Assembly (NCBI GenBank): GCA_002841335.1
Contig: PHEY01000001.1
Location: 62,964-126,963, forward strand
Direction: 5' to 3'
From: Actinobacteria bacterium HGW-Actinobacteria-2
Lineage (GTDB): Bacteria; Actinomycetota; Actinomycetes; Propionibacteriales; Propionibacteriaceae
DNA: 64,000 nt
Numbering within the stretch: position 1 is the stretch's first letter; each line of letters opens with the position of its first letter. The notes under the pieces were generated by a model that did not search any database, was not told the DNA's origin, and saw only the letters and a list, made by a program, of their open reading frames with translations. This document shows positions 1 to 64,000 of the stretch, piece by piece. The translations under genes were made by a program, and so were the position numbers.

Positions 1-566
1 ATGCCCTCACCGTGCTGCGTTTGGTGCTGGTGCCGGTGTTCGTGGTGCTGATGGTGATCGAGCCCTCGGTGGGCTTCGGTTGGCGACTGGCAGGCATGAT
101 CGCGTTCGGTGTCGCGATCCTCACTGACTTCTTCGACGGTCGGCTGGCCCGCAAGTATGACTTGGTCAGCGACTTCGGCAAGATCTGGGACCCGATCGCC
201 GACAAGGCGATCACCGGTGCCGCGTTCATCTTGCTGAGCATCTTCGGTGAGCTGCCCTGGTGGATCACCGTGTTGATCCTGGTGCGCGAATGGGGCATCA
301 CCTGGATGCGCGTGGTCATGCTGAAGTACGCGGTGATGGCGGCCGCGCCGGCGGGCAAGCTGAAGACCGTCCTGCAGGCGATCGCGCTGCTGATCTGGCT
401 GCCGTATCCGATCACCCAGACCGCGCCGTTCTGGTTCTGGCTCGGGTGGCTGGTGATGGGGGCCGCGCTGGCGCTGACCGTGATTACCGGCGTGATGTAC
501 ATCCTCGACGCGCTGCGGCTGCGCGCCCAGGGCAGCAAGACGCCCTCGGACGATGATGCCGCCTGA
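1..566 (+). CDS. pgsA: CDP-alcohol phosphatidyltransferase, PgsA-type (5' end outside window)
   Basis: Integral membrane enzyme that probably makes phosphatidylglycerol phosphate from CDP-diacylglycerol and glycerol-3-phosphate. The full CDP-alcohol phosphotransferase signature D-x2-DG-x2-AR-x8-G-x3-D-x3-D is present (DFFDGRLAR, then G, D and D in WDPIAD), encoded at about 127-205. Several hydrophobic segments follow. The reading frame is open to the window edge and encodes ALTVLRL, the usual family N-terminus, so only a short start is missing; the in-frame GTG at 12 is internal. The stop overlaps cinA by 14 nt. Placement before cinA and recA is the standard actinobacterial order. PgsA versus another CDP-alcohol transferase rests on context. 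Confidence 0.93.
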   Translation, partial: ALTVLRLVLVPVFVVLMVIEPSVGFGWRLAGMIAFGVAILTDFFDGRLARKYDLVSDFGKIWDPIADKAITGAAFILLSIFGELPWWITVLILVREWGITWMRVVMLKYAVMAAAPAGKLKTVLQAIALLIWLPYPITQTAPFWFWLGWLVMGAALALTVITGVMYILDALRLRAQGSKTPSDDDAA

Positions 567-1050
567 GCGGGTCGCTCGCGACCTGGTGGCCGCCCTCGCC
601 GCGGCCGGCTCGACCCTGGCAACCGCCGAATCCCTCACTGGTGGGCTGATCGGCGCCGCGATCACCGCGGTTCCCGGTGCCTCGGCGGTCTACCGCGGGG
701 GAGTGGTCACCTACGCCACCGAGCTGAAGGCGTCCCTGGGAGGCGTGCCGGACGACGTCCTGGCCGCGCACGGCCCGGTCGCACCGGAGACCGCGATCGC
801 GATGGCGCGCGGCGTCCGTGTTCGAGCCGGGGCCGACTGGGCGGTGTCGGCGACCGGGGTTGCCGGCCCCGATCCCCAGGACGGACATGGGCCCGGGGAG
901 GTCTGGTTGGGCTTTGCCGGTCCGGACGACGCCGCCGAGGCCGTGCGAATCGACTGCGTCGGCGACCGCGAGGACGTCCGGGCTGCGGCGGTGGCCGAGG
1001 CATTGTCGGGGTTGTTGGCTAGGCTTACCGCCGCCTCAAGTCGAGGTTGA
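553..1050 (+). CDS. cinA: CinA C-terminal domain protein (nicotinamide-nucleotide amidohydrolase, PncC-like)
   Basis: A 165-aa single-domain protein corresponding to the C-terminal amidohydrolase domain of CinA, which converts NMN to nicotinate mononucleotide in pyridine nucleotide salvage. Family hallmarks are TAESLTGGLIG near residue 24, GASAVYRGGVVTYA, GPVAPETA and SATGVAGPD. The N-terminal molybdopterin-binding-like domain of longer CinA proteins is absent, as in many actinobacteria. Two consecutive ATG codons begin inside the end of pgsA, implying translational coupling. Family assignment is firm; the exact substrate is inferred. Confidence 0.92.
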   Translation: MMPPERVARDLVAALAAAGSTLATAESLTGGLIGAAITAVPGASAVYRGGVVTYATELKASLGGVPDDVLAAHGPVAPETAIAMARGVRVRAGADWAVSATGVAGPDPQDGHGPGEVWLGFAGPDDAAEAVRIDCVGDREDVRAAAVAEALSGLLARLTAASSRG

Positions 1051-1110
1051 GGAACAATGCGACACCCGCGTGGCGTTGTCCAGAGCAGAGATTGACCCAC
1101 TGAAGGCAGG

Positions 1111-1116
1111 TAGAGT
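1111..1116 (+). promoter_or_regulatory. -10 element (TAGAGT) of the clgR-like gene
   Basis: TAGAGT ends exactly 6 nt before the ATG at 1123 and no Shine-Dalgarno lies between, so the transcript is probably leaderless. No good -35 is evident. Confidence 0.5.
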
Positions 1117-1122
1117 CGAAGC

Positions 1123-1428
1123 ATGGTCAGCCAGGTGCATCCCAAGCCGGTGATCCTGAGGGAGATCCTCGGTGAATCGCTGCGTGAGTTGCGCACGTCT
1201 GAAAACCTCACCCTTCGCGAAGTGTCCGGACGGGCGCAGGTCAGCCTTGGCTATCTGTCGGAGATCGAGCGCGGCCAGAAGGAAGCCTCCTCCGAACTGT
1301 TGAACGCGATCTGCGGTGCGCTGGGCGTGCCGCTGTCGAGCGTGCTGCGGTTGGTGTCGGATCGGATGGATTCGCACACCGCCGAAGTGACCACGCTGCC
1401 GTTGCGGCCGCGCGTTCAGGCCGCCTGA
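1123..1428 (+). CDS. clgR: XRE/Cro-family regulator, ClgR-like
   Basis: A 101-aa protein with one helix-turn-helix spanning roughly residues 20-75 (LRELRTSENLTLREVSGRA, then VSLGYLSEIERGQKEAS). This is the conserved form of ClgR, the actinobacterial activator of Clp protease and stress genes, which lies between cinA and recA in many actinobacteria. The C-terminus is short and ends in an Arg/Ala-rich tail. The ATG is preceded at 6 nt by a -10-like TAGAGT and has no ribosome binding site. Assignment combines the HTH sequence with conserved position; regulon members cannot be read from the sequence. Confidence 0.85.
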   Translation: MVSQVHPKPVILREILGESLRELRTSENLTLREVSGRAQVSLGYLSEIERGQKEASSELLNAICGALGVPLSSVLRLVSDRMDSHTAEVTTLPLRPRVQAA

Positions 1429-1432
1429 CTCG

Positions 1433-1627
1433 ATGCGCGAAGTAGAACTCCGCGCTCGGCTCGACCAGCACCTTTCCCACCCATACTCGCTGCTGTGGGC
1501 CCAGACCCAGGTACTCGGATCCCTGGGGCAGCGCACTGTCGACGAGGCCCTGGCGGCCGGCGTCCCGTGCAAGCAGATCTGGCGTTGCGCGTGGGCTGAG
1601 TTGGAGCTTCCCGAGTCCTATCGGTAA
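1433..1627 (+). CDS. DUF3046 family protein
   Basis: A 64-aa protein beginning MREVELRARL, with LLWAQTQVLGSLGQRTVDEALAAG and a C-terminal WRCAWAELELPESYR. This matches the small DUF3046 family that lies just upstream of recA throughout actinobacteria. It starts 4 nt after the clgR-like stop, so it is probably co-transcribed. No catalytic residues or membrane segments are evident, and the function is unknown. Confidence 0.85.
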   Translation: MREVELRARLDQHLSHPYSLLWAQTQVLGSLGQRTVDEALAAGVPCKQIWRCAWAELELPESYR

Positions 1628-1649
1628 GTGTGCGGCGTGTCGTCGCATT

Positions 1650-1665
1650 TCGAACACCTGTTCGC
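1650..1665 (+). promoter_or_regulatory. LexA box (SOS operator) upstream of recA
   Basis: TCGAACACCTGTTCGC matches the actinobacterial/mycobacterial consensus TCGAAC-N4-GTTCGA at 11 of 12 conserved positions. A -10-like TAGGCT follows at 1667-1672, so LexA bound here would cover the -35 region of a recA promoter about 110 nt before the start codon. Confidence 0.9.
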
Positions 1666-1784
1666 CTAGGCTTTGCTGCATCGAGCTTTCGCCGGGGTTA
1701 TGCACAACCTCGACACCATGTGAACCACTGTCAGTGGCGCTCCCTAAGGTGAAGGCGACGAGATAGCGGAGAAAGGAAACCAGC

Positions 1785-2831
1785 ATGGCGGTTGCAGACC
1801 GGGAGAAGGCGCTGGCAGCAGCACTGGCTCAGATCGAGAAGGCTCACGGCAAGGGCTCAGTGATGCGCCTGGGTGACGAAACTCGCCAGCCGATCGAGGT
1901 GATCCCCACCGGGTCGATCGCCCTGGATGTGGCTTTGGGTATCGGCGGTCTGCCGCGTGGGCGGGTGGTCGAGATCTACGGCCCGGAGTCCTCGGGTAAG
2001 ACCACGGTGGCGCTGCACGCGATCGCCAACGCGCAGGCCGCGGGCGGCATCTGCGCCTTCATCGACGCGGAGCACGCTCTGGATCCTGACTACGCAGGCA
2101 AGCTCGGCGTCGACACCGATGCGCTGCTGGTCAGCCAGCCCGACAACGGTGAGCAGGCACTCGAGATCGCCGACACGCTGGTGCGCTCCGGTGCGCTGGC
2201 GCTGATCGTGATCGACTCGGTGGCAGCACTCACCCCGCGTGCTGAGATCGAGGGCGAGATGGGCGACAGCCACGTCGGTCTGCAGGCCCGACTGATGAGT
2301 CAGGCGCTGCGGAAGATGACCGGCGCGCTGTCCGGATCGAATACCACGGCGATCTTCATCAACCAGCTGCGGGAGAAGATCGGGGTGATGTTCGGTTCGC
2401 CGGAGACCACCACCGGTGGCCGTGCGCTGAAGTTCTACTCCTCGGTCCGCCTCGACGTCCGACGCATCGAGACGCTGAAGGACGGCGCCGACATGGTTGG
2501 CAACCGCACCCGGGTCAAGGTCGTGAAGAACAAGGTCGCCCCGCCGTTCAAGCAGGCCGAGTTCGACATCATCTACGGCCAGGGCATCAGCCGTGAGGGC
2601 AGCCTGATCGACCTGGGTGTCGAGTGCGGCATCATCCGCAAGGCCGGCGCGTGGTTCACCTACGAGGCCGATCAGCTCGGCCAGGGCAAGGAGAACGCGC
2701 GCACCTATCTGAAGAACAACCCCGAGGTCGCCGACGAGATCGAGAAGCGCATCCTCACCCACATGGGGGTCGGGGAGCACGCCGAGGTGCCCGAGGGCAT
2801 CGATCCGGTGACCGGCGAGGTGGAGTTCTAA
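1785..2831 (+). CDS. recA: Recombinase RecA
   Basis: DNA recombinase that forms ATP-dependent filaments on single-stranded DNA, catalyses strand exchange and activates LexA self-cleavage. The 348-aa length is normal and there is no intein, unlike some mycobacterial recA genes. Walker A is GPESSGKT at residues 66-73; the conserved [31 protein letters not shown] and [14 protein letters not shown] regions are intact. The ATG is preceded by GAAAGGA (1771-1777). A LexA box and -10 lie at 1650-1672. recX follows after 4 nt. Identification is unambiguous. Confidence 0.99.
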
Positions 2832-2835
2832 GACG

Positions 2836-3375
2836 ATGAGGGGCAGCGAGCCGCCGGAGGAAGACGACTCTCCGGCGGCCGACCCGATCGCGGTGGCGCG
2901 GGAGATTGCGCTGCGGCAGCTGACGGTCCGGGCGCGCAGCCGGGGCGAGTTGGCCAAAACGCTCGCCCGCAAACAGGTGCCCGACGAGGTGTCCACGATC
3001 GTGCTGGATCGGCTCACCGAGGTCGGACTGATCGACGACGCGATCTTCGCCCGGGACTGGCTCGCAGCCGGCGAGCGCCGGCAGCGGAGTCGCCGGGTGC
3101 TTCTGGCCGAGCTCGCCGAGAAGGGCGTCGACCGGGAGGTGGCCGAGGAAGCTGCGGCCGAACTCGACGGCGAGCGTGACTACCAGGTGGCTCGCGCCTA
3201 CGCCGAACGCAAGGCTGCGGGCCTGGCTCGGGTGGAGTCCCAGGCGCGCTATCGCCGACTGGCTGGTGCGCTGGCTCGCCGCGGCTTCCCGGCATCCGTG
3301 GTGGCCCAGGTGACCCGCGAGGTGCTCGCCGAACTGGGAGAGGCCGAGGACGTCCAGCCCACCGAGTGGGACTGA
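2836..3375 (+). CDS. recX: Recombination regulator RecX
   Basis: A 179-aa RecX-family protein, which binds RecA filaments and limits recombinase activity. Typical helical-repeat features are visible: ALRQLTVRARSRGELAKTLARKQVP near residue 30, then VLDRLTEVGLIDDAIFARDWLAAGERRQRSRR, and a C-terminal RYRRLAGALARRGF repeat. The start is 4 nt after the recA stop, so the two are co-transcribed under the same SOS control. No anomalies. Confidence 0.95.
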   Translation: MRGSEPPEEDDSPAADPIAVAREIALRQLTVRARSRGELAKTLARKQVPDEVSTIVLDRLTEVGLIDDAIFARDWLAAGERRQRSRRVLLAELAEKGVDREVAEEAAAELDGERDYQVARAYAERKAAGLARVESQARYRRLAGALARRGFPASVVAQVTREVLAELGEAEDVQPTEWD

Positions 3376-3582
3376 TCGCTCGACCGGCCGAGCCGGCAGG
3401 CTTGCGGGTGCGGTGGGTGCGCACCTACCGTGTTGGCGGGCGCTACCGCGCTCACCTTCACTGAGAACGACCTTTCCGGGGACTGAACCCCACTCTTTTT
3501 CGCCTGGCAGTGACTGCTTTCGAGCCGTTTCTGTCGGGCTGGTCTGCGTTCGCTGTGCGGGGTCGGACGAAGAGAGGGTGCC

Positions 3583-4974
3583 ATGCCGATCGAATGGGCA
3601 ATGGGACTGGTGGCGCTGGTCGTCGTGGCCGCGGTCGTGATCGTCCTGCTGGGACGACGCAGTAGGCCCCCAGCTGGCGGCGCCGATGCTCGCCTGGAGG
3701 CGCTGCAGGTCGAGCGCGAGGAACGGCTGAACCGCGAGCGCACCGAGCTGGAGCGAACCCGCGTCGAACTCGCTGAGCGCGACGCCGAGGTGAGCCGCCG
3801 TGCCGCCGCGCTCGCCGAAGGCGAGGCCGACCTGGAGCGTCGCCTGGCTGAGCTGGCCGGCGTGAGTGCCGAGCAGGCCCGCGCGAAGGTGCTCGCCGAG
3901 GCCGCGTCCGCCGCGAAGGCCGACGCTGCTCGGGTGGCCGCCGAGATCGAGGACCAGGCCGTGGCCGAAGCCGAGCAACGGGCGCGTGCGGTCGTGGCCA
4001 CGAGCGTGGCCCGGGTGGCTGCCCAGCAGACCGCGGAGACCTCGGTGGTCGCGGTGGCGCTGCCGTCCGAGGACTTCAAAGGCCGACTGATCGGCAAGGA
4101 CGGTCGCAATATCCGTGCCTTCGAGCAGGTCACTGGCGCCACCTTGATCATCGACGACAGCCCCGACACCGTGATGGTCAGCTGCTTCGACCCGCGCCGC
4201 CGCGACTCCGCCCGGCGCACGCTCAGCGAGCTGATCGCCGATGGACGCGTGCACCCGGCCCGGATCGAGGAGGTCCACCAAGGCAGCGTGGCCGCCACCG
4301 ACCAGGCCGCTCAGCGCGCCGGGGAGGACGCGGTCGCCGACGTCGGCATCACCGATCTGGCCCCGGCGCTGGTGACCACCCTGGGCGCGCTCACCTTCCG
4401 CACCTCCTACGGCCAGAACGTACTCGCCCACCTGGTGGAGTCGGCCCACCTGGCCGGCACGCTGGCCGCCGAGTTGGGCGTGGATCCCACGATCTGCCGC
4501 CGGGCGGCGCTGCTGCACGACCTGGGCAAGGCGCTGATCGACGATGAGCGCTCCCACGCCCTAGCCGGTGCCGAGCTGGCCCGCAAGCACGGCGAGCATG
4601 CCGATGTCGTCCACGCCATCGAGGCTCACCACAACGAGGTTGCGCCGACCACGGTGGAGGCGGTGCTGGTCCAGGCGGCCGATGCGATCAGCGCCAGCCG
4701 TCCCGGCGCCCGCCGGGAAAGCCTGGAGGCCTACGTCCAACGGGCCCAGCACCTGGAGAAGATTGCTGCCGCGCACCCTGGCGTGGAGCGGGTCTACGCC
4801 GTCCAGGCCGGACGCGAGGTGCGCATCATGGTCGCCCCCGAGCAGGTCAGCGACGCCGATTCCCGCGCTCTGGCCAAGGCGATCGCCGCCGAGATCCAGG
4901 CCCAGCTCACCTATCCCGGGCAGATCAAGGTCACCGTGGTGCGCGAATCGCGGGCCACCGCCGTGGCGCGCTGA
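3583..4974 (+). CDS. rny: Ribonuclease Y
   Basis: Membrane-anchored endoribonuclease that starts mRNA decay. Domain order is complete: one N-terminal transmembrane segment (about residues 5-22), a long Glu/Arg/Ala-rich coiled coil (about 30-125), a KH RNA-binding domain containing [17 protein letters not shown], and an HD phosphohydrolase domain with HDLGK near residue 311 and AHHNE downstream. At 463 aa it is slightly shorter than Bacillus RNase Y because of a shorter coiled coil. AGAGAGG precedes the ATG. It lies between recX and miaB. The 207 nt upstream hold no convincing gene. Confidence 0.95.
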
Positions 4975-5023
4975 ACAGGTACAGTCAGACCGCCCGAATC
5001 ACCGCATGGGAACGAACAACACG

Positions 5024-6466
5024 ATGAGCCAGACCACGCAGCCTCGCACCTTCGAGGTGATCACCTACGGCTGTCAGATGAACTTCCATGACTCCGAACG
5101 CATCACCGGAGTCCTCCTGGAGGCCGGCTACACCCCGGCCACCGACGGCGCCCAGGCCGATGTGGTGGTGTTCAACACCTGCGCGGTCCGGGAGAACGCC
5201 GACAACCGGCTGTACGGCAACCTGGGCCACCTGGCACCGGTGAAGCAAAGCCACGCCGGAATGCAGATCGCGGTCGGTGGCTGCATGGCCCAAAAGGACC
5301 GCGACATCGTGGTCAACAAGGCGCCCTGGGTGGACGTGGTGTTCGGCACCAACAACCTCGGCGCCCTGCCTGCGCTGTTGGAGCGGGCACGGGTGAATCA
5401 TTCCGCGCAGGTCGAGATCGCCGAGTCGCTGGAGCGCTTCCCGTCCACCCTGCCGACCCGTCGCGATTCGGCCTACGCCGCCTGGGTGGCGATCAGCGTG
5501 GGCTGCAACAACACCTGCACCTTCTGCATCGTCCCGGCGCTGCGGGGCAAGGAGACCGATCGGCGTCCCGGCGACGTGCTGGCCGAGATTCGCGCGCTGG
5601 TCTCCGAGGGCGTCCAAGAGGTCACCCTGCTGGGCCAGAACGTGAACACCTACGGCGTCGAGTTCGGTGACAGCGGTGCGTTCGCCAAGCTGCTGCGCGC
5701 CTGCGGTGAAGTGGACGGCCTGGAGCGGGTGCGCTTCACCTCTCCGCATCCGGCGGCCTTCAGTGACGACGTGATCGCCGCGATGGCCGAGACCCACAAC
5801 GTGATGCCGAGCCTGCACATGCCGCTGCAGTCGGGCTCTGACCAGGTGTTGCGCGCGATGCGCCGTTCCTACCGTTCGGAGAAGTTCCTGGGCATCCTCG
5901 ACCGCGTCCGGGAAGCGATGCCGGAAGCGGCGATCAGCACCGACATCATCGTCGGCTTCCCCGGCGAGACCGAAGCCGACTTCCAGGCCACCTTGGACGT
6001 AGTCGCCGCGGCTCGATTCGCTGCGGCCTTCACCTTCCAGTACTCGATCCGTCCGGGCACTCCCGCCGCGACCATGCCCGATCAGGTGCCGGCCGAGGTG
6101 GTCTCCGAGCGCTATCAGCGGCTGGTCGACCTGGTCGGTGAGATCAGCTGGGCGGAGAACAAGCAGCTGGTGGGCACGCCGGTGGAGGTGCTGTTCGCCG
6201 ACAACGAGGGACGCAAGGACGGCGCCACCCGGCGGATGTCGGGACGTGCCCGCGACAACCGGCTGGTGCACGTCCAGGTTCCCGATGATCCGGCAGACCG
6301 CCCACGTCCGGGCGACCTGGCGACGGTGGAGATCACCTACGCGGCCCCGCACCACCTCAACGCCGACGCCCCGATCACCGGGCTGCGCCGCACCCGCGGT
6401 GGCGATGCCTGGGCTGCGGCCAACGAGTCGGCTGCGCTGCCGCTGACCCTGCGTCCGCGGGCCTAG
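5024..6466 (+). CDS. miaB: tRNA-2-methylthio-N6-dimethylallyladenosine synthase MiaB
   Basis: Radical-SAM methylthiotransferase that adds a 2-methylthio group to i6A37 of tRNAs, acting after MiaA. The N-terminal domain supplies three Fe-S cysteines ([21 protein letters not shown]), the radical SAM motif CNNTCTFC spans about residues 161-168, and a C-terminal TRAM domain follows. With the ATG at 5024 the protein has 480 aa and begins like family members; an in-frame ATG at 5006 would add six residues. Neither has a strong ribosome binding site. The reading frame also stays open upstream inside rny, but that part is not MiaB-like. Its partner gene miaA lies 450 nt downstream. Confidence 0.97.
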
Positions 6467-6477
6467 ACACAAAAGAG

Positions 6478-6509
6478 CCGAGGGGCCGGCATACCTGCCG
6501 ACCCCTCGG
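6478..6509. terminator. Bidirectional terminator between miaB and the antitoxin-like gene
   Basis: A 14-bp inverted repeat, CCGAGGGGCCGGCA / TGCCGACCCCTCGG with one mismatch and a 4-nt loop, followed by a short T-containing tract. It lies between convergent genes and can serve both. Confidence 0.8.
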
Positions 6510-6558
6510 GTTCGTCGTTGTCGCGGGCCAGTTGCCCGCTCAGATCGGTCGATCCGGA

Positions 6559-6732
6559 TTACTGGCTGTCGCCACCCACCTGTCCCTTGAGGAAGTCCTG
6601 GGCCTGGTCGACCTGCGCGGTGTATTGGCCACCGGTCTGGGAATCGATGAAGTCACCGACAGCGTCGATGCCTTGCTTGACCTCAGTTTCGTGACCCTCA
6701 ACCGCGTCCTTGATCTGTTCGACGATATCCAT
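6559..6732 (-). CDS. Small MT0933/Rv0909-like antitoxin family protein
   Basis: A 57-aa helical, acidic protein (MDIVEQIKDAVEGHETEVKQ, then AVGDFIDSQTGGQYTAQVDQ and QDFLKGQVG). The pattern, a short amphipathic helix followed by GxFIDxxTGGKYxxxxDxxxxxL, matches the MT0933-like antitoxin family of actinobacteria. The start at 6732 is set by a strong GGAAGGAGG seven nt upstream; a longer in-frame start at 6783 is not needed. No toxin gene is adjacent: neighbours are miaB (convergent) and miaA (divergent). Family assignment is by pattern, and antitoxin activity is unproven for an orphan copy. Confidence 0.7.
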   Translation of the reverse strand: MDIVEQIKDAVEGHETEVKQGIDAVGDFIDSQTGGQYTAQVDQAQDFLKGQVGGDSQ

Positions 6733-6915
6733 CGGGCCTCCTTCCTCTCCTGGGCTCCCAAGCGGGTCCTGGGGCGCTTCCATTCTTGCTCAGGAGTCGC
6801 CGATTTGCAGCAGATCGGACTGTGCAATGTTGCGAACTTCTGGTTGCGACCGTCCGCCGGGGGTACCGGCAGCGCCGGTTGGGCCGCAGGCGTCCCGACA
6901 GGGGAGAATGCACAG

Positions 6916-7848
6916 GTGAGCAACGTCCCGGTGCTGGCCCTCAACGGCCCCACTGCCAGCGGTAAGACCGCGGTGGCGGTGGGGGTTGCGCGCGCCCTGA
7001 CCGAGGACGGGATCCTCGCCGAGGTGATCAACGCCGATTCGATGCTGGTCTACCGCGGCATGGACATCGGCACGGCCAAACCGACGGTGGCCGAACGCGA
7101 CGGTGTCCCGCATCACCTGATCGACATCCTGGACGTCACCCAGACCGCCTCGGTGGCGGAGTTCCAAACCCTCGCCCGCGACCAGATCGCCGAATGCCGC
7201 AGCCGTGGCGTGGTGCCGATCCTGGCCGGAGGCTCGGCGTTGTACGTCCATGCGATCCTCGACGAGTTCGATTTCCCGGCCACCGACGACACCGTGCGGG
7301 CCCGACTGGAAGCCGAGCTGGACGACCTGGGCGCCGCCGTCCTCTATGAGCGGCTTCGCGCCCGCGCCCCCGAGGTCGCTGCGGCCATCCAGCCTGGCAA
7401 CGGACGCCGGATCGTGCGCGCCTTGGAGGCGCTGGAGGTCACCGGCGAGTTCCGCTCGGAGCTGCCGCAGTGGCGCTACGCGCTCGATGACGTCCTGCAG
7501 TTCGGTCTGGAGGTGCCCCGCGACCTGCTGGACGCGCGGATCGACGCTCGGGTGGAGCAGATGTGGGCCGCCGGGCTGGTCGACGAAGTGCGCGAACTGG
7601 AAGCCATCGGCCTACGGCAGGGACGGACGGCATCGCGAGCCATCGGCTACCGCCAGGTGCTGGCGATGTTCGACGGCGAGTTGAGCGACGCCGAGGCCCG
7701 GGCGTCCACAGCGCAGGGCACCCGCCGGCTGGCTCGTAAGCAGTTGGGCTGGTTCCGGCGCGACGATCGGATCGTCTGGGTGGCGCCCGAGGGCGCTGCG
7801 CGGTCTATTGCGTCTGCGGTGCGAGCTAGGCTGCTGCAGGCAGGTTAG
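6916..7848 (+). CDS. miaA: tRNA dimethylallyltransferase MiaA
   Basis: Transfers a dimethylallyl group to N6 of A37 in tRNAs reading U-starting codons, the step before MiaB. The protein is 310 aa. The P-loop GPTASGKT (residues 11-18), NADSMLVYRGMDIGTAKP, HHLIDI and GGSALYVHAILD are characteristic. The GTG at 6916 is chosen because the P-loop follows at the normal distance and GGGGAG (6901-6906) is a good ribosome binding site; the upstream extension of the frame has no homology. Its stop lies inside the Shine-Dalgarno of dapF, so the genes are coupled. Confidence 0.97.
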   Translation: MSNVPVLALNGPTASGKTAVAVGVARALTEDGILAEVINADSMLVYRGMDIGTAKPTVAERDGVPHHLIDILDVTQTASVAEFQTLARDQIAECRSRGVVPILAGGSALYVHAILDEFDFPATDDTVRARLEAELDDLGAAVLYERLRARAPEVAAAIQPGNGRRIVRALEALEVTGEFRSELPQWRYALDDVLQFGLEVPRDLLDARIDARVEQMWAAGLVDEVRELEAIGLRQGRTASRAIGYRQVLAMFDGELSDAEARASTAQGTRRLARKQLGWFRRDDRIVWVAPEGAARSIASAVRARLLQAG

Positions 7849-7858
7849 GAGGCTGAAG

Positions 7859-8680
7859 ATGCGCACCATCGAGTTCGCCAAGGGGCATGGCACCCGCAAC
7901 GACTTCGTGCTGTTCGTCGACCGCGACGGCCTGATCGAACTCAGCGATGCCGAGGTGGCTTTCATCTGCGATCGGCGGGCCGGAATCGGTGCCGATGGCA
8001 TCCTGCGCGCGGTCGATTCCGCGCTGATGCCCGGACAGCCCGGCGAGCCCGGCGAATGGTTCATGGACTACCGCAACGCCGACGGCTCGGTGGCCGAGAT
8101 GTGCGGCAACGGGCTGCGGGTGTTTCTGCGCTACCTGGCCGAGGAAGGTCTGGTCGACGCCAGCGCGCCGGTCACCGTCGTGACTCGCGCCGGGCGCCGC
8201 ACCGGTCAGTTCCTGCCCGACGGACGGGTCGCGGTAACGATGGGGCCGGCAACGACCGGCCAGCAGGTCGAGATCACCCTGGACGGACGCACCTGGCCGG
8301 CTACGGCGGTCGACGTCGGGAACCCGCACGCGGTCGTCCAGTTGGAGGCGGGAACCGATTTGGCGGGGCTGCCACTCACCACCGCGCCGGTCTGGGAGCC
8401 GCAACGCGCCTTCCCGAACGGGGTGAACACCGAGTTCGTGCTCGATCGGGGCCCCGGAGTGATCCAGCTGCGCGTCTATGAACGTGGAGTGGGGGAGACC
8501 CAGTCGTGCGGCACCGGTGTGGTCGCCGCCGCTGCCGTGGCCGCCCCCGGCGGTACCTGCCGGGTGCACGTCCCCGGTGGAGAGCTGGATGTCGATCTGA
8601 CCGGAGCCGAAGCGATCCTCACCGGCCCGGCCGAGATCGTGGCTCGCGGACGGCTTACTGTTGCGCCCGGGTCGGCCTGA
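7859..8680 (+). CDS. dapF: Diaminopimelate epimerase
   Basis: Interconverts LL- and meso-diaminopimelate for lysine and peptidoglycan synthesis. It has 273 aa in two similar halves with the catalytic cysteines at residue 82 (VAEMCGNGLR) and 217 (ETQSCGTGV). GTRNDFVLF and GNPHAV are family motifs. The ATG is preceded by a perfect AGGAGG (7847-7852) overlapping the miaA stop. It sits in the conserved miaA-dapF-hflX string of actinobacteria. No anomalies. Confidence 0.97.
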   Translation: MRTIEFAKGHGTRNDFVLFVDRDGLIELSDAEVAFICDRRAGIGADGILRAVDSALMPGQPGEPGEWFMDYRNADGSVAEMCGNGLRVFLRYLAEEGLVDASAPVTVVTRAGRRTGQFLPDGRVAVTMGPATTGQQVEITLDGRTWPATAVDVGNPHAVVQLEAGTDLAGLPLTTAPVWEPQRAFPNGVNTEFVLDRGPGVIQLRVYERGVGETQSCGTGVVAAAAVAAPGGTCRVHVPGGELDVDLTGAEAILTGPAEIVARGRLTVAPGSA

Positions 8681-8687
8681 GGTGGCA

Positions 8688-10097
8688 ATGGACGACGACC
8701 TCGTCGACCCGGAACTCGACCTGTATGACGGCGACCAGGCCGACCTTGCTGCGCGGCATTCGTTGCGCCGCGTGGCCGGCATGTCGACCCAGCTGGACGA
8801 CATCAGCGAAGTCGAATACCGCGATCTGCAGTTGGAGCGCGTCGTCCTGGTCAGCGTCTGGACGACCGGCTCCCAAGAAGACGCCGACAACGCGATGGCC
8901 GAGTTGAAGTTGCTGTCAGAGACTGCCGGCTCGCAGGTGCTGGAGGCCCTGGTGCAGCGTCGCAAGGCGCCCGATCCGGCCACGTTCATCGGCCGCGGCA
9001 AGGTGGACGAAGTGCGCGAGGTGGTCATCGCCACCGGCGCCGACACCGTCATCTGCGACGGCGAGCTCGAACCGGCTCAGTTGCGCAACTTGGAGGATCG
9101 GGTCGGGGTGAAGGTGATCGACCGCACCTCGCTGATTCTGGACATCTTCGCCTCGCACGCCAAGAGTGCCGAGGGCAAGGCTCAAGTCGAGTTGGCCCAG
9201 TTGCAGTACCTGCGTCAGCGGTTGCGCGGCTGGGGTGGCAACTTGTCCCGCCAGGCGGGCGGACGGGCCGCCGGTGGCGCCGGGATCGGCGGACGTGGCC
9301 CGGGTGAGACCAAGATCGAGACCGATCGTCGTCGGATCAAGACCCGGATCGCGGTGTTGCGGCGGCGGCTGCGTGAACTCGACCAGGTGCGTGAGACCAA
9401 GCGTTCCCAGCGCACCCGTAATCAGGTTCCCAGCGTGGCCATCGTCGGCTACACCAATGCCGGCAAGAGCTCGCTGCTGAATCGTCTTACTGGTGCGGGG
9501 GTGTTGGTGGAGGACGCGCTGTTCGCCACGCTGGACGCCACCACGCGGCGTACCGAGGCCAGCGACGGGCGGGTGTTCACCCTCACCGACACCGTCGGCT
9601 TCATCCGGCACCTGCCGCACGACCTGGTCGAGGCGTTCCGGTCCACCTTGGAGGAGTCCACCGCGGCCGACTTGCTGCTGCACGTGGTCGACGGCTCCGA
9701 TCCTGATCCGTTCGGGCAGGTGTCCGCGGTGCGCACGGTGTTGGGCGAGATCGGTGCCAGCGGGGTGGCCGAGCAGTTGGTGATCAACAAGACCGACGCG
9801 GCCGCCGATGACACCCTGCTGGCATTGCGCGGCGCTTTTCCTGATGCGTTGTTCATCTCGGCACGCACCGGCGAGGGGATCGATGAACTGCTCGCTCGGA
9901 TCGAGGAGCGGCTGCCGCGTCCCGGCCTCGAAGTGCGGGCCCTGGTGCCGTACGCGCGCGGCGACCTGATCGACAAGATCCACTCCGCGGGGGAGTTCAT
10001 CGCCACCGAGCACACCGAGCACGGCACCCGGATCGTGGCCCGCGTCAACGCGGAGCTGGCCGGTGAGCTGGCCGCGTACGCCGACCCGGACGCATGA
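8688..10097 (+). CDS. hflX: GTPase HflX
   Basis: Ribosome-associated GTPase involved in rescue of stalled or heat-damaged ribosomes. The N-terminal HflX domain contains ALVQRRKAPDPATFIGRGKVDE and the glycine-rich RQAGGRAAGGAGIGGRGPGE linker. The G domain has G1 GYTNAGKS (254-261), DTVGFIRHLP, NKTD and SART. GAGGTGG just before the ATG at 8688 supports a 469-aa product. The stop overlaps the dinG-like start as ATGA. Confidence 0.96.
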   Translation: MDDDLVDPELDLYDGDQADLAARHSLRRVAGMSTQLDDISEVEYRDLQLERVVLVSVWTTGSQEDADNAMAELKLLSETAGSQVLEALVQRRKAPDPATFIGRGKVDEVREVVIATGADTVICDGELEPAQLRNLEDRVGVKVIDRTSLILDIFASHAKSAEGKAQVELAQLQYLRQRLRGWGGNLSRQAGGRAAGGAGIGGRGPGETKIETDRRRIKTRIAVLRRRLRELDQVRETKRSQRTRNQVPSVAIVGYTNAGKSSLLNRLTGAGVLVEDALFATLDATTRRTEASDGRVFTLTDTVGFIRHLPHDLVEAFRSTLEESTAADLLLHVVDGSDPDPFGQVSAVRTVLGEIGASGVAEQLVINKTDAAADDTLLALRGAFPDALFISARTGEGIDELLARIEERLPRPGLEVRALVPYARGDLIDKIHSAGEFIATEHTEHGTRIVARVNAELAGELAAYADPDA

Positions 10098-12055
10098 GCG
10101 ACTCGTCCGAACTGGCCGGACGGATCCTCGCCGCAGCGATCGACGAGATCGGCGGCTTGACCCGCGACGGTCAGGTCCAGATGGCCGACCAGGTGGCCAC
10201 CACCTTGGACACCGGCGAGCACCTGCTCGTCCAAGCCGGCACCGGTACGGGTAAGTCGCTGGGCTACTTGGCGCCGGTGTTGGCACACCTGGCCAGCGAT
10301 CCGCAGTCGCGGGTGGTGATCGCGACGGCGACCCTGGCGCTGCAGGCCCAGCTGGCGGGCAAGGACATTCCGGCTGCGGTGGCGGCATGCGAGCAGGTCA
10401 CCGGGACCCTGGTGCGCCATGCCGTCTTGAAGGGTCGCAGCAACTACGCCTGCCTGTTGAAGGTGCGCGACGGCCAAGGCCTCGAACAGGACGCGCTGTT
10501 GCCCGAACTCGGGCAGACCTCCGACCTCGGTGCCGAAGTGGTCGAGCTGCGCCGCTGGGCAGAGGAACAAGCCGAGTCCGGCCAGCTGGCCGACCGGGAC
10601 GACGCCCCGGCTCACGCTCCGGCGGCCTGGAACCAGATCTCGGTGCCGGTGCGCGAATGCCTGGGCGCGCAGAAGTGTCCCCAGGGCGCAGCCTGCCTGG
10701 TGGAGAAGTCGCGGGAGAAGGCCCGCAACTCCGCCCTGGTGGTGACCAACCATGCATTACTGGCCATCGACGCGCTGCACGGCGGGACGGCGTTACCCGA
10801 GTACGGCGCGCTGATCATCGACGAGGCCCACGAGTTGGTCTCCCGGGTCACCGGTGCGGCGTCAGTGGAACTGAGCCCGTCGCTGGTCGAGCGAGTGGCC
10901 AAACGGTGCCTGGCGTGGCTCAGCGACGACACCGGGTTGGACTTCCTGGATGCTGCCGACGTGCTACAGGCCGGCCTGGACGCCGCCGAGGTGGGTCGGA
11001 TCACCGATCCGTCCGACCCGTTGAAGGACGCGTTCGCCGCCGTTCGGACGGCGGCGCGTGCCGCGGTGAGCGGGCTGGGTGGCGGCGATGACGACGATGT
11101 GGAACGCAGCCAGGCCCAAGGCGCTGCGCAGGAGATCTTCGACGTCGCCGAGCGACTCGCCAAGCTGGATGAACGTGACGTGATCTGGGTGTCGGAGTCG
11201 GAGCGCTTCGGCCGCCAGGCGGTGTGCGCGCCCTTGTCGGTGGCCGGGCTGCTGCGCAACCAGATCTTCGACGAGCACCCCAGCGTGCTGACCTCGGCCA
11301 CCTTGAAGATCGGCGGAGACTTCACGTCGGTGGGCTATTCACTGGGCTTGGGCGGGCCGTCTGAGGGCGGCTATCGGGCCTTGGACGTCGGCTCCCCGTT
11401 CAACTACCGCAGTCAGGGGATCTTCTACGTGGCCCGTAACGTGCCTCCGCCGAGCCGGGACGGAATCAGCCCCGAGGTGCTCGCTGAGGTCGCCGAGCTG
11501 CTGTGGGCGGCCGACGGTCACACCCTGGGCCTGTTCGCCTCTCAGCGGGCCGCTGAGGCGGCCGCACGGTACTGCCGTGAGCACCTCCCCGAGCGTTTGG
11601 TGCTGTGCCAAGGCGATGCGCACCTGGCCCGGCTGACCAGCGAGTTCATCAATGATCCGGAGGCTTCGCTGTTCGGGACGCTGTCGCTGTGGCAGGGGAT
11701 CGATGTACCCGGCGACACCTGCCGACTGGTGATCATCGACAAGATCCCCTTCCCGCGTCCGGACGATCCGCTGATGCAGGCCCGCCAGCAGGCGGTGGCC
11801 GAGGCCGGCGGCAATGGCTTCATGTCGGTGGCCGCGACTCATGCCGGTCTGCTGCTTGCGCAGGGTGCGGGACGGCTGATCCGCAGCATGGATGATCGCG
11901 GCGTGGTCGCCGTGCTCGACCCGCGGGTGGTCACCGCTCGCTACGGCAGCTTCCTGACCGCGTCGCTGCCGGACTTTTGGATGACCACCGATAGAGAGAC
12001 CGCGATCGGCGCCTTGCGGCGCCTGGGCGAACGATCCGACGGGGGAGCGGCCTAG
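10094..12055 (+). CDS. dinG: ATP-dependent DNA helicase, DinG/XPD family
   Basis: Superfamily 2 5'-3' helicase of the DinG type, acting on R-loops, G-quadruplexes and repair intermediates. It has 653 aa. Walker A GTGTGKS (K54) and the DEAH box (243-246) are present. Four cysteines between them (NYACLLK, then ECLGAQKCPQGAACLV) can hold the 4Fe-4S cluster. Motif VI appears as QGAGRLIRS. The start overlaps the hflX stop (ATGA). No LexA box lies directly upstream, so in this genome it is probably expressed with hflX rather than SOS-induced. It converges with the reductase-like gene, sharing 4 nt. Confidence 0.93.
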   Translation: MSDSSELAGRILAAAIDEIGGLTRDGQVQMADQVATTLDTGEHLLVQAGTGTGKSLGYLAPVLAHLASDPQSRVVIATATLALQAQLAGKDIPAAVAACEQVTGTLVRHAVLKGRSNYACLLKVRDGQGLEQDALLPELGQTSDLGAEVVELRRWAEEQAESGQLADRDDAPAHAPAAWNQISVPVRECLGAQKCPQGAACLVEKSREKARNSALVVTNHALLAIDALHGGTALPEYGALIIDEAHELVSRVTGAASVELSPSLVERVAKRCLAWLSDDTGLDFLDAADVLQAGLDAAEVGRITDPSDPLKDAFAAVRTAARAAVSGLGGGDDDDVERSQAQGAAQEIFDVAERLAKLDERDVIWVSESERFGRQAVCAPLSVAGLLRNQIFDEHPSVLTSATLKIGGDFTSVGYSLGLGGPSEGGYRALDVGSPFNYRSQGIFYVARNVPPPSRDGISPEVLAEVAELLWAADGHTLGLFASQRAAEAAARYCREHLPERLVLCQGDAHLARLTSEFINDPEASLFGTLSLWQGIDVPGDTCRLVIIDKIPFPRPDDPLMQARQQAVAEAGGNGFMSVAATHAGLLLAQGAGRLIRSMDDRGVVAVLDPRVVTARYGSFLTASLPDFWMTTDRETAIGALRRLGERSDGGAA

Positions 12056-12663
12056 GTCTGCTCACCCAGCTCGTGCGCGGCGTCGGCGTAGTCGCCGGTG
12101 CCCGGCAGGGAGCCCGGACGGTAGATCAGCCGGACCACACCGGTGGGAAAAGCTTCCGAGCGCACCAACTCCAGCGGCTGCAGTCCCGCGTCGGCGGCGA
12201 AGATGCGACGCCCAGGGCCGGCCAGCACCGGATGCACCAACAGGCGCAGTTCGTCGAGCTCTCCGGCCGACAGCAACTCTCGGACGATCGAGATCGAGCC
12301 GGCGATGAGCACCGTGTCCAGGTTGGCATGGGTGCGCAGTTCCGCGACAGCGCTCAGCAGATCGGCGACGGGTTCGGCATTGCGCCAGCCCAAGTCTTGA
12401 CCACCGCGGGTGGCGACCAGTTTGCGCAGGTCGCCCAGTTGAGCAGCGAAGTCGGCGTCCTCGCCACCGGCGGCCTCACGATCGGGCCAGGCACCGGCGA
12501 AGCTGTCATAGGTGATCCGTCCCAGCAGCAGGGCTTCGGCGGCGGCGTAGTCCTCGGTGACCGCAGCGGCCATGTGCTCATCGAAGTAGGGGAAGTGCCA
12601 GGCGGGATCGATCTCAGCCACGCCATCGAGCGAACAGAACAGGGTCGAAACGAACCGGGCCAT
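12052..12663 (-). CDS. Dihydrofolate reductase / RibD C-terminal domain family protein
   Basis: A 203-aa protein of the RibD C-terminal (DHFR-like) fold, an NADPH-dependent reductase family whose actinobacterial single-domain members mostly lack known substrates. Recognisable parts are the N-terminal FVSTLFCSLDGVAE, LLLGRITYDSFAGAWP, and DTVLIAGSISIVRELLSAGELDELRLLVHPVLAGPGRR. GGGAGATG precedes the ATG. It lies 6 nt after the DUF167 gene, third in a minus-strand run led by lexA, so it may follow LexA-controlled transcription. True DHFR activity is unlikely; substrate unknown. Confidence 0.85.
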   Translation of the reverse strand: MARFVSTLFCSLDGVAEIDPAWHFPYFDEHMAAAVTEDYAAAEALLLGRITYDSFAGAWPDREAAGGEDADFAAQLGDLRKLVATRGGQDLGWRNAEPVADLLSAVAELRTHANLDTVLIAGSISIVRELLSAGELDELRLLVHPVLAGPGRRIFAADAGLQPLELVRSEAFPTGVVRLIYRPGSLPGTGDYADAAHELGEQT

Positions 12664-12669
12664 GACCGA

Positions 12670-12930
12670 TCATCTCCCAAGGAGTTCCTGCAGTCGATCT
12701 TGGTGATCGCCGCTGATCTGAACAATCTTGGTCCTACTGGTGGCCCCGCTGACTAGTGTCAATTCTCGCAAGGCAACGCCGAATGCGTCCGCCAGCGCCT
12801 TCAGAGCCGCCTGGGTGGCCCGTCCGTCCACCGCGGGCGCTCCCACGGCGACGACCAGGGTATCGACGCCATAGCGTCCGCCCACCTTGGTCCGACCGGC
12901 GCCGGGCTTGACCCGGATGGCGATGCGAAT
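12670..12930 (-). CDS. DUF167 (YggU-like) family protein with probable ATT start
   Basis: A small DUF167-family protein with the hallmark APAVDGRATQAALKALADAF and a C-terminal SGATSRTKIVQI. The first standard start, GTG at 12885, would give 71 aa and cut off the conserved RVKPGAG segment, which is encoded in frame just upstream (12898-12915). Extending to ATT at 12930 restores a complete domain of 86 aa. That ATT has AAGGTG 5 nt upstream and begins 2 nt after the lexA stop, fitting translational coupling. Family is confident; the non-canonical start is inference. Function is unknown. Confidence 0.8.
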   Translation of the reverse strand: MRIAIRVKPGAGRTKVGGRYGVDTLVVAVGAPAVDGRATQAALKALADAFGVALRELTLVSGATSRTKIVQISGDHQDRLQELLGR

Positions 12931-12932
12931 GG

Positions 12933-13700
12933 CTACACCTTGCGCAGGACGGCGACGACCTTGCCCAGGATCGAGGCGTCGTTACCGTCGATGGGTTCGT
13001 AGGCCGGGTTGTGCGGCATCAGCCACACCTGACCGGGGGTCCGCTTGAACGTCTTCACGGTGGCCTCATCGCCGAGCAGGGCGGCGACGATATCGCCGTT
13101 GACCGCGTCGGGCTGTTGGCGCACGACCACGTAGTCGCCGTCGCAGATGGCCGCGTCGATCATCGAGTCTCCCTTGACCTCCAACAGGAACAAGGTGCCT
13201 TCGCCGACCAACTGCTTGGGCAGGCTGAACACGTCCTCAACCACCTGCTCGGCCAGAATCGGGCCGCCGGCGGCGATCCGACCCAGGATCGGCACCTCGA
13301 CCGAAGGTGCGCTCGGCGGCGGGAAGTCCGGCTCGACGGCGACCGCCGGTGCCGTAGGGACGGCCGGCGCCATCGAACTGGGCAGCCGCACCTCCAGGGC
13401 GCGCGGACGGTGGGGGTCACGGAACAGGAAGCCCTTGGCCTGCAGCACCTTCAGCTGATGTGCGGCAGAGGAAGACGAGGCCAGCCCCACGCGGTCGGCG
13501 ATCTCGCGGATGCTCGGCGGGTAGCCGCGATCGGCGAGGGCGTCACGGATCACTTCCAAGATGCGGCGCTGCCGGGGGGTGAGGCCCTCGGCGTCGACCG
13601 GACCATCGGGAAGCTCGCTGACGTTGGTGCCGAGTTGTGCGGCCACATCCTCTTTCCGAGGACGTCCGGGCCTGCGTGCCGGGGGAACTGTCGTTGCCAT
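12933..13700 (-). CDS. lexA: LexA repressor
   Basis: SOS repressor and self-cleaving S24 peptidase. At 255 aa it carries the longer actinobacterial N-terminus. The winged helix spans about residues 42-105 ([40 protein letters not shown]). The cleavage site is Ala144-Gly145 in GRIAAGG, with catalytic Ser179 (GDSMID) and Lys216 (ATVKTF). A LexA box at 13732-13747 indicates autorepression, and a -10-like TACGGT ends 6 nt before the ATG. It leads a lexA-DUF167-reductase run. Confidence 0.98.
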
Positions 13701-13706
13701 GAACTC

Positions 13707-13747
13707 ACCGTAACGGCGGGGGAGTCATGAATCAAACATATGTTCGA
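13707..13747 (-). promoter_or_regulatory. lexA promoter: LexA box plus -10 element
   Basis: TCAAACATATGTTCGA at 13732-13747 matches TCGAAC-N4-GTTCGA at 11 of 12 positions. On the minus strand a -10-like TACGGT (13712-13707) ends 6 nt before the lexA ATG. The box covers the -35 zone, as expected for autorepression. It starts 10 nt past the stop codon of the upstream PEP-utilising gene. Confidence 0.85.
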
Positions 13748-13757
13748 GCGTGTCGCC

Positions 13758-16325
13758 CTATGCTCCCCTCTCGAGGATCTCGACGGTGCCGCGCGCGCCG
13801 TCCACCCGCACGAGGTCGCCGGTGGTGAGGCGGCTGGTCGCACTCCCGCATCCGACAACGGCGGGAATGCCGAACTCCCTGGCCACGATTGCGGCGTGGC
13901 TCAGCGGAGCGCCGAGATCGGTGACGATTGCTGAGGCCCGTCCGAAGACCGGCGTCCAACCGATGTTGGTCAGGGCCGTGACCAGGACTTCGCCCGGCAG
14001 CAACTCGGCTGCGTCGTCGAAGCCATCGAGTCGTCGAACCCTGCCCACGGCTACCCCCACTGATCCGGCGGCCCCGACGACGGTAGCCGCCGCGGACTCG
14101 GTTGGGGCAGGTACCTGCGAGCCGGCGATATAGAAGTCGCTGCGCCGATGAGGGTCTTGCGCCCAGAGGTCGGGGTTGAAGGCACCGACGATGAACAGGG
14201 GGAGAGGGGGCAGTGAGCGGTGATGATCCAGGGTTGCTTGGCGGGCAGGGAAGTGAGTGAAAGCGGAGGTGTCGCCGCGTAGCGCGGACAGCAGCTCCGG
14301 GAGGGTCAAGAGAAAGACGCTCTCACCGATGTTCAGGAGGTGACCGGCGCGCAGTGCGAAGGCCCGGTGCACGGCCGTCCAGCGGACCGATTCCGAGCGC
14401 ACCTGCTCTCGCAGTGCCGCCCGTGTTGCCCGGCGATGCAGGCCGCGCTCGATTCGTGCGGCGGCGCGGGGGTGCTGGGATCGCAGGCGCGCCAGCACCG
14501 CCTGGTGGGCCGCAGCGCGCTCGGCGCGCAGGGCGGTGAGGTCCGCGCCCTCGGCCGAGGATGCGAGGGCGCGATCCAGCCAGTCGGGGTCCTCCGATGG
14601 CCGGGCCCAGGCCAGCTCGATCTCGTTGTAGCCGCGATGTCCGAAGTGGAGCAGGTAGTCCTCGCGGGAGAGTTGGCCGGCGCGGACGGCCTGCAGACCC
14701 ATCGCGGGGCCCAGGCTTGCCAAACCGTCACTGAGGCCGGCCATGTTGGACAACAGCGCTGCCGCGTCGTCGGTGTCGACGAGTTCACGCACCGCAGCCT
14801 CTACGGGGTCGAGGCGATCATCGGTTACGGCGATCACGGCCCAGAACGAACGCAGAGCGGCCGCGAAGATCCGGTTGCGCCACAGTGCCTCCAAGTCGGC
14901 GGGGGTTGAGATCTCGTTGATGTCGGCCTTCAGCCTTGCTGCTTCGGGCGCGCTGACGGCAAGGAACCGGTGGATTCGGGCGCGATGCCACTGAAGTCGC
15001 AGCACGGTGGCGAGCAACCCGAGGCCCTCGTCCTGCCAGTCGGCACGGGTCAGTGGCAGCACCGGGATCGGCACCTGTGGTGGCAGCGTGCCCCACAGCC
15101 CGGCGATCTGCTCATAGACGGTCCGCGGATCGCTGATGGCTTTGGGACCGCGCGCGCTCACTTGCACGCTGAGGTTGGCGTAGGGGCGTCCCGCGACATA
15201 GCCGGCCATCTCACGCCCACGAAGCTTCATCGACGGTCCGCCGTTGTCCTGGAGATAACTGGTGAGCGAGATCGTCAGCGGCGTCTGCGGTTCCGGGTTG
15301 GCCTCGGAGAGGTTGGTCGCCGACCACAGGCAGTTGCCACTCAGGGTGTCGTTTCGCTCGGCTGTCATCGGATCCCAGCCGTTGAGAGTGGTGATCGGAC
15401 GGGACTGAAGGATCCAGACCTTGCCGTCTGCCAGTGCCCACTCGATGTCTTGGGCGACGCCGTCGAAACACCCCTCGATGTCGTGAGCAAGCGTGTGCAG
15501 GCGAGCGGCAGCCGTCGCCAGCGAAGCCGGCCCGTCGTAGGTGCCCTGTGGTCGGAGGAAGGTGAACGCGGCAGCGTCCGCGTCGCCGGAGACCAATGCT
15601 TCGCCGCTTCCGGTCACGACATTGCCCAGCATGGATTCCAGACTCCCGGTGAGGGGGTCGACGGTGAACAGGACGCCGGCCACGTCCGCGTCGACCATCA
15701 CCTGGATCACCACGGCCAACTCGGCTTCGGCGGACCCGGCGTGCTGCGCTGCGGAGTATGCCGCCACCCGCTGGCTCGCGCCGGAGCTGCGGACCCGCTT
15801 CACGGCGGCAAGCACGTCTTGGCGGGGTACGTTCAGCTCCGACTCGAAGGCGCCGGCGAAGGATGCGGTTGCGGAGTCCTCGGCGCGCGCTGAGGACCGG
15901 ACGGCGAACCGCTCTCCGCGCAGCTTCGTGAGTGCTGCCTCGAGCGCGACCCGTCCCTCGCTGGTGAGGTCCGCGCCCGTGAACGCTTCCGGCAGTACGA
16001 CGCAGGCCGGGGGTACCGGGAACCCTCTTTGGGTCAGGCTGGCGAGGGCTCGGGCCTTGCCACCGGCGCGGGCCGTGTCAGGCGGGAGGGAGTGCAGGTC
16101 ATAGACCAGAGCGCCGGGACGTGCCCAGCGCACCCGGCGGATCGCGCTGACCGCCATCGCGGCCACGGCGCCTCCGACCAGAAAACCAAGGGTGCCAGCC
16201 ATTACGGTGAGGGGGATTCGGGCCAGCAGCGGCACGTTCGCGGTGGTGGCGACCAGGGCCCCACTCGCGGCGGCAGCAACATTGGCGCCGATCTGCCTCG
16301 CCCTGCGGGCGCGGGGGTCACTCAT
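13758..16325 (-). CDS. Membrane-anchored PEP synthase / rifampicin phosphotransferase-like protein
   Basis: An 855-aa protein. Residues about 10-65 form two hydrophobic segments (SGALVATTANVPLLARIPLT and TLGFLVGGAVAAMAVSAIRR), then a PPDK/PEP-synthase ATP-grasp domain: GGKARALASLTQRGFPVPP, FAVRSSARAEDSATASFAG, GVLFTVDPLTG and QDIEWALADGKVWILQSRPI. A middle region resembles the drug-binding part of Rph. At the C-terminus lies a swivelling phosphohistidine domain with APLSHAAIVAREFGIPAVVG (catalytic His near 810). The family transfers ATP beta-phosphate through this His; PEP synthase, Rph and orphan members share it. The substrate here is unknown. The membrane anchor is not in soluble PEP synthase or Rph. 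The ATG at 16325 overlaps the AbrB gene by 8 nt. Confidence 0.85.
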   Translation of the reverse strand: MSDPRARRARQIGANVAAAASGALVATTANVPLLARIPLTVMAGTLGFLVGGAVAAMAVSAIRRVRWARPGALVYDLHSLPPDTARAGGKARALASLTQRGFPVPPACVVLPEAFTGADLTSEGRVALEAALTKLRGERFAVRSSARAEDSATASFAGAFESELNVPRQDVLAAVKRVRSSGASQRVAAYSAAQHAGSAEAELAVVIQVMVDADVAGVLFTVDPLTGSLESMLGNVVTGSGEALVSGDADAAAFTFLRPQGTYDGPASLATAAARLHTLAHDIEGCFDGVAQDIEWALADGKVWILQSRPITTLNGWDPMTAERNDTLSGNCLWSATNLSEANPEPQTPLTISLTSYLQDNGGPSMKLRGREMAGYVAGRPYANLSVQVSARGPKAISDPRTVYEQIAGLWGTLPPQVPIPVLPLTRADWQDEGLGLLATVLRLQWHRARIHRFLAVSAPEAARLKADINEISTPADLEALWRNRIFAAALRSFWAVIAVTDDRLDPVEAAVRELVDTDDAAALLSNMAGLSDGLASLGPAMGLQAVRAGQLSREDYLLHFGHRGYNEIELAWARPSEDPDWLDRALASSAEGADLTALRAERAAAHQAVLARLRSQHPRAAARIERGLHRRATRAALREQVRSESVRWTAVHRAFALRAGHLLNIGESVFLLTLPELLSALRGDTSAFTHFPARQATLDHHRSLPPLPLFIVGAFNPDLWAQDPHRRSDFYIAGSQVPAPTESAAATVVGAAGSVGVAVGRVRRLDGFDDAAELLPGEVLVTALTNIGWTPVFGRASAIVTDLGAPLSHAAIVAREFGIPAVVGCGSATSRLTTGDLVRVDGARGTVEILERGA

Positions 16326-16560
16326 CGGAGTTGGGCGCTCCGCCCAGGAGACGGGCGAGCCCAGGAACGCGTGCCAGCACCTGATCGGCCTTGCCGAAGG
16401 CCAAGCCGAACTCCAGGTCGCCGAAGACCAAGAGCTTGTCGCCGACGGCAATGCCGAGATCTCGCCGGGCTTCGGCCGGAATGACGATTTGGCCGCGATC
16501 GCTCACCGTGACCGCTCCGTAGAAACGGCGGCCGGGATCGTCAGGGTGTGAGTAGGCCAT
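16318..16560 (-). CDS. AbrB/MazE/SpoVT-family DNA-binding protein
   Basis: An 80-aa protein with one swapped-hairpin AbrB domain at about residues 14-50 (YGAVTVSDRGQIVIPAEARR, then DLGIAVGDKLLVFGD). The C-terminus is short and partly hydrophobic. The ATG at 16560 has a strong GGAGGGG. The last codons overlap the start of the PEP-synthase-like gene, so the two are translationally coupled. A perfect 6-4-6 palindrome at 16581-16596 in its promoter is a likely autoregulatory site. MazE is a toxin antidote of this fold, but the partner here is an enzyme, so a local transcriptional regulator is the best reading. Confidence 0.85.
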   Translation of the reverse strand: MAYSHPDDPGRRFYGAVTVSDRGQIVIPAEARRDLGIAVGDKLLVFGDLEFGLAFGKADQVLARVPGLARLLGGAPNSDE

Positions 16561-16580
16561 GACCCCTCCATATCTTGTAA

Positions 16581-16596
16581 GTAAGACAAATCTTAC
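16581..16596. promoter_or_regulatory. Palindromic operator candidate upstream of the AbrB gene
   Basis: GTAAGACAAATCTTAC is a perfect 6-bp inverted repeat around CAAA, 21 nt before the AbrB start codon. On the minus strand it overlaps a -10-like TAAGAT. The AT-rich segment stands out from the surrounding GC-rich DNA. Autoregulation by AbrB is inferred. Confidence 0.5.
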
Positions 16597-16661
16597 CCTA
16601 GCGACCGCGAGTGATTTTGTCAGTGGCGAGTGTGAGGCTGTGGATCGGGTCGACACGCCGG

Positions 16662-16677
16662 GCGAACAGATGTTCGA
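16662..16677 (+). promoter_or_regulatory. LexA box 1 upstream of the DivS-like gene
   Basis: GCGAACAGATGTTCGA matches TCGAAC-N4-GTTCGA at 11 of 12 positions. It covers the -35 zone of the promoter whose -10 is TAGAGT at 16698-16703. Confidence 0.88.
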
Positions 16678-16704
16678 AAAGTGTCGGACTGTTCGCGTAG
16701 AGTA

Positions 16705-16720
16705 TCGAACAGACGTTCGA
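16705..16720 (+). promoter_or_regulatory. LexA box 2, perfect consensus, upstream of the DivS-like gene
   Basis: TCGAACAGACGTTCGA matches the consensus at all 12 conserved positions and lies just downstream of the -10 TAGAGT (16698-16703), over the expected transcription start. The centre-to-centre distance to box 1 is 43 bp, about four helical turns. Confidence 0.93.
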
Positions 16721-16734
16721 GAGAGGTGGCAATC

Positions 16735-17046
16735 ATGAGCGCAGTGCTGGTAGACGATCTGCTCGTCGAGGAGTTCCTGGCGGCGACGCCGGTACGCCTG
16801 CGTTTGTTGCCCGGTGGTGCCGACCTTGATGCTGTCGAGCCCACGGTGGTGATGCCCGCGGTGTCGCCGGTGGCGGTGCCGCGTCGGACGTCTGGGACGC
16901 TCCGGCTGACCAATCGGGGGATCGCGGTCATTCTGGGCACGTTCGTCACTCTGTTCGCCACCGGTGTGGCCGTGGCAGTCACCAGCTTCCTGGCCGTGAG
17001 TGATGCGCCGCTGTCCGCGCCGGCAGTGGTGAGTGTGGCTCGCTGA
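16735..17046 (+). CDS. Small SOS-regulated membrane protein, DivS/ChiZ-like by position
   Basis: A 103-aa protein with one transmembrane segment at about residues 64-88 (LTNRGIAVILGTFVTLFATG, then VAVAVTSFL), a cytoplasmic N-terminal part of about 60 residues and a short external tail. Two LexA boxes flank its -10, so expression should be tightly damage-dependent. The ATG follows GAGAGGTGG. SOS-induced membrane proteins in the lexA-nrdR interval (DivS in Corynebacterium, ChiZ/Rv2719c in mycobacteria) delay cell division; both normally carry a LysM domain, absent here. The division-inhibitor role is therefore inferred from position and regulation. Confidence 0.75.
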   Translation: MSAVLVDDLLVEEFLAATPVRLRLLPGGADLDAVEPTVVMPAVSPVAVPRRTSGTLRLTNRGIAVILGTFVTLFATGVAVAVTSFLAVSDAPLSAPAVVSVAR

Positions 17047-17073
17047 CCGGCCCGCTGGCCCTGTGTTGTGGCT

Positions 17074-17106
17074 GATCCGGCGCGGTGTTCGCGCCGGATC
17101 TTGCTG
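17074..17106 (+). terminator. Terminator of the DivS-like gene
   Basis: GATCCGGCGCG / CGCGCCGGATC, a perfect 11-bp stem with a 5-nt loop, followed by TTGCTGTCTT. Confidence 0.85.
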
Positions 17107-17176
17107 TCTTCTGTGGGGGTGGGGTGGTTGCGTTGCCACCCTGGACGGGACCGAATTGCGGACACCGTGCGACACG

Positions 17177-17288
17177 CCGCAGATGTCATCTTGCGTTGGG
17201 GCACAGCCTTGCGTAGCCTCTAGATGTAGTAGTTACACGCGTGTCGTTCGTCCACAGCTTGTGGTCGTTCCCCACAATGTTTTCCACA
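17177..17288 (+). promoter_or_regulatory. nrdR-nrdJ control region: candidate NrdR boxes and DnaA-box-like sites
   Basis: CTAGATGTAG at 17220-17229 resembles the core of an NrdR box, and a weaker AGATGT half lies 41 bp upstream (17181-17186), a helical-turn spacing typical of NrdR pairs. Downstream are three 9-mers like DnaA boxes on the same strand: TCGTCCACA (17248-17256), TTCCCCACA (17268-17276) and TTTTCCACA (17280-17288). Only the last fits TTWTNCACA exactly. Both assignments are tentative. Confidence 0.4.
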
Positions 17289-17327
17289 GGTTCACTCACA
17301 GAACCGCTTCGAGAAAGGCCCGCAACG

Positions 17328-17786
17328 ATGCATTGCCCGTTCTGTCGCAACACCGATACCAGGGTGCTCGACAGCCGGGTCGCCGAAGATGGCAAGAGCA
17401 TCCGGCGCCGGCGTCAGTGCCCGGCGTGCGAGCGGCGTTTCACCACCCTGGAGCAGATGCAACTGGTTGTGGTCAAGCGGTCCGGTGTGGTGGAGCCCTT
17501 CTCCCGGGAGAAGGTCATCACCGGAGTGGCGAAGGCCTGCAAGGGCCGTCCGGTCTCCGAAACCGACCTGGCCCGACTGGGTCAGCAGGTGGAGGAGACG
17601 CTGCGGGCGTCCGGTCAGGCGGAGATCCCGGCCGACGAAGTGGGGCTCACCATCCTGGGCCCGCTTCGTGAGCTCGATGCGGTCGCCTACCTGCGATTCG
17701 CCAGCGTGTACAAGAACTTCGATTCCGTGGACGACTTCTCCGAAGAGATCCAGACCCTGCGTCAGCCGACGCTCACCACCCACTGA
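17328..17786 (+). CDS. nrdR: Transcriptional repressor NrdR
   Basis: ATP/dATP-sensing repressor of ribonucleotide reductase genes. It has 152 aa: an N-terminal zinc ribbon (MHCPFCRN, then [11 protein letters not shown]) and an ATP-cone ([31 protein letters not shown]). The ATG at 17328 places the zinc-binding cysteines at residues 3 and 6 as in the family; AGAAAGG lies upstream. It is followed by nrdJ after 45 nt, the nrdRJ arrangement known in Streptomyces. Autoregulation through NrdR boxes upstream is likely. Confidence 0.97.
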
Positions 17787-17831
17787 AACCCCGCACAACG
17801 CCCCCCTGCAGAACCGAAAGGCACTCCCATC

Positions 17832-20669
17832 ATGACCGAGACCGTGAAGGCCACCACGAAGAGTGGTCGAAAGGCTCCTGGTTTGAAGATCGACCGCGTC
17901 TTCACCACCGCTGGCGTCCACCCCTATGACGCCGTGACCTGGGATTCCCGCGACGTGATCCAGACCAACTGGAAGACCGGCGAGACCGTCTTCGAGCAGC
18001 GCGGGGTGGAGTTCCCCGACTTCTGGAGCGTGAACGCTTCCACCATCGTCACCACCAAGTACTTCCGCGGCGCGCTGGGCACCCCGGTCCGCGAAGCCAG
18101 TCTGAAGACCCTGATCGACCGGGTGGTGAAGACCTACCGGAAGGCCGGCGAGGAGAACGGCTACTTCGCCACCGACGCCGATGCCGAGATCTTCGAGCAC
18201 GAACTGACCTGGATGCTGTTGCACCAGTACTTCAGCTTCAACTCGCCGGTCTGGTTCAACGTGGGCACCACCAGCCCGCAGCAGGTCAGTGCCTGCTTCA
18301 TCCTGAGTGTCGACGACTCGATGGACTCGATCCTGAACTGGTACAAGGAAGAGGGCTTCATCTTCAAGGGCGGCTCCGGCGCCGGCCTGAACCTGTCTCG
18401 GATCCGCTCCAGCAAGGAGCTGCTGTCTTCTGGTGGTACCGCGTCCGGCCCGGTGTCGTTCATGCGCGGTGCCGACGCCAGCGCGGGCACCATCAAGTCC
18501 GGTGGCGCCACTCGGCGCGCGGCCAAGATGGTCGTGCTGGATGTCGATCACCCCGACATCTACGAGTTCGTCGAGACCAAGGCCCGGGAAGAGGACAAGA
18601 TCCGCGCCCTGCGCGATGCCGGTTTCGACATGGACCTGGGTGGCAAGGACATCGTCAGCGTCCAGTACCAGAACGCGAACAACTCGGTGCGAGTCAGCGA
18701 CGAGTTCATGCGGGCGGTCGAGGACGGCAGTCCGTTCGGCCTGCGCGCCCGCGCTACCGGTGAGGTCATCGAGACCGTCGATGCCCGCGACCTGTTCGCC
18801 AAGATCTCCGAGGCCGCCTGGGAGTGCGCCGATCCGGGCATTCAGTACGACGACACCATCAACGCCTGGCACACCAACCCCGAGTCGGGCCGGATCAACG
18901 CGTCCAACCCGTGCAGCGAGTACATGAGCCTGGACAACTCGTCCTGCAACCTGGCCAGCCTGAACCTGATGAAGTTCCTCCGCGACGACAACACCTTCGA
19001 TGTGGAGTCCTTCGTGAAGGCCGTCGAGCTGATCATCACCGCGATGGACATCTCGATCTGCTTCGCCGATTTCCCGACCGAGCCGATCGGCGAGACCACC
19101 CGCAACTTCCGTCAGCTGGGCATCGGGTACGCCAACCTGGGTGCGCTGCTGATGGCCGTGGGTCGTGGCTACGACTCCGACGGTGGACGGGCGCTGGCCG
19201 CGGCGATCACGTCGCTGATGACCGCGACCTCCTACCGCCGCTCGGCCGAGCTGGCCGCGATCGTGGGCCCGTACAACGGCTACGCGCTCAATGCCGCCGC
19301 TCACCAGCGCGTGATGCGCAAGCATCAGGCCGCCAACGACGATGTCCGCACCTTCGACGGTCTGGACAAGCCGGTGCTGACCGCCGCCTCCGGTGAATGG
19401 GGCAAGGTGGTTTCACTGGGCGCCAAGAACGGTTTCCGTAACGCGCAAGCCTCGGTGCTGGCACCCACCGGCACCATCGGCTTCATGATGGACTGCGACA
19501 CCACCGGCATCGAGCCGGACTTCTCGCTGGTGAAGTTCAAGAAGCTCGTGGGTGGCGGCTCGATGCAGATCGTCAACCAGACCATCCCGCGCGCGCTGAC
19601 CAAGCTGGGCTACACCGGTGAGACCACCGAGGCGATCGTCGACTACATCGCCAACAACGGCCATGTGATCGACGCCCCGGGGCTGAAGACCGAGCACTAC
19701 GACGTCTTCGACACCGCCATGGGCGCTCGGGCGATCAAGCCGATGGGCCACGTGCGGATGATGGCCGCGGTGCAGCCCTTCCTGTCCGGTGCGATCTCCA
19801 AGACCGTCAACCTGCCCGAGTCCGCGACCGTGGAAGAGATCGCCGACGTCTACATCCAGGGCTGGAAGCTGGGCCTGAAGGCGCTGGCGGTCTACCGCGA
19901 CAACTGCAAGGTCGGCCAGCCGTTGAGCGACGGCAAGAAGCCCGAGGAGAAGGTCGAGGCCAAGCCGGAGCCGGCGGTGAAGATCGAATACCGTCCGCGC
20001 CGCAATCGCCTGCCGAAGTCCCGGGTCAGCCGCACCACGTCCTTCTCGGTGGCCGGCGCCGAGGGCTACATGACCTCGGGTCAGTACAACGACGGCAAGC
20101 TGGGTGAGGTCTTCCTCAAGCTCGGCAAGCAGGGTTCGACCCTGGCCGGCGTGATGGACGCCTTCAGCATCGCGGTGTCCATCGGTCTGCAGTACGGCGT
20201 GCCGCTGGAGCAGTTCGTCCAGAAGTTCACCAACCTGAAGTTCGAGCCGGCCGGCATGACCGACGACCCGGACGTCCGGATGGCGCAGTCGATCATGGAC
20301 TACATCTTCCGTCGCCTGGCGCTGGACTACCTGTCCTTCGACGAGCGGGCCGAGCTGGGCATCCACACCGCTGCGGAGCGGGCGCTGTACGTGGAGACCG
20401 GCAAGTACATCTCCGAAGAGGACGAAGCATCGCTGATCGAGTCCGAGTCGTTGAAGAACGACGAGGGCGACGATGTCCGGGTGCACGAGGACGGCCCCAA
20501 CCAGCCGGCCCTGGTGCCGATGGAGGCGCACTCCACCGCTGAGCTGCTGGAGAAGATCTCCGGAATGAGCGTGGACGCGCCCTTGTGCCTCACGTGTGGC
20601 ACCAAGATGCGCCGCTCCGGCTCCTGCTACATCTGCGAAGGGTGTGGCGCGACCAGCGGTTGCAGCTGA
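17832..20669 (+). CDS. nrdJ: Vitamin B12-dependent (class II) ribonucleotide reductase
   Basis: Reduces ribonucleotides to deoxyribonucleotides using adenosylcobalamin. It has 945 aa, the usual length for actinobacterial NrdJ, with no intein. FNSPVWFN, KGGSGAGLNLSRIRS, ASNPCSEYM (catalytic-site region), APTGTIGFMMDCDTTGIEPD and the Cys-rich C-terminal tail (CLTCGTKMRRSGSCYICEGC, ending GCS) are visible; the tail cysteines act as redox shuttle and zinc ligands. No class I genes are in the window. Expression is probably set by NrdR. A strong terminator follows the stop. Confidence 0.98.
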   Translation: MTETVKATTKSGRKAPGLKIDRVFTTAGVHPYDAVTWDSRDVIQTNWKTGETVFEQRGVEFPDFWSVNASTIVTTKYFRGALGTPVREASLKTLIDRVVKTYRKAGEENGYFATDADAEIFEHELTWMLLHQYFSFNSPVWFNVGTTSPQQVSACFILSVDDSMDSILNWYKEEGFIFKGGSGAGLNLSRIRSSKELLSSGGTASGPVSFMRGADASAGTIKSGGATRRAAKMVVLDVDHPDIYEFVETKAREEDKIRALRDAGFDMDLGGKDIVSVQYQNANNSVRVSDEFMRAVEDGSPFGLRARATGEVIETVDARDLFAKISEAAWECADPGIQYDDTINAWHTNPESGRINASNPCSEYMSLDNSSCNLASLNLMKFLRDDNTFDVESFVKAVELIITAMDISICFADFPTEPIGETTRNFRQLGIGYANLGALLMAVGRGYDSDGGRALAAAITSLMTATSYRRSAELAAIVGPYNGYALNAAAHQRVMRKHQAANDDVRTFDGLDKPVLTAASGEWGKVVSLGAKNGFRNAQASVLAPTGTIGFMMDCDTTGIEPDFSLVKFKKLVGGGSMQIVNQTIPRALTKLGYTGETTEAIVDYIANNGHVIDAPGLKTEHYDVFDTAMGARAIKPMGHVRMMAAVQPFLSGAISKTVNLPESATVEEIADVYIQGWKLGLKALAVYRDNCKVGQPLSDGKKPEEKVEAKPEPAVKIEYRPRRNRLPKSRVSRTTSFSVAGAEGYMTSGQYNDGKLGEVFLKLGKQGSTLAGVMDAFSIAVSIGLQYGVPLEQFVQKFTNLKFEPAGMTDDPDVRMAQSIMDYIFRRLALDYLSFDERAELGIHTAAERALYVETGKYISEEDEASLIESESLKNDEGDDVRVHEDGPNQPALVPMEAHSTAELLEKISGMSVDAPLCLTCGTKMRRSGSCYICEGCGATSGCS

Positions 20670-20679
20670 TCAGTCGAAC

Positions 20680-20721
20680 GCAGCAGGGGCCGGATGGAAT
20701 CACCCATCCGGCCCCTGCTGC
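20680..20721. terminator. Bidirectional terminator after nrdJ
   Basis: GCAGCAGGGGCCGGATGG pairs perfectly with CCATCCGGCCCCTGCTGC across a 6-nt loop: an 18-bp stem followed by TGTGTCT. It lies 10 nt after the nrdJ stop and 13 nt past the end of the convergent small gene. Confidence 0.88.
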
Positions 20722-20734
20722 TGTGTCTGGGGAT

Positions 20735-20947
20735 CTACTCGTCGCCGTCCTCGTCGTCGGCGTCCACCGTGACCGCGGTGACGGCGAAGTTGACCACAGT
20801 GGTCGAGGTGGTCACGTTGGCCGGGACGGCCGTTGCGGCGGGCTTGGCGCCCGGCTCATTGGGACGGACGGGCTCGCCCATCGCAGCGCGCAGCGCCTGA
20901 GCGATCGCATTGCCGGCTTCGGGATTGTGTTTGCGGATCTCGGCCAT
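20735..20947 (-). CDS. Small acidic hypothetical protein
   Basis: A 70-aa protein I do not recognise. Residues 1-25 (MAEIRKHNPEAGNAIAQALR) look helical; the middle is rich in Pro, Ala, Thr and Val; the last eight residues are nearly all Asp or Glu. There is no transmembrane segment. A -10-like TAAGCT on the minus strand (20959-20954) ends 6 nt before the ATG, matching the leaderless pattern of neighbours, and a strong terminator follows the stop, so it is probably a real transcription unit. Confidence 0.6.
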   Translation of the reverse strand: MAEIRKHNPEAGNAIAQALRAAMGEPVRPNEPGAKPAATAVPANVTTSTTVVNFAVTAVTVDADDEDGDE

Positions 20948-20967
20948 GGGCCCAGCTTAGGCGGGGT

Positions 20968-21483
20968 TCAGGCGGCGGGGGAGTCCTGCGGGGCTTCCTG
21001 CGGCGAGTCCTGGTGGTCGACCCGGCGGCGGAACTGCCACACCACGTAGGTGGCGATCGATCCGGACACCAGCACGCCACTGCCGATCGCCAGCACCGGT
21101 GAATAGGCGTACAGCTTGCCGAACAGGTCCACCCCGACGGTGCCGATCGTGGCGTACAGCAACGCCCAACACAGTCCGCCGATAGCCACCGCGGGCAGAT
21201 AGTGACGCAGCTTCATACCGGTGGCGCCCGCAGCCAAGTTGGCCAGGGTCTGGAAGCCGATGGTCAGGAACGACAAGGTGATCACCGGCGCGCCGTAGGC
21301 GTCGATCCGCTCGGTGGCGTTCACGTAGCCGGGGGAGTCCATCAGTCGAGCGAGTCTGGTGCGCCGGACGCCGGCCGAGCCGAGGCGTCCCAGCCAGAAG
21401 GTGGCGTTCGCGCGTGCCATCACGATCACGAACAGGGCCGCGACAATCACCGGGAACGGTGCGTTCCACTGAGTCGGGTCCAT
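20968..21483 (-). CDS. DedA/VTT-domain family membrane protein
   Basis: A 171-aa integral membrane protein with about four hydrophobic segments. TFWLGRLGS, the APVITLSFLTIGFQTLANLAAG stretch, and LPAVAIGGLCWALLYATIGT resemble the VTT core of DedA-type proteins, implicated in lipid flipping, though it is shorter than full DedA. The C-terminal 25 residues are polar (VDHQDSPQEAPQDSP). The ATG at 21483 follows AGGAGAAC. It lies downstream of the acyltransferase gene on the same strand, 32 nt away. Family assignment is moderate. Confidence 0.7.
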   Translation of the reverse strand: MDPTQWNAPFPVIVAALFVIVMARANATFWLGRLGSAGVRRTRLARLMDSPGYVNATERIDAYGAPVITLSFLTIGFQTLANLAAGATGMKLRHYLPAVAIGGLCWALLYATIGTVGVDLFGKLYAYSPVLAIGSGVLVSGSIATYVVWQFRRRVDHQDSPQEAPQDSPAA

Positions 21484-21515
21484 GAGTTCTCCTGCAGGCC
21501 GTAGGCGGGAGGAGT

Positions 21516-22772
21516 CTAACCCGACGTTCGGAGGGTCGCATGTCGCAAAAACCACGACCCGGCCAGGAACCAGAGCAAAGCCAGCCCAGCGACGGGTTCA
21601 CTCGGGTGGATCAAGGCGCCCCATTGCCAGACCGCCCAGGTGCCGGTGGCGAAAAGTGCGAAGCCGCCGACGGCTCGCCAGGGATCGGGGTCGCCCACCC
21701 CCGGGGTAGGAATCAGCCGGACCTCGATACGGGCCACCTGAGGCACGGTGAGCGACAGCATCACCAGGACGCCGACGACCAGCAGCAGCGGATGCAGCAG
21801 GACACCGGCCGCAGCCGGGAAGAGCAGCGACAGCCCGGCGAGGGCGGCCGCGACGACGACGATCACCGGAACCTGCCACAGGTAGGCCGACAACAGCACC
21901 GCGTTGGTCAACCGGATCCGGCGCTGCCAGGGCTCGCTGATCCGGTCGGCCACATGCGCCTTCTCCAGCAGTGCCAGCACTGCGGTCTGACACAAGCCGA
22001 GGACGGTGATCGCCAGGGTGGGCGGCAGCAGGTTGGCCACCGGAACATCGGCCCAGGCGACCGCCGCCTGGGGATAGTGCAGCCAGCCGACGAGGCCGGC
22101 GATCACCAACGCGCCGGTGGCGAACAGGGCCACCACCCAGCGGGTCGGCCAGGTCCGGAACCAGCCGCGATGGTAGGCGATGCCCCATTGGTGGGCCAGT
22201 GGCCACACGAAGGCCAGATTGAGCCATTGCAGGCTCTGGTCGCCGCTGGCGCGGACGATCACGTCCACGCAGATCAGGGCGGCCAGCAGTGGCAGCATCA
22301 CCCATCCGCCGAAGCGGTCATGCAGCCAGACCGACAACGGTGCGGCGGCGAGCAGCAGCAGGTAGACCACCGCGAACCACAGCAGCTGGGCGAACTGGCG
22401 GCTGTAGGCGGCGGCCTGTGCGGGCCAGCCGACCCATGCACCGACGGTGCCGATGGCGGCGAAGATCAGGATGAAGACCGTCATCGGGCCGATCATCCGG
22501 CTCACCCGCACGGTGATGAAGGAGGAGTACCCGGTGCCGGTCCGTCGCCAGGAGTCGACTACCGCAGCATTGGCGTAGCCGGCGGCCACGAAGAACACCG
22601 GAATGATCGTGAAGATCCAGCTGATCGCCCACCACACCGGCCCCGGCGCCCAGGGGATCACTTGGATGTGACCATCGACCAGAAGTACCTGCCACAAGAG
22701 GGTATGGAAAATCACCACGATCAACATCGAGGCCACTCTGGCCAGGTCAACGAGGTGATTACGCTGCGGCAC
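21516..22772 (-). CDS. Acyltransferase family membrane protein (acyltransferase 3 type)
   Basis: A 418-aa polytopic protein with about ten transmembrane segments. The N-terminus RNHLVDLARVASMLIVVIFH carries the conserved Arg and His of acyltransferase-3 proteins, and FFVAAGYANAAVVDSWRRTG and VRVSRMIGP are the next conserved parts. Such enzymes O-acylate cell-surface sugars or lipids; the substrate here is unknown. Start is GTG with a minus-strand TAACAT ending 6 nt upstream, so the transcript is probably leaderless. It is divergent from the AEC transporter. Confidence 0.82.
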   Translation of the reverse strand: MPQRNHLVDLARVASMLIVVIFHTLLWQVLLVDGHIQVIPWAPGPVWWAISWIFTIIPVFFVAAGYANAAVVDSWRRTGTGYSSFITVRVSRMIGPMTVFILIFAAIGTVGAWVGWPAQAAAYSRQFAQLLWFAVVYLLLLAAAPLSVWLHDRFGGWVMLPLLAALICVDVIVRASGDQSLQWLNLAFVWPLAHQWGIAYHRGWFRTWPTRWVVALFATGALVIAGLVGWLHYPQAAVAWADVPVANLLPPTLAITVLGLCQTAVLALLEKAHVADRISEPWQRRIRLTNAVLLSAYLWQVPVIVVVAAALAGLSLLFPAAAGVLLHPLLLVVGVLVMLSLTVPQVARIEVRLIPTPGVGDPDPWRAVGGFALFATGTWAVWQWGALIHPSEPVAGLALLWFLAGSWFLRHATLRTSG

Positions 22773-22830
22773 GAGGCAATGTTAAGCACCTCGCATGCTG
22801 GATCTGCGCAGCGTCCGGGCGCGCCCGCCC

Positions 22831-22836
22831 TAGGCT
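22831..22836 (+). promoter_or_regulatory. -10 element (TAGGCT) of the AEC transporter gene
   Basis: TAGGCT ends 6 nt before the GTG at 22843, with no ribosome binding site: a probable leaderless start. Confidence 0.5.
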
Positions 22837-22842
22837 TTCGGA

Positions 22843-23772
22843 GTGCAAGCGGCGTTGAGCGGTTACCTCACCATCTGGATGGTGATCGCTGCGGGCTGGC
22901 TGGCCGCCCACCTGCGGGTGCTCGATGAGCCCTCGCGCAAAGTGTTGTCCCGCTTCGCGTTCACCATTGCCTCGCCGGTGCTGCTGTTCACTTTGCTGGC
23001 TCGCGCCGATCTGCACCATGTGTTCAGTTACACGCTGGTGGTGTCGGTGCTGGCGATCGTGATCACCGGCGGCGGCTATCTGGTGGTGGCCCGGGCATTC
23101 CTGCGTCCTCGGACGCTCTCGTCCGATGTGGTGGGTATGTTGTGCGCCGCCTACACCAATGCCGGCAACCTCGGTCTTCCGGTGGCCGCCTACGTGCTCG
23201 GCGATATGACCTGGATGGCGCCGATCCTGCTGGTGCAGATCGTGGTGCTGCAGCCCACCGCGCTGGCCCTGCTGGACGCCCGGCGTGAGGGTGCCGAACC
23301 CCATCGCTGGACCCACTACGTGACCTTGCCCTTTCGAAACCCGCTGACGCTCGGCTCGCTGGCCGGTCTGGCCGCGAATCTGGCGGGCTGGAGCGTGCCC
23401 GACCTGATCTGGGAGCCGGCCTCCATGCTGGGCGCCACTGCGGTGCCCGCCATGCTGGTCGCCTTCGGCATCTCACTGCGGCTGGATCCGCTGCCCGGAC
23501 GTGGCCCACATGTGGCCGAGCTGGCGGTCGTCACCGTGGCCAAAGTGCTGGTGCATCCTGCGGTCGCACTCGGCCTGGCCACGCTGGTCTTCCACCTGCC
23601 GACGCCGCAGGTACTGGCTGTCACGGTGCTGGCGGCACTGCCGACCGCGCAGAACATCTTCATCATCGCCGGCCGGTATCGAGTGGGGTATCGGCTGGCT
23701 CGGGACGCGATCTTCATCTCGACCCTGGCCTCGATCCCGGTGATCATCGCCGCCTCGACCTGGCTGCGCTGA
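22843..23772 (+). CDS. AEC family transporter (auxin efflux carrier type)
   Basis: A 309-aa membrane protein with about ten transmembrane segments in two halves. WMVIAAGWLAAHLRVLDEPS, the CAAYTNAGNLGLPVAAYVLG signature (conserved Asn-Gly crossover), NPLTLGSLAGL and LPTAQNIFIIAGRY are typical of the AEC/malonate permease family. Bacterial members export or import dicarboxylates or related anions; the substrate is unknown. Start GTG is leaderless by its TAGGCT at 6 nt. The gene stands alone, and the 171 nt downstream hold nothing recognisable. Confidence 0.88.
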   Translation: MQAALSGYLTIWMVIAAGWLAAHLRVLDEPSRKVLSRFAFTIASPVLLFTLLARADLHHVFSYTLVVSVLAIVITGGGYLVVARAFLRPRTLSSDVVGMLCAAYTNAGNLGLPVAAYVLGDMTWMAPILLVQIVVLQPTALALLDARREGAEPHRWTHYVTLPFRNPLTLGSLAGLAANLAGWSVPDLIWEPASMLGATAVPAMLVAFGISLRLDPLPGRGPHVAELAVVTVAKVLVHPAVALGLATLVFHLPTPQVLAVTVLAALPTAQNIFIIAGRYRVGYRLARDAIFISTLASIPVIIAASTWLR

Positions 23773-23943
23773 GCGCTCCCCGCCCGACCTGAGAGCAAGC
23801 AAGTGCCGCGAGTGTCCACGCCCCGAAACAGCGCTGGCCAGGGGCGGCAATGCGATCCGCTACGCCGAATCGCGGCGCGAGGCTCGCGCGGGAAGTGGCA
23901 CAAGACCCCATGGAGGGCCGCCGGACGGTAGCATTTGGCCGCG

Positions 23944-24360
23944 ATGGATTACGACGGCCACTTCACCCGCCTCTCTGGCGACGAATGTCGCCAGCTGCTG
24001 CGCGCGCGCTCTGTGGGCCGCCTCAGCTGGCTATCGGCCAACGGGCTGGAGATCCTCCCGGTGACCTACCTGGTGTGCGGCGAGAAGATCGCCTTTCGGA
24101 CCAGGTCGGACACGATCATGGGAGAGATGCTGGCTGGTCGGGAGGTGAGCTTCGAGATCGATGACGTCGACGAAGACACCGCCACCGGCTGGAGCGTGTT
24201 GGTGCGTGGACGCGCCCAAGGCTACGAAGAGCCCTATCCCGACGGGGTGGACTTGCCGCAACCGTGGGCGCCGGGGGAACATCCCGTGCTCGTCGTGATC
24301 GAACCGCAGACCTACTCAGGGCGGGCCGTTTCGGCCACCACCGGAGGTGCTGAATGCTGA
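23944..24360 (+). CDS. Pyridoxamine 5'-phosphate oxidase-like (split-barrel flavin-binding) protein
   Basis: A 138-aa split-barrel protein of the PNPOx-like group common in actinobacteria. LSGDECRQLLRARSVGRLSW, ILPVTYLVCGEKIAFRTRSD and VSFEIDDVDEDTATGWSVLV are the usual strands and loops; such proteins bind FMN or F420. The ATG at 23944 has a TAGCAT 9 nt upstream. The end overlaps the universal stress protein start, so the pair is co-translated; PNPOx-like and Usp genes often cluster in redox or dormancy regulons. The substrate is unknown. Confidence 0.85.
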   Translation: MDYDGHFTRLSGDECRQLLRARSVGRLSWLSANGLEILPVTYLVCGEKIAFRTRSDTIMGEMLAGREVSFEIDDVDEDTATGWSVLVRGRAQGYEEPYPDGVDLPQPWAPGEHPVLVVIEPQTYSGRAVSATTGGAEC

Positions 24361-25253
24361 AGCCATATCAGGGGTCGCCACGGGTGCTGGTCGGATTCGA
24401 CGGGTCCGATGACGCTTACCGCGCACTGCAACTGGGAATCGCCGAGGCGAAGGCCCGCGAGGCCGAGCTGGTGGTCGTCCACGCTGTCGACGACACCGTG
24501 CTGAACAGTGCCTGGGGCGTGGTGTTCGACCCGGAGGAGATCAAGCTCAACGCTGCGGAGATGGTTGCTCGCGGCGTCGAGGACGCCGTCGCGGCCGGCT
24601 TGCCGCGAGAGCGCGTCCGTACTGAGATCGTGCTGGGAAACCCGGCGGCGGCTTTGACCAAGATGAGTCACCAGGCGTCCCTGGTGGTGGTCGGACGGCG
24701 GGCCACCGAGCCCAGTGAGCGGCTGTTCGTCGGTTCGACCTCGGTCGGCGTGGTCGGTGCTGCCCACTGCCCGGTGATCGTGGTGTCTGCCAACGAGGAG
24801 CTTCACGAGACTCGTACCGGCGTGATCGGCGTTGCCGTGGATACCTCCGCCCGCGGCGCGGTGGCGCTGGAGTGGGCCTTGCAGGAGTGCGCCGAGTTCG
24901 GCGGACGCGTCGTGGTGATCAGCATCTTCCGCGCACCGCAGGGACGTTGGTTCAGCAGCAGCCAGCCGACCGAGCAACAGCAGCAGGCCGCCATCGATGT
25001 CACCCGGGCGCGGATGGAGGAGATGGTCTCGGAGGTCACCGAGGACTACCCCGATGTGGACGTCTCCTTGGAGGTCTCCTACGGCAACCCGCTGGACGTG
25101 CTGGTGGCCCGCACCGGCGAACTCGACCTGCTGATGCTGGAAGTTCATGCCTCCTTCCCGACCTACTCGGTCGGCGGCCTGATTCGCGGCGTCCTCACCC
25201 ACGGGCGCTGCCCGGTCGGCGTGATTCGGCCGAAGGACAGCCACGGCTCCTGA
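24354..25253 (+). CDS. Universal stress protein with two UspA domains
   Basis: A 299-aa tandem UspA protein. Domain 1 (about 8-145) begins RVLVGFDGSDDAYRALQLGI and ends VGVVGAAHCPVIVVS; domain 2 (about 155-295) begins VIGVAVDTSARGAVALEWAL and ends GVLTHGRCPVGVIR. The ATP-binding G-x2-G-x9-G pattern is imperfect in domain 1 (VVVGRRATEPSERLFVGSTS) and degenerate in domain 2. The ATG overlaps the preceding stop (ATGCTGA). A general stress role, possibly ATP-linked, is known for the family; the specific role is unknown. Confidence 0.93.
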   Translation: MLKPYQGSPRVLVGFDGSDDAYRALQLGIAEAKAREAELVVVHAVDDTVLNSAWGVVFDPEEIKLNAAEMVARGVEDAVAAGLPRERVRTEIVLGNPAAALTKMSHQASLVVVGRRATEPSERLFVGSTSVGVVGAAHCPVIVVSANEELHETRTGVIGVAVDTSARGAVALEWALQECAEFGGRVVVISIFRAPQGRWFSSSQPTEQQQQAAIDVTRARMEEMVSEVTEDYPDVDVSLEVSYGNPLDVLVARTGELDLLMLEVHASFPTYSVGGLIRGVLTHGRCPVGVIRPKDSHGS

Positions 25254-25297
25254 ACCCCGGCGTTCGGAGAGCGGGTGATGGGTAGGCTAGGTCGGCT

Positions 25298-28200
25298 ATG
25301 ACCGTCCCCGTTGCCATCGAGTTCGACCCCGCGCTGCCGATCAGCGCGCACGTCGAGCAGTTGGTGACCGCCCTGAGCAACCAGCAGGTTGTGGTGGTGG
25401 CCGGGGAAACCGGCTCGGGAAAGACCACCCAGCTCCCGAAGATCTGCCTGCTGGCCGGACGCACCCGGATCGGGCACACCCAGCCACGCCGGATCGCTGC
25501 GCGCAGCTTGGCGACCAGGATCGCCGCGGAGCTGGGTGAGGAGCTGGGCGCCACCGTCGGCTTCCAGGTACGTTTCGCGACCAAGCGCAGCAGCCAGACC
25601 AAGATCAAGGTGATGACCGACGGCATCCTGCTCGCCGAGATCTCCCACGACCGACTGCTGCGACGCTACGACACGATCATCATCGACGAGGCCCACGAGC
25701 GCAGCCTCAACATCGACTTCCTCTTGGGCTACCTGAAGCAGCTGCTGCCCAAACGCCCCGACCTGAAGGTGATCATCACCTCGGCCACCATCGACACCGC
25801 GCGGTTCAGTGAACATTTCGATGATGCCGAAGTCATCGAGGTGTCCGGACGGACCTATCCGGTCGAGGTGCGCTACCGTCCGGTCGTCGACGAGGCGCAC
25901 CGCGATCGTGATCAGCTGGAGGCGATCTGCGACGCCGTCAGCGAGGTGTCGGCCAGCCTGGACGGCGATGTGTTGGTGTTCTGTTCCGGCGAGCGGGAGA
26001 TCCGCGACGCCGCCGATGCCATCACCGCACTGCAGCTGCCGTTCACCGAGGTGCTCCCGTTGTACGCCCGGCTGCCGTTCTCCGAGCAGCAGCGCGTCTT
26101 CTCACCGCACACCGGACGGCGCATCGTGCTGGCCACCAACGTCGCCGAGACGTCGCTGACAGTGCCCGGTATCCGCTACGTCATCGACCCAGGGTTCGCG
26201 CGGATCTCGCGCTACTCGGCGCGGACGAAGGTGCAACGCCTGCCGATCGAGCCGATCTCCCGGGCCTCGGCCAATCAGCGCGCCGGTCGGTGTGGACGCC
26301 TCGGTCCTGGCGTGTGCATCCGGCTGTACAGCGAGGAGGACTTCGCGGCCCGAGCCGAGTTCACCCAGCCGGAGATCCTGCGCACCAACCTGGCCTCGGT
26401 GATCCTGCAGATGGCCGACGCCGGCCTCGGTGACATCATCGACTTCCCGTTCGTCGAGCCGCCCGATTCCGCCCAAGTCAGGGACGGCCTGCGACTGCTT
26501 TCCGAACTCGGCGCAGTCTCTGCCGGCAAGGGCAAACACACCCACGTCACGCTCACCGGAGTGGGCCGCAAGCTGGCCCGACTGCCGGTCGACCCCCGGC
26601 TGGGCCGGATGCTGGTGGAGGCCGACCGGTTGGGCTGCCTGCGAGAGGTGTTGCCGATCGTGGCCGGGCTGGCCATTCCCGACCCGCGGGATCGTCCGGC
26701 CGAGGCCGAGGCGCAAGCCGACGCCGCGCACCGCCGATTTTGGGCTCCGCTGGACGAGGCCGGGGGAGAGGCCTCCCCGGACGGCTCGGACGTGGCCGCG
26801 CTGCTGCGGCTGTGGACCTATCTGCGCGAACAGCGCCGGCAGCTGTCGGGCAACGCTTTCCGCCGGATGTGCCGAACGGAGTATCTGAACTTCCTGCGGG
26901 TGCGGGAATGGCAGGATCTGCACTCCCAGCTGCGAGAGGCCTGCACCGAGGTGGGCTTGCACCGCAACGACGCACCGGCTGACCTGGAACGGGTCCATAC
27001 CGCGGTGCTGGCGGGGCTGTTGTCGCACGTCGGACTGTTGGACGCGGCGAGCGCGGCCAAACCGGACCGCGGTCGGCGACGGGGTCCGGCGGAGTACCTG
27101 GGTGCTCGCGGCGCCCGGTTCGCGATCAACCCCGGTTCTAGTGCGGCGCGCACGAACGCCGAACTGGTGATGGCGGTCGAACTGGTGGAGACCTCCCGGT
27201 TGTGGGCCAGGCTGGTGGCCCCGATCACCGCCGCGCAGGTCGAGGAGGTCGGCGGGCATCTGCTGAAGCGTACCTATTCCGAGCCGCACTGGTCGGCCCG
27301 TGGTGGCCAATGTGTGGCCTATGAACGGGTGACCCTGCTGGGGGTGCCGATCATCGCGCAGCGTCAGGTCAGCTACGCCCGGATCGATCCGGTGGTGGCC
27401 CGCGAGGTGTTCATCACCGCGGCCCTGGTGGAGGGCCAGTGGCGCACCCGTCACCACTTCTGGGAGCGGAACCAGGCCGTCCGGGCTGAGGCCGAGGCAC
27501 TTGCCGACCGGAACCGGCGTCGCGACCTGCTGGTCGACGACGCGACCGTCGCCGCCTTCTACGCCGCGCGCGTCCCGGCCGGCGTGGTCTCGGTCGCCCA
27601 CTTCGATCGCTGGTGGCGCGAAGCCCGGCGTTCGCAGCCCGACTTGCTCGACCTCACCATCGAGGATCTGGTCGATCCGGCTCTGGCCGACAACGACGGC
27701 GCGTTCCCGACCCGGTGGTCGACTGCTGCCGGTGACTTGGCGATCGACTACGTCTTCGACCCCGGTAGCGGCCACGACGGAGTCACGGTGACGGTGCCCC
27801 TGGAGGCGCTCACTCGACTGAATCCGGCGATGTTCACCTGGCAGGTGCCGGGCCTGCGCCCGGAAGTGGCCACCGAGTTGATCCGCGGCCTGCCCAAGGC
27901 CCTGCGGACCCAGTTGGTGCCCGCTCCCGACACCGCCCAGCGCGCGCTGACCTGGCTGTCGGACCATCCCGGTGGTGCCGGTGAGACCTTGCCGGCTGCG
28001 CTGTCGCGGGCGCTGCGGTCCGTGGTCGGAGTCGAGGTGCCGGTCTCGGCCTGGCGGCCCGATGAACTGCCCGATCACTTGCGGGTGCGGTTCGTGGTGG
28101 CCGGCGGTGGACGTCCGGTGACCGGGAGGGATCTGAGCGAGCTAGCCGCCGACGTCGCTCCACGGGTGGATCGCCGGTTGAACGCCGCTGCGGCGGAGCT

Positions 28201-29053
28201 GACCCATCCCGGAGCGCGGGAGTGGGAGTTCGGCACGGTGGCGGAGCGGATCAGCGCGCCGATGCCCGGCTTTCCCGCTTTGGTCGACCGTGGTGACCGG
28301 GTGGGAGTGCAGGTCTTCGCCGACGCCGATCAGGCCCGGCGTGCGCAACGCGATGGGTTGCGCCGACTGATCGTGCTGTCCACGGTCGATCCGACCAAGT
28401 CCGTGGTGGCCCGGCTGGCCAACACCACCAAGTTGGCGCTGGCCACCTCGCCGTACGCCGACGTGCCTTCGCTGCTGGCCGATGCGCGACTGAAGGTCAC
28501 CGGCGATCTCCTCGACCGGGCGGGCGACCCGATGACGGTGCGCGACGCGGCCGCGTTCGCAGCACTTCGGGACGCGGTACGCGCTCAGGTAGCGCCCGCG
28601 ATGCAGGCTGTGGTGGACCAGGCTGGTGAGGTGTTGGCGGTGGCCGGTGAGGTGCGCACCGGACTCGTCCGGGTCAATGCGGACACCGCCGCCGATGTCG
28701 GCGAACAACTCGGTGGGCTGCTGTATCCGGGTTTCATTGCGGCTACTCCGGTGGTGTGGTGGCCGCGGTTGCTGGTGTATCTGCGAGCGGCGCGTCGCCG
28801 CCTGGACGCCGCAGTCAGTAATCCTCGACAGGAAGCGGTCGGCCGGGAGCTGATCACCGAACTGGAGGACGAGTATGCGCGGGCCTGTGCTCGCTATCCC
28901 GGCGCGTTGCCCGAGGCGGTCGGCGAGGTGGGGTGGCTGCTGGAGGAGCTGCGGGTGAGCCTGTTCGCCCAGGCGCTGGGCACGGCGGTGCCGGTGTCAG
29001 CGAAAAGGGTGCGAACGGCGCTGGCGGCAGCGCTCGGAGATGACCTCCGCTGA
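25298..29053 (+). CDS. hrpA: ATP-dependent RNA helicase HrpA
   Basis: A 1251-aa DEAH-box RNA helicase. Order: RecA domain 1 with Walker A GETGSGKTT (K42) and DEAH at 130-133, SATID, RecA domain 2 with NVAETSLTVPG and the QRAGRCGR motif, then helicase-associated and OB-type regions, and the large C-terminal DUF3418 domain. HrpA acts on structured mRNA or stalled ribosomes. A TAGGCT ends 9 nt before the ATG without a Shine-Dalgarno. It stands alone between the stress gene pair and a 377-nt region before the LysR gene. Confidence 0.97.
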   Translation: MTVPVAIEFDPALPISAHVEQLVTALSNQQVVVVAGETGSGKTTQLPKICLLAGRTRIGHTQPRRIAARSLATRIAAELGEELGATVGFQVRFATKRSSQTKIKVMTDGILLAEISHDRLLRRYDTIIIDEAHERSLNIDFLLGYLKQLLPKRPDLKVIITSATIDTARFSEHFDDAEVIEVSGRTYPVEVRYRPVVDEAHRDRDQLEAICDAVSEVSASLDGDVLVFCSGEREIRDAADAITALQLPFTEVLPLYARLPFSEQQRVFSPHTGRRIVLATNVAETSLTVPGIRYVIDPGFARISRYSARTKVQRLPIEPISRASANQRAGRCGRLGPGVCIRLYSEEDFAARAEFTQPEILRTNLASVILQMADAGLGDIIDFPFVEPPDSAQVRDGLRLLSELGAVSAGKGKHTHVTLTGVGRKLARLPVDPRLGRMLVEADRLGCLREVLPIVAGLAIPDPRDRPAEAEAQADAAHRRFWAPLDEAGGEASPDGSDVAALLRLWTYLREQRRQLSGNAFRRMCRTEYLNFLRVREWQDLHSQLREACTEVGLHRNDAPADLERVHTAVLAGLLSHVGLLDAASAAKPDRGRRRGPAEYLGARGARFAINPGSSAARTNAELVMAVELVETSRLWARLVAPITAAQVEEVGGHLLKRTYSEPHWSARGGQCVAYERVTLLGVPIIAQRQVSYARIDPVVAREVFITAALVEGQWRTRHHFWERNQAVRAEAEALADRNRRRDLLVDDATVAAFYAARVPAGVVSVAHFDRWWREARRSQPDLLDLTIEDLVDPALADNDGAFPTRWSTAAGDLAIDYVFDPGSGHDGVTVTVPLEALTRLNPAMFTWQVPGLRPEVATELIRGLPKALRTQLVPAPDTAQRALTWLSDHPGGAGETLPAALSRALRSVVGVEVPVSAWRPDELPDHLRVRFVVAGGGRPVTGRDLSELAADVAPRVDRRLNAAAAELTHPGAREWEFGTVAERISAPMPGFPALVDRGDRVGVQVFADADQARRAQRDGLRRLIVLSTVDPTKSVVARLANTTKLALATSPYADVPSLLADARLKVTGDLLDRAGDPMTVRDAAAFAALRDAVRAQVAPAMQAVVDQAGEVLAVAGEVRTGLVRVNADTAADVGEQLGGLLYPGFIAATPVVWWPRLLVYLRAARRRLDAAVSNPRQEAVGRELITELEDEYARACARYPGALPEAVGEVGWLLEELRVSLFAQALGTAVPVSAKRVRTALAAALGDDLR

Positions 29054-29175
29054 GGCCGGCGGGCCGCCCAGCCCAGAGGGGGTACCGGGCTGGTTCCTGG
29101 CGCGGCGAACGCCGGCTCAGCGGGTCTAGCGATCCGGTCGGCGGGAAGTGAACCAAACCCGCCGGCGGTCGCTGA

Positions 29176-29349
29176 TTACACGCTGGCGAGATGGGTGCGA
29201 ATCGTCTCGCCCTCGGTCATTGCCTTGCGGAACCAGTGGCGCCGGTCGTACCGCCGTGGGGCGATCGGCGTGGGTTCGATCATGCGGGCAATGTCGAGGT
29301 CTTCGACCAGACGCTCGTGATCTCGGTCGGTGACTGCGTAGCTCAACAT
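29176..29349 (-). CDS. Putative 57-aa protein divergent from the LysR gene
   Basis: Within an otherwise gene-free stretch of 377 nt, the minus strand encodes a 57-aa frame from ATG at 29349 to TAA at 29176: MLSYAVTDRDHERLVEDLDI, then IEPTPIAPRRYDRRHWFRKA and TEGETIRTHLASV. Composition is that of a soluble, charged protein, and the third codon positions are GC-rich as in neighbouring genes. I do not recognise it. There is no ribosome binding site. It shares a palindromic promoter region with the divergent LysR gene, whose usual targets lie in that position. It may also be a fragment of a decayed gene. Confidence 0.4.
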   Translation of the reverse strand: MLSYAVTDRDHERLVEDLDIARMIEPTPIAPRRYDRRHWFRKAMTEGETIRTHLASV

Positions 29350-29393
29350 GTGTCAAGCGTCCCGCGGAATCTTGTTCGGCACAAGCTCACTTT

Positions 29394-29411
29394 GCCGAAC
29401 AACTGTTCGGC
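29394..29411. promoter_or_regulatory. Palindromic operator with a LexA-box-like core, upstream of the LysR gene
   Basis: GCCGAACAACTGTTCGGC is a perfect 8-bp inverted repeat with a 2-nt centre. It contains CGAAC-N4-GTTCG, the inner ten conserved bases of the LexA box, with non-consensus outer bases. It sits 7 nt before a -10-like TATGAT (29419-29424) of the LysR gene. It could bind LexA or the LysR protein. Confidence 0.5.
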
Positions 29412-29430
29412 GGTGCCGTATGATTGAATC

Positions 29431-30351
29431 ATGCTCGATCTCAATCGTCTCCGCATCCTGCGCGCCGTGGTGGCCAGCGGCTCGGTGAACGAGACCGCCC
29501 GTCGGCTGGGCTACACCCCCTCGACGGTCAGCCAGCACATTCACACCCTCGCCAAAGAGGTGGGCTTCCCCCTCATCGATCGGGTCGGACGCGGCATCGT
29601 GCCGACCGCTGCGGCGGTCGAACTGGCCACGGCTAGCGCAGACGTCCTCCATGCCGCTTCCCGACTCAGCGCTCTGGTGAAGGACCTTCGCGAAGGCGCC
29701 ACCGATCGACTGGTGCTGCGTACCTTCGCCTCGGCCGCCTACGCCTGGATGCCGCAGGTGGCCCGAACTCTGCGGCAGGAGTTCCCCGGACTCACCCTTG
29801 AGCTGTCGATCAGCGAGTCCGATCTGGCTGAGGACGCGGGCCAGGCCGACATCGAGATTCACACTGAGTTGCCGTACGCGCCGTCGATCACAGCCGCCGG
29901 CTTCCGGCGGACGGTCCTGGGCACCGACGACTTCCTGTTGGCCGTGCCCACCGACCATCCGCTGGTGGGTTCGGGTCCGATCGACCTGGCCGAGTTCGCC
30001 GAGGACGACTGGGTTCAATACGACTTCCGCGACGAGATCGCCACCAGCCTGACCACCCGTGCCTGTGCCGAAGCCGGCTTCACGCCGCACTACGTCGCTC
30101 GGGCCCAGGATCACGTGACCGGCTTGGCGTTCGTGTCTGCCGGTGTCGGCATCACCCTGGTTCCGGAGCTGGCAGCCGCGTGGTCGGCCTTCGACGTGAA
30201 CTTCATCCGCACCCAGAACCCGACCCCACAACGTCGGATTGTGGTTCTGGTGCGCAACGCGGTGTCGTCCAATCCGGCCGCGAGCCGTCTGGTGGACCTC
30301 CTGGTCGACGTGGCCTCGGCGTCCACCCACCGGGCAGGTTTACCCGTCTGA
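29431..30351 (+). CDS. LysR-family transcriptional regulator
   Basis: A 306-aa regulator. The winged helix-turn-helix is at residues 1-62 (LNRLRILRAVVASGSVNETA, RRLGYTPSTVSQHIHTLAKE), followed by a linker helix and a periplasmic-binding-protein-like effector domain (about 90-295; VLRTFASAAYAWMPQVARTL to VSAGVGITLVPELAAAW). The effector is unknown. TATGAT ends 6 nt before the ATG, so the transcript is likely leaderless. A perfect palindrome overlaps the promoter and a 57-aa frame is divergent. No metabolic operon is adjacent to reveal the target. Confidence 0.93.
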   Translation: MLDLNRLRILRAVVASGSVNETARRLGYTPSTVSQHIHTLAKEVGFPLIDRVGRGIVPTAAAVELATASADVLHAASRLSALVKDLREGATDRLVLRTFASAAYAWMPQVARTLRQEFPGLTLELSISESDLAEDAGQADIEIHTELPYAPSITAAGFRRTVLGTDDFLLAVPTDHPLVGSGPIDLAEFAEDDWVQYDFRDEIATSLTTRACAEAGFTPHYVARAQDHVTGLAFVSAGVGITLVPELAAAWSAFDVNFIRTQNPTPQRRIVVLVRNAVSSNPAASRLVDLLVDVASASTHRAGLPV

Positions 30352-30387
30352 GTCTGTTGCCACGAGTGTGCTGGCGGTGCCCCGAGG

Positions 30388-30393
30388 TACAGT
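30388..30393 (+). promoter_or_regulatory. -10 element (TACAGT) of the PAC2 gene
   Basis: TACAGT ends 6 nt before the ATG at 30400 with no ribosome binding site: a probable leaderless start. Confidence 0.5.
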
Positions 30394-30399
30394 GACGGA

Positions 30400-31299
30400 A
30401 TGCTTGATCCCCGTGAGCTATACCAGGTCGACGCCGACGTGGCCGCCTCGATCTCCGGCCTGCGGCCGAGCCTGATCCACTTGTTCGACGGGTACGTCGA
30501 TGCCGGGACGGTGAACCACTCCGCGTCGAAGTACCTGCTGGAGGTCTGCGAGCATCGCGTGCTGGCACGCTTCGACCACGACCAACTTCACGACTATCGG
30601 TCGCGCCGGCCTCAGATGGTGTTCGACACCAATCACTGGGTCGAGTTGATCGACTACTCGCTGCTGGTGCATCTGCTCACCGATGCCAACGGAAAGAAGT
30701 TCCTGCTGCTCACCGGGCCCGAGCCCGACACCCAGTGGAATCGGGCCTCGGCCGCGGTGCTGCTCTTGGCCAACGAGCTGGGAGTATCGCAACTACTCAC
30801 CTGCAACGGGGTGCCGATGGCGGTGCCACACACGCGTCCGACCTTGGTGACTTCGCATGCCACGGATCCGTCCTTGGCCACCGGCAACCCGATGTGGATC
30901 GACCGAGTGCAGCTGCCAGGCTCCTTCTCCCACGTCCTGGAGTACCGGGCGGGCGAGGCCGGCATGCTCGGGCAGGGCTTTGTAGCCAACGTGCCGCACT
31001 ACCTGGCTCAGGCCGCCTTCCCGCAGGCCACCGCCGCCGTGATCTCCCGGATCGCTACCGCGGCCGGGCTGGAGATCCCGTTGGACCTGCTCCATGCCCG
31101 AGCACAGGCCAACCTCGCCGAAATCGCCGCCGAGACGGCCTCCGACGCCGAGTTCGTGCCGATGGTGGCCGCTCTGGAGGAGCAGTACGACCAATTGGCC
31201 GCCAACGGGGGAGCCTCGGTGCCGTCCGCGGAGGAGATCGGTGCAGCGGTGGAGCAGTTCCTGGCCGAACAGGACCCGCCGACCGATTTCGGCGCCTGA
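30400..31299 (+). CDS. PAC2 family protein
   Basis: A 299-aa protein of the PAC2 (proteasome assembly chaperone 2-like) family, as Rv2714 of M. tuberculosis. Characteristic parts are LIHLFDGYVDAGTVNHSASK, LLTGPEPDTQWNRASAAVL and NGVPMAVPHTRPTLVTSHAT, then GSFSHVLEYRAGEAGMLGQG and ANVPHYLAQAAFPQATAAV. In actinobacteria it neighbours sigma factor and topoisomerase genes, as here. Function in bacteria is unclear. A TACAGT lies 6 nt before the ATG. tesB follows after 3 nt. Confidence 0.88.
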   Translation: MLDPRELYQVDADVAASISGLRPSLIHLFDGYVDAGTVNHSASKYLLEVCEHRVLARFDHDQLHDYRSRRPQMVFDTNHWVELIDYSLLVHLLTDANGKKFLLLTGPEPDTQWNRASAAVLLLANELGVSQLLTCNGVPMAVPHTRPTLVTSHATDPSLATGNPMWIDRVQLPGSFSHVLEYRAGEAGMLGQGFVANVPHYLAQAAFPQATAAVISRIATAAGLEIPLDLLHARAQANLAEIAAETASDAEFVPMVAALEEQYDQLAANGGASVPSAEEIGAAVEQFLAEQDPPTDFGA

Positions 31300-31302
31300 G
31301 CG

Positions 31303-32172
31303 ATGCCGGAGAGCGTCGCTGAACTGATCGACCTCCTCAAGCTGGATCAGGTCGACCAGGCCGCCTTCATCGGCCGCGATGACGACTCCCCGGACCGAGT
31401 GGTCCAGCGGGTGTTCGGCGGCCAGGTGCTGGCTCAAGCGCTGATCGCGGCCTATCACACGGTCGCCGACGACCGAGTCGCCCATTCCCTGGGGGCCTAC
31501 TTCCTGCGCGCCGGGCTGCCTGGCCAGCCCATCCGCTACCAGGTCGAAGTGGCCCGCGACGGCGGCAGCTTCTCGACCAGGCGCGTGGTCGCCGTCCAGG
31601 CTGACCGGGAGATCTTCTCGATGGTCGCCTCGTTTCACGCCGACGAGCCGGGACTGACGCATTCCGATCTCCCGCCGACCGGCGTGCCGGCGCCCCCGGA
31701 CTGCCCGCCGCTGTCGGACGTGCTCGGCGCGCGTTCCCAGCGCGCGGTCGCCGCCTGGCGGCGCGAGTGGGGAGTGTTGGACGTCCGCTTCGCTTCGGAC
31801 ACCTCGACGCTGACCAAGAGTGGGCTGCGGGACGCGGCCATGAAGGTGTGGGTGAAGGCCGAGAGCGACCTTCCTGGTGATGCCCGCATCCACCAGGCCG
31901 TGCTGGCCTACGCCAGCGATCTGACCCTGTTGGGGGTGAGCACCGTGCCCCACCCGGTGGAGTTCGGTGGACCTGGCATGCAGGTGGCCTCGATCGACCA
32001 TTCGATGTGGTTCCATCGCCCCGTGCGCGCCGATCGCTGGTTGCTCTACGACCAGGTATCACCCTCGGCATCGGCCGGGCTGGGCTTCAGCTTCGGTCGG
32101 ATGTTCGCCGGACCGACCCTGGCCGCGTCGTGCGCCCAGGAGGGCCTGATCCGGATGCTCGATCGCAGTTGA
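31303..32172 (+). CDS. tesB: Acyl-CoA thioesterase II (TesB-type)
   Basis: Hydrolyses acyl-CoA to free fatty acid and CoA. It has 289 aa with two hot-dog folds. RVFGGQVLAQALIAAYHTV, HSLGAYFLRAGLPGQPI, FSTRRVVAVQADREIFSMVA in the first half, and the second half with LAYASDLTLLG (conserved Asp) and SIDHSMWFHRPVRADRWLLY, are typical of TesB. It starts 3 nt after the PAC2 gene, so the two form an operon, closed by a strong terminator. Chain-length preference is not evident. Confidence 0.94.
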   Translation: MPESVAELIDLLKLDQVDQAAFIGRDDDSPDRVVQRVFGGQVLAQALIAAYHTVADDRVAHSLGAYFLRAGLPGQPIRYQVEVARDGGSFSTRRVVAVQADREIFSMVASFHADEPGLTHSDLPPTGVPAPPDCPPLSDVLGARSQRAVAAWRREWGVLDVRFASDTSTLTKSGLRDAAMKVWVKAESDLPGDARIHQAVLAYASDLTLLGVSTVPHPVEFGGPGMQVASIDHSMWFHRPVRADRWLLYDQVSPSASAGLGFSFGRMFAGPTLAASCAQEGLIRMLDRS

Positions 32173-32200
32173 GGCGCGGGGCGTGGGGCCCCAGACGTGT

Positions 32201-32239
32201 TGCAGGCCCCGAACCGGCGCGGATGGTTCGGGGCCTGCA
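32201..32239. terminator. Bidirectional terminator between tesB and sigB
   Basis: TGCAGGCCCCGAACC / GGTTCGGGGCCTGCA, a perfect 15-bp stem with a 9-nt loop, lies between convergent genes. Confidence 0.85.
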
Positions 32240-32254
32240 GGTCTGGGATGCGGG

Positions 32255-33205
32255 TCAGGCGGCTTCGGTGTCGGCCCGCAACTTGGAGATGGCGTGACGT
32301 TCGATCTGGCGTACTCGCTCCGCGGTGATTCCCCACACGGCGGCGATGTCGGCGAGCTTGGCCTGGCGGCCGTCCAACAGCCCGTAACGGCGCCGCACCA
32401 CATCGGCGGAGCGCTCGTCCAGCTTGGACAGCAGTCCTTCCAATCGGGAGCGATCCTCGGCGTCCAGCACCATCTCGTCCGGTCCCGGCGCGCTTTCGCG
32501 AGCCAGTAGATCGCCCAGGGCGGTGTCGCCGTCCTCCTCGATCGGAGCATCGAGACTGACGTGGTCACGAGCCAGCCGCATCAGATCGATGATCTGCTCC
32601 AGCGGAAGTTCCAACTCGGCGGCGATCTCGGCCAGTTCGGGCTCCCGGCCCAAACGGCGCTCCAAGGTGCGACGGACGGCCGAAACCTGGTTGACCTGCT
32701 CGGCGACATGGACCGGCAACCTGACGATGCGTCCCTGCTGGGCGATGCCGCGGGAGATCGACTGGCGCACCCACCACGTGGCGTAGGTGGAGAACTTGAA
32801 GCCCTTGGTGTAGTCGAACTTCTCCACCGCGCGGATCAGGCCGGTGTTGCCTTCCTGGACCAGATCGAGCAGCGGCATCTGGGAGCGGCCGTACTTGCGT
32901 GCCACGGAGACCACCAGGCGCAGGTTGGCGGTGATGAAGCGCTGCATGGCGGCCTCACCCTCCTGGGCAATCTGCTCCAGTTCCTCGGTGCTCGCCTGGA
33001 CATGACGCAGCGGCGACTCCTCGTCGTCCAGCTCGCCGTCGAGAATCGCGCGGGCGTAACGCCCGGCCTCGATCAAGCGGGCCAGCTCGACTTCCTCGGC
33101 TGCAGTGAGCAGCGCGGTCTTGGCGATGCCGTCCAAGTAGAGGCCGACGGCATCCTTACCGTCGATGCCATCGGTGCTGCGGATCCGGTGTGCGGTTGAA
33201 ATCAC
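32255..33205 (-). CDS. sigB: RNA polymerase sigma factor, SigB-type (group 2)
   Basis: A 316-aa sigma-70 family protein lacking the long acidic N-terminus of the primary factor. Region 1.2 (VGLYLDGIAKTALLTAAEEV), 2.1-2.4 ([56 protein letters not shown]), region 3 and region 4 with the HTH (LADIAAVWGITAERVRQIER) are complete. This corresponds to SigB of mycobacteria, the general stress factor near sigA. Start is GTG with AAAGGAAG upstream. No anti-sigma gene is adjacent. Confidence 0.93.
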   Translation of the reverse strand: MISTAHRIRSTDGIDGKDAVGLYLDGIAKTALLTAAEEVELARLIEAGRYARAILDGELDDEESPLRHVQASTEELEQIAQEGEAAMQRFITANLRLVVSVARKYGRSQMPLLDLVQEGNTGLIRAVEKFDYTKGFKFSTYATWWVRQSISRGIAQQGRIVRLPVHVAEQVNQVSAVRRTLERRLGREPELAEIAAELELPLEQIIDLMRLARDHVSLDAPIEEDGDTALGDLLARESAPGPDEMVLDAEDRSRLEGLLSKLDERSADVVRRRYGLLDGRQAKLADIAAVWGITAERVRQIERHAISKLRADTEAA

Positions 33206-33399
33206 GGGACTTCCTTTCGCTCGCCCCTAGTACAACCTGATCGGTGGCGGCTTCTCTGCCCCTGACACGGTGGTCCAGCCCTCAGGATGAGCCCCCGGGG
33301 TCAGATTCAGACCACGGTCGTACCTGGGGTATCGACTGGGGTCGGTGTGTCGGCGAGCACCGCTCAGCACGGTCTCAGCCGATGCTCAGGCGGCGGCGA

Positions 33400-35526
33400 T
33401 CAATCCGCTAGTGAAGGGGAGGTTTGGCTGATCAGCCAGGCCGTCTCGTAGGCCGCGTCCCGCCAGGCCCGATAGCGTCCAGAGGCGCCACCGTGGCCGC
33501 CGGCGAGCTCGGTCTTGAGCACGATCGGACGAGTGGAGCCGGACAGATACCGCAACTGGGCCACCCACTTGGCCGGCTCGGTGACCTCAACTCGGGTGTC
33601 GTGGACGTTGGTGGTGGCCAAAATCGCCGGGTATTGGCCCGGGTGGACGTTCTCGTAGGGCGAGTAGGACGCGATCAGGTCGTAGGCCGCCGGATCGTGC
33701 AGTGGGTCGCCCCATTCCTCCCATTCGGTGATGGTCAGGGGCAGCGAGGGGTCGAGCACGGTGGTCAGCGGGTCGACGAAGGGCACCGCGGCGTGCACCG
33801 CGGCGAAGGCGTCCGGGGCCTGGTTGATGACCGCACCGATCAGCAACCCGCCAGCGCTCCCGCCTTCGGCGGCGAGCCGTTCCGGACGGGTGTATCCGGC
33901 CGCGACCAGGTGTCGGGCGCACGCGATGAAGTCGGAGAAGGTATTCGGCTTGTTGGTCAGTCGGCCGTCCTCGTACCACCCGCGGCCGAGTTCGCCACCG
34001 CCTCGAACGTGCGCGATGGCGTAGACGTATCCCCGGTCGAGCAGGCTCAGCCGGGCGATGGAAAAGCTGGGCGACAGGCTGATCTCGTAGGCGCCGTAGC
34101 CGTACAACACGCACCCCGCGCTGCCGTCCAGCGGAGTGTCGGCGCGGTAGACCAGCGAGATCGGCACCTGGGTGCCGTCCGGCGCGGTGGCCCATTCGCG
34201 TCGCTGGACGTAGTCGGTGCTGCGGTACGGCCCCCAGACCGGGTGGTTCAGCACCGGACGGGAGCGCAGCACAGTGCGAGAGCCGTCGTCGAGGCGATAC
34301 TCCACGACCTGACCGGGAGTGACCAGCGACTGGTAGTGCAGGCGGATCCGGTCGGTGTCGTACTCGTCGCCGTCGTCGGCCTCGGCGGTGAAGATCGGCT
34401 CGTCGAAGGCGATCGGCTGCGCGGGCCCGGGTTCGCCGTCGGCGTCGCGGTAACGCAGGACGACCCGGTTGAGTCCGTCGCGCCGCTCGCTGATCACCAG
34501 CACCCGGTCGTAGGCGGTCACGCCGAGCAGGCGGACGCCGGTCTCGCCGGGCCAGACCGGCGTCCACTGCCGGTGGTCGGTGGCTTCCAGCGGGGCTTGG
34601 GCCAGCGCGAAGTCGATTGCGCCATCGTTGTGGCTGATGAAGAGGCGGTCGCGGGCCACCTCGACGTCGTACTCGATGCCTTCGCGGCGATCGGCCACGC
34701 TTCGCAGTCGCAGTTCGGCGGATTCGGTGTCGGCCAGCCAGGCCTGTGAGGTGTTCTTGCTTTCGGCGGCGACGATCAGCCAGCGGCTGTCCCGGGAGCT
34801 GTCCACGCCCAGCCAGAAGCGTTCGTCGGTCTCTTCAAGTATCAGCTCGTCGTTGGCGCGGCCGAGTTGGTGGTGCCACAGCTGGTGCGGACGCCAGGCG
34901 TCGTCCACGGTGAGGTAGCAGAAGGCCGTATTGCCGGCCCAGACACCACCGGCGGCGATCTCGGCGACCTCATCGTCGAGGAGTGCCCCGGTGCTCAGCG
35001 TGCGGAAGCGCAGCCGGTAGCGCTCGTCGCCGCGGGTGTCGGTGGAGTAGGCCAGCATCGTCCCGTCGGGGGAGATGGTGAAGGTGCCCAGCGCGAAGAA
35101 CTCCTCACCCTCGGCCAACGCCTGGACGTCCAACAGCAGTTCCTCGCCGTCCGGTGCGGGGCCGTCCGGTGCGGGATGGTCGTCGCGGCTGGCGGCGGGG
35201 CAGCGGTAGTACCGGGCGTAGTCCTCACCTTCGGTGGTGCGGGCGTAGTACCAGAACTCACCCAATCCGGGATGGCGGACGAACTCCGGCACGCTCAGGT
35301 CGGTCTGGCGGGTGCGGGCATCGAGGTCGTCGTGGATCGCCTGGCGCAGTTCGGCCTGGTCGGCGGTGACCGCTTCGGCGTAGGCGTTCTCCGCTTCGAG
35401 CAGGCTCAGTAGTTTGGGCTGTTCCTTGTCGCGCATCCAGGCATAGGGATCGACGAAGGTGCGACCGTGATGGCGGCGGGGCTCCGGGTGACGAGGGGCA
35501 ACAGGGGGAATCGGAGCAGCAGCCAT
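33400..35526 (-). CDS. ptrB: S9A family peptidase, oligopeptidase B type
   Basis: A 708-aa cytoplasmic serine oligopeptidase: an N-terminal beta-propeller (about 60-420) and a C-terminal alpha/beta hydrolase. The nucleophile is Ser557 in EGGSAGGLL; GCVLYGYGAYEISLSPSFSI, AHVRGGGELGRGWYEDGRL and NVHDTRVE (Asp region) with LAGGHGG (His) complete the triad region. The ATG at 35526 is preceded on the minus strand by TAGAGT with a 7-nt gap, hence leaderless; the longer upstream frame lacks homology. It is divergent from sigA. The family cleaves after basic residues in short peptides. Confidence 0.92.
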   Translation of the reverse strand: MAAAPIPPVAPRHPEPRRHHGRTFVDPYAWMRDKEQPKLLSLLEAENAYAEAVTADQAELRQAIHDDLDARTRQTDLSVPEFVRHPGLGEFWYYARTTEGEDYARYYRCPAASRDDHPAPDGPAPDGEELLLDVQALAEGEEFFALGTFTISPDGTMLAYSTDTRGDERYRLRFRTLSTGALLDDEVAEIAAGGVWAGNTAFCYLTVDDAWRPHQLWHHQLGRANDELILEETDERFWLGVDSSRDSRWLIVAAESKNTSQAWLADTESAELRLRSVADRREGIEYDVEVARDRLFISHNDGAIDFALAQAPLEATDHRQWTPVWPGETGVRLLGVTAYDRVLVISERRDGLNRVVLRYRDADGEPGPAQPIAFDEPIFTAEADDGDEYDTDRIRLHYQSLVTPGQVVEYRLDDGSRTVLRSRPVLNHPVWGPYRSTDYVQRREWATAPDGTQVPISLVYRADTPLDGSAGCVLYGYGAYEISLSPSFSIARLSLLDRGYVYAIAHVRGGGELGRGWYEDGRLTNKPNTFSDFIACARHLVAAGYTRPERLAAEGGSAGGLLIGAVINQAPDAFAAVHAAVPFVDPLTTVLDPSLPLTITEWEEWGDPLHDPAAYDLIASYSPYENVHPGQYPAILATTNVHDTRVEVTEPAKWVAQLRYLSGSTRPIVLKTELAGGHGGASGRYRAWRDAAYETAWLISQTSPSLAD

Positions 35527-35533
35527 GGGGCAA

Positions 35534-35539
35534 ACTCTA
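35534..35539 (-). promoter_or_regulatory. -10 element (TAGAGT, minus strand) of the oligopeptidase B gene
   Basis: On the minus strand TAGAGT ends 7 nt before the ATG at 35526 with no ribosome binding site: a probable leaderless start. Confidence 0.5.
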
Positions 35540-35653
35540 GGCGACGGGTCGGGTTGGGCGAACGCCCAAGTCGTGGCAGAATGGGACGACCAAGGGATTG
35601 ACAGCTCCCGGCTGTTGCATGCCCTTTGACCAGTTCGCTTGAGAGGTCTGCCT

Positions 35654-37033
35654 GTGTCTCCACGCTCATCTGCCGCTGCCGCGTCGGTTCCTGACGAAGC
35701 GGCGGTTGCCCCCAAGAGGCGTGTCAAGAAGGTCGCTGAGCCGGTGCCGCCGGTGACCAAGATCACCGAGGATCAGGTGTCCCCGGTGACCCCGGATGTC
35801 GACGACGATCCCGCCGAGGACGTGCTGGTCGAAGAGGAGTTGGTCGAGGACGAGCTGGATTCCGAGCTGTCCGACGACGACACCGAGGGAGTGGAGGTCG
35901 TCTCGGTAGAGGAAGTGTTGACCTCCCCGGACGCCAAGGTCGTCCGCGATGGCGATGACGTGGTGCTCACCGTCGGCGGCAAGAAGCGCGGTCTGGACGA
36001 TGTCGACGAGGCCGCCTTTGAGCCGGCCGAGGCCGCCAAGACCGAAGCCGAGATCACCGAGGACGGTGGTTTCAGCCTGTCCGACGCCGATGACGCCGAT
36101 GAGCCCGAGCAGCAGGTCATGGTGGCCGGTGCCACCGCGGACCCGGTCAAGGACTACCTGAAGCAGATCGGCAAGGTTGCGCTGCTGAACGCCGAGATGG
36201 AAGTTCAGCTGGCCAAGCGGATCGAAGCCGGCCTGTTCGCCGAAGAGACTCTGAACGAGGGCAACGTCCCTGGTGACACCGACGATCTGGAGTGGATCGC
36301 CGAAGACGGACGTCGGGCGAAGAACCACCTGCTGGAAGCCAACCTGCGTCTGGTGGTGTCGCTGGCCAAGCGCTACACCGGTCGCGGCATGCTCTTCCTG
36401 GACCTGATCCAGGAAGGCAACCTGGGCCTGATCCGCGCGGTGGAGAAGTTCGACTACACCAAGGGCTACAAGTTCTCCACCTACGCCACCTGGTGGATCA
36501 AGCAGGCGATCACCCGCGCCATGGCTGACCAGGCCCGCACCATCCGTATCCCGGTGCACATGGTCGAGGTCATCAACAAGCTCGCTCGCGTTCAGCGGCA
36601 GATGCTGCAGGATCTGGGCCGCGAGCCAACGCCGGAGGAACTGGCCAAGGAACTCGACATGACCCCGGAGAAGGTCGTCGAGGTACAGAAGTACGGCCGC
36701 GAGCCGATCTCGCTGCACACCCCGCTGGGCGAAGATGGCGATTCGGAGTTCGGTGACCTGATCGAGGACTCCGAGGCCGTCGTGCCCGCCGAAGCAGTGA
36801 ACTTCACCCTGCTCCAGGAGCAGCTGCACGACGTGCTGGACACGTTGAGCGAGCGTGAAGCCGGTGTGGTGAGCATGCGTTTCGGTCTGACCGATGGCCA
36901 GCCCAAGACCCTGGACGAGATCGGCAAGGTCTACGGCGTGACCCGTGAGCGGATCCGCCAGATCGAGTCCAAGACCATGAGCAAACTGCGCCACCCGTCG
37001 CGTTCGCAGGTGTTGCGCGACTACCTCGACTGA
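35654..37033 (+). CDS. sigA: Primary RNA polymerase sigma factor (SigA/HrdB/RpoD)
   Basis: The housekeeping sigma factor, 459 aa. Residues 1-165 form an acidic, low-complexity N-terminus with a basic patch (APKRRVKKV) as in actinobacterial SigA; region 1.2 starts at [20 protein letters not shown], and regions 2 ([40 protein letters not shown]), 3 and 4 ([20 protein letters not shown]) follow. GTG at 35654 is chosen because GAGAGG lies 8-13 nt upstream; TTG at 35639 is an alternative. Divergent from ptrB. Confidence 0.97.
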
Positions 37034-37039
37034 GTTCGC

Positions 37040-37071
37040 CTTCGGCCTGGCCCGCCTTGGGTAGGCCGAAG
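37040..37071 (+). terminator. Probable sigA terminator
   Basis: CTTCGGCCT / AGGCCGAAG, a 9-bp perfect stem with a 14-nt loop, beginning 6 nt after the sigA stop. There is no clear U-tract. Confidence 0.5.
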
Positions 37072-37176
37072 ACTGTCACGGTCTTCCCCCGGTACGGTCC
37101 GGATTGCTAGGTTCGCGGTATTCCGCGCGTCGGGGGACGGGTTCGCGGATCACGGAGATTCGGGGGAATCGCTCCG

Positions 37177-37782
37177 TTGGACCGCAACACGCTTGCCCTG
37201 TGGTGGGGCCGAGTCATCGCTTTGCTGGCCGGTGCGCTGGTGCTCGCCGTGGGGTGGGTGCCCACGCTCGGCGCTGACCTGAGCCAGGACTTCGGTTCGG
37301 TGAGCTTTGCTGCGGGGCGGTTCGATCTGGAAAGCAGCGTGGACGGCCAGACCTTTACCAGCGACCGCGGGGAGGGCTCGGCCACCACCGATCGCATCCC
37401 GGTCCGGTTCCGCATCGACGCCCTCAGTCCGCAGCAGCGCGTGTACCTGCCTTTCGCCGTCCGGCTGGCGGCCGGGAGCGACTACGCCGCTCGGGTGAAG
37501 GTTTCCGCGGAGCCGGCTGGCGGCCTGCCGCCGGGACACTGGTGGGTGTATCAAACCGACAGCTTTGGCTGTTCAGCGTCCGCCGGCCTGGACTTGTCCG
37601 GTCTCGTGTTGGAGTCCGGAGACTTCACGCTCCCTGGAGCATTGACGGTCGAACAGCCCGCCGCCGGGCACGCGGGGGCGGCGGTGTACCTGTGCTTCGT
37701 GATGGCAGTGCGACCAGACCTGACCCAGGGCACTGCCGGTGAGCTCGGCTGGACGCTGCAGGGTGAGTCCCTGCCCAGCTAG
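37177..37782 (+). CDS. Exported hypothetical protein, TasA/SipW-substrate-like N-terminus
   Basis: A 201-aa protein starting at TTG (GGGGGAA upstream). Residues 9-32 form a signal peptide (WGRVIALLAGALVLAVGWVP, then TLGA). The mature part begins DLSQDFGSVSFAAGRFDLES, a pattern reminiscent of TasA/camelysin-type secreted proteins (a Ser/Phe-Ala-Gly-x-Phe-Asp-Leu block after the signal), and looks beta-rich with two cysteines (FGCSAS, YLCFVM). I do not recognise a firm family. It is flanked by sigA and a convergent S9 peptidase. Secreted or surface-associated localisation is likely; function is unknown. Confidence 0.65.
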   Translation: MDRNTLALWWGRVIALLAGALVLAVGWVPTLGADLSQDFGSVSFAAGRFDLESSVDGQTFTSDRGEGSATTDRIPVRFRIDALSPQQRVYLPFAVRLAAGSDYAARVKVSAEPAGGLPPGHWWVYQTDSFGCSASAGLDLSGLVLESGDFTLPGALTVEQPAAGHAGAAVYLCFVMAVRPDLTQGTAGELGWTLQGESLPS

Positions 37783-39659
37783 GACGCCGGCGTGAAGCCG
37801 TGCACCGAACCCAGAAAGGCGAGAGCCTCCTCGGCTACGGCGATGATCGTCGCAGCCTGGCGGAAGCCGTGACCCTCGCCGGGAAAGATGTGCAGGGCCA
37901 CCGGCAAGCCACGGGCGGCCACTGCGGCAGCCATCGCTTCAGCTTGGTTGGGCGGGACGACCTTGTCATCGGCACCTTGGAAGATCAGCATCGGGCACTG
38001 CAGCTGATCGAGGCGGTGGATGGGGGAGCGCTCCCGGTAGACCGCGCGTCCGGCGGGATAGGGCGCCACCAGGCGGTCGGTGTAATGGGCCTCGAACTTG
38101 TGGGTATCGGTGGCCAGTGACTCCAGATCGCCGATGCCGTAGAGGCTGACCCCGGCAGCGAAGACGGTGCTGGCGGTCAGCGCGGACAAGGTGGTGTAGC
38201 CGCCGGCCGACCCACCGCGGATGCTGAGTCGGTCACGATCCGCGCGTCCGGCCGCGACCAGGGCATTGGCGGCCGCGATGCAGTCGCGGACATCACTGAG
38301 GCCCCAGTTGCCGTTGAGTCGCTCGCGGTAGGCGCGACCGTAGCCCGAGGAACCGGAGTAGTTCACGTCGAGGATGCCGATGCCGCGACTGGTCCAGTAC
38401 TGCACGCCCAGGTTGAAGCCCGGGTCGGCGAAGGCGGTCGGCCCGCCGTGGCTCCACACCTGAACCGGCGGCAACTCGTCAGCTGGCGCTTGGTAGTCGG
38501 GGTTGGTGGGCGGGTAGAACCAGGCGTGCACCGGCCCGTCGGCCGACGTCCAGGTGATCGCCTCGGCGCGGGAGGCGAGTGCGGGATCCTGACCGAAGCC
38601 GCTTGCCGAGCGCAACGTGTCGCCGATGCCGGCCACCCAGTCGAGCTCGACCAGCTCGGCCGGCCGATCGGCATAGCCGAGCAGGGCCACGGCACGCTCA
38701 CCGGTGCCGGTCACACTCGCGGTGACCGCATCGGTGGGGAGTCGGTTCAAGCTCGGCTGTCCGGAGAAGTCGAGAACGCCGAGGTGCGCGAAGCCGTCCT
38801 CCAGCCAGGTGCAACCGATCCGACCGGCGTCGATGATCGCGTAGGGCGGGGGAGTGAGCACCCACAGCGGTCCGCAGAAGTCAGCCTCGGCCGGCCACAG
38901 TGCGGTCGCGGTGCCCTCCGACCAGCGGAAGAAGTTCCAGAAGCCGGTGGGGTCGTCCAGGTAGATCAGCGCGCCGTCGGGAGCCCAGGACGGGTACAGC
39001 GCCGCACTGCCGGCACCACCGGCGACCACCGTGGCATCGGTCGGGTCATCCAGCGGGGCCACCACGATCCGGGCCTGGTCCCAGGGCATGTCGGGGTGGT
39101 TCCATTCGCACCACGCCAGCTGGTTGCTCGTACTCAGACAGGGATGGGCGTAGAAGTCGGCACCGGCAGCCAGCACTGTGCCGCCGTCGTCGTTGCTGGT
39201 GTCCAGACTCAGCGCGACCACCGCCTGGGCTGGCTCGCCGTCGGCACGGTGGTCCTCGCGAACGGCCAGCAGTAGCCGCTGCGGGAGCGCCAGGTGCAGG
39301 GCTGCGTATCGCAGTCCGGGGATGCCGGCCAGCCGTCGAGCCGGTTGGTCTGCCTCGATCAACCAGACCGACGAGTCGGTGAACTCGGTGTAGGCCACCA
39401 GCTCACCGGCGGCGGTCCAGTCGCCGCCGCCATACTCGTTCACGGAGGTTCGGACGTTGGCGTCCGGCCCGGTGAGTTCGCGCACCTGTCCGGCCGCATC
39501 GCGCTGCCACAAGCTGGTTCGTCCGCGCTGTTGAGGGTTGCCCTCGCTCCACAGCGTTCGATCGGGCAGTGCGAGGCCGTGGCTGAGCCGCAGCGCGGCC
39601 ACGGTGAGATCAGCGGCGGCAATGGGGGAGACCCAGGAGCCGAAAGGTGCGGTGATCAC
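37779..39659 (-). CDS. S9 family peptidase (prolyl oligopeptidase / acylaminoacyl peptidase type)
   Basis: A 626-aa cytoplasmic serine peptidase with an N-terminal propeller and a C-terminal hydrolase domain. Ser484 sits in IRGGSAGGYTTL; LIFQGADDKVVPPNQAEAMA and IFPGEGHGFRQ hold the Asp and His. This is the dipeptidyl aminopeptidase/acylaminoacyl-peptidase branch (S9C), different from the S9A enzyme at 33400-35526. GTG at 39659 overlaps the macro-domain stop (GTGA), so the two are translationally coupled; the longer open frame upstream is the macro gene read out of frame. It overlaps the exported-protein gene by 4 nt at the 3' ends. Confidence 0.9.
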   Translation of the reverse strand: MITAPFGSWVSPIAAADLTVAALRLSHGLALPDRTLWSEGNPQQRGRTSLWQRDAAGQVRELTGPDANVRTSVNEYGGGDWTAAGELVAYTEFTDSSVWLIEADQPARRLAGIPGLRYAALHLALPQRLLLAVREDHRADGEPAQAVVALSLDTSNDDGGTVLAAGADFYAHPCLSTSNQLAWCEWNHPDMPWDQARIVVAPLDDPTDATVVAGGAGSAALYPSWAPDGALIYLDDPTGFWNFFRWSEGTATALWPAEADFCGPLWVLTPPPYAIIDAGRIGCTWLEDGFAHLGVLDFSGQPSLNRLPTDAVTASVTGTGERAVALLGYADRPAELVELDWVAGIGDTLRSASGFGQDPALASRAEAITWTSADGPVHAWFYPPTNPDYQAPADELPPVQVWSHGGPTAFADPGFNLGVQYWTSRGIGILDVNYSGSSGYGRAYRERLNGNWGLSDVRDCIAAANALVAAGRADRDRLSIRGGSAGGYTTLSALTASTVFAAGVSLYGIGDLESLATDTHKFEAHYTDRLVAPYPAGRAVYRERSPIHRLDQLQCPMLIFQGADDKVVPPNQAEAMAAAVAARGLPVALHIFPGEGHGFRQAATIIAVAEEALAFLGSVHGFTPAS

Positions 39660-40177
39660 AGCAGCCTGGCCAGTTCGTCGCGGAACGCGCGGTAGAGGGT
39701 GTCGTTGAACAACACGAAGCGCACCCGCTCGATGCCGGTACGCGGGTGTCCAGCGACCGCAAGAACAGCCACTTTGGCGGCGGTGGCCGGATCCCAGCCG
39801 TACACGCCGGCTCCGATGGCCGGGAAGGCGACGGTGGTGGCTCCGAGTTCGACGGCGACGTCGAGGCTGTGGAGGTAACAGGCGGCCAGCAGGGCTTCGT
39901 CGGTCTGGCCGGCGTGCCGGTTGGGGCCGACGGTATGAATCACCCAACGCGCGGGCAGCTCGCCGGCCTCGGTGGCGACCGCCTCACCCACCGGAAGGCC
40001 GTGGGGAAGGCGGGTGCGGCGAAGTTCCTGACACGCGGCCAGCAGCGCAGGGCCGGCGGCAGCATGCAGCGCACCGTCAACGCCGCCGCCTCCGGTCAGG
40101 GTGGAGTTGGCGGCGTTGACCAGCGCGTCGGCAACCTCACGGGTCAGGTCGCCCAGCCTGGCGTCAATGGTGTTCAC
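39656..40177 (-). CDS. Macro domain protein (ADP-ribosyl / O-acetyl-ADP-ribose hydrolase family)
   Basis: A 173-aa single macro domain. LVNAANSTLTGGGGVDGALH is the ADP-ribose-binding and catalytic loop (Asn-Asn and the Gly run), and FPAIGAGVYGW is the second phosphate-binding loop. This is the YmdB/MacroD type, which removes ADP-ribose from proteins or hydrolyses O-acetyl-ADP-ribose. GTG at 40177 is preferred because GATACT on the minus strand ends 6 nt upstream; TTG at 40180 would add one residue. Coupled by GTGA to the downstream S9 peptidase. Confidence 0.93.
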   Translation of the reverse strand: MNTIDARLGDLTREVADALVNAANSTLTGGGGVDGALHAAAGPALLAACQELRRTRLPHGLPVGEAVATEAGELPARWVIHTVGPNRHAGQTDEALLAACYLHSLDVAVELGATTVAFPAIGAGVYGWDPATAAKVAVLAVAGHPRTGIERVRFVLFNDTLYRAFRDELARLL

Positions 40178-40199
40178 CAACGCAGTATCCCAGCAAAAG

Positions 40200-40233
40200 C
40201 GAAGGGCCCCGGGAAGCTTCCCGGGGCCCTTCG
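40200..40233. terminator. Perfect palindromic terminator after the DUF7455 gene
   Basis: CGAAGGGCCCCGGG / CCCGGGGCCCTTCG around AAGCTT forms a fully self-complementary 34-nt element, 13 nt past the DUF7455 stop on the minus strand. Confidence 0.85.
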
Positions 40234-40246
40234 ACGAAGTCGTCGA

Positions 40247-40438
40247 CTAGGAAAGCTTGCTGGTCTCGTCCTGGATGGACAGGGCCACCTGGCTGAGCTT
40301 GGCGGAGTGCTCGTTGGCGTGGTGGCCACAGAAAAGCAACTCGCCCCCGGAGGTGAGGGTTACCCGCAGGTATGCCTGAGCGCCGCAGCGATCGCAACGA
40401 TCGGCTGAGGTCAAGGGCTCGGCGAACGTAGTGCTCAT
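40247..40438 (-). CDS. DUF7455-like small zinc-ribbon protein
   Basis: A 63-aa protein with CDRCGAQAYLRV near residue 15 and LLFCGHHANEH, a Cys2-Cys/His arrangement fit for one zinc. It matches the small actinobacterial protein found next to sigA and the parE/gyrB-like gene (Rv2708c-type, DUF7455). The ATG at 40438 is set by GAGGAAG; the longer frame is not homologous. It is divergent from parE and ends in a strong terminator. Function is unknown. Confidence 0.85.
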   Translation of the reverse strand: MSTTFAEPLTSADRCDRCGAQAYLRVTLTSGGELLFCGHHANEHSAKLSQVALSIQDETSKLS

Positions 40439-40604
40439 GGTCTTCCTCACTTTCCCACTCCGAAGAGTGTCTGACACCGGCTCCAACATCGGCAGCTGCT
40501 CTGTTTGTTCCCGGCGCTGCCAGTGTAGGCATGCCAGGGCAAACTTCGTCGATAGTCCAGCCGACACCGACACCTGAATACGCATAACTGTTACGCGGCC
40601 GAGA

Positions 40605-40610
40605 TAATCT
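40605..40610 (+). promoter_or_regulatory. -10 element (TAATCT) of parE
   Basis: TAATCT ends 6 nt before the GTG at 40617; an overlapping GATAAT is an alternative. No ribosome binding site lies between, so the transcript is probably leaderless. Confidence 0.5.
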
Positions 40611-40616
40611 CGGTCG

Positions 40617-42689
40617 GTGAGTACGACGAAGGCTGGCGAAGGTAGGGACTACGAGGCACGGCACCTGTTGGTGCTGGAAGGCCTGGAGGCGGTCCGCAAA
40701 CGGCCTGCGATGTACATCGGGTCCACTGACACCCGTGGCTTGATGCACTGCCTATGGGAGATCATCGACAACGCGGTCGACGAGGCCCTGGCCGGCTACG
40801 GCAAGAAGATCCAGGTCAGCCTCAACGCCAATGGTTCGATCACCGTGATCGACGTCGCCCGCGGTATCCCGGTCGACATCGAGCCACGTACCAAACTCAC
40901 CGGTGTCGAAGTGGTCTTCACCAAGCTGCACGCCGGCGGCAAGTTCGGTGCCGGGTCCTACAACGCCACCGGCGGTCTGCATGGTGTGGGTGCCTCGGTG
41001 GTGAACGCGCTGTCGTCCCGATTGGACGTGGACGTGGACCGCAATGGTGCCACCCACTCGATGAGCTTTCGGCGCGGGGTGCCGGGCGTCTTCGACGGCG
41101 ACGGCCCGGACGCCCCGTTCACCCCGGGCAGCCAACTACGCAAGACCGGGAGGGTCGCCAAGGGAGTCACCGGTACCCGGATCACCTACTGGCCCGACCG
41201 GCAGATCTTCCTTCCCGGCGCCGAGCTGTCGCTGAACCAGCTGATGGCCCGGGCTCGGCAGACCAGCTTCCTGGTGCCCGGCCTGGAGCTGGTGGTCACC
41301 GATGCTCGTACCGCTGAGGTGAGTGTGGAGTCGTTCAAGCACGACGGCGGCATCAGTGAGTTCTGCGAGTACTTGTCCAGCGGGACGCCGGTCTCCGATG
41401 TCGTTCGGCTGCAGGGGCAGGACTCGTTCACCGAGACCGTGCCCATGCTGGACGACGATGGTGCGATGACCCCCACCGACGTCGAACGCGAGCTGGACGT
41501 CGACATCGCGCTGCGCTGGAGCACCGACTACGACAGCCGAGTGGTCTCCTTCGTCAACATCATCGCAACCCCCAAGGGTGGCACCCACGTCTCCGGCTTC
41601 GAGCGCGGCCTGACCAGGGCATTCGCCCGTGGCTTCGAGGGCACGCGGCTCCTGAAGGCCAACGAGGAAGTGGTCAAGGACGATGTCTTGGAGGGGATGA
41701 CCGCGGTGGTCACCGTCCGGCTCGCCGAGCCGCAGTTCGAAGGCCAGACCAAGGAGGTCCTGGGCACTCCGCCGGTGACCCGGCTGGTCACCAAGGTGGT
41801 CGAGCGCGAGCTGGGCGCCTTCCTGACGTCCAACAAGGCCGCGGTGCGCAGCCAGGCGCGTGCGGTCATGGAGAAGGTCGTGGCGGCCTCGCGGACCCGC
41901 GTCCAAGCCCGGGCCCACAAGGACGCCCAGCGCCGCAAGAACGCCCTGGAGTCATCCACCCTGCCGGCCAAGCTGGTCGACTGCCGCAGCACCGACCTGG
42001 ACCGCACCGAGCTGTTCATCGTGGAGGGCAACTCGGCTCTGGGGACGGCGAAGCTGGCCCGGGACTCGGAGTTCCAGGCGCTGCTGCCGATCCGGGGCAA
42101 GATCCTCAACGTGCAGAAGGCCTCGGTGGGCGACATGCTGAAGAACGCCGAGTGCGCCTCGATCATCCAGGTGGTCGGCGCCGGCTCGGGGCGTACGTTC
42201 GATCTGGACGCTGCCCGCTACTCCAAGATCATCTTCATGGCCGACGCCGACTCCGATGGTGCCCACATTCGCACCTTGTTGGCCACCTTGTTCTTCAAGT
42301 ACATGCGTCCGCTGGTCGACGCCGGACGGATCTACAGCGCGGTCCCGCCGCTGCACCGGTTCGAGCTGATCAACCCCAAGAAGGGCGAGGACAAGTACAT
42401 CTACACCTACACCGAGGCCGAGTACCGGCGGAAGCTCGCCGAGTTGACCAAGCGGAACCAGAACTTCAAGGAACCGCAACGGTACAAGGGCTTGGGTGAG
42501 ATGGACGCCGATCAGTTGGCCGACACCACCATGAACCCCCGCCACCGGACGCTGCGTCGGTTGACCGTCGACGACGCCGAAGGCGCGACCAAGACCTTCG
42601 AGGTGTTGATGGGCAACGACGTCGCGCCGCGCAAGGAGTTCATCATCGAGGGCGCCTACACCCTTGATGCCGAGCGGATCGACGTCTGA
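40617..42689 (+). CDS. parE: DNA topoisomerase IV subunit B (ParE/GyrB family)
   Basis: The ATPase subunit of a type IIA topoisomerase, 690 aa. The GHKL ATPase has LEGLEAVRKRPAMYIGSTDT, EIIDNAVDEALAG, GGLHGVGASVVNALS; the transducer domain follows, then the TOPRIM domain with FIVEGNSALGTAK and MADADSDGAHIRTLL, and the C-terminal RYKGLGEMDADQLADTTMNP. Position near sigA with a separate parC matches the second type IIA pair of actinobacteria (parE/parC in Streptomyces) rather than gyrB by dnaA. Its stop abuts that of the convergent carbonic anhydrase with no gap. Confidence 0.92.
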   Translation: MSTTKAGEGRDYEARHLLVLEGLEAVRKRPAMYIGSTDTRGLMHCLWEIIDNAVDEALAGYGKKIQVSLNANGSITVIDVARGIPVDIEPRTKLTGVEVVFTKLHAGGKFGAGSYNATGGLHGVGASVVNALSSRLDVDVDRNGATHSMSFRRGVPGVFDGDGPDAPFTPGSQLRKTGRVAKGVTGTRITYWPDRQIFLPGAELSLNQLMARARQTSFLVPGLELVVTDARTAEVSVESFKHDGGISEFCEYLSSGTPVSDVVRLQGQDSFTETVPMLDDDGAMTPTDVERELDVDIALRWSTDYDSRVVSFVNIIATPKGGTHVSGFERGLTRAFARGFEGTRLLKANEEVVKDDVLEGMTAVVTVRLAEPQFEGQTKEVLGTPPVTRLVTKVVERELGAFLTSNKAAVRSQARAVMEKVVAASRTRVQARAHKDAQRRKNALESSTLPAKLVDCRSTDLDRTELFIVEGNSALGTAKLARDSEFQALLPIRGKILNVQKASVGDMLKNAECASIIQVVGAGSGRTFDLDAARYSKIIFMADADSDGAHIRTLLATLFFKYMRPLVDAGRIYSAVPPLHRFELINPKKGEDKYIYTYTEAEYRRKLAELTKRNQNFKEPQRYKGLGEMDADQLADTTMNPRHRTLRRLTVDDAEGATKTFEVLMGNDVAPRKEFIIEGAYTLDAERIDV

Positions 42690-43184
42690 TCAGTAGAGCT
42701 GTTCGAGCAGGCCGGTGTCCACGTCGTAGACGAAGCCACCGACGTGCGCCCGTCCGGCGATGAGCGGGTGCGCGGCCACCTTCGCCACGTCGGCGCGCAG
42801 ATGGCTGAGCTGATCGGGATCGGCGTCGAACTGGAAGCCGGAGGCGTCCACCCCTGAGGTCTCGGTGATCCGATTCCGCAACTCGTCTTCGGCCATGGAA
42901 GCCATGGCGCACCGAGTGTGGGCGATCACCAGGATCCGGTCGACCTGCAGCAGATTCACCGCCAGCGCGCAGCCGGCCAGGGCATCGGGAGTGACATGTC
43001 CGCCGGGGGTGCGCAGGATCTTGGCCTCGCCGAGGAACAGCCCGATCATCTCCAGCGGCTGGAGGCGGGAGTCCATGCAGGTCACCACGGCCACGCCCGC
43101 GTGGGCGTAGCCGTCGAAGTTGCGCGGTGCAGAGTTGGCGTAGCGCACGTTGGCGGCCAACAGATCAGCGAAGCCTTCGGTCAT
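42690..43184 (-). CDS. Beta-class carbonic anhydrase
   Basis: Interconverts CO2 and bicarbonate. It is a 164-aa small beta-class enzyme like Rv1284. Zinc ligands are Cys36 (VVTCMDSR, with Asp38 and Arg40 as catalytic dyad), His89 and Cys92 (IAHTRCAM). LGEAKILRTPGGHVT is conserved. TAGGGT on the minus strand ends 6 nt before the ATG, so it has its own leaderless promoter although parC lies 41 nt upstream on the same strand. No anomalies. Confidence 0.93.
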   Translation of the reverse strand: MTEGFADLLAANVRYANSAPRNFDGYAHAGVAVVTCMDSRLQPLEMIGLFLGEAKILRTPGGHVTPDALAGCALAVNLLQVDRILVIAHTRCAMASMAEDELRNRITETSGVDASGFQFDADPDQLSHLRADVAKVAAHPLIAGRAHVGGFVYDVDTGLLEQLY

Positions 43185-43190
43185 GCCGCC

Positions 43191-43196
43191 ACCCTA
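43191..43196 (-). promoter_or_regulatory. -10 element (TAGGGT, minus strand) of the carbonic anhydrase gene
   Basis: On the minus strand TAGGGT ends 6 nt before the ATG at 43184 with no ribosome binding site: a probable leaderless start. Confidence 0.5.
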
Positions 43197-43225
43197 ACGA
43201 TCAAAACGTCTCGCTGCCGACCGGC

Positions 43226-45670
<2,445 letters not shown>

Positions 45671-45701
45671 CGTGTGTACTTCGGGCCTTTCGTGCAGTGA
45701 G

Positions 45702-46742
45702 TCAGTCCAGTTGGGGCAGTCCATCCAGGGCTGCCAGGAGGCCGCGACCATCAGGGGCCGACACCATCGGGATGCCGGCGACCGGGTCGTCGGGGTCGTC
45801 CGGGTCGATCAGGCCGGTCGTCCCGTGGGCGAGGACCTGTTCGGTCGGGGTGAGCTGCCTGATCGCGATCGCCCGAACGTGATCAGGAGCGATCCGGGCG
45901 AAATCGGCATAGATGTTGGGGTCGTGCTGACCGTCATCTCCGACCAGCAGCCAGGAGATCTGCGGGAAGTCGCGGGTCAACTGGAGGAGTGCTTCAGCCT
46001 TGTGCTGCCAGCCTGAGCGGAACCAGCCGGTGTTGGTCGGACCCCAGTCGGTGAGCAGCATCGGGCCGGCCGGGAAGGCGTGCCGCTTCAGGAAGCGCGA
46101 CAGGAAGCCGTGGGTGTTCCACGCGCCGGTGGAGATGTAAACCACCGGCGCCTGCGGATGGCGGGCCAGCAGCGAGCGATACAGCCGGGCCATCCCCGGA
46201 ATGGCTTGGCGCGCCGACTCGTCACGGATGAAGGAGTTCCACGCCGCGATCATCGGGCGCGGCAGGAAAGTGGTGATCACGGTGTCGTCGATGTCGGACA
46301 GCAGCCCGAACCGGACATCGTCGGCGACCACCTGGACATCGGCCAGCGCCGGCGCCGAACCGGCACTGCGCACCTCGACCTGCTGCCAGCCCGGTGGCAG
46401 GCCGTGATCGCGCATCCGTTGGTCGATGTACCCGCCACGATCGGTGACGCCGGAGATGGTGCGTGAGCCGACCGTGACGGTGAACGGCGCCCGGACGCAC
46501 GCGGTGGAGAAGAAGTTGCGGAAGCCCCGGCGGCGGATCAGTTCTTCGGTGGCTTTGCCCAACGGGCTGCGCGCCTTCTTGGGGACCAGAATCACCCGGC
46601 CGAGCACCCGCATCGCGGCGCTGGAGGCGTACCCGGTGTAGCAAATCACCTGCTCTTGCCAGCCGATGGCACGCAGGGTCGCCTCGATCCGCCGATCGAT
46701 GAACTCCTCCACCCGAGCGGCGAAGAAGGGACGGGTACTCAC
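45702..46742 (-). CDS. App1-family phosphatase (DUF2183)
   Basis: A 346-aa protein with the phosphatidate phosphatase App1 catalytic domain. GLLSDIDDTVITTFLPRP is the HAD-like DxDxT motif; PVVYISTGAWNTHGFLSRFL and LVGDDGQHDPNIYADF are the following conserved loops. The N-terminal half (about 1-140) has a beta-rich region with VTDRGGYIDQRM. In yeast App1 dephosphorylates phosphatidate; bacterial substrates are unknown. GTG at 46742 has TAGGGT on the minus strand with an 8-nt gap (leaderless). It lies upstream of parC on the same strand. Confidence 0.88.
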   Translation of the reverse strand: MSTRPFFAARVEEFIDRRIEATLRAIGWQEQVICYTGYASSAAMRVLGRVILVPKKARSPLGKATEELIRRRGFRNFFSTACVRAPFTVTVGSRTISGVTDRGGYIDQRMRDHGLPPGWQQVEVRSAGSAPALADVQVVADDVRFGLLSDIDDTVITTFLPRPMIAAWNSFIRDESARQAIPGMARLYRSLLARHPQAPVVYISTGAWNTHGFLSRFLKRHAFPAGPMLLTDWGPTNTGWFRSGWQHKAEALLQLTRDFPQISWLLVGDDGQHDPNIYADFARIAPDHVRAIAIRQLTPTEQVLAHGTTGLIDPDDPDDPVAGIPMVSAPDGRGLLAALDGLPQLD

Positions 46743-46807
46743 GGCACCCCACCCTAGTGGGCAACAGGCTTTTGGGGTCAGTTGGCGCGCGTGGGAGGAT
46801 GTGGCGC

Positions 46808-47395
46808 GTGACCTCTTCTGGCGTGCGCCCATTGCCGATCGAGCTCGGGGCCGAGATTCACGCGTGTCGCTACTTCCCCGAACTGGTGGCCGACACCGTG
46901 GCGATGGCACTGGGGGAGGAGCCGGTGGCCTCCTACTTGGTCCACCAGGAGGCCACTTTCAACCACGAGGAGATCCAGCGACACCTGTCGGTGCTGGTCC
47001 TCACGCCGACCCGCCTGATCGTCTCCCACACCGACGAGAACAACGAGGCCGGAAGTCCACCGCAGGCCCTGACCACCACCGAAGCCGTGCCGCTGGGCCG
47101 GATCAGTTCGGTGGCGCTGAGTCAGGTGGTCAGCAATGCTGAGCGTTATGGCTCCCGGCGGGCCGTGGTGAGCGAGGCGTGGCTGGCGCTGGCCTGGGGA
47201 ACGATGCGTCGCGTCGACCTGGAGCCGGCGCAATGCGGCGATCCCAACTGTGATGCCGACCACGGTCTCACCGGGATGATCGCCGGCGAGGACATCACTG
47301 TGCGGATCAGTTCGGCCGCGGACGGGGTCGACAAAGTGCAGCAGTTGATCGCCTTCGGCACTGCTCTTCAGCAGGTCACCGGCGTCCATCGATGA
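46808..47395 (+). CDS. DUF5998 family protein
   Basis: A 195-aa conserved actinobacterial protein. Notable stretches are EIHACRYFPELVADTVAMAL, YLVHQEATFNHEEIQRHLSV, LVLTPTRLIVSHTDEN and a possible metal-binding CGDPNCDADHG near residue 140. The fold resembles PH-like or SHOCT-adjacent stress proteins but I cannot assign it further. GTG at 46808 follows GGGAGG; ATG at 46799 would add three residues. The phosphodiesterase gene overlaps its end by 4 nt. Function is unknown. Confidence 0.8.
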   Translation: MTSSGVRPLPIELGAEIHACRYFPELVADTVAMALGEEPVASYLVHQEATFNHEEIQRHLSVLVLTPTRLIVSHTDENNEAGSPPQALTTTEAVPLGRISSVALSQVVSNAERYGSRRAVVSEAWLALAWGTMRRVDLEPAQCGDPNCDADHGLTGMIAGEDITVRISSAADGVDKVQQLIAFGTALQQVTGVHR

Positions 47396-48507
47396 CCCAG
47401 CCGCACCTGCCGCGCTACGGCGGATCTAGCGTGGCGGACCTTCTTCCCAGCGTGGGTGCCCAATGGGGCATGCCGGGCGAGGACAGGCTCGGCCTGCCCG
47501 CCAGCGATCGGTATGTCGTCCTGCTGATCGACGGCCTCGGTGCCGATGCGCTGGCTCGGCACGCCGAACTGGCGCCGTTCCTCTCCGGGGTGGCCGATCG
47601 CCGGGTGATCACCTGCGGCGTCCCGACGACGACGGCAACCTCGATCACCAGCCTGGGCACCGGCCTGGTGCCGGGAGCACACGGGATCGCCGGCTACACC
47701 TTCTGGTATCCACCTGCCGGTGACGTGCTCAACGCCCTGCGGTGGCCGGCAGACATCAGTGGGCTGGACGTCCAGCCGCAGCTGACCTACTTCGAACGAC
47801 TCAACGGCGCCGGGATCCACACCGCCGCGGTGGCGCCGGCCGCCTTCGCCGATAGTGGCTTGACCACGGTGGCGTTGCGCGGGGCGTCGTTCTGGCCGGT
47901 GGACGACGAACGCGATCTGGATCGCCGAGCGGAGCTCGTGGCCGCCGCGGTGCTGTCCGGAGACCGGAACCTGACCTACTGCTACGAACGAAGCCTGGAC
48001 CACACCGGACACGGCCAAGGGGTCGACTCCGAGGCCTGGCGCAGCACCTTGACCACGGTCGATGCGCTGGCCGCTCGGGTACGAGCAGGGTTGCCGGACG
48101 ACATCCGGCTGGTGGTGACCGCCGACCACGGGATGGTCGACGTGGCTCCTGACCGGAGAGTCATCGTCGAGGACGTACCCGGCCTGTTGTCCGGGGTCAC
48201 GGCCTTTGCCGGCGAGGGACGCTTCCGGCAGCTGAAGGTCGCCCGTGGCCGTACCGACGAAGTGGCCGATCGGTGGCGAGAGCTGTTGGGGGAGCGCGCC
48301 TGGGTGCGCACCCGAGACGAAGCCGAGGCCGAAGGCTGGTTCGGCCCGCTCACGCCGCGCCTGGCCGACCGGTTCGGGGACGTTGTGGTGGCCATGGCCG
48401 ATGACGGTGCCGTGCTCACTCGGACACTGCCTGGCGAACTGCGACTGGTGGGGATGCACGGCTCGCTGACGGCCGCAGAGTTGGAGATCCCTCTGTTGGT
48501 GGCATGA
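47392..48507 (+). CDS. Alkaline phosphatase superfamily protein (nucleotide pyrophosphatase/phosphodiesterase type)
   Basis: A 371-aa metal-dependent hydrolase. VVLLIDGLGADALARH provides the first metal-binding Asp, GVPTTTATSITSLGTG the nucleophilic Thr, SLDHTGHGQGVDSEAWR the second site, and VTADHGMVDV the last Asp-His. This arrangement is that of the NPP/type I phosphodiesterase group. There is no signal peptide, so it is probably cytoplasmic; the substrate is unknown. The ATG overlaps the DUF5998 stop (ATGA), a conserved pair in actinobacteria. tdk follows 34 nt downstream. Confidence 0.9.
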   Translation: MTQPHLPRYGGSSVADLLPSVGAQWGMPGEDRLGLPASDRYVVLLIDGLGADALARHAELAPFLSGVADRRVITCGVPTTTATSITSLGTGLVPGAHGIAGYTFWYPPAGDVLNALRWPADISGLDVQPQLTYFERLNGAGIHTAAVAPAAFADSGLTTVALRGASFWPVDDERDLDRRAELVAAAVLSGDRNLTYCYERSLDHTGHGQGVDSEAWRSTLTTVDALAARVRAGLPDDIRLVVTADHGMVDVAPDRRVIVEDVPGLLSGVTAFAGEGRFRQLKVARGRTDEVADRWRELLGERAWVRTRDEAEAEGWFGPLTPRLADRFGDVVVAMADDGAVLTRTLPGELRLVGMHGSLTAAELEIPLLVA

Positions 48508-48541
48508 TGCGGTCGCAGACGTTGAAGAGGAGCACCATCGC

Positions 48542-49186
48542 ATGGCTGAACTGATCTACTTCACCGGTCCGATGGACTGCGGGAAGTCGACCCTGGCCTT
48601 GCAGGTCGCCTACACCGAGGCCGAGGCCGGCCGCGACGGACGCCTGTTCACCATGCTCGATCGCTCCGGCGGTGCGACCATCACCTCACGCATCGGGCTG
48701 AGTCGTCCGGCGTTGCAGGTCAGCGAGGAGTTCGATTTCTGGACCTACGTGGTCTCCGAGCTCACCGGTGGACGTCGAGTCGACTTCCTGGTGTGTGACG
48801 AGGCCCAGTTCTACTCCGGCGAGCACATCGACCAACTGGCCCGGATCGTCGACGAGTTGCAGATCGACGTGTTCTGCTTCGGCATCCTCACCGACTTCCG
48901 CACCCAGCTCTTCCCGGCCTCACGGCGCCTGGTGGAGTTGTGTGACCGGATGGAGCAACTCCAGGTGCGGCCGCGCTGCTGGTGCGGCGAGCCGGCCACC
49001 CACAATGCCCGCACGATGGGTGGGGCGATGGTGACCGAAGGCAGCCAGGTCGTCGTCGGTGACACCGACGGCAGCATGGAAGTCGCCTACCAGGTGCTGT
49101 GCCGACGTCACCACCGTCGGAAGGTGACCAAGCAGATCGCTGCGGTCACGCTGAATCCCGATCCGCTGCCGTTCGGCGAAGGCTGA
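48542..49186 (+). CDS. tdk: Thymidine kinase
   Basis: Phosphorylates thymidine in the salvage pathway. It has 214 aa. P-loop GPMDCGKS at residues 9-16, FLVCDEAQFYS (Walker B with catalytic Glu), FGILTDFRTQLFPASRRL, and zinc ligands in the CWCG pair and the CRRHHRRK segment give the type II TdK fold. GAAGAGGAG lies upstream of the ATG. Its presence complements NrdJ and Dut in the window. No anomalies. Confidence 0.96.
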   Translation: MAELIYFTGPMDCGKSTLALQVAYTEAEAGRDGRLFTMLDRSGGATITSRIGLSRPALQVSEEFDFWTYVVSELTGGRRVDFLVCDEAQFYSGEHIDQLARIVDELQIDVFCFGILTDFRTQLFPASRRLVELCDRMEQLQVRPRCWCGEPATHNARTMGGAMVTEGSQVVVGDTDGSMEVAYQVLCRRHHRRKVTKQIAAVTLNPDPLPFGEG

Positions 49187-49195
49187 CCAGAACGC

Positions 49196-50272
49196 TCAGG
49201 AGCGGTTCTTCGGCGCTCCGAACATGATCTCGTCCCAGCTGGGCACTTCGGCGCGCTTGCGGCGGGTACGCGGACGCTCGCCGGCGGTCTCGGTAGCCGC
49301 ATCCTCCAAAGACGGTTGGGGATCATCAACAGGTTCCGGCTCGTCGGCGACCGGGGTCGGCTCGGCCACAGGAGTTGCCTTCGGTGCTGCCACCTTGGGG
49401 GCCTTGGCCACCGGTGGCTCCGGGGCGGCAGCGGGGGTCGGGGCAGCAGCGGGCACCGGAGGCTTCTGGAGGTCCTCACGAATCAGTCCGGCGTAGATCT
49501 GGACCGAATCCTCATCGAAGCTGGACAGCATGTCGTAGAGGACGTCCAGGCCACCGGTCTGGTTGGGCAGGATGTCGTAGATGCCGTTCACCTCGGCCAA
49601 CTCGGCCTCGGCGTAGGCGTCATCGACTTCACCTTCGGTATCCACCGGGACGTCGATGGGATCGTCGATGCGCGGCTGGACGACGCGCACCAGGGCGAGG
49701 TCACCGTTGAGGTCGACGGTCGGCTCAGCGTCCTCCTCGCGGCGACGGCGACCGGGCTGGGGGCCGTGGGAGGCCGACTGCAGTCCGACCAACCAGCGGG
49801 CATCGTCGTTGTCGGCCACCGAGAAGCGGCCGTTGGCGTCGTAGACGAAACGAGCTTCGCGGTGTGCCTTGCCGGAGTCGTAATCCAGACAGACCAGCCA
49901 ACGCCGACCTTCCAGGCGCCACGCGTCCCAGATCAACGATTCGGTGTCGACGCGGCGGGAACCGAGCCGGTCGGCGACCACCTGTCCCAGATTGCGGTGG
50001 GGGATCGTCTCACCGCCGCGGCGCACTTGGTGGCTCTGGGCCAACTGGGCGATGTACTCCCGCTCGGCGATCACCGGGGCAGCGAAGCGCTCCACCCATT
50101 CCACCGCCATCCCGGCGGCACGGGCCACATCTTCGGTTGAGTCACCAGCACGGACGCGCGCTTGGATCTCACGAGGGCTGAGCGCGCTTTCCATGGAAAT
50201 CTCCAGATGAGTGGGTTGGGGCGCAGCACGATCCGTGTCGGTTCCTGGTTCGGGGCCTGAACGGTGAGTCAT
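49196..50272 (-). CDS. sepH: Septation protein SepH (DUF3071)
   Basis: Actinobacterial FtsZ-binding protein that promotes Z-ring assembly. The conserved core is LEISMESALSPREIQARVRA, then EREYIAQLAQSHQVRRGGET, VADRLGSRRVDTESLIWDAW and GRFSVADNDDARWLVG; a Pro/Ala-rich linker follows, and the C-terminal RKRAEVPSWDEIMFG is the conserved tail. From ATG 50272 (GGAAGTGG upstream) it is 358 aa; ATG at 50194 with GGAG is an alternative of 332 aa. Either way the N-terminus is about 45 residues shorter than Streptomyces SepH. Divergent from DUF4193. Confidence 0.9.
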   Translation of the reverse strand: MTHRSGPEPGTDTDRAAPQPTHLEISMESALSPREIQARVRAGDSTEDVARAAGMAVEWVERFAAPVIAEREYIAQLAQSHQVRRGGETIPHRNLGQVVADRLGSRRVDTESLIWDAWRLEGRRWLVCLDYDSGKAHREARFVYDANGRFSVADNDDARWLVGLQSASHGPQPGRRRREEDAEPTVDLNGDLALVRVVQPRIDDPIDVPVDTEGEVDDAYAEAELAEVNGIYDILPNQTGGLDVLYDMLSSFDEDSVQIYAGLIREDLQKPPVPAAAPTPAAAPEPPVAKAPKVAAPKATPVAEPTPVADEPEPVDDPQPSLEDAATETAGERPRTRRKRAEVPSWDEIMFGAPKNRS

Positions 50273-50460
50273 GATGCCACTTCCGAAGCTGTTTGCAGGT
50301 AACCTACCAACCCGTTCCGCGTTCGGCTTGTCGGCTGGCCGCAATTTGGCCCGGTCGGCACACTGTTCGGGAATACTGCCAGTGTCAGACAGCGCTACTG
50401 ATTGCTGGCACCATATGCGCACAACACCTCCAGCACAACCACAGTAGGGATCACCAGCCA

Positions 50461-50757
50461 ATGGCAACCGACTACGACGCACCTCGTAAGACCGATGAGG
50501 AGAGCGAAGACTCGATCGAAGAGCTGAAGTCCCGGCGAAACGACAAGAACTCGGGCAAGGTCGACGAGGACGAGGTCGAGGCCGCGGAGGCCTTCGAGCT
50601 GCCCGGCGCCGACCTGTCTCACGAGGAACTCACTGTCCGGGTGCTGCCTCGCCAAGCCGACGAGTTCACCTGCGGGTCCTGCTTCCTGGTCAAACACCGC
50701 AGCCAGGTCGCGGTCGTCAAGGGTGGCGTCAGCTACTGCGTCGACTGCGCCGGCTGA
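50461..50757 (+). CDS. DUF4193 family protein
   Basis: A 98-aa conserved actinobacterial protein: an acidic N-terminal half (MATDYDAPRKTDEESEDSIE) and a C-terminal DEFTCGSCFLVKHRSQVA with YCVDCAG, a four-cysteine zinc ribbon. It lies between sepH and DUF4235, as in other actinobacteria. The ATG at 50461 is used because the family begins there; AGGGAT lies upstream. It may act with the transcription or division machinery, but function is unknown. Confidence 0.88.
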   Translation: MATDYDAPRKTDEESEDSIEELKSRRNDKNSGKVDEDEVEAAEAFELPGADLSHEELTVRVLPRQADEFTCGSCFLVKHRSQVAVVKGGVSYCVDCAG

Positions 50758-50767
50758 GTCACCGACT

Positions 50768-51049
50768 TCAGCGAGCGGAGCTGTCGCGCGCCGACCTGGC
50801 CAGATAGCGGTCCCACTGCCGGGCTGCCAGCCGGTTGGTCAACAGCTGTGCCACCCCGATGCCGACACCGCTGGCGACCGCCCAGCCCACGGCACGATGC
50901 AACGGAACTTCCGGATCGTTGGGCTTGGGCGGGACATCGCCGGTCGTCAGTTCCCACGCCTTGCTCACCAGCTTCGCCGCCAGAAGGGCCGTGACCGCAC
51001 CGACCAGTCCGGCAAGGGCGTTCCACATCAGTCTTTGCTTGGTGTTCAC
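50768..51049 (-). CDS. DUF4235 family membrane protein
   Basis: A 93-aa protein with two transmembrane segments (about 9-27 and 54-72) separated by KAWELTTGDVPPKPNDPEVP, the hallmark of DUF4235. Start is GTG with a strong GAGGAGGA upstream. It converges on DUF4193 with a 10-nt gap and is divergent from dut. A common neighbour of dut in actinobacteria; function is unknown. Confidence 0.87.
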   Translation of the reverse strand: MNTKQRLMWNALAGLVGAVTALLAAKLVSKAWELTTGDVPPKPNDPEVPLHRAVGWAVASGVGIGVAQLLTNRLAARQWDRYLARSARDSSAR

Positions 51050-51144
51050 CAGATCCTCCTCGGTGTTCGTTACGCCATAGCCGGCATGGCTGGAACCGTT
51101 GCGATGGTCATGGCCACGCAGCCGAAGGGATCAGGGCCGCGGGT

Positions 51145-51150
51145 TAGACT
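51145..51150 (+). promoter_or_regulatory. -10 element (TAGACT) of dut
   Basis: TAGACT ends 6 nt before the GTG at 51157 with no ribosome binding site: a probable leaderless start. Confidence 0.5.
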
Positions 51151-51156
51151 TCTGCG

Positions 51157-51657
51157 GTGACCCCACTCGAGCTCAGCGACGTGTTGATCAACATCGTCCG
51201 CCTTCAGCCCGACCTTCCCTTGCCACAGTACGCCCACCCCGGTGATGCGGGTGCGGATCTGGCCATCGCAGAGGACTGTGAGCTGGCACCGGGGGAGCGT
51301 CGGGTGGTCGGCACCGGGGTGGCGATCGCGCTGCCGACCGGCTGGGCGGGCTTCGTCCATCCGCGCTCCGGGCTGGCCGCGCGATCGGGTCTGACCATCG
51401 TGAACGCGCCGGGCACCATCGATGCCGGGTATCGCGGTGAGATCAAGGTGTGCCTGTTGAACACCGATTCGACGCAACCAGTGCGGCTGCGCCGAGGCGA
51501 TCTGGTCGCGCAGCTGGTCATTCAGCAGGTTGCGCGCGCGGAGTTCGTAGAGGTGGGCGCGTTGCCGGACAGCGTGCGCGGTAGCGGCGGCTACGGTTCG
51601 ACCGGGGGAATTGCTGACTGGGCCGCTGCGGCGGCAGGAACTGAGGTGGACAGGTGA
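51157..51657 (+). CDS. dut: dUTP diphosphatase
   Basis: Hydrolyses dUTP to dUMP, keeping uracil out of DNA and feeding dTMP synthesis. It has 166 aa with the five trimeric dUTPase motifs in order: [43 protein letters not shown] and [13 protein letters not shown] at 51157 is leaderless by its TAGACT 6 nt upstream. The stop overlaps the DUF3710 start by 4 nt (GTGA). Confidence 0.97.
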
Positions 51658-52349
51658 AATTCGGCCGTGGAGGGCGTTCCCAGGTGGAGCCCGAGATCGT
51701 TGCGGACAGCGACGAGGTCGAACTCGAGGACGGCGATGAGGTGGTCGACGAACTCGATGCCGATGTCCCCGCCGAGTTCGGCGATGAGGTCGATTGGCGG
51801 GCCGACGGCCCCTTCGACTACGAAGAAGTGGACTTGGGCACCGACGTGCCTCGAATCGACCTGGACACCTTGATCCTGACTCCGTGGGACGGGCTGAACC
51901 TCCAGTTGCAGGTGGACGAGCAGAGCCGCAGGGTGCTGGCCGTCACCGGAGTGTGGGCCGAATCCGGCCTGGAGGTCGTGCTGTTTGCGGCCCCGGGGAC
52001 TGCGGGCATGGCCGACGAGCTGCGCGAGGAGGCCATCGCCGAGGCCGCCGAACTCTCCGGCACCACCGAGGTGACCGACGGACCGTTCGGGCCGCAGATC
52101 CAGCGAGTGCTGCCGCAGCCTGGTCCCACGGGGGAGCAGTTGTTCCACGTCTCGCGGGTGTGGTTCGTCGAAGGCCCCAAGTGGCTGCTGCGCGGCACCT
52201 TGTTGGGTGAGGCCGCGCTGCCGGACGCGCCGGAGTCGAAGGCGGCACCGTTCGTCGAGTTCTTCCGCAACCTGGTGGTCCGACGCGGAAACCAGCCCTT
52301 GGTTCCCGGGGATCGGATCACGATGAACCTCCCCGAAGGAGCCGGCTGA
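51654..52349 (+). CDS. DUF3710 family protein
   Basis: A 231-aa protein whose first 50 residues are acidic and low-complexity, followed by the DUF3710 domain: [59 protein letters not shown], and [20 protein letters not shown]. The order dut-DUF3710-OB-fold-TrkA is widespread in actinobacteria. It overlaps dut by 4 nt and the OB-fold gene by 1 nt. Function is unknown. Confidence 0.9.
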
Positions 52350-52717
52350 TGGCAAGTCGCAATCCGTTCAAGGAGGCGCTCAAGCGGTTGGGTGCCTCCA
52401 ACGCCGAACTGGAATCGCAGGAGCGCCAGCGAGTCGCCGAAGCCTCGGGTGCCAGCCGTGCGGACCAGCTGTGTGATCGGGAACGCGCAACGTTGCGGGG
52501 GACGATCACCATGCTGACGATCAAGCCTCGAGCAGGGATGCCGTGGCTGGAGGCAGAACTCAGTGACGGGTCGGGCTCGGTCACGCTGATCTGGATGGGT
52601 CGGCGCGAGATCCCTGGGGTCGAAGCCGGCCGTGAACTGATCGTCACCGGACGGGCGTCCTGCGTCGACGGTGGCAAGCGGATCTACAACCCGCATTACG
52701 AGTTGGTCTCCCGCTGA
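52349..52717 (+). CDS. OB-fold nucleic-acid-binding protein
   Basis: A 122-aa protein with one OB-fold (about residues 45-120): RATLRGTITMLTIKPRAGMP, WLEAELSDGSGSVTLIWMGR, then ELIVTGRASCVDGGKRIYNP. This resembles the tRNA-anticodon/RecG-like OB family. Its ATG overlaps the DUF3710 stop by 1 nt. The usual actinobacterial DUF3159 neighbour that follows it in Streptomyces is absent. The last codons form one arm of a terminator. Confidence 0.85.
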   Translation: MASRNPFKEALKRLGASNAELESQERQRVAEASGASRADQLCDRERATLRGTITMLTIKPRAGMPWLEAELSDGSGSVTLIWMGRREIPGVEAGRELIVTGRASCVDGGKRIYNPHYELVSR

Positions 52718-52735
52718 CCGCGGGGAGACCAACTC
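52700..52735. terminator. Bidirectional terminator overlapping the OB-fold gene end
   Basis: GAGTTGGTCTCCC / GGGAGACCAACTC forms a 13-bp stem; its left arm is inside the last codons of the OB-fold gene and its right arm reaches the stop of the convergent trkA-like gene. Confidence 0.75.
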
Positions 52736-53408
52736 AGGAGTCGCGGGCGACTCGCGGCATCAGATACTGGGCCAGCTCGGGTTCATACACCGGGGCAGCG
52801 ATGAACAGCAGTTCGTCGTCGGCCTCCAGGGCGGAATCGCGCTCGGGAGCGCGGGCGACCCCGTCGCGGATGATCGCCACCAGCACGCAGTCTCCGGGCA
52901 GGTTGAGATCTGAGACCCGGGTGCCGACCCGCGGCGACTCGTCGGGCAACGTCATTTCGACCAGGTTGGCCTGACCGCCACGGAAGCTGAACAGCCGCAC
53001 CAGGTCGCCGACGGTGACCGCTTCCTCGACCAGGGCGCACATCAGTCGCGGGGTGGACACCGCCACATCGACGCCCCACAGTTCATCGAACATCCACTCA
53101 TTCGCCGGGTGGTTGACCCGTCCGACCGTGCGGGGCACGGCGAACTCGGTCTTGGCCAGCAGGGTGTGCACCAGATTGGCCTTGTCGTCGCCGGTGGCGG
53201 CGATCGACACATCGCAGGTCTCCAGCCCGGCTTCCTCCAGGCTGCTGACCTCGCAGGCGTCGGCCAGCAGCCATTCGGCCTCCGGGACGCTCTCGGGCTT
53301 GATGGCGTTCGGGTCGCGGTCGATCAGCAGAATCTGATGGCCGCTGGCGATGAGTTCGCGGGCGATGGAACGTCCGACGTTGCCGGCTCCGGCGATGGCG
53401 ACGCGCAT
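52734..53408 (-). CDS. TrkA-type potassium channel/transport RCK protein (CeoC-like)
   Basis: A 224-aa RCK protein: an N-terminal Rossmann RCK_N domain (MRVAIAGAGNVGRSIARELI, HQILLIDRDPNAIK, DVSIAATGDDKANLV) and a C-terminal RCK_C/TrkA-C domain (about 140-220). Such subunits bind NAD(H) or nucleotides and gate K+ uptake systems. TAGGAGATCACC precedes the ATG. It is second in an operon with the paralogue 9 nt upstream, as the ceoB-ceoC pair of mycobacteria. No TrkH or TrkG membrane subunit lies nearby. Confidence 0.93.
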   Translation of the reverse strand: MRVAIAGAGNVGRSIARELIASGHQILLIDRDPNAIKPESVPEAEWLLADACEVSSLEEAGLETCDVSIAATGDDKANLVHTLLAKTEFAVPRTVGRVNHPANEWMFDELWGVDVAVSTPRLMCALVEEAVTVGDLVRLFSFRGGQANLVEMTLPDESPRVGTRVSDLNLPGDCVLVAIIRDGVARAPERDSALEADDELLFIAAPVYEPELAQYLMPRVARDS

Positions 53409-53417
53409 GGTGATCTC

Positions 53418-54080
53418 CTAGTGCTTTACCGGTGCCGAACCGAGGGCGTCCTCGACATCGCTGACCTGATCGTTGGTGACGGCGGCATAGATCAGATCGC
53501 CGTCCTGGAAGACCGTGTCGCCGTCCGGTACCAGGCCGGTGCCGAAACGCATCAGGAACGGGATCCGGGCGCGGGTGGCGGCTTCCATAGCGGTCACCTT
53601 GGTACCTACCCAGGCCGAGTCCACGTGGACTTCGATCAGTCGCACGGTGCCGGACGGATCGCGCCACTGCGGCTCAGAACCCGAGGGCAGCAACCGGCGA
53701 AGCACCTGGTCGGCGGCCCATCGGACGGTGGCAACGCTGGGGATGCCGAGTCGTTCGTACACCTCGGCGCGGCCTTGGTCATAGATGCGGGCAACCACAT
53801 TGCTGACCCCGAAGGTCTCGCGCACCACGCGAGCGGCCAGGATGTTGGAGTTGTCGCCGCTGGAGACCGCAGCGAAGCCGTCGGCGCGTTCGATGCCGGC
53901 CCGAATGAGCACCTGGCGGTCGAAGCCGACGCCCTTGACGGTCTTGCCTTGGAACTCCGGTCCGAGCCGACGGAACGAGTCCTGGACCAGATCGATGACG
54001 GCGACTGAATGGCCGCGTCGCTCCAGGGCCCGGGCCAGCGACGAGCCGACCCGCCCACAGCCCATGATGACGATATGCAT
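53418..54080 (-). CDS. TrkA-type potassium transport RCK protein (CeoB-like)
   Basis: A 220-aa paralogue of the downstream gene. RCK_N: MHIVIMGCGRVGSSLARALE, HSVAVIDLVQDSFRRL, FAAVSSGDNSNILAARVVRE and VVARIYDQGRAEVYERLG; then an RCK_C domain (about 135-215). The ATG at 54080 follows GGAGGC; a TTG five codons upstream is not needed. It leads the operon and is divergent from the KimA-like permease, so the shared 142-nt promoter region may coordinate potassium uptake. Confidence 0.93.
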   Translation of the reverse strand: MHIVIMGCGRVGSSLARALERRGHSVAVIDLVQDSFRRLGPEFQGKTVKGVGFDRQVLIRAGIERADGFAAVSSGDNSNILAARVVRETFGVSNVVARIYDQGRAEVYERLGIPSVATVRWAADQVLRRLLPSGSEPQWRDPSGTVRLIEVHVDSAWVGTKVTAMEAATRARIPFLMRFGTGLVPDGDTVFQDGDLIYAAVTNDQVSDVEDALGSAPVKH

Positions 54081-54222
54081 CGCCTCTGCCTCCAAGTCGT
54101 GTGAACCTGCGGATCAGACCCTATCAACGTGCCCAGAATCGCGGTGCGTGCCGCGGAGGATTTTGAACGTCGGGGTGGGCCCGGGGCGTCGGCGTGCCCA
54201 GATTGGCCTAGGCTGCGTGGAC

Positions 54223-56265
54223 GTGAGCGTCACCGATTTCCTGAAGCGGCTGCTGATTGGGCGCAAGCTGGCCAGCACCCAGCTGGGGGAGACCCTGCTA
54301 CCCAAGCGCATCGCGCTGCCGGTGTTCGCCTCCGACGCCTTGAGCTCGGTGGCCTACGCCCCTGATGAGATCCTGCTCACCCTGTCGCTGGCAGGCATGG
54401 CCGGGTTCGCATTCTCCTGGCAGATCGCGATCGTGGTCGCGGTGGTCATGCTGTTGGTGGTCATGTCCTACCGGCAGACCGTGCACGCCTATCCCTCCGG
54501 TGGCGGCGACTACGAAGTGGCCACGGTCAACCTGGGCGCGAACGCGGGCCTGGTGGTGGCCAGCGCATTGCTGGTGGACTACGTGCTCACCGTCGCGGTG
54601 TCGGTCTCGTCCGGCATTCAGAACGCCAAGGCGATGCTGCCCTTCCTCGCCGGCAATGAAGGCATGTGGGCGGGCGCGGTGATTCTGCTGTTGATGGCGA
54701 TGAACCTGCGCGGGGTGAAGGAGTCCGGTTCGTTCTTCGCTATCCCCACCTACGGCTTCATGATCGCCGTGATCGGCATGGTGATCTGGGGCTTCTTCCG
54801 GATCTTCGGGCTGGGGGAGCAACTGCTGGCGCCGACCGCGGACCTCGAGGTGGTCGGGTCCCCGGCGTACGACCCCTTCGTGGGCATGGCGATGATCGCA
54901 TTGTTAGCCCGGGCGTTCTCCTCCGGTAGCGCGGCCCTGACCGGTGTGGAGGCGATCTCCAACGGCGTGCCGTCCTTCCGGGAGCCGAAGAGCAAGAACG
55001 CGGCCACCACGCTGGCTCTCCTGGGCCTGGTCGCCATTTCGATGTTCGGCGGCATCATCGCGCTGTCCCATCTCACCCAGTTGAAGCTGATCGACCCTGA
55101 CGGCCAGTCTCACTTCACCCAGAACGGCGTGCCGATCGAAGTGCCGCACGAGACCGTGATCGGCCAGATGGCCCGGATGGTGTTCAGCGACTTCCCGGTG
55201 GGCTTCTACTTCGTGATCACCGCCACCATGGTGATCCTGTTCCTGGCTGCGAACACTGCCTTCAACGGCTTCCCCGTTCTCGGCTCGATCCTGGCCCGCG
55301 ACGGTTTCCTGCCGCGGATGCTGCACACTCGTGGCGACCGGCTGGCCTATTCCAACGGCATCTTGGTGCTGGCGCTCGCCGCCCTGGGCCTGGTGCTGGT
55401 GTTCAACGCCAACGTGACTGCGCTGATCCAGCTGTACGTGGTCGGGGTGTTCGTCTCGTTCACCATCAGCCAGTTCGGCATGACCAAGCACTGGACCCGG
55501 CACCTGAAGTCGGAGAAGGATCCCAAGCTGCGGGCGCACATGATCCGCTCGCGGGTGATCAACACGATCGGCATGACCGGCACCGCCGTGGTGCTGGTGA
55601 TCGTGCTGGCGTCGAAGTTCATCTACGGCGCCTACTGGGCGGTGCTGGCGATGGCGGTGCTGTTCGTGCTGATGCGCTCGATCCGCCGGCATTACCAGAA
55701 GGTCTCCGACGAGGTCGCGATCGGGCCGTCCGACGCCCGGATGCTGCCCAGTCGCGTGCGCGCGGTCGTCCTGGTGCAGGAAGTGAACAAGCCGACGGTG
55801 CGGGCGGTGAACTTCGCCCGGGCGACCCGGCCCAGCAGCCTGGAGGCGGTCACCGTGGCCTTCGACGACGCCCACACCAAGGAGGTCGTCGCAAGCTGGG
55901 ACGAGCAGGGCTTGGAACTGCCGCTGAAGGTGATTTCCTCACCCTACCGCGAGATCACCGGCCCGTTCCTGAACTACGTGCGCGGCATCCGATCCGACAA
56001 TCCACGCGACGTGGTCTGCGTCTACATTCCCGAGTTCGTGGTCGGTCACTGGTGGGAGCAGTTGCTGCACAACCAGACCACCTTGATCGTGCGCACCCGG
56101 TTGAACTTCATGCAGGGCGTCATGGTGACGTCGGTGCCCTTCCAGTTGGCCTCCTCGAAGTACGCCTTCGATCGCGCCGAGCGCAACAGCGCCGCGGCCT
56201 GGCGGCGTCCAGGCTCGGGGCAGGTGCGCGTCGGCGGCTATGACGAGCCCAGGGCCAAGGAGTGA
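54223..56265 (+). CDS. APC family permease, KimA-like potassium transporter candidate
   Basis: A 680-aa protein with about 12 transmembrane segments (residues 30-490) and a soluble C-terminal region of about 170 residues (RAVVLVQEVNKPTVRAVNFA, VVCVYIPEFVVGHWWEQLLH) like a universal-stress fold. FASDALSSVAYAPDEILLTL, SYRQTVHAYPSGGGDYEVAT and FSSGSAALTGVEAISNGVP are shared with the KimA (YdaO) K+/H+ symporters and their actinobacterial relatives such as Rv2690c. GTG at 54223 has a TAGGCT with an 8-nt gap; the longer frame upstream is not homologous. Its neighbours (two RCK proteins) favour potassium over amino acids, but transport specificity is inferred. Confidence 0.85.
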   Translation: MSVTDFLKRLLIGRKLASTQLGETLLPKRIALPVFASDALSSVAYAPDEILLTLSLAGMAGFAFSWQIAIVVAVVMLLVVMSYRQTVHAYPSGGGDYEVATVNLGANAGLVVASALLVDYVLTVAVSVSSGIQNAKAMLPFLAGNEGMWAGAVILLLMAMNLRGVKESGSFFAIPTYGFMIAVIGMVIWGFFRIFGLGEQLLAPTADLEVVGSPAYDPFVGMAMIALLARAFSSGSAALTGVEAISNGVPSFREPKSKNAATTLALLGLVAISMFGGIIALSHLTQLKLIDPDGQSHFTQNGVPIEVPHETVIGQMARMVFSDFPVGFYFVITATMVILFLAANTAFNGFPVLGSILARDGFLPRMLHTRGDRLAYSNGILVLALAALGLVLVFNANVTALIQLYVVGVFVSFTISQFGMTKHWTRHLKSEKDPKLRAHMIRSRVINTIGMTGTAVVLVIVLASKFIYGAYWAVLAMAVLFVLMRSIRRHYQKVSDEVAIGPSDARMLPSRVRAVVLVQEVNKPTVRAVNFARATRPSSLEAVTVAFDDAHTKEVVASWDEQGLELPLKVISSPYREITGPFLNYVRGIRSDNPRDVVCVYIPEFVVGHWWEQLLHNQTTLIVRTRLNFMQGVMVTSVPFQLASSKYAFDRAERNSAAAWRRPGSGQVRVGGYDEPRAKE

Positions 56266-57398
56266 GCTTCCGCGCCGGGCAGGTGCTCACTGACGTCGAG
56301 ATCGGGCCGGTGGCTCACGGCGGTCACTTCATCGCTCGCCACGACGGCATGGTGATCTTCGTTCGTGGGGCATTGACCGGCGAGCGGGTGGACGTCCGGC
56401 TGACCGAGGTGAACCGGCGGTTCTCCCGCGGGGTGGTCACCGCGGTGCGGACCCCCAGCCCGGATCGGATCGAGCCGGCCTGTCCGATCGCTGACGAGTG
56501 CGGCGGGTGCGACTTCCAGCACATCGCCCCGGCGGCATCGCGAGCACTCAAGGCACAGGTGGTGAACGAGCAGGTCGGCCACGCAATCTCCGCGCGGTTC
56601 GACGGCCCGCTCGAGGAGGTCACACCGGCCCCGTTCGGCTGGCGCACCCGGATGCGCTACCACGTCGACGCCGATGGACGTCTGGGGCTGAGCGGACACC
56701 GCTCTCACCAGGTGGTGCCGTTGCCACCGGAGGGCTGCCGCCTGGCCGTGCCGCAGATCGCCCATCCGGAGGTCCCCGAGGTGCATTCCGGCCAGCTGCT
56801 CGCCCTGGTCGCAGTCGATGAAGTCGTGGTGGCGGACGCCGAGGACGCCATCGGCACGGTGACCGAGCGGGTCGGTGACCGCGAGTTCCAGGTGGGCGTG
56901 GACGGCTTCTGGCAGGCGCACCGCGGCGCCCCGCAGGCACTGGTCTCTGCGGTGATGGACGGACTCGTACCTGTCACTGGCGAAGTCGCCGCCGACCTGT
57001 ATTGCGGCGTGGGGCTGTTCGCAGCCTTCCTGGCCGATGCCGGCTGTCGGGTGTTGGGGATCGAGGGGGAGCGGGCCGCGGTGGAGTTGGCCCGCGAGAA
57101 CGTCCCCGGCGGGCAGTTCCTGGCCGGAGATGTGGGTGTCCTGGTTGATCGGCTGCCGGCCCACCTCGACCTGGTTGTCCTGGACCCGCCGCGGGCCGGC
57201 GCGGGCATCGACGTGCTGGCCGCGGTGATGGCGCGTCAGCCGCGCGCGATCGCGTACGTGGCCTGCGATCCGGCGGCGCTGGCGCGGGACCTGAAGGCCG
57301 CCGCTGCGGCGGGCTACCACCTGGATTCGCTTCGGGGATTCGATCTGTTCCCGATGACCCATCACATCGAGTGTGTGGCTATCCTGAAGCCATCGTGA
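56262..57398 (+). CDS. TrmA/RlmD-family class I SAM-dependent RNA methyltransferase
   Basis: A 378-aa RNA m5U-type methyltransferase. Order: TRAM domain (about 5-60), Fe-S cysteines Cys74, Cys80 and Cys83 (CPIADECGGC), then the Rossmann MTase with DLYCGVGLFAAFLADAG and VLDPPRAGAGIDV, catalytic Cys335 (YVACDPAALARDL) and Glu361 (HHIECV). Whether the target is tRNA U54 or 23S rRNA cannot be read. GTG at 56262 overlaps the permease stop (GTGA). This APC-methyltransferase pair is conserved in actinobacteria. Confidence 0.93.
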   Translation: MSFRAGQVLTDVEIGPVAHGGHFIARHDGMVIFVRGALTGERVDVRLTEVNRRFSRGVVTAVRTPSPDRIEPACPIADECGGCDFQHIAPAASRALKAQVVNEQVGHAISARFDGPLEEVTPAPFGWRTRMRYHVDADGRLGLSGHRSHQVVPLPPEGCRLAVPQIAHPEVPEVHSGQLLALVAVDEVVVADAEDAIGTVTERVGDREFQVGVDGFWQAHRGAPQALVSAVMDGLVPVTGEVAADLYCGVGLFAAFLADAGCRVLGIEGERAAVELARENVPGGQFLAGDVGVLVDRLPAHLDLVVLDPPRAGAGIDVLAAVMARQPRAIAYVACDPAALARDLKAAAAAGYHLDSLRGFDLFPMTHHIECVAILKPS

Positions 57399-57580
57399 CT
57401 AGCACTGATGGTCGACGTAAGCCGGAGCCTCGTTGCCCGCTGCGTCCGGGCGAGGTGTGCAACCTCTGCCAGCTGGATGTGACTGGCCCGCACGACTGCG
57501 GGCTGGTGTATCTGGTGGGCGCTGACCCGGATCTGCGACGCGGCCGAGAGGTGTCGGCACAGCCGGTATCCGGGCGGTGA
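57395..57580 (+). CDS. Small conserved actinobacterial protein (DUF6767-like)
   Basis: A 61-aa protein: RRKPEPRCPLRPGEVCNLCQ, LDVTGPHDCGLVYLVGADPD, ending in a basic tail. The Cys-x8-Cys-x2-Cys...His-x-Cys pattern suggests a small zinc site. I believe this is the DUF6767 family next to TrmA-like genes, but the name is from memory. GTG at 57395 overlaps the methyltransferase stop (GTGA). An earlier in-frame GTG at 57371 would only add a shadow of that gene. Function is unknown. Confidence 0.7.
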   Translation: MTSTDGRRKPEPRCPLRPGEVCNLCQLDVTGPHDCGLVYLVGADPDLRRGREVSAQPVSGR

Positions 57581-57635
57581 TTCCGGTGTCCGGTGGCAGT
57601 GTTGCGAGCTAGCCTGCGGCCATCCGGTGGGCTAA

Positions 57636-57653
57636 TATCTCGATATCAAGATA
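57636..57653. promoter_or_regulatory. Palindromic operator candidate upstream of acnA
   Basis: TATCTCGATATCAAGATA is an 18-bp palindrome with a single mismatched pair and GATATC at its centre, ending 21 nt before the acnA start. The AT-rich block stands out. It resembles MarR-family operators of the ATCTTGATATCAAGAT type; a MarR protein (TamR) controls aconitase in Streptomyces. No regulator gene is adjacent. Confidence 0.55.
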
Positions 57654-57674
57654 AATCTGGCTACGGGAGGCCAC

Positions 57675-60347
<2,673 letters not shown>

Positions 60348-60353
60348 CACCCG

Positions 60354-60527
60354 ATGTCGCGGCGACGCGCCAAGGCTGCGTCTTCGTCCATCCGGTTCGA
60401 GTCCGACGAACTGCCGGTCTCGGCCCGGGTGGCCTGGACGTACCTTGCCTCGCTGATCGCGGCGGTGATCGCCGTCGGCCTGGTGACCCCGCCGATGGCG
60501 CTATCGCGGACTGCAAGTTCGCCCTAG
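60354..60527 (+). pseudogene. N-terminal part of a small membrane protein, apparently frameshifted
   Basis: A 57-aa frame, 6 nt after acnA, encodes a basic N-terminus and a transmembrane segment (SARVAWTYLASLIAAVIAVG) and then ends in PPMALSRTASSP and TAG. From about 60480 the -1 frame continues sensibly: PADGAIADCKFALGLWVALG and onward to 60823 with further membrane helices. The simplest reading is one four-helix membrane protein of about 155 residues whose gene has a frameshift near the C-rich 60485-60495. A sequencing error or programmed slip is possible. I do not recognise the family. Confidence 0.55.
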
Positions 60528-60541
60528 GGCTGTGGGTCGCA

Positions 60542-60823
60542 TTGGGAGGCTTCCTGGTGGTGCTGGTCCCGGTGGCCCTCAAAGCGCGCCTGGGCGGCTG
60601 GCTGGTGGCGCTGCTGTGGGCCGAGATCGGGCTGTGGGTCGCCGCGGATGCCATCGACCGCTGGTGGTGGTGGGCCGTGGTGCTGGTGATGCCGGCTCTG
60701 GCTGCCCTGGGTAGCGCACGGTGGAGCAGGAGCACCCGTGTGGTGTGGGGGCAGCGAATCGGCATCATCGCGATGCTGATGGCGGCCGTGGCTGCGTTGA
60801 TCTGGTGGTACCTGCGCGGATAG
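60542..60823 (+). pseudogene. C-terminal part of the frameshifted small membrane protein
   Basis: Three hydrophobic segments: GGFLVVLVPVALKARLGGWL, WLVALLWAEIGLWVAADAID with a Trp cluster (RWWWWAVVLVMPALAALG), and IGIIAMLMAAVAALIWWYLR. The only usable start in this frame is TTG at 60542, which falls inside a membrane helix and lacks a ribosome binding site; in-frame sequence with protein character extends upstream to about 60480. It therefore looks like the second part of the gene starting at 60354 rather than a separate gene. If expressed alone it would be a 93-aa membrane protein. Confidence 0.5.
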
Positions 60824-60837
60824 TCAGGGGGAGACCC

Positions 60838-60843
60838 TAGAAT
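60838..60843 (+). promoter_or_regulatory. -10 element (TAGAAT) of the 125-aa hypothetical gene
   Basis: TAGAAT ends 7 nt before the GTG at 60851, with no ribosome binding site: a probable leaderless start. Confidence 0.5.
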
Positions 60844-60850
60844 CGCACAG

Positions 60851-61228
60851 GTGTACGAATCAACTGCCTATCTGCCGCCAGGCTGGCCAGCGCGCGTGCC
60901 GCCCCCGGGCACCGACGGCTGGGAACAGTCTGCGACCCAGTTCCTGCTGGATTGCTGTCCGCCGGCCTTGATCGATGCGGGCCTGCCGCGGCGCCAACTG
61001 GTGGTATTGGCACACCTGACCGAGGGCTTCCTGGACGGCCAGCACGCGACCAGCCGTGAGCTGCTGGCGGGGCTGCGGGCGAGCCTGTCGCCCTGGGTGG
61101 AGCCGGAGGTGGTGACGGTCGCCGTGGAATCCCTCCAAGCGGTCGAAGCACGCCTGGTGCGGCTGCGTCGCGAGGTCGGGCTGGTGGGCGGGGCTGTGCG
61201 CGGCGTGGTGTACCGACCGCGCCTGTGA
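60851..61228 (+). CDS. Conserved hypothetical protein upstream of dxs
   Basis: A 125-aa soluble protein I do not recognise. It begins MYESTAYLPPGWPARVPPPG, with a mid-part ATQFLLDCCPPALIDAGLPR and RQLVVLAHLTEGFLDGQ, and a helical C-terminal half (VTVAVESLQAVEARLVRLRR). No signal or membrane segment. A TAGAAT lies 7 nt before its GTG, so it has its own leaderless promoter. It ends 14 nt before dxs. Coding bias matches its neighbours, and it is probably a real gene of local distribution. Confidence 0.65.
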   Translation: MYESTAYLPPGWPARVPPPGTDGWEQSATQFLLDCCPPALIDAGLPRRQLVVLAHLTEGFLDGQHATSRELLAGLRASLSPWVEPEVVTVAVESLQAVEARLVRLRREVGLVGGAVRGVVYRPRL

Positions 61229-61230
61229 CG

Positions 61231-61236
61231 TAGACT
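61231..61236 (+). promoter_or_regulatory. -10 element (TAGACT) of dxs
   Basis: TAGACT ends 6 nt before the GTG at 61243, with no ribosome binding site: a probable leaderless start. Confidence 0.5.
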
Positions 61237-61242
61237 CGGCTG

Positions 61243-63159
61243 GTGCCCTTGTTGAACAGGATTTCGGGCCCGGCGGATCTTCACGGGCTCTCCGAGGCCG
61301 AACTGGTCGAGTTGGCCAGCGAGATTCGTACGTTCCTGATCGAGAACGTGAGCCGTACCGGCGGTCACCTGGGCCCCAACCTCGGCGTCGTGGAACTCAC
61401 CATGGCGATCCACCGGGTGTTCGACTCTCCGCGTGATCGGATCATCTTCGACACCGGGCATCAAAGCTACGTTCACAAGATCCTCACCGGACGACAGGCC
61501 GGCTTCGCCAAGCTCCGGCAGCGCGGTGGCCTGTCGGGTTACCCGAGCCGCGCCGAGTCAGAGCACGACTGGGTGGAGAACTCCCACGCGTCCACCTCGC
61601 TGTCCTGGGCGGACGGCATGGCAAAGGCCTTCGCGCTGAAGGGCGAACATCGCTGGGTGGTGGCCGTCATCGGTGACGGCGCGCTGACCGGCGGAATGGC
61701 CTGGGAGGCCCTGAACAACATCGCCGTGGCCCGCAACGAGCGCCTGGTGATCATCGTCAACGACAACGGTCGTTCCTACACCCCGACCGTCGGCGGGCTG
61801 GCGACCCAGCTCAAGGGCCTCGGCCACCAGCTGTCGGCCATCCGTACCGACCGCCGCTACGAACGCGCGATGCGGACCATCAAGGAGAAGGTGCTGGCCG
61901 CGCCGGTGATCGGCCAGATGGTGTACGGCCTGATGCATGGCCTGAAGGTCGGCGTCCGTGATGTCCTGGTGCCGCGCGGCATGTTCGCCGATCTCGGCCT
62001 GAAGTACGTCGGTCCGATCGACGGCCATGACCTGGTTTCGATGGAGGTGGCGTTGCAGCAGGCCAAAGGCTTCGACGGCCCGGTGCTGGTGCACTGCATC
62101 ACCCAGAAGGGTCGCGGCTACGCGGCCGCCGAGCAGAACGAGCAGGACCGCTTCCATGCGGTCGGGATCATCGACCCCGAGACCGGTGAGCCGCTGACGT
62201 GCGGTGGACGCACCTGGACCGACGCCTTCGGCGAGGAGCTCGCGCGGATCGGTGCTACCAACGACAAGGTCGTAGCCATCACCGCTGCCATGCTGCATCC
62301 CACCGGTCTGGACCGTTTCGGGCGGCTTTTCCCCGAGCGCACCTTCGATGTCGGGATCGCCGAGCAGCACGCCGTCACCTCGGCTGCAGGCCTGGCCTCA
62401 GCTGGGCTGCATCCGGTGGTGGCGGTGTACGCGACCTTCCTCAACCGGGCCTTCGACCAGGTGTTGATGGACGTCGGTCTGCATCAACTCGGGGTCACCT
62501 TCGTGCTGGATCGCGCCGGCATCACCGGACCGGACGGCGCCAGCCATCACGGCGTCTGGGACACCTCGTTCCTGGGTCTGGTGCCCGGACTGCAGCTCAC
62601 CGCACCGCGCGATGAAGCGCGACTGGGCGAGGCGCTCCGGCTGGCGATGGCGGTGAACGACGCACCGACGGTGATCCGCTACTCCAAGGAGACGCTGCCG
62701 GAGCCGATCGCCGCCCGGCGTCGGCACGGTGACGTGGATGTGCTGATGGAGTCCGACAAGCCGCGGGTACTGGTCATCGGCTACGGGCAGCTGTGTGGCA
62801 TGGCCGTCGAGGTCGGTGCCCGGATCGAGCTGCAGGGCATCGGAGTCACCGTGGTCGACCCGGTCTGGGCCTTGCCCGTGTCGTCCGACCTGCTGGATCT
62901 GGTAGCCGCGCACGAGTTGGTGCTCACCATCGAAGACGGCGGCATCGTCGGCGGCTTGGGGGCGCGAGTCTCCCAGGAGGCTCGTCAGGCCGGCATCGGG
63001 ACACCATTGCGCGAGTTCGGGGTCGCCTCCGGCTTCATCGCCCATGCCTCGCGGTCGGAAGTCATGACCGACCAGGGACTGAGTGCGCAGCAGTTGGCTA
63101 TGTATGCGATCGAGAAGATCGCCGCCACGGCTGAGGCCTCCGACCTCACCAACTCTTAG
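61243..63159 (+). CDS. dxs: 1-deoxy-D-xylulose-5-phosphate synthase
   Basis: First enzyme of the MEP isoprenoid pathway, condensing pyruvate and glyceraldehyde-3-phosphate with thiamine diphosphate. It has 638 aa. RTGGHLGPNLGVVELTMAIH, the TPP motif GDGALTGGMAWEALNN, ending NIA, YVGPIDGHD, FDVGIAEQHAVTSAAGLA (catalytic Glu) and DRAGITGPDGASHHG are all present. GTG at 61243 is leaderless with TAGACT 6 nt before. Its 3' end overlaps the convergent RNase D gene by 14 nt. Confidence 0.98.
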   Translation: MPLLNRISGPADLHGLSEAELVELASEIRTFLIENVSRTGGHLGPNLGVVELTMAIHRVFDSPRDRIIFDTGHQSYVHKILTGRQAGFAKLRQRGGLSGYPSRAESEHDWVENSHASTSLSWADGMAKAFALKGEHRWVVAVIGDGALTGGMAWEALNNIAVARNERLVIIVNDNGRSYTPTVGGLATQLKGLGHQLSAIRTDRRYERAMRTIKEKVLAAPVIGQMVYGLMHGLKVGVRDVLVPRGMFADLGLKYVGPIDGHDLVSMEVALQQAKGFDGPVLVHCITQKGRGYAAAEQNEQDRFHAVGIIDPETGEPLTCGGRTWTDAFGEELARIGATNDKVVAITAAMLHPTGLDRFGRLFPERTFDVGIAEQHAVTSAAGLASAGLHPVVAVYATFLNRAFDQVLMDVGLHQLGVTFVLDRAGITGPDGASHHGVWDTSFLGLVPGLQLTAPRDEARLGEALRLAMAVNDAPTVIRYSKETLPEPIAARRRHGDVDVLMESDKPRVLVIGYGQLCGMAVEVGARIELQGIGVTVVDPVWALPVSSDLLDLVAAHELVLTIEDGGIVGGLGARVSQEARQAGIGTPLREFGVASGFIAHASRSEVMTDQGLSAQQLAMYAIEKIAATAEASDLTNS

Positions 63160-64000
63160 CGATCACCGGCACCACCAAAGCACGTTGCCAGGGCCGGGTA
63201 CCGAGTTCGACCAGGTGCGCCTCGATGGCCTCTTCAGTGGTCTGATCGGGTGAATCCCACAGCAGTCGCCGCAGATGATCGGGGGAGAGCAGGTTTTCCA
63301 GCGGGACGTTGACCTCCTCGGCCAACTCGGCCAAGGCCGGACGAACCCGGTAGAACCGCTCGAAGGAGCTGGGCCAGCGGCGCTCCCACGAACGAGGCTG
63401 CGGCGGCCCGTCGACCGGCAAATGGCGCAGCGGAAGTTCGGCGTGAGTCAGCGAGGCGGCGCGGTCGGTGGCGGCCAGCCAATCCTGCTCGTAGCGGACG
63501 GCCAGTCGGTTGTTGAACGAGCGGACGCTGCGCAGGTCGTTGCGCGTGAGGCGCTTGGTCTTGCCGGTCTCGACCAGTTCGGCGAGTTCGGTGATCGCCC
63601 GGTCGGGCACCACCCGTCCTGGAGCCCGGTCGAGGCGCTCGGCGATCTGCTCACGAGCGATCCACAACTCGCGCACCACGGCCAACGCGGCGGGGGAGTG
63701 AATGGCATGCAGCCCCGATGTGCGTCGCCACGGATCGCGCCGAACCGGTGCCGGATCGGCGGCGTGCGCAACCAGATGAGCGAACTCCTGGTGGGCCCAT
63801 TCCAACTTGTCGGCCTTCTGAAGCTCATCGATCAGCCACAGTCGCAGATCAACCAGGCGCTCCACGTCCAAGGCGGCGTAGGCCAGCCAATCGTCTGGGA
63901 TCGGTCGCTTCGACCAGTCGGCGGCGGAGTGTTCCTTGCGCAGGGTCAGTCCGAGCGCGGTCTCCATCAGGGCGCTCAGGTTCACTCGCGGCAGGTTGAG
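63146..64000 (-). CDS. rnd: Ribonuclease D (5' end outside window)
   Basis: The C-terminal 285 or so residues of a 3'-5' exoribonuclease of the RNase D family, used in tRNA and small RNA maturation. MNLSALMETALGLTLRKEHS is the end of the DEDD exonuclease domain, with AADWSKRPIPDDWLAYAALD (the last catalytic Tyr and Asp) next; the HRDC domain follows (AALAVVRELWIAREQIAERL), then a C-terminal helical region. The frame is open to the window edge. Convergent with dxs; this neighbourhood is common in actinobacteria. Confidence 0.92.
   Translation of the reverse strand, partial: LNLPRVNLSALMETALGLTLRKEHSAADWSKRPIPDDWLAYAALDVERLVDLRLWLIDELQKADKLEWAHQEFAHLVAHAADPAPVRRDPWRRTSGLHAIHSPAALAVVRELWIAREQIAERLDRAPGRVVPDRAITELAELVETGKTKRLTRNDLRSVRSFNNRLAVRYEQDWLAATDRAASLTHAELPLRHLPVDGPPQPRSWERRWPSSFERFYRVRPALAELAEEVNVPLENLLSPDHLRRLLWDSPDQTTEEAIEAHLVELGTRPWQRALVVPVIAKSW

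Follow-up and report, generated by a model that had tools for sequence, protein, structure and literature searches.

Can a small LexA-controlled membrane protein encoded beside lexA act as an SOS division inhibitor if it has no LysM domain? The question is raised by a gene for a 103-aa protein found in the window (here, the whole 64-kb stretch of DNA analysed). The roles published for LysM in inhibitors of this type are in conflict. According to the passages cited, three situations can be distinguished: (i) in YneA, whose helix binds FtsW, deletion of LysM abolishes activity (PMC13396833); (ii) in ChiZ, the N-terminus and the helix suffice for filamentation, i.e., LysM is reported to be dispensable (PMC7355643); and (iii) DivS and SosA are described as lacking the domain altogether (PMC6851548).

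In view of the last description, LexA-controlled, one-helix inhibitors without LysM are already known, and DivS cannot serve, as the earlier note had intended, as the point of comparison against which LysM is missing. Among the matches listed in the open-licence literature, none describes such a protein in Propionibacteriaceae. A family of proteins that lack LysM while keeping the helix, the boxes and the position amounts to a natural deletion series, in which the roles of the helix and of wall binding become separable; besides, it supplies motifs for mutation (LT.RG and FL.VS/AL.VT). The reading favoured here, at a probability of roughly 0.75, is that the gene represents the actinobacterial lexA-linked division suppressor as it occurs in Propionibacteriaceae, and that its product is a membrane protein induced by SOS to inhibit septum synthesis.

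The locus between lexA and nrdR

The features of the locus are collected in Table 1. The small gene lies between lexA and nrdR, which bears out the DivS/ChiZ-type location proposed for it. As judged by the nearest relative, it also shows the adjacency to lexA that is typical of ChiZ and YneA: there, the two genes are neighbours and the starts of the lexA box and of box 1 are separated by 90 bp. Likewise, a lexA-type TCAAACA box is found no more than 260 bp from the gene start in 12 of the 20 same-genus loci that have the box pair described below. In the window, an extra stretch of approximately 2.8 kb is inserted between lexA and the small gene.

Table 1. Coordinates of the features in and around the locus (window positions).
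Feature	Position	Strand	Remarks
recA	LexA site at 1650		Pfam RecA
lexA	12933..13700	-	Own LexA box at 13732-13747
TTGTCAGTG, PafBC/RecA-NDp-like core	16617-16625	+	TGTC starts 44 bp 5' of box 1
LexA box 1, GCGAACAGATGTTCGA	16662-16677		11/12 match; pattern search, kept in relatives
TCGAAA, weak -35-like hexamer	16674-16679	+	Spacer of 18 to TAGAGT; overlaps the end of box 1
TAGAGT, -10-like hexamer	16698-16703	+	Placement and conservation
LexA box 2, TCGAACAGACGTTCGA	16705-16720		12/12 match; just 3' of the -10-like hexamer
Single-helix protein, candidate SOS division inhibitor (103 aa)	16735..17046	+	ORF, alignment, AlphaFold2
nrdR	17328..17786	+	Downstream neighbour of the small gene

The interval separating lexA from the small gene (13758-16560) is occupied by two minus-strand ORFs, one PEP-synthase-like and the other MazE/AbrB-like. 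The gap is also enlarged in a second member of the genus (locus L008 of genome G022), where the starts of the lexA box and of box 1 are 775 bp apart and, hence, the spot between lexA and box 1 appears to take insertions.

LexA boxes and promoter-like elements

A pattern search reproduced the positions and scores of the two LexA boxes, which lie on either side of TAGAGT with their centres 43 bp apart. In a scan of named genomes with NrdR, the closest relatives belonged to Propionibacteriaceae, and some of the same-genus loci come from records named Propionicimonas. With up to two mismatches allowed per box, 20 of the 22 loci of this genus (window included; locus L002 was excluded as a chance match) have the pair 5' of the gene. 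The two loci without it, L010 and L022 (contig end), were left out of the motif count (n = 20). In the nearest relative, both boxes and TAGAGT are intact. The spacing of the boxes is 41-43 bp in eight loci and 53-57 bp in 12; that two LexA dimers bind cooperatively at the pair is speculative. As a separate observation, the two boxes start exactly 16 bp apart in 13 of 20 outgroup loci (L109-L128), versus the 41-57 bp of Propionicimonas.

All eight loci with the 41-43 bp spacing have TAGAGT or TAGCGT 7 bases 5' of box 2, together with a weak -35-like hexamer where box 1 ends. Given this placement of both hexamers, LexA bound to either box should cover the promoter. A consensus promoter scan of the window stretch detected no promoter around TAGAGT and, in consequence, its assignment as a -10 element rests on position and conservation. 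In any case, conserved boxes at the putative promoter are what is found in members of the LexA (SOS) regulon.

A possible second input through PafBC

The RecA-independent (RecA-NDp) promoter is given in the cited passage the consensus tTGTCRgtg - 8 nt - TannnT (PMC5656591), and TTGTCAGTG resembles its core. A dual control, in which PafBC activates the gene from TTGTCAGTG in addition to the LexA input, is compatible with the favoured reading and is a serious possibility, if one short of even odds. Of the 20 genus loci, 13 have the core TGTC(A/G)GTG, its start lying 41-44 bp 5' of box 1 and its distance to the ATG ranging from 113 to 133. Adjacent WYL genes are present in the genome, and the second one matches HTH_PafC at 1.4e-39; an extended PafBC-like pattern gives eight matches genome-wide versus two in the control, one of them before a LexA-boxed DUF222-HNH gene. 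Furthermore, such control would match that reported for the rv2719c operon, which is named in a supplement list as the one served by the PafBC motif near lexA (PMC8151990).

The core is not, however, accompanied by a PafBC-type -10: TANNNT at the published spacing occurs in none of these 13 genus loci, and the core itself is missing from the other seven. In the window's own genome, moreover, TTGTCAGTG overlaps a promoter-like CTGACA-17-TAGGGT on the minus strand. Most other genome matches to the extended pattern do not precede recognisable damage-response genes: one has a transporter-like ORF downstream of it, and the others seem to be internal to ORFs.

In the outgroup, the exact core followed by 8 nt and TA was found at four loci (L064, L066, L111, L123), with the full TANNNT only in L111. 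The DUF222-HNH gene mentioned above lies near 117 kb of contig C1 in the window's own genome (locus L131), and the LexA box that accompanies its PafBC-like core is weak. It was also considered whether TTGTCAGTG could be the -35 element of lexA itself. This is unlikely, since it keeps its distance to box 1 and since the lexA promoters of relatives are mostly TTGA(T/A)T-16 to 18-TANNNT at lexA's own box.

The predicted protein

The ATG was taken as the start because most homologues (whose starts were hand-picked in the alignment) read MSA.LVD from there on. An alternative GTG start at 16681, which would yield 121 aa, is unlikely in view of this conservation and of the fact that it would place box 2 inside the gene. 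Searches of Pfam and NCBIfam with the protein returned no match at E up to 1. A search of solved structures with the 52-protein family profile gave three matches, which at E 0.49 to 0.99 were regarded as fortuitous.

The single transmembrane helix noticed at the outset agrees with the AlphaFold2 prediction (52 sequences; mean pLDDT 77.1, pTM 0.41), which has one helix at residues 60-89 and no other element. The protein carries an LT.RG motif at residues 58-62 and has 14 residues after the helix. The charge before the helix is positive (PRRTSG...RLTNRG), which suggests an N-inside orientation.

Four pairs of relatives gave pN/pS values of 0.29, 0.35, 0.39 and 0.37; judged by these ratios, purifying selection acts on the gene. 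In three of the pairs the portion from LT.RG onward is the more constrained half, the exception being the pair L019/L020, where the helix half is the less constrained one. Across 21 aligned genus proteins plus one of a sister genus, no variation is seen at F85 and hardly any at L86 and P92. As regards the segment leaving the helix, 29 of the 52 family proteins have the FL.VS type, nine the AL.VT type and 14 neither. Overall divergence is strong: mean column identity is 33% in the genus-level alignment and 14% in that of the 52 family proteins. When 29 other genomes of the genus were searched with the protein, 20 had a match at E up to 0.001 and eight had none at E up to 0.01; in one of these eight (G017), a candidate was found by position (locus L099).

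LysM in Propionibacteriaceae and in the outgroups

The positions of NrdR and LexA were obtained from 77 Propionibacteriaceae genomes, LexA being found in 68, and 40 lexA-nrdR regions were examined. The search for small single-helix proteins between both genes, as the earlier note had proposed, yielded a candidate ORF without LysM in 38 of the 40 regions. As for the two exceptions, the contig of L101 is too short, and L082 contains nothing beyond a 75-residue stretch that is not convincing. Boxed one-helix ORFs beside lexA occur in 25 genera of the family. At E up to 0.1, the Pfam LysM search matched none of 52 Propionibacteriaceae proteins from 25 genera (the alignment of these 52 omits L082, L101, L104 and L054, the latter two having candidates by eye). 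Therefore, the lack of LysM observed in the 103-aa protein, which separates it from division suppressors of the ChiZ/YneA type, is a true absence, but it is not peculiar to this one gene. Displacement of LysM to another place was also considered and rejected: the genome's only two LysM matches lie together on a different contig, in a single open frame of 924 residues.

Five further Propionibacteriaceae stretches (L048, L050, L052, L053, L056) had no candidate; the genome of L048 gave one in another stretch (L100). With a LexA threshold of 1e-30, nine of the 77 genomes showed no match, namely five of five of one genus and four of five of another. L050 and L056 come from two of these nine genomes, and the 6 kb 5' of their nrdR showed neither a LexA box nor a candidate for the inhibitor.

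The outgroup comprised 30 loci: 10 of the same order and 20 of the same class, one per family (20 of 27 other families; f11, f23 and f27 to f31 not included). A LysM protein occupies the lexA-linked place in 25 of the 30 loci, which is the unselected figure; the 25 of 25 in the outgroup alignment is a result of selection, as only loci already showing LysM were taken in. LT.RG precedes the helix in 24 of these 25 proteins, and the sole one without it, L111, looks mycobacteria-like by eye. Among the remaining five loci, (i) L065 has LT.RG and the helix but no LysM; (ii) L128 is cut by the contig end; (iii) L120 and L122 are without such a gene; and (iv) in L060 no lexA region was seen.

In a set of 80 named loci, LT.RG, helix and box occur together in 36, i.e., 24 of Propionibacteriaceae without LysM and 12 of other families with it (seven of these 12 LysM calls by regex and five by eye). 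The other 44 had no such ORF in the flank examined. Across the several sets of loci, inspection by eye overruled the regex LysM calls of L080 and L225 (false matches 5' of the start) and added LysM domains missed in L221, L184, L189, L194, L210 and L215. In family f7, taken for Mycobacteriaceae, eight of 12 chosen loci (among L219-L230) lack LysM by eye, a proportion that is not representative because the sample is 12 of 41, mostly small genomes. These LysM-less loci are also without LT.RG, which suggests a separate loss. Together with L065, they suggest that LysM loss beside lexA recurs outside Propionibacteriaceae. For Propionibacteriaceae, a single loss at or near the base of the family would be the simplest history.

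Is it the same gene as that of the LysM-bearing outgroup proteins? The comparison of the family profile with the outgroup profile scored 40.4, aligned over LT.RG and the helix, versus 19.6 for the reversed profile, 24.3 for the best of 30 block-shuffled profiles and 10.6 for the best of 30 column-shuffled ones. The stretch common to both groups is short (31-42 columns). A homologous helix region is hence shared with the outgroup LysM proteins. Of the 52 family proteins, 35 match LT.RG strictly; the other 17 deviate from it or lack it and, in consequence, for several genera the link consists of position and boxes. On these sequence comparisons, the gene probably corresponds to the lexA-linked division suppressor of actinobacteria, with LysM lost.

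Relationship to known division inhibitors and proposed function

The protein can be set beside four known systems. ChiZ (Rv2719c) and the lexA-adjacent actinobacterial LysM proteins share with it the locus beside lexA, the LexA boxes, the single helix and the cytoplasmic N-terminal part, but have an outer LysM domain where the 103-aa protein has approximately 14 residues after the helix. DivS of Corynebacterium glutamicum, likened by its published description in the passages cited, is SOS-inducible, encoded near lexA, one-helix and LysM-less. The description of SosA of Staphylococcus in those passages is likewise close (77 aa, one helix, no LysM, divergent from lexA); in SosA, however, the helix is near the N-terminus (residues 10-30) and is followed by a long outer part, whereas the long part of the 103-aa protein precedes the helix. 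YneA of Bacillus subtilis is an SOS-induced one-helix inhibitor whose helix targets FtsW, but it requires the LysM that the 103-aa protein does not have. The locus encodes, in the vicinity of lexA, a small protein with a single helix, LexA boxes at its gene and no LysM, and in these features it corresponds to the DivS/SosA type.

The passages on these four proteins lead us to infer that the product is induced by SOS and inhibits late septum synthesis. This agrees with the earlier note in making an SOS division inhibitor the likeliest role, as indicated by the boxes, the helix, the locus, purifying selection and the profile match to LysM-bearing proteins. DNA damage would lead to cleavage of LexA and release of the promoter; the protein would insert N-inside into the membrane; its helix and flanking motifs would bind the late septal machinery, with partners of the FtsW/FtsI/FtsQ type (FtsI and FtsQ are the partners named for ChiZ in the passages cited; PMC7355643; PMC3989709); and septum synthesis would be delayed until repair. 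Wall binding of the YneA type would be replaced by, or unnecessary beside, the helix and a conserved segment just outside the membrane.

As to the latter, a conserved membrane-proximal outer segment is required for the activity of SosA, according to the passage cited (PMC6851548), and for this reason the FL.VS/AL.VT motif is the first candidate for a LysM replacement. By analogy, the segment leaving the helix could act like that of SosA. To confine its action to the membrane and cytoplasmic parts, as the earlier note proposed, may therefore be too narrow. A more specific version, that of a LysM-free class in Propionibacteriaceae in which a short segment of the form FL.VS(N/D).P or AL.VT has taken the place of wall binding, with the septal synthase as the direct target and with both LexA and PafBC as inputs, is doubtful as a whole.

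Since YneA is described as inactive without LysM, a protein deprived of the domain could have lost its function or acquired a different one. The gene might then encode a LexA-regulated small membrane protein with another job (membrane-stress or repair-associated), its division function having gone with LysM, and the strong divergence of the sequences points the same way. This is nevertheless unlikely: a boxed one-helix ORF stands beside lexA in 25 genera, LT.RG is kept in most family proteins, all four pairs of relatives indicate purifying selection, and ChiZ is reported to work without LysM. That the gene is a degenerate remnant of a LysM protein, heading for loss, is very improbable. In favour of it, the protein ends soon after the helix where the outgroup continues with linker and LysM, two family members have only 62 aa and one family region (L082) is without a convincing candidate; against it, the pN/pS values are low, the start, LT.RG and the FL.VS segment are conserved in the genus, and the LexA boxes are kept.

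LexA sites elsewhere in the window and the genome

The 64-kb window has 14 sites with up to two mismatches versus 2.88 expected, a number reached by none of 100 shuffles. In the 2.92-Mb genome there are three perfect sites, box 2 being one of them, and 26 one-mismatch sites, versus four for the reversed pattern. Fifteen of the genome sites were taken up as loci, of which 14 were examined. Those preceding SOS-type genes belong to recA, lexA, imuA' and the small membrane-protein gene, and behind the remaining examined sites no recognisable damage-response gene was seen.

Two of the sites outside the locus can be singled out. The perfect box at C2:419617 (L033) precedes the ImuA' gene (NCBIfam match). 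In the window, a symmetric LexA-like site with two mismatches (29395-29410) lies shortly 5' of a LysR-family regulator at 29431, and it may be the operator of this adjoining regulator itself.
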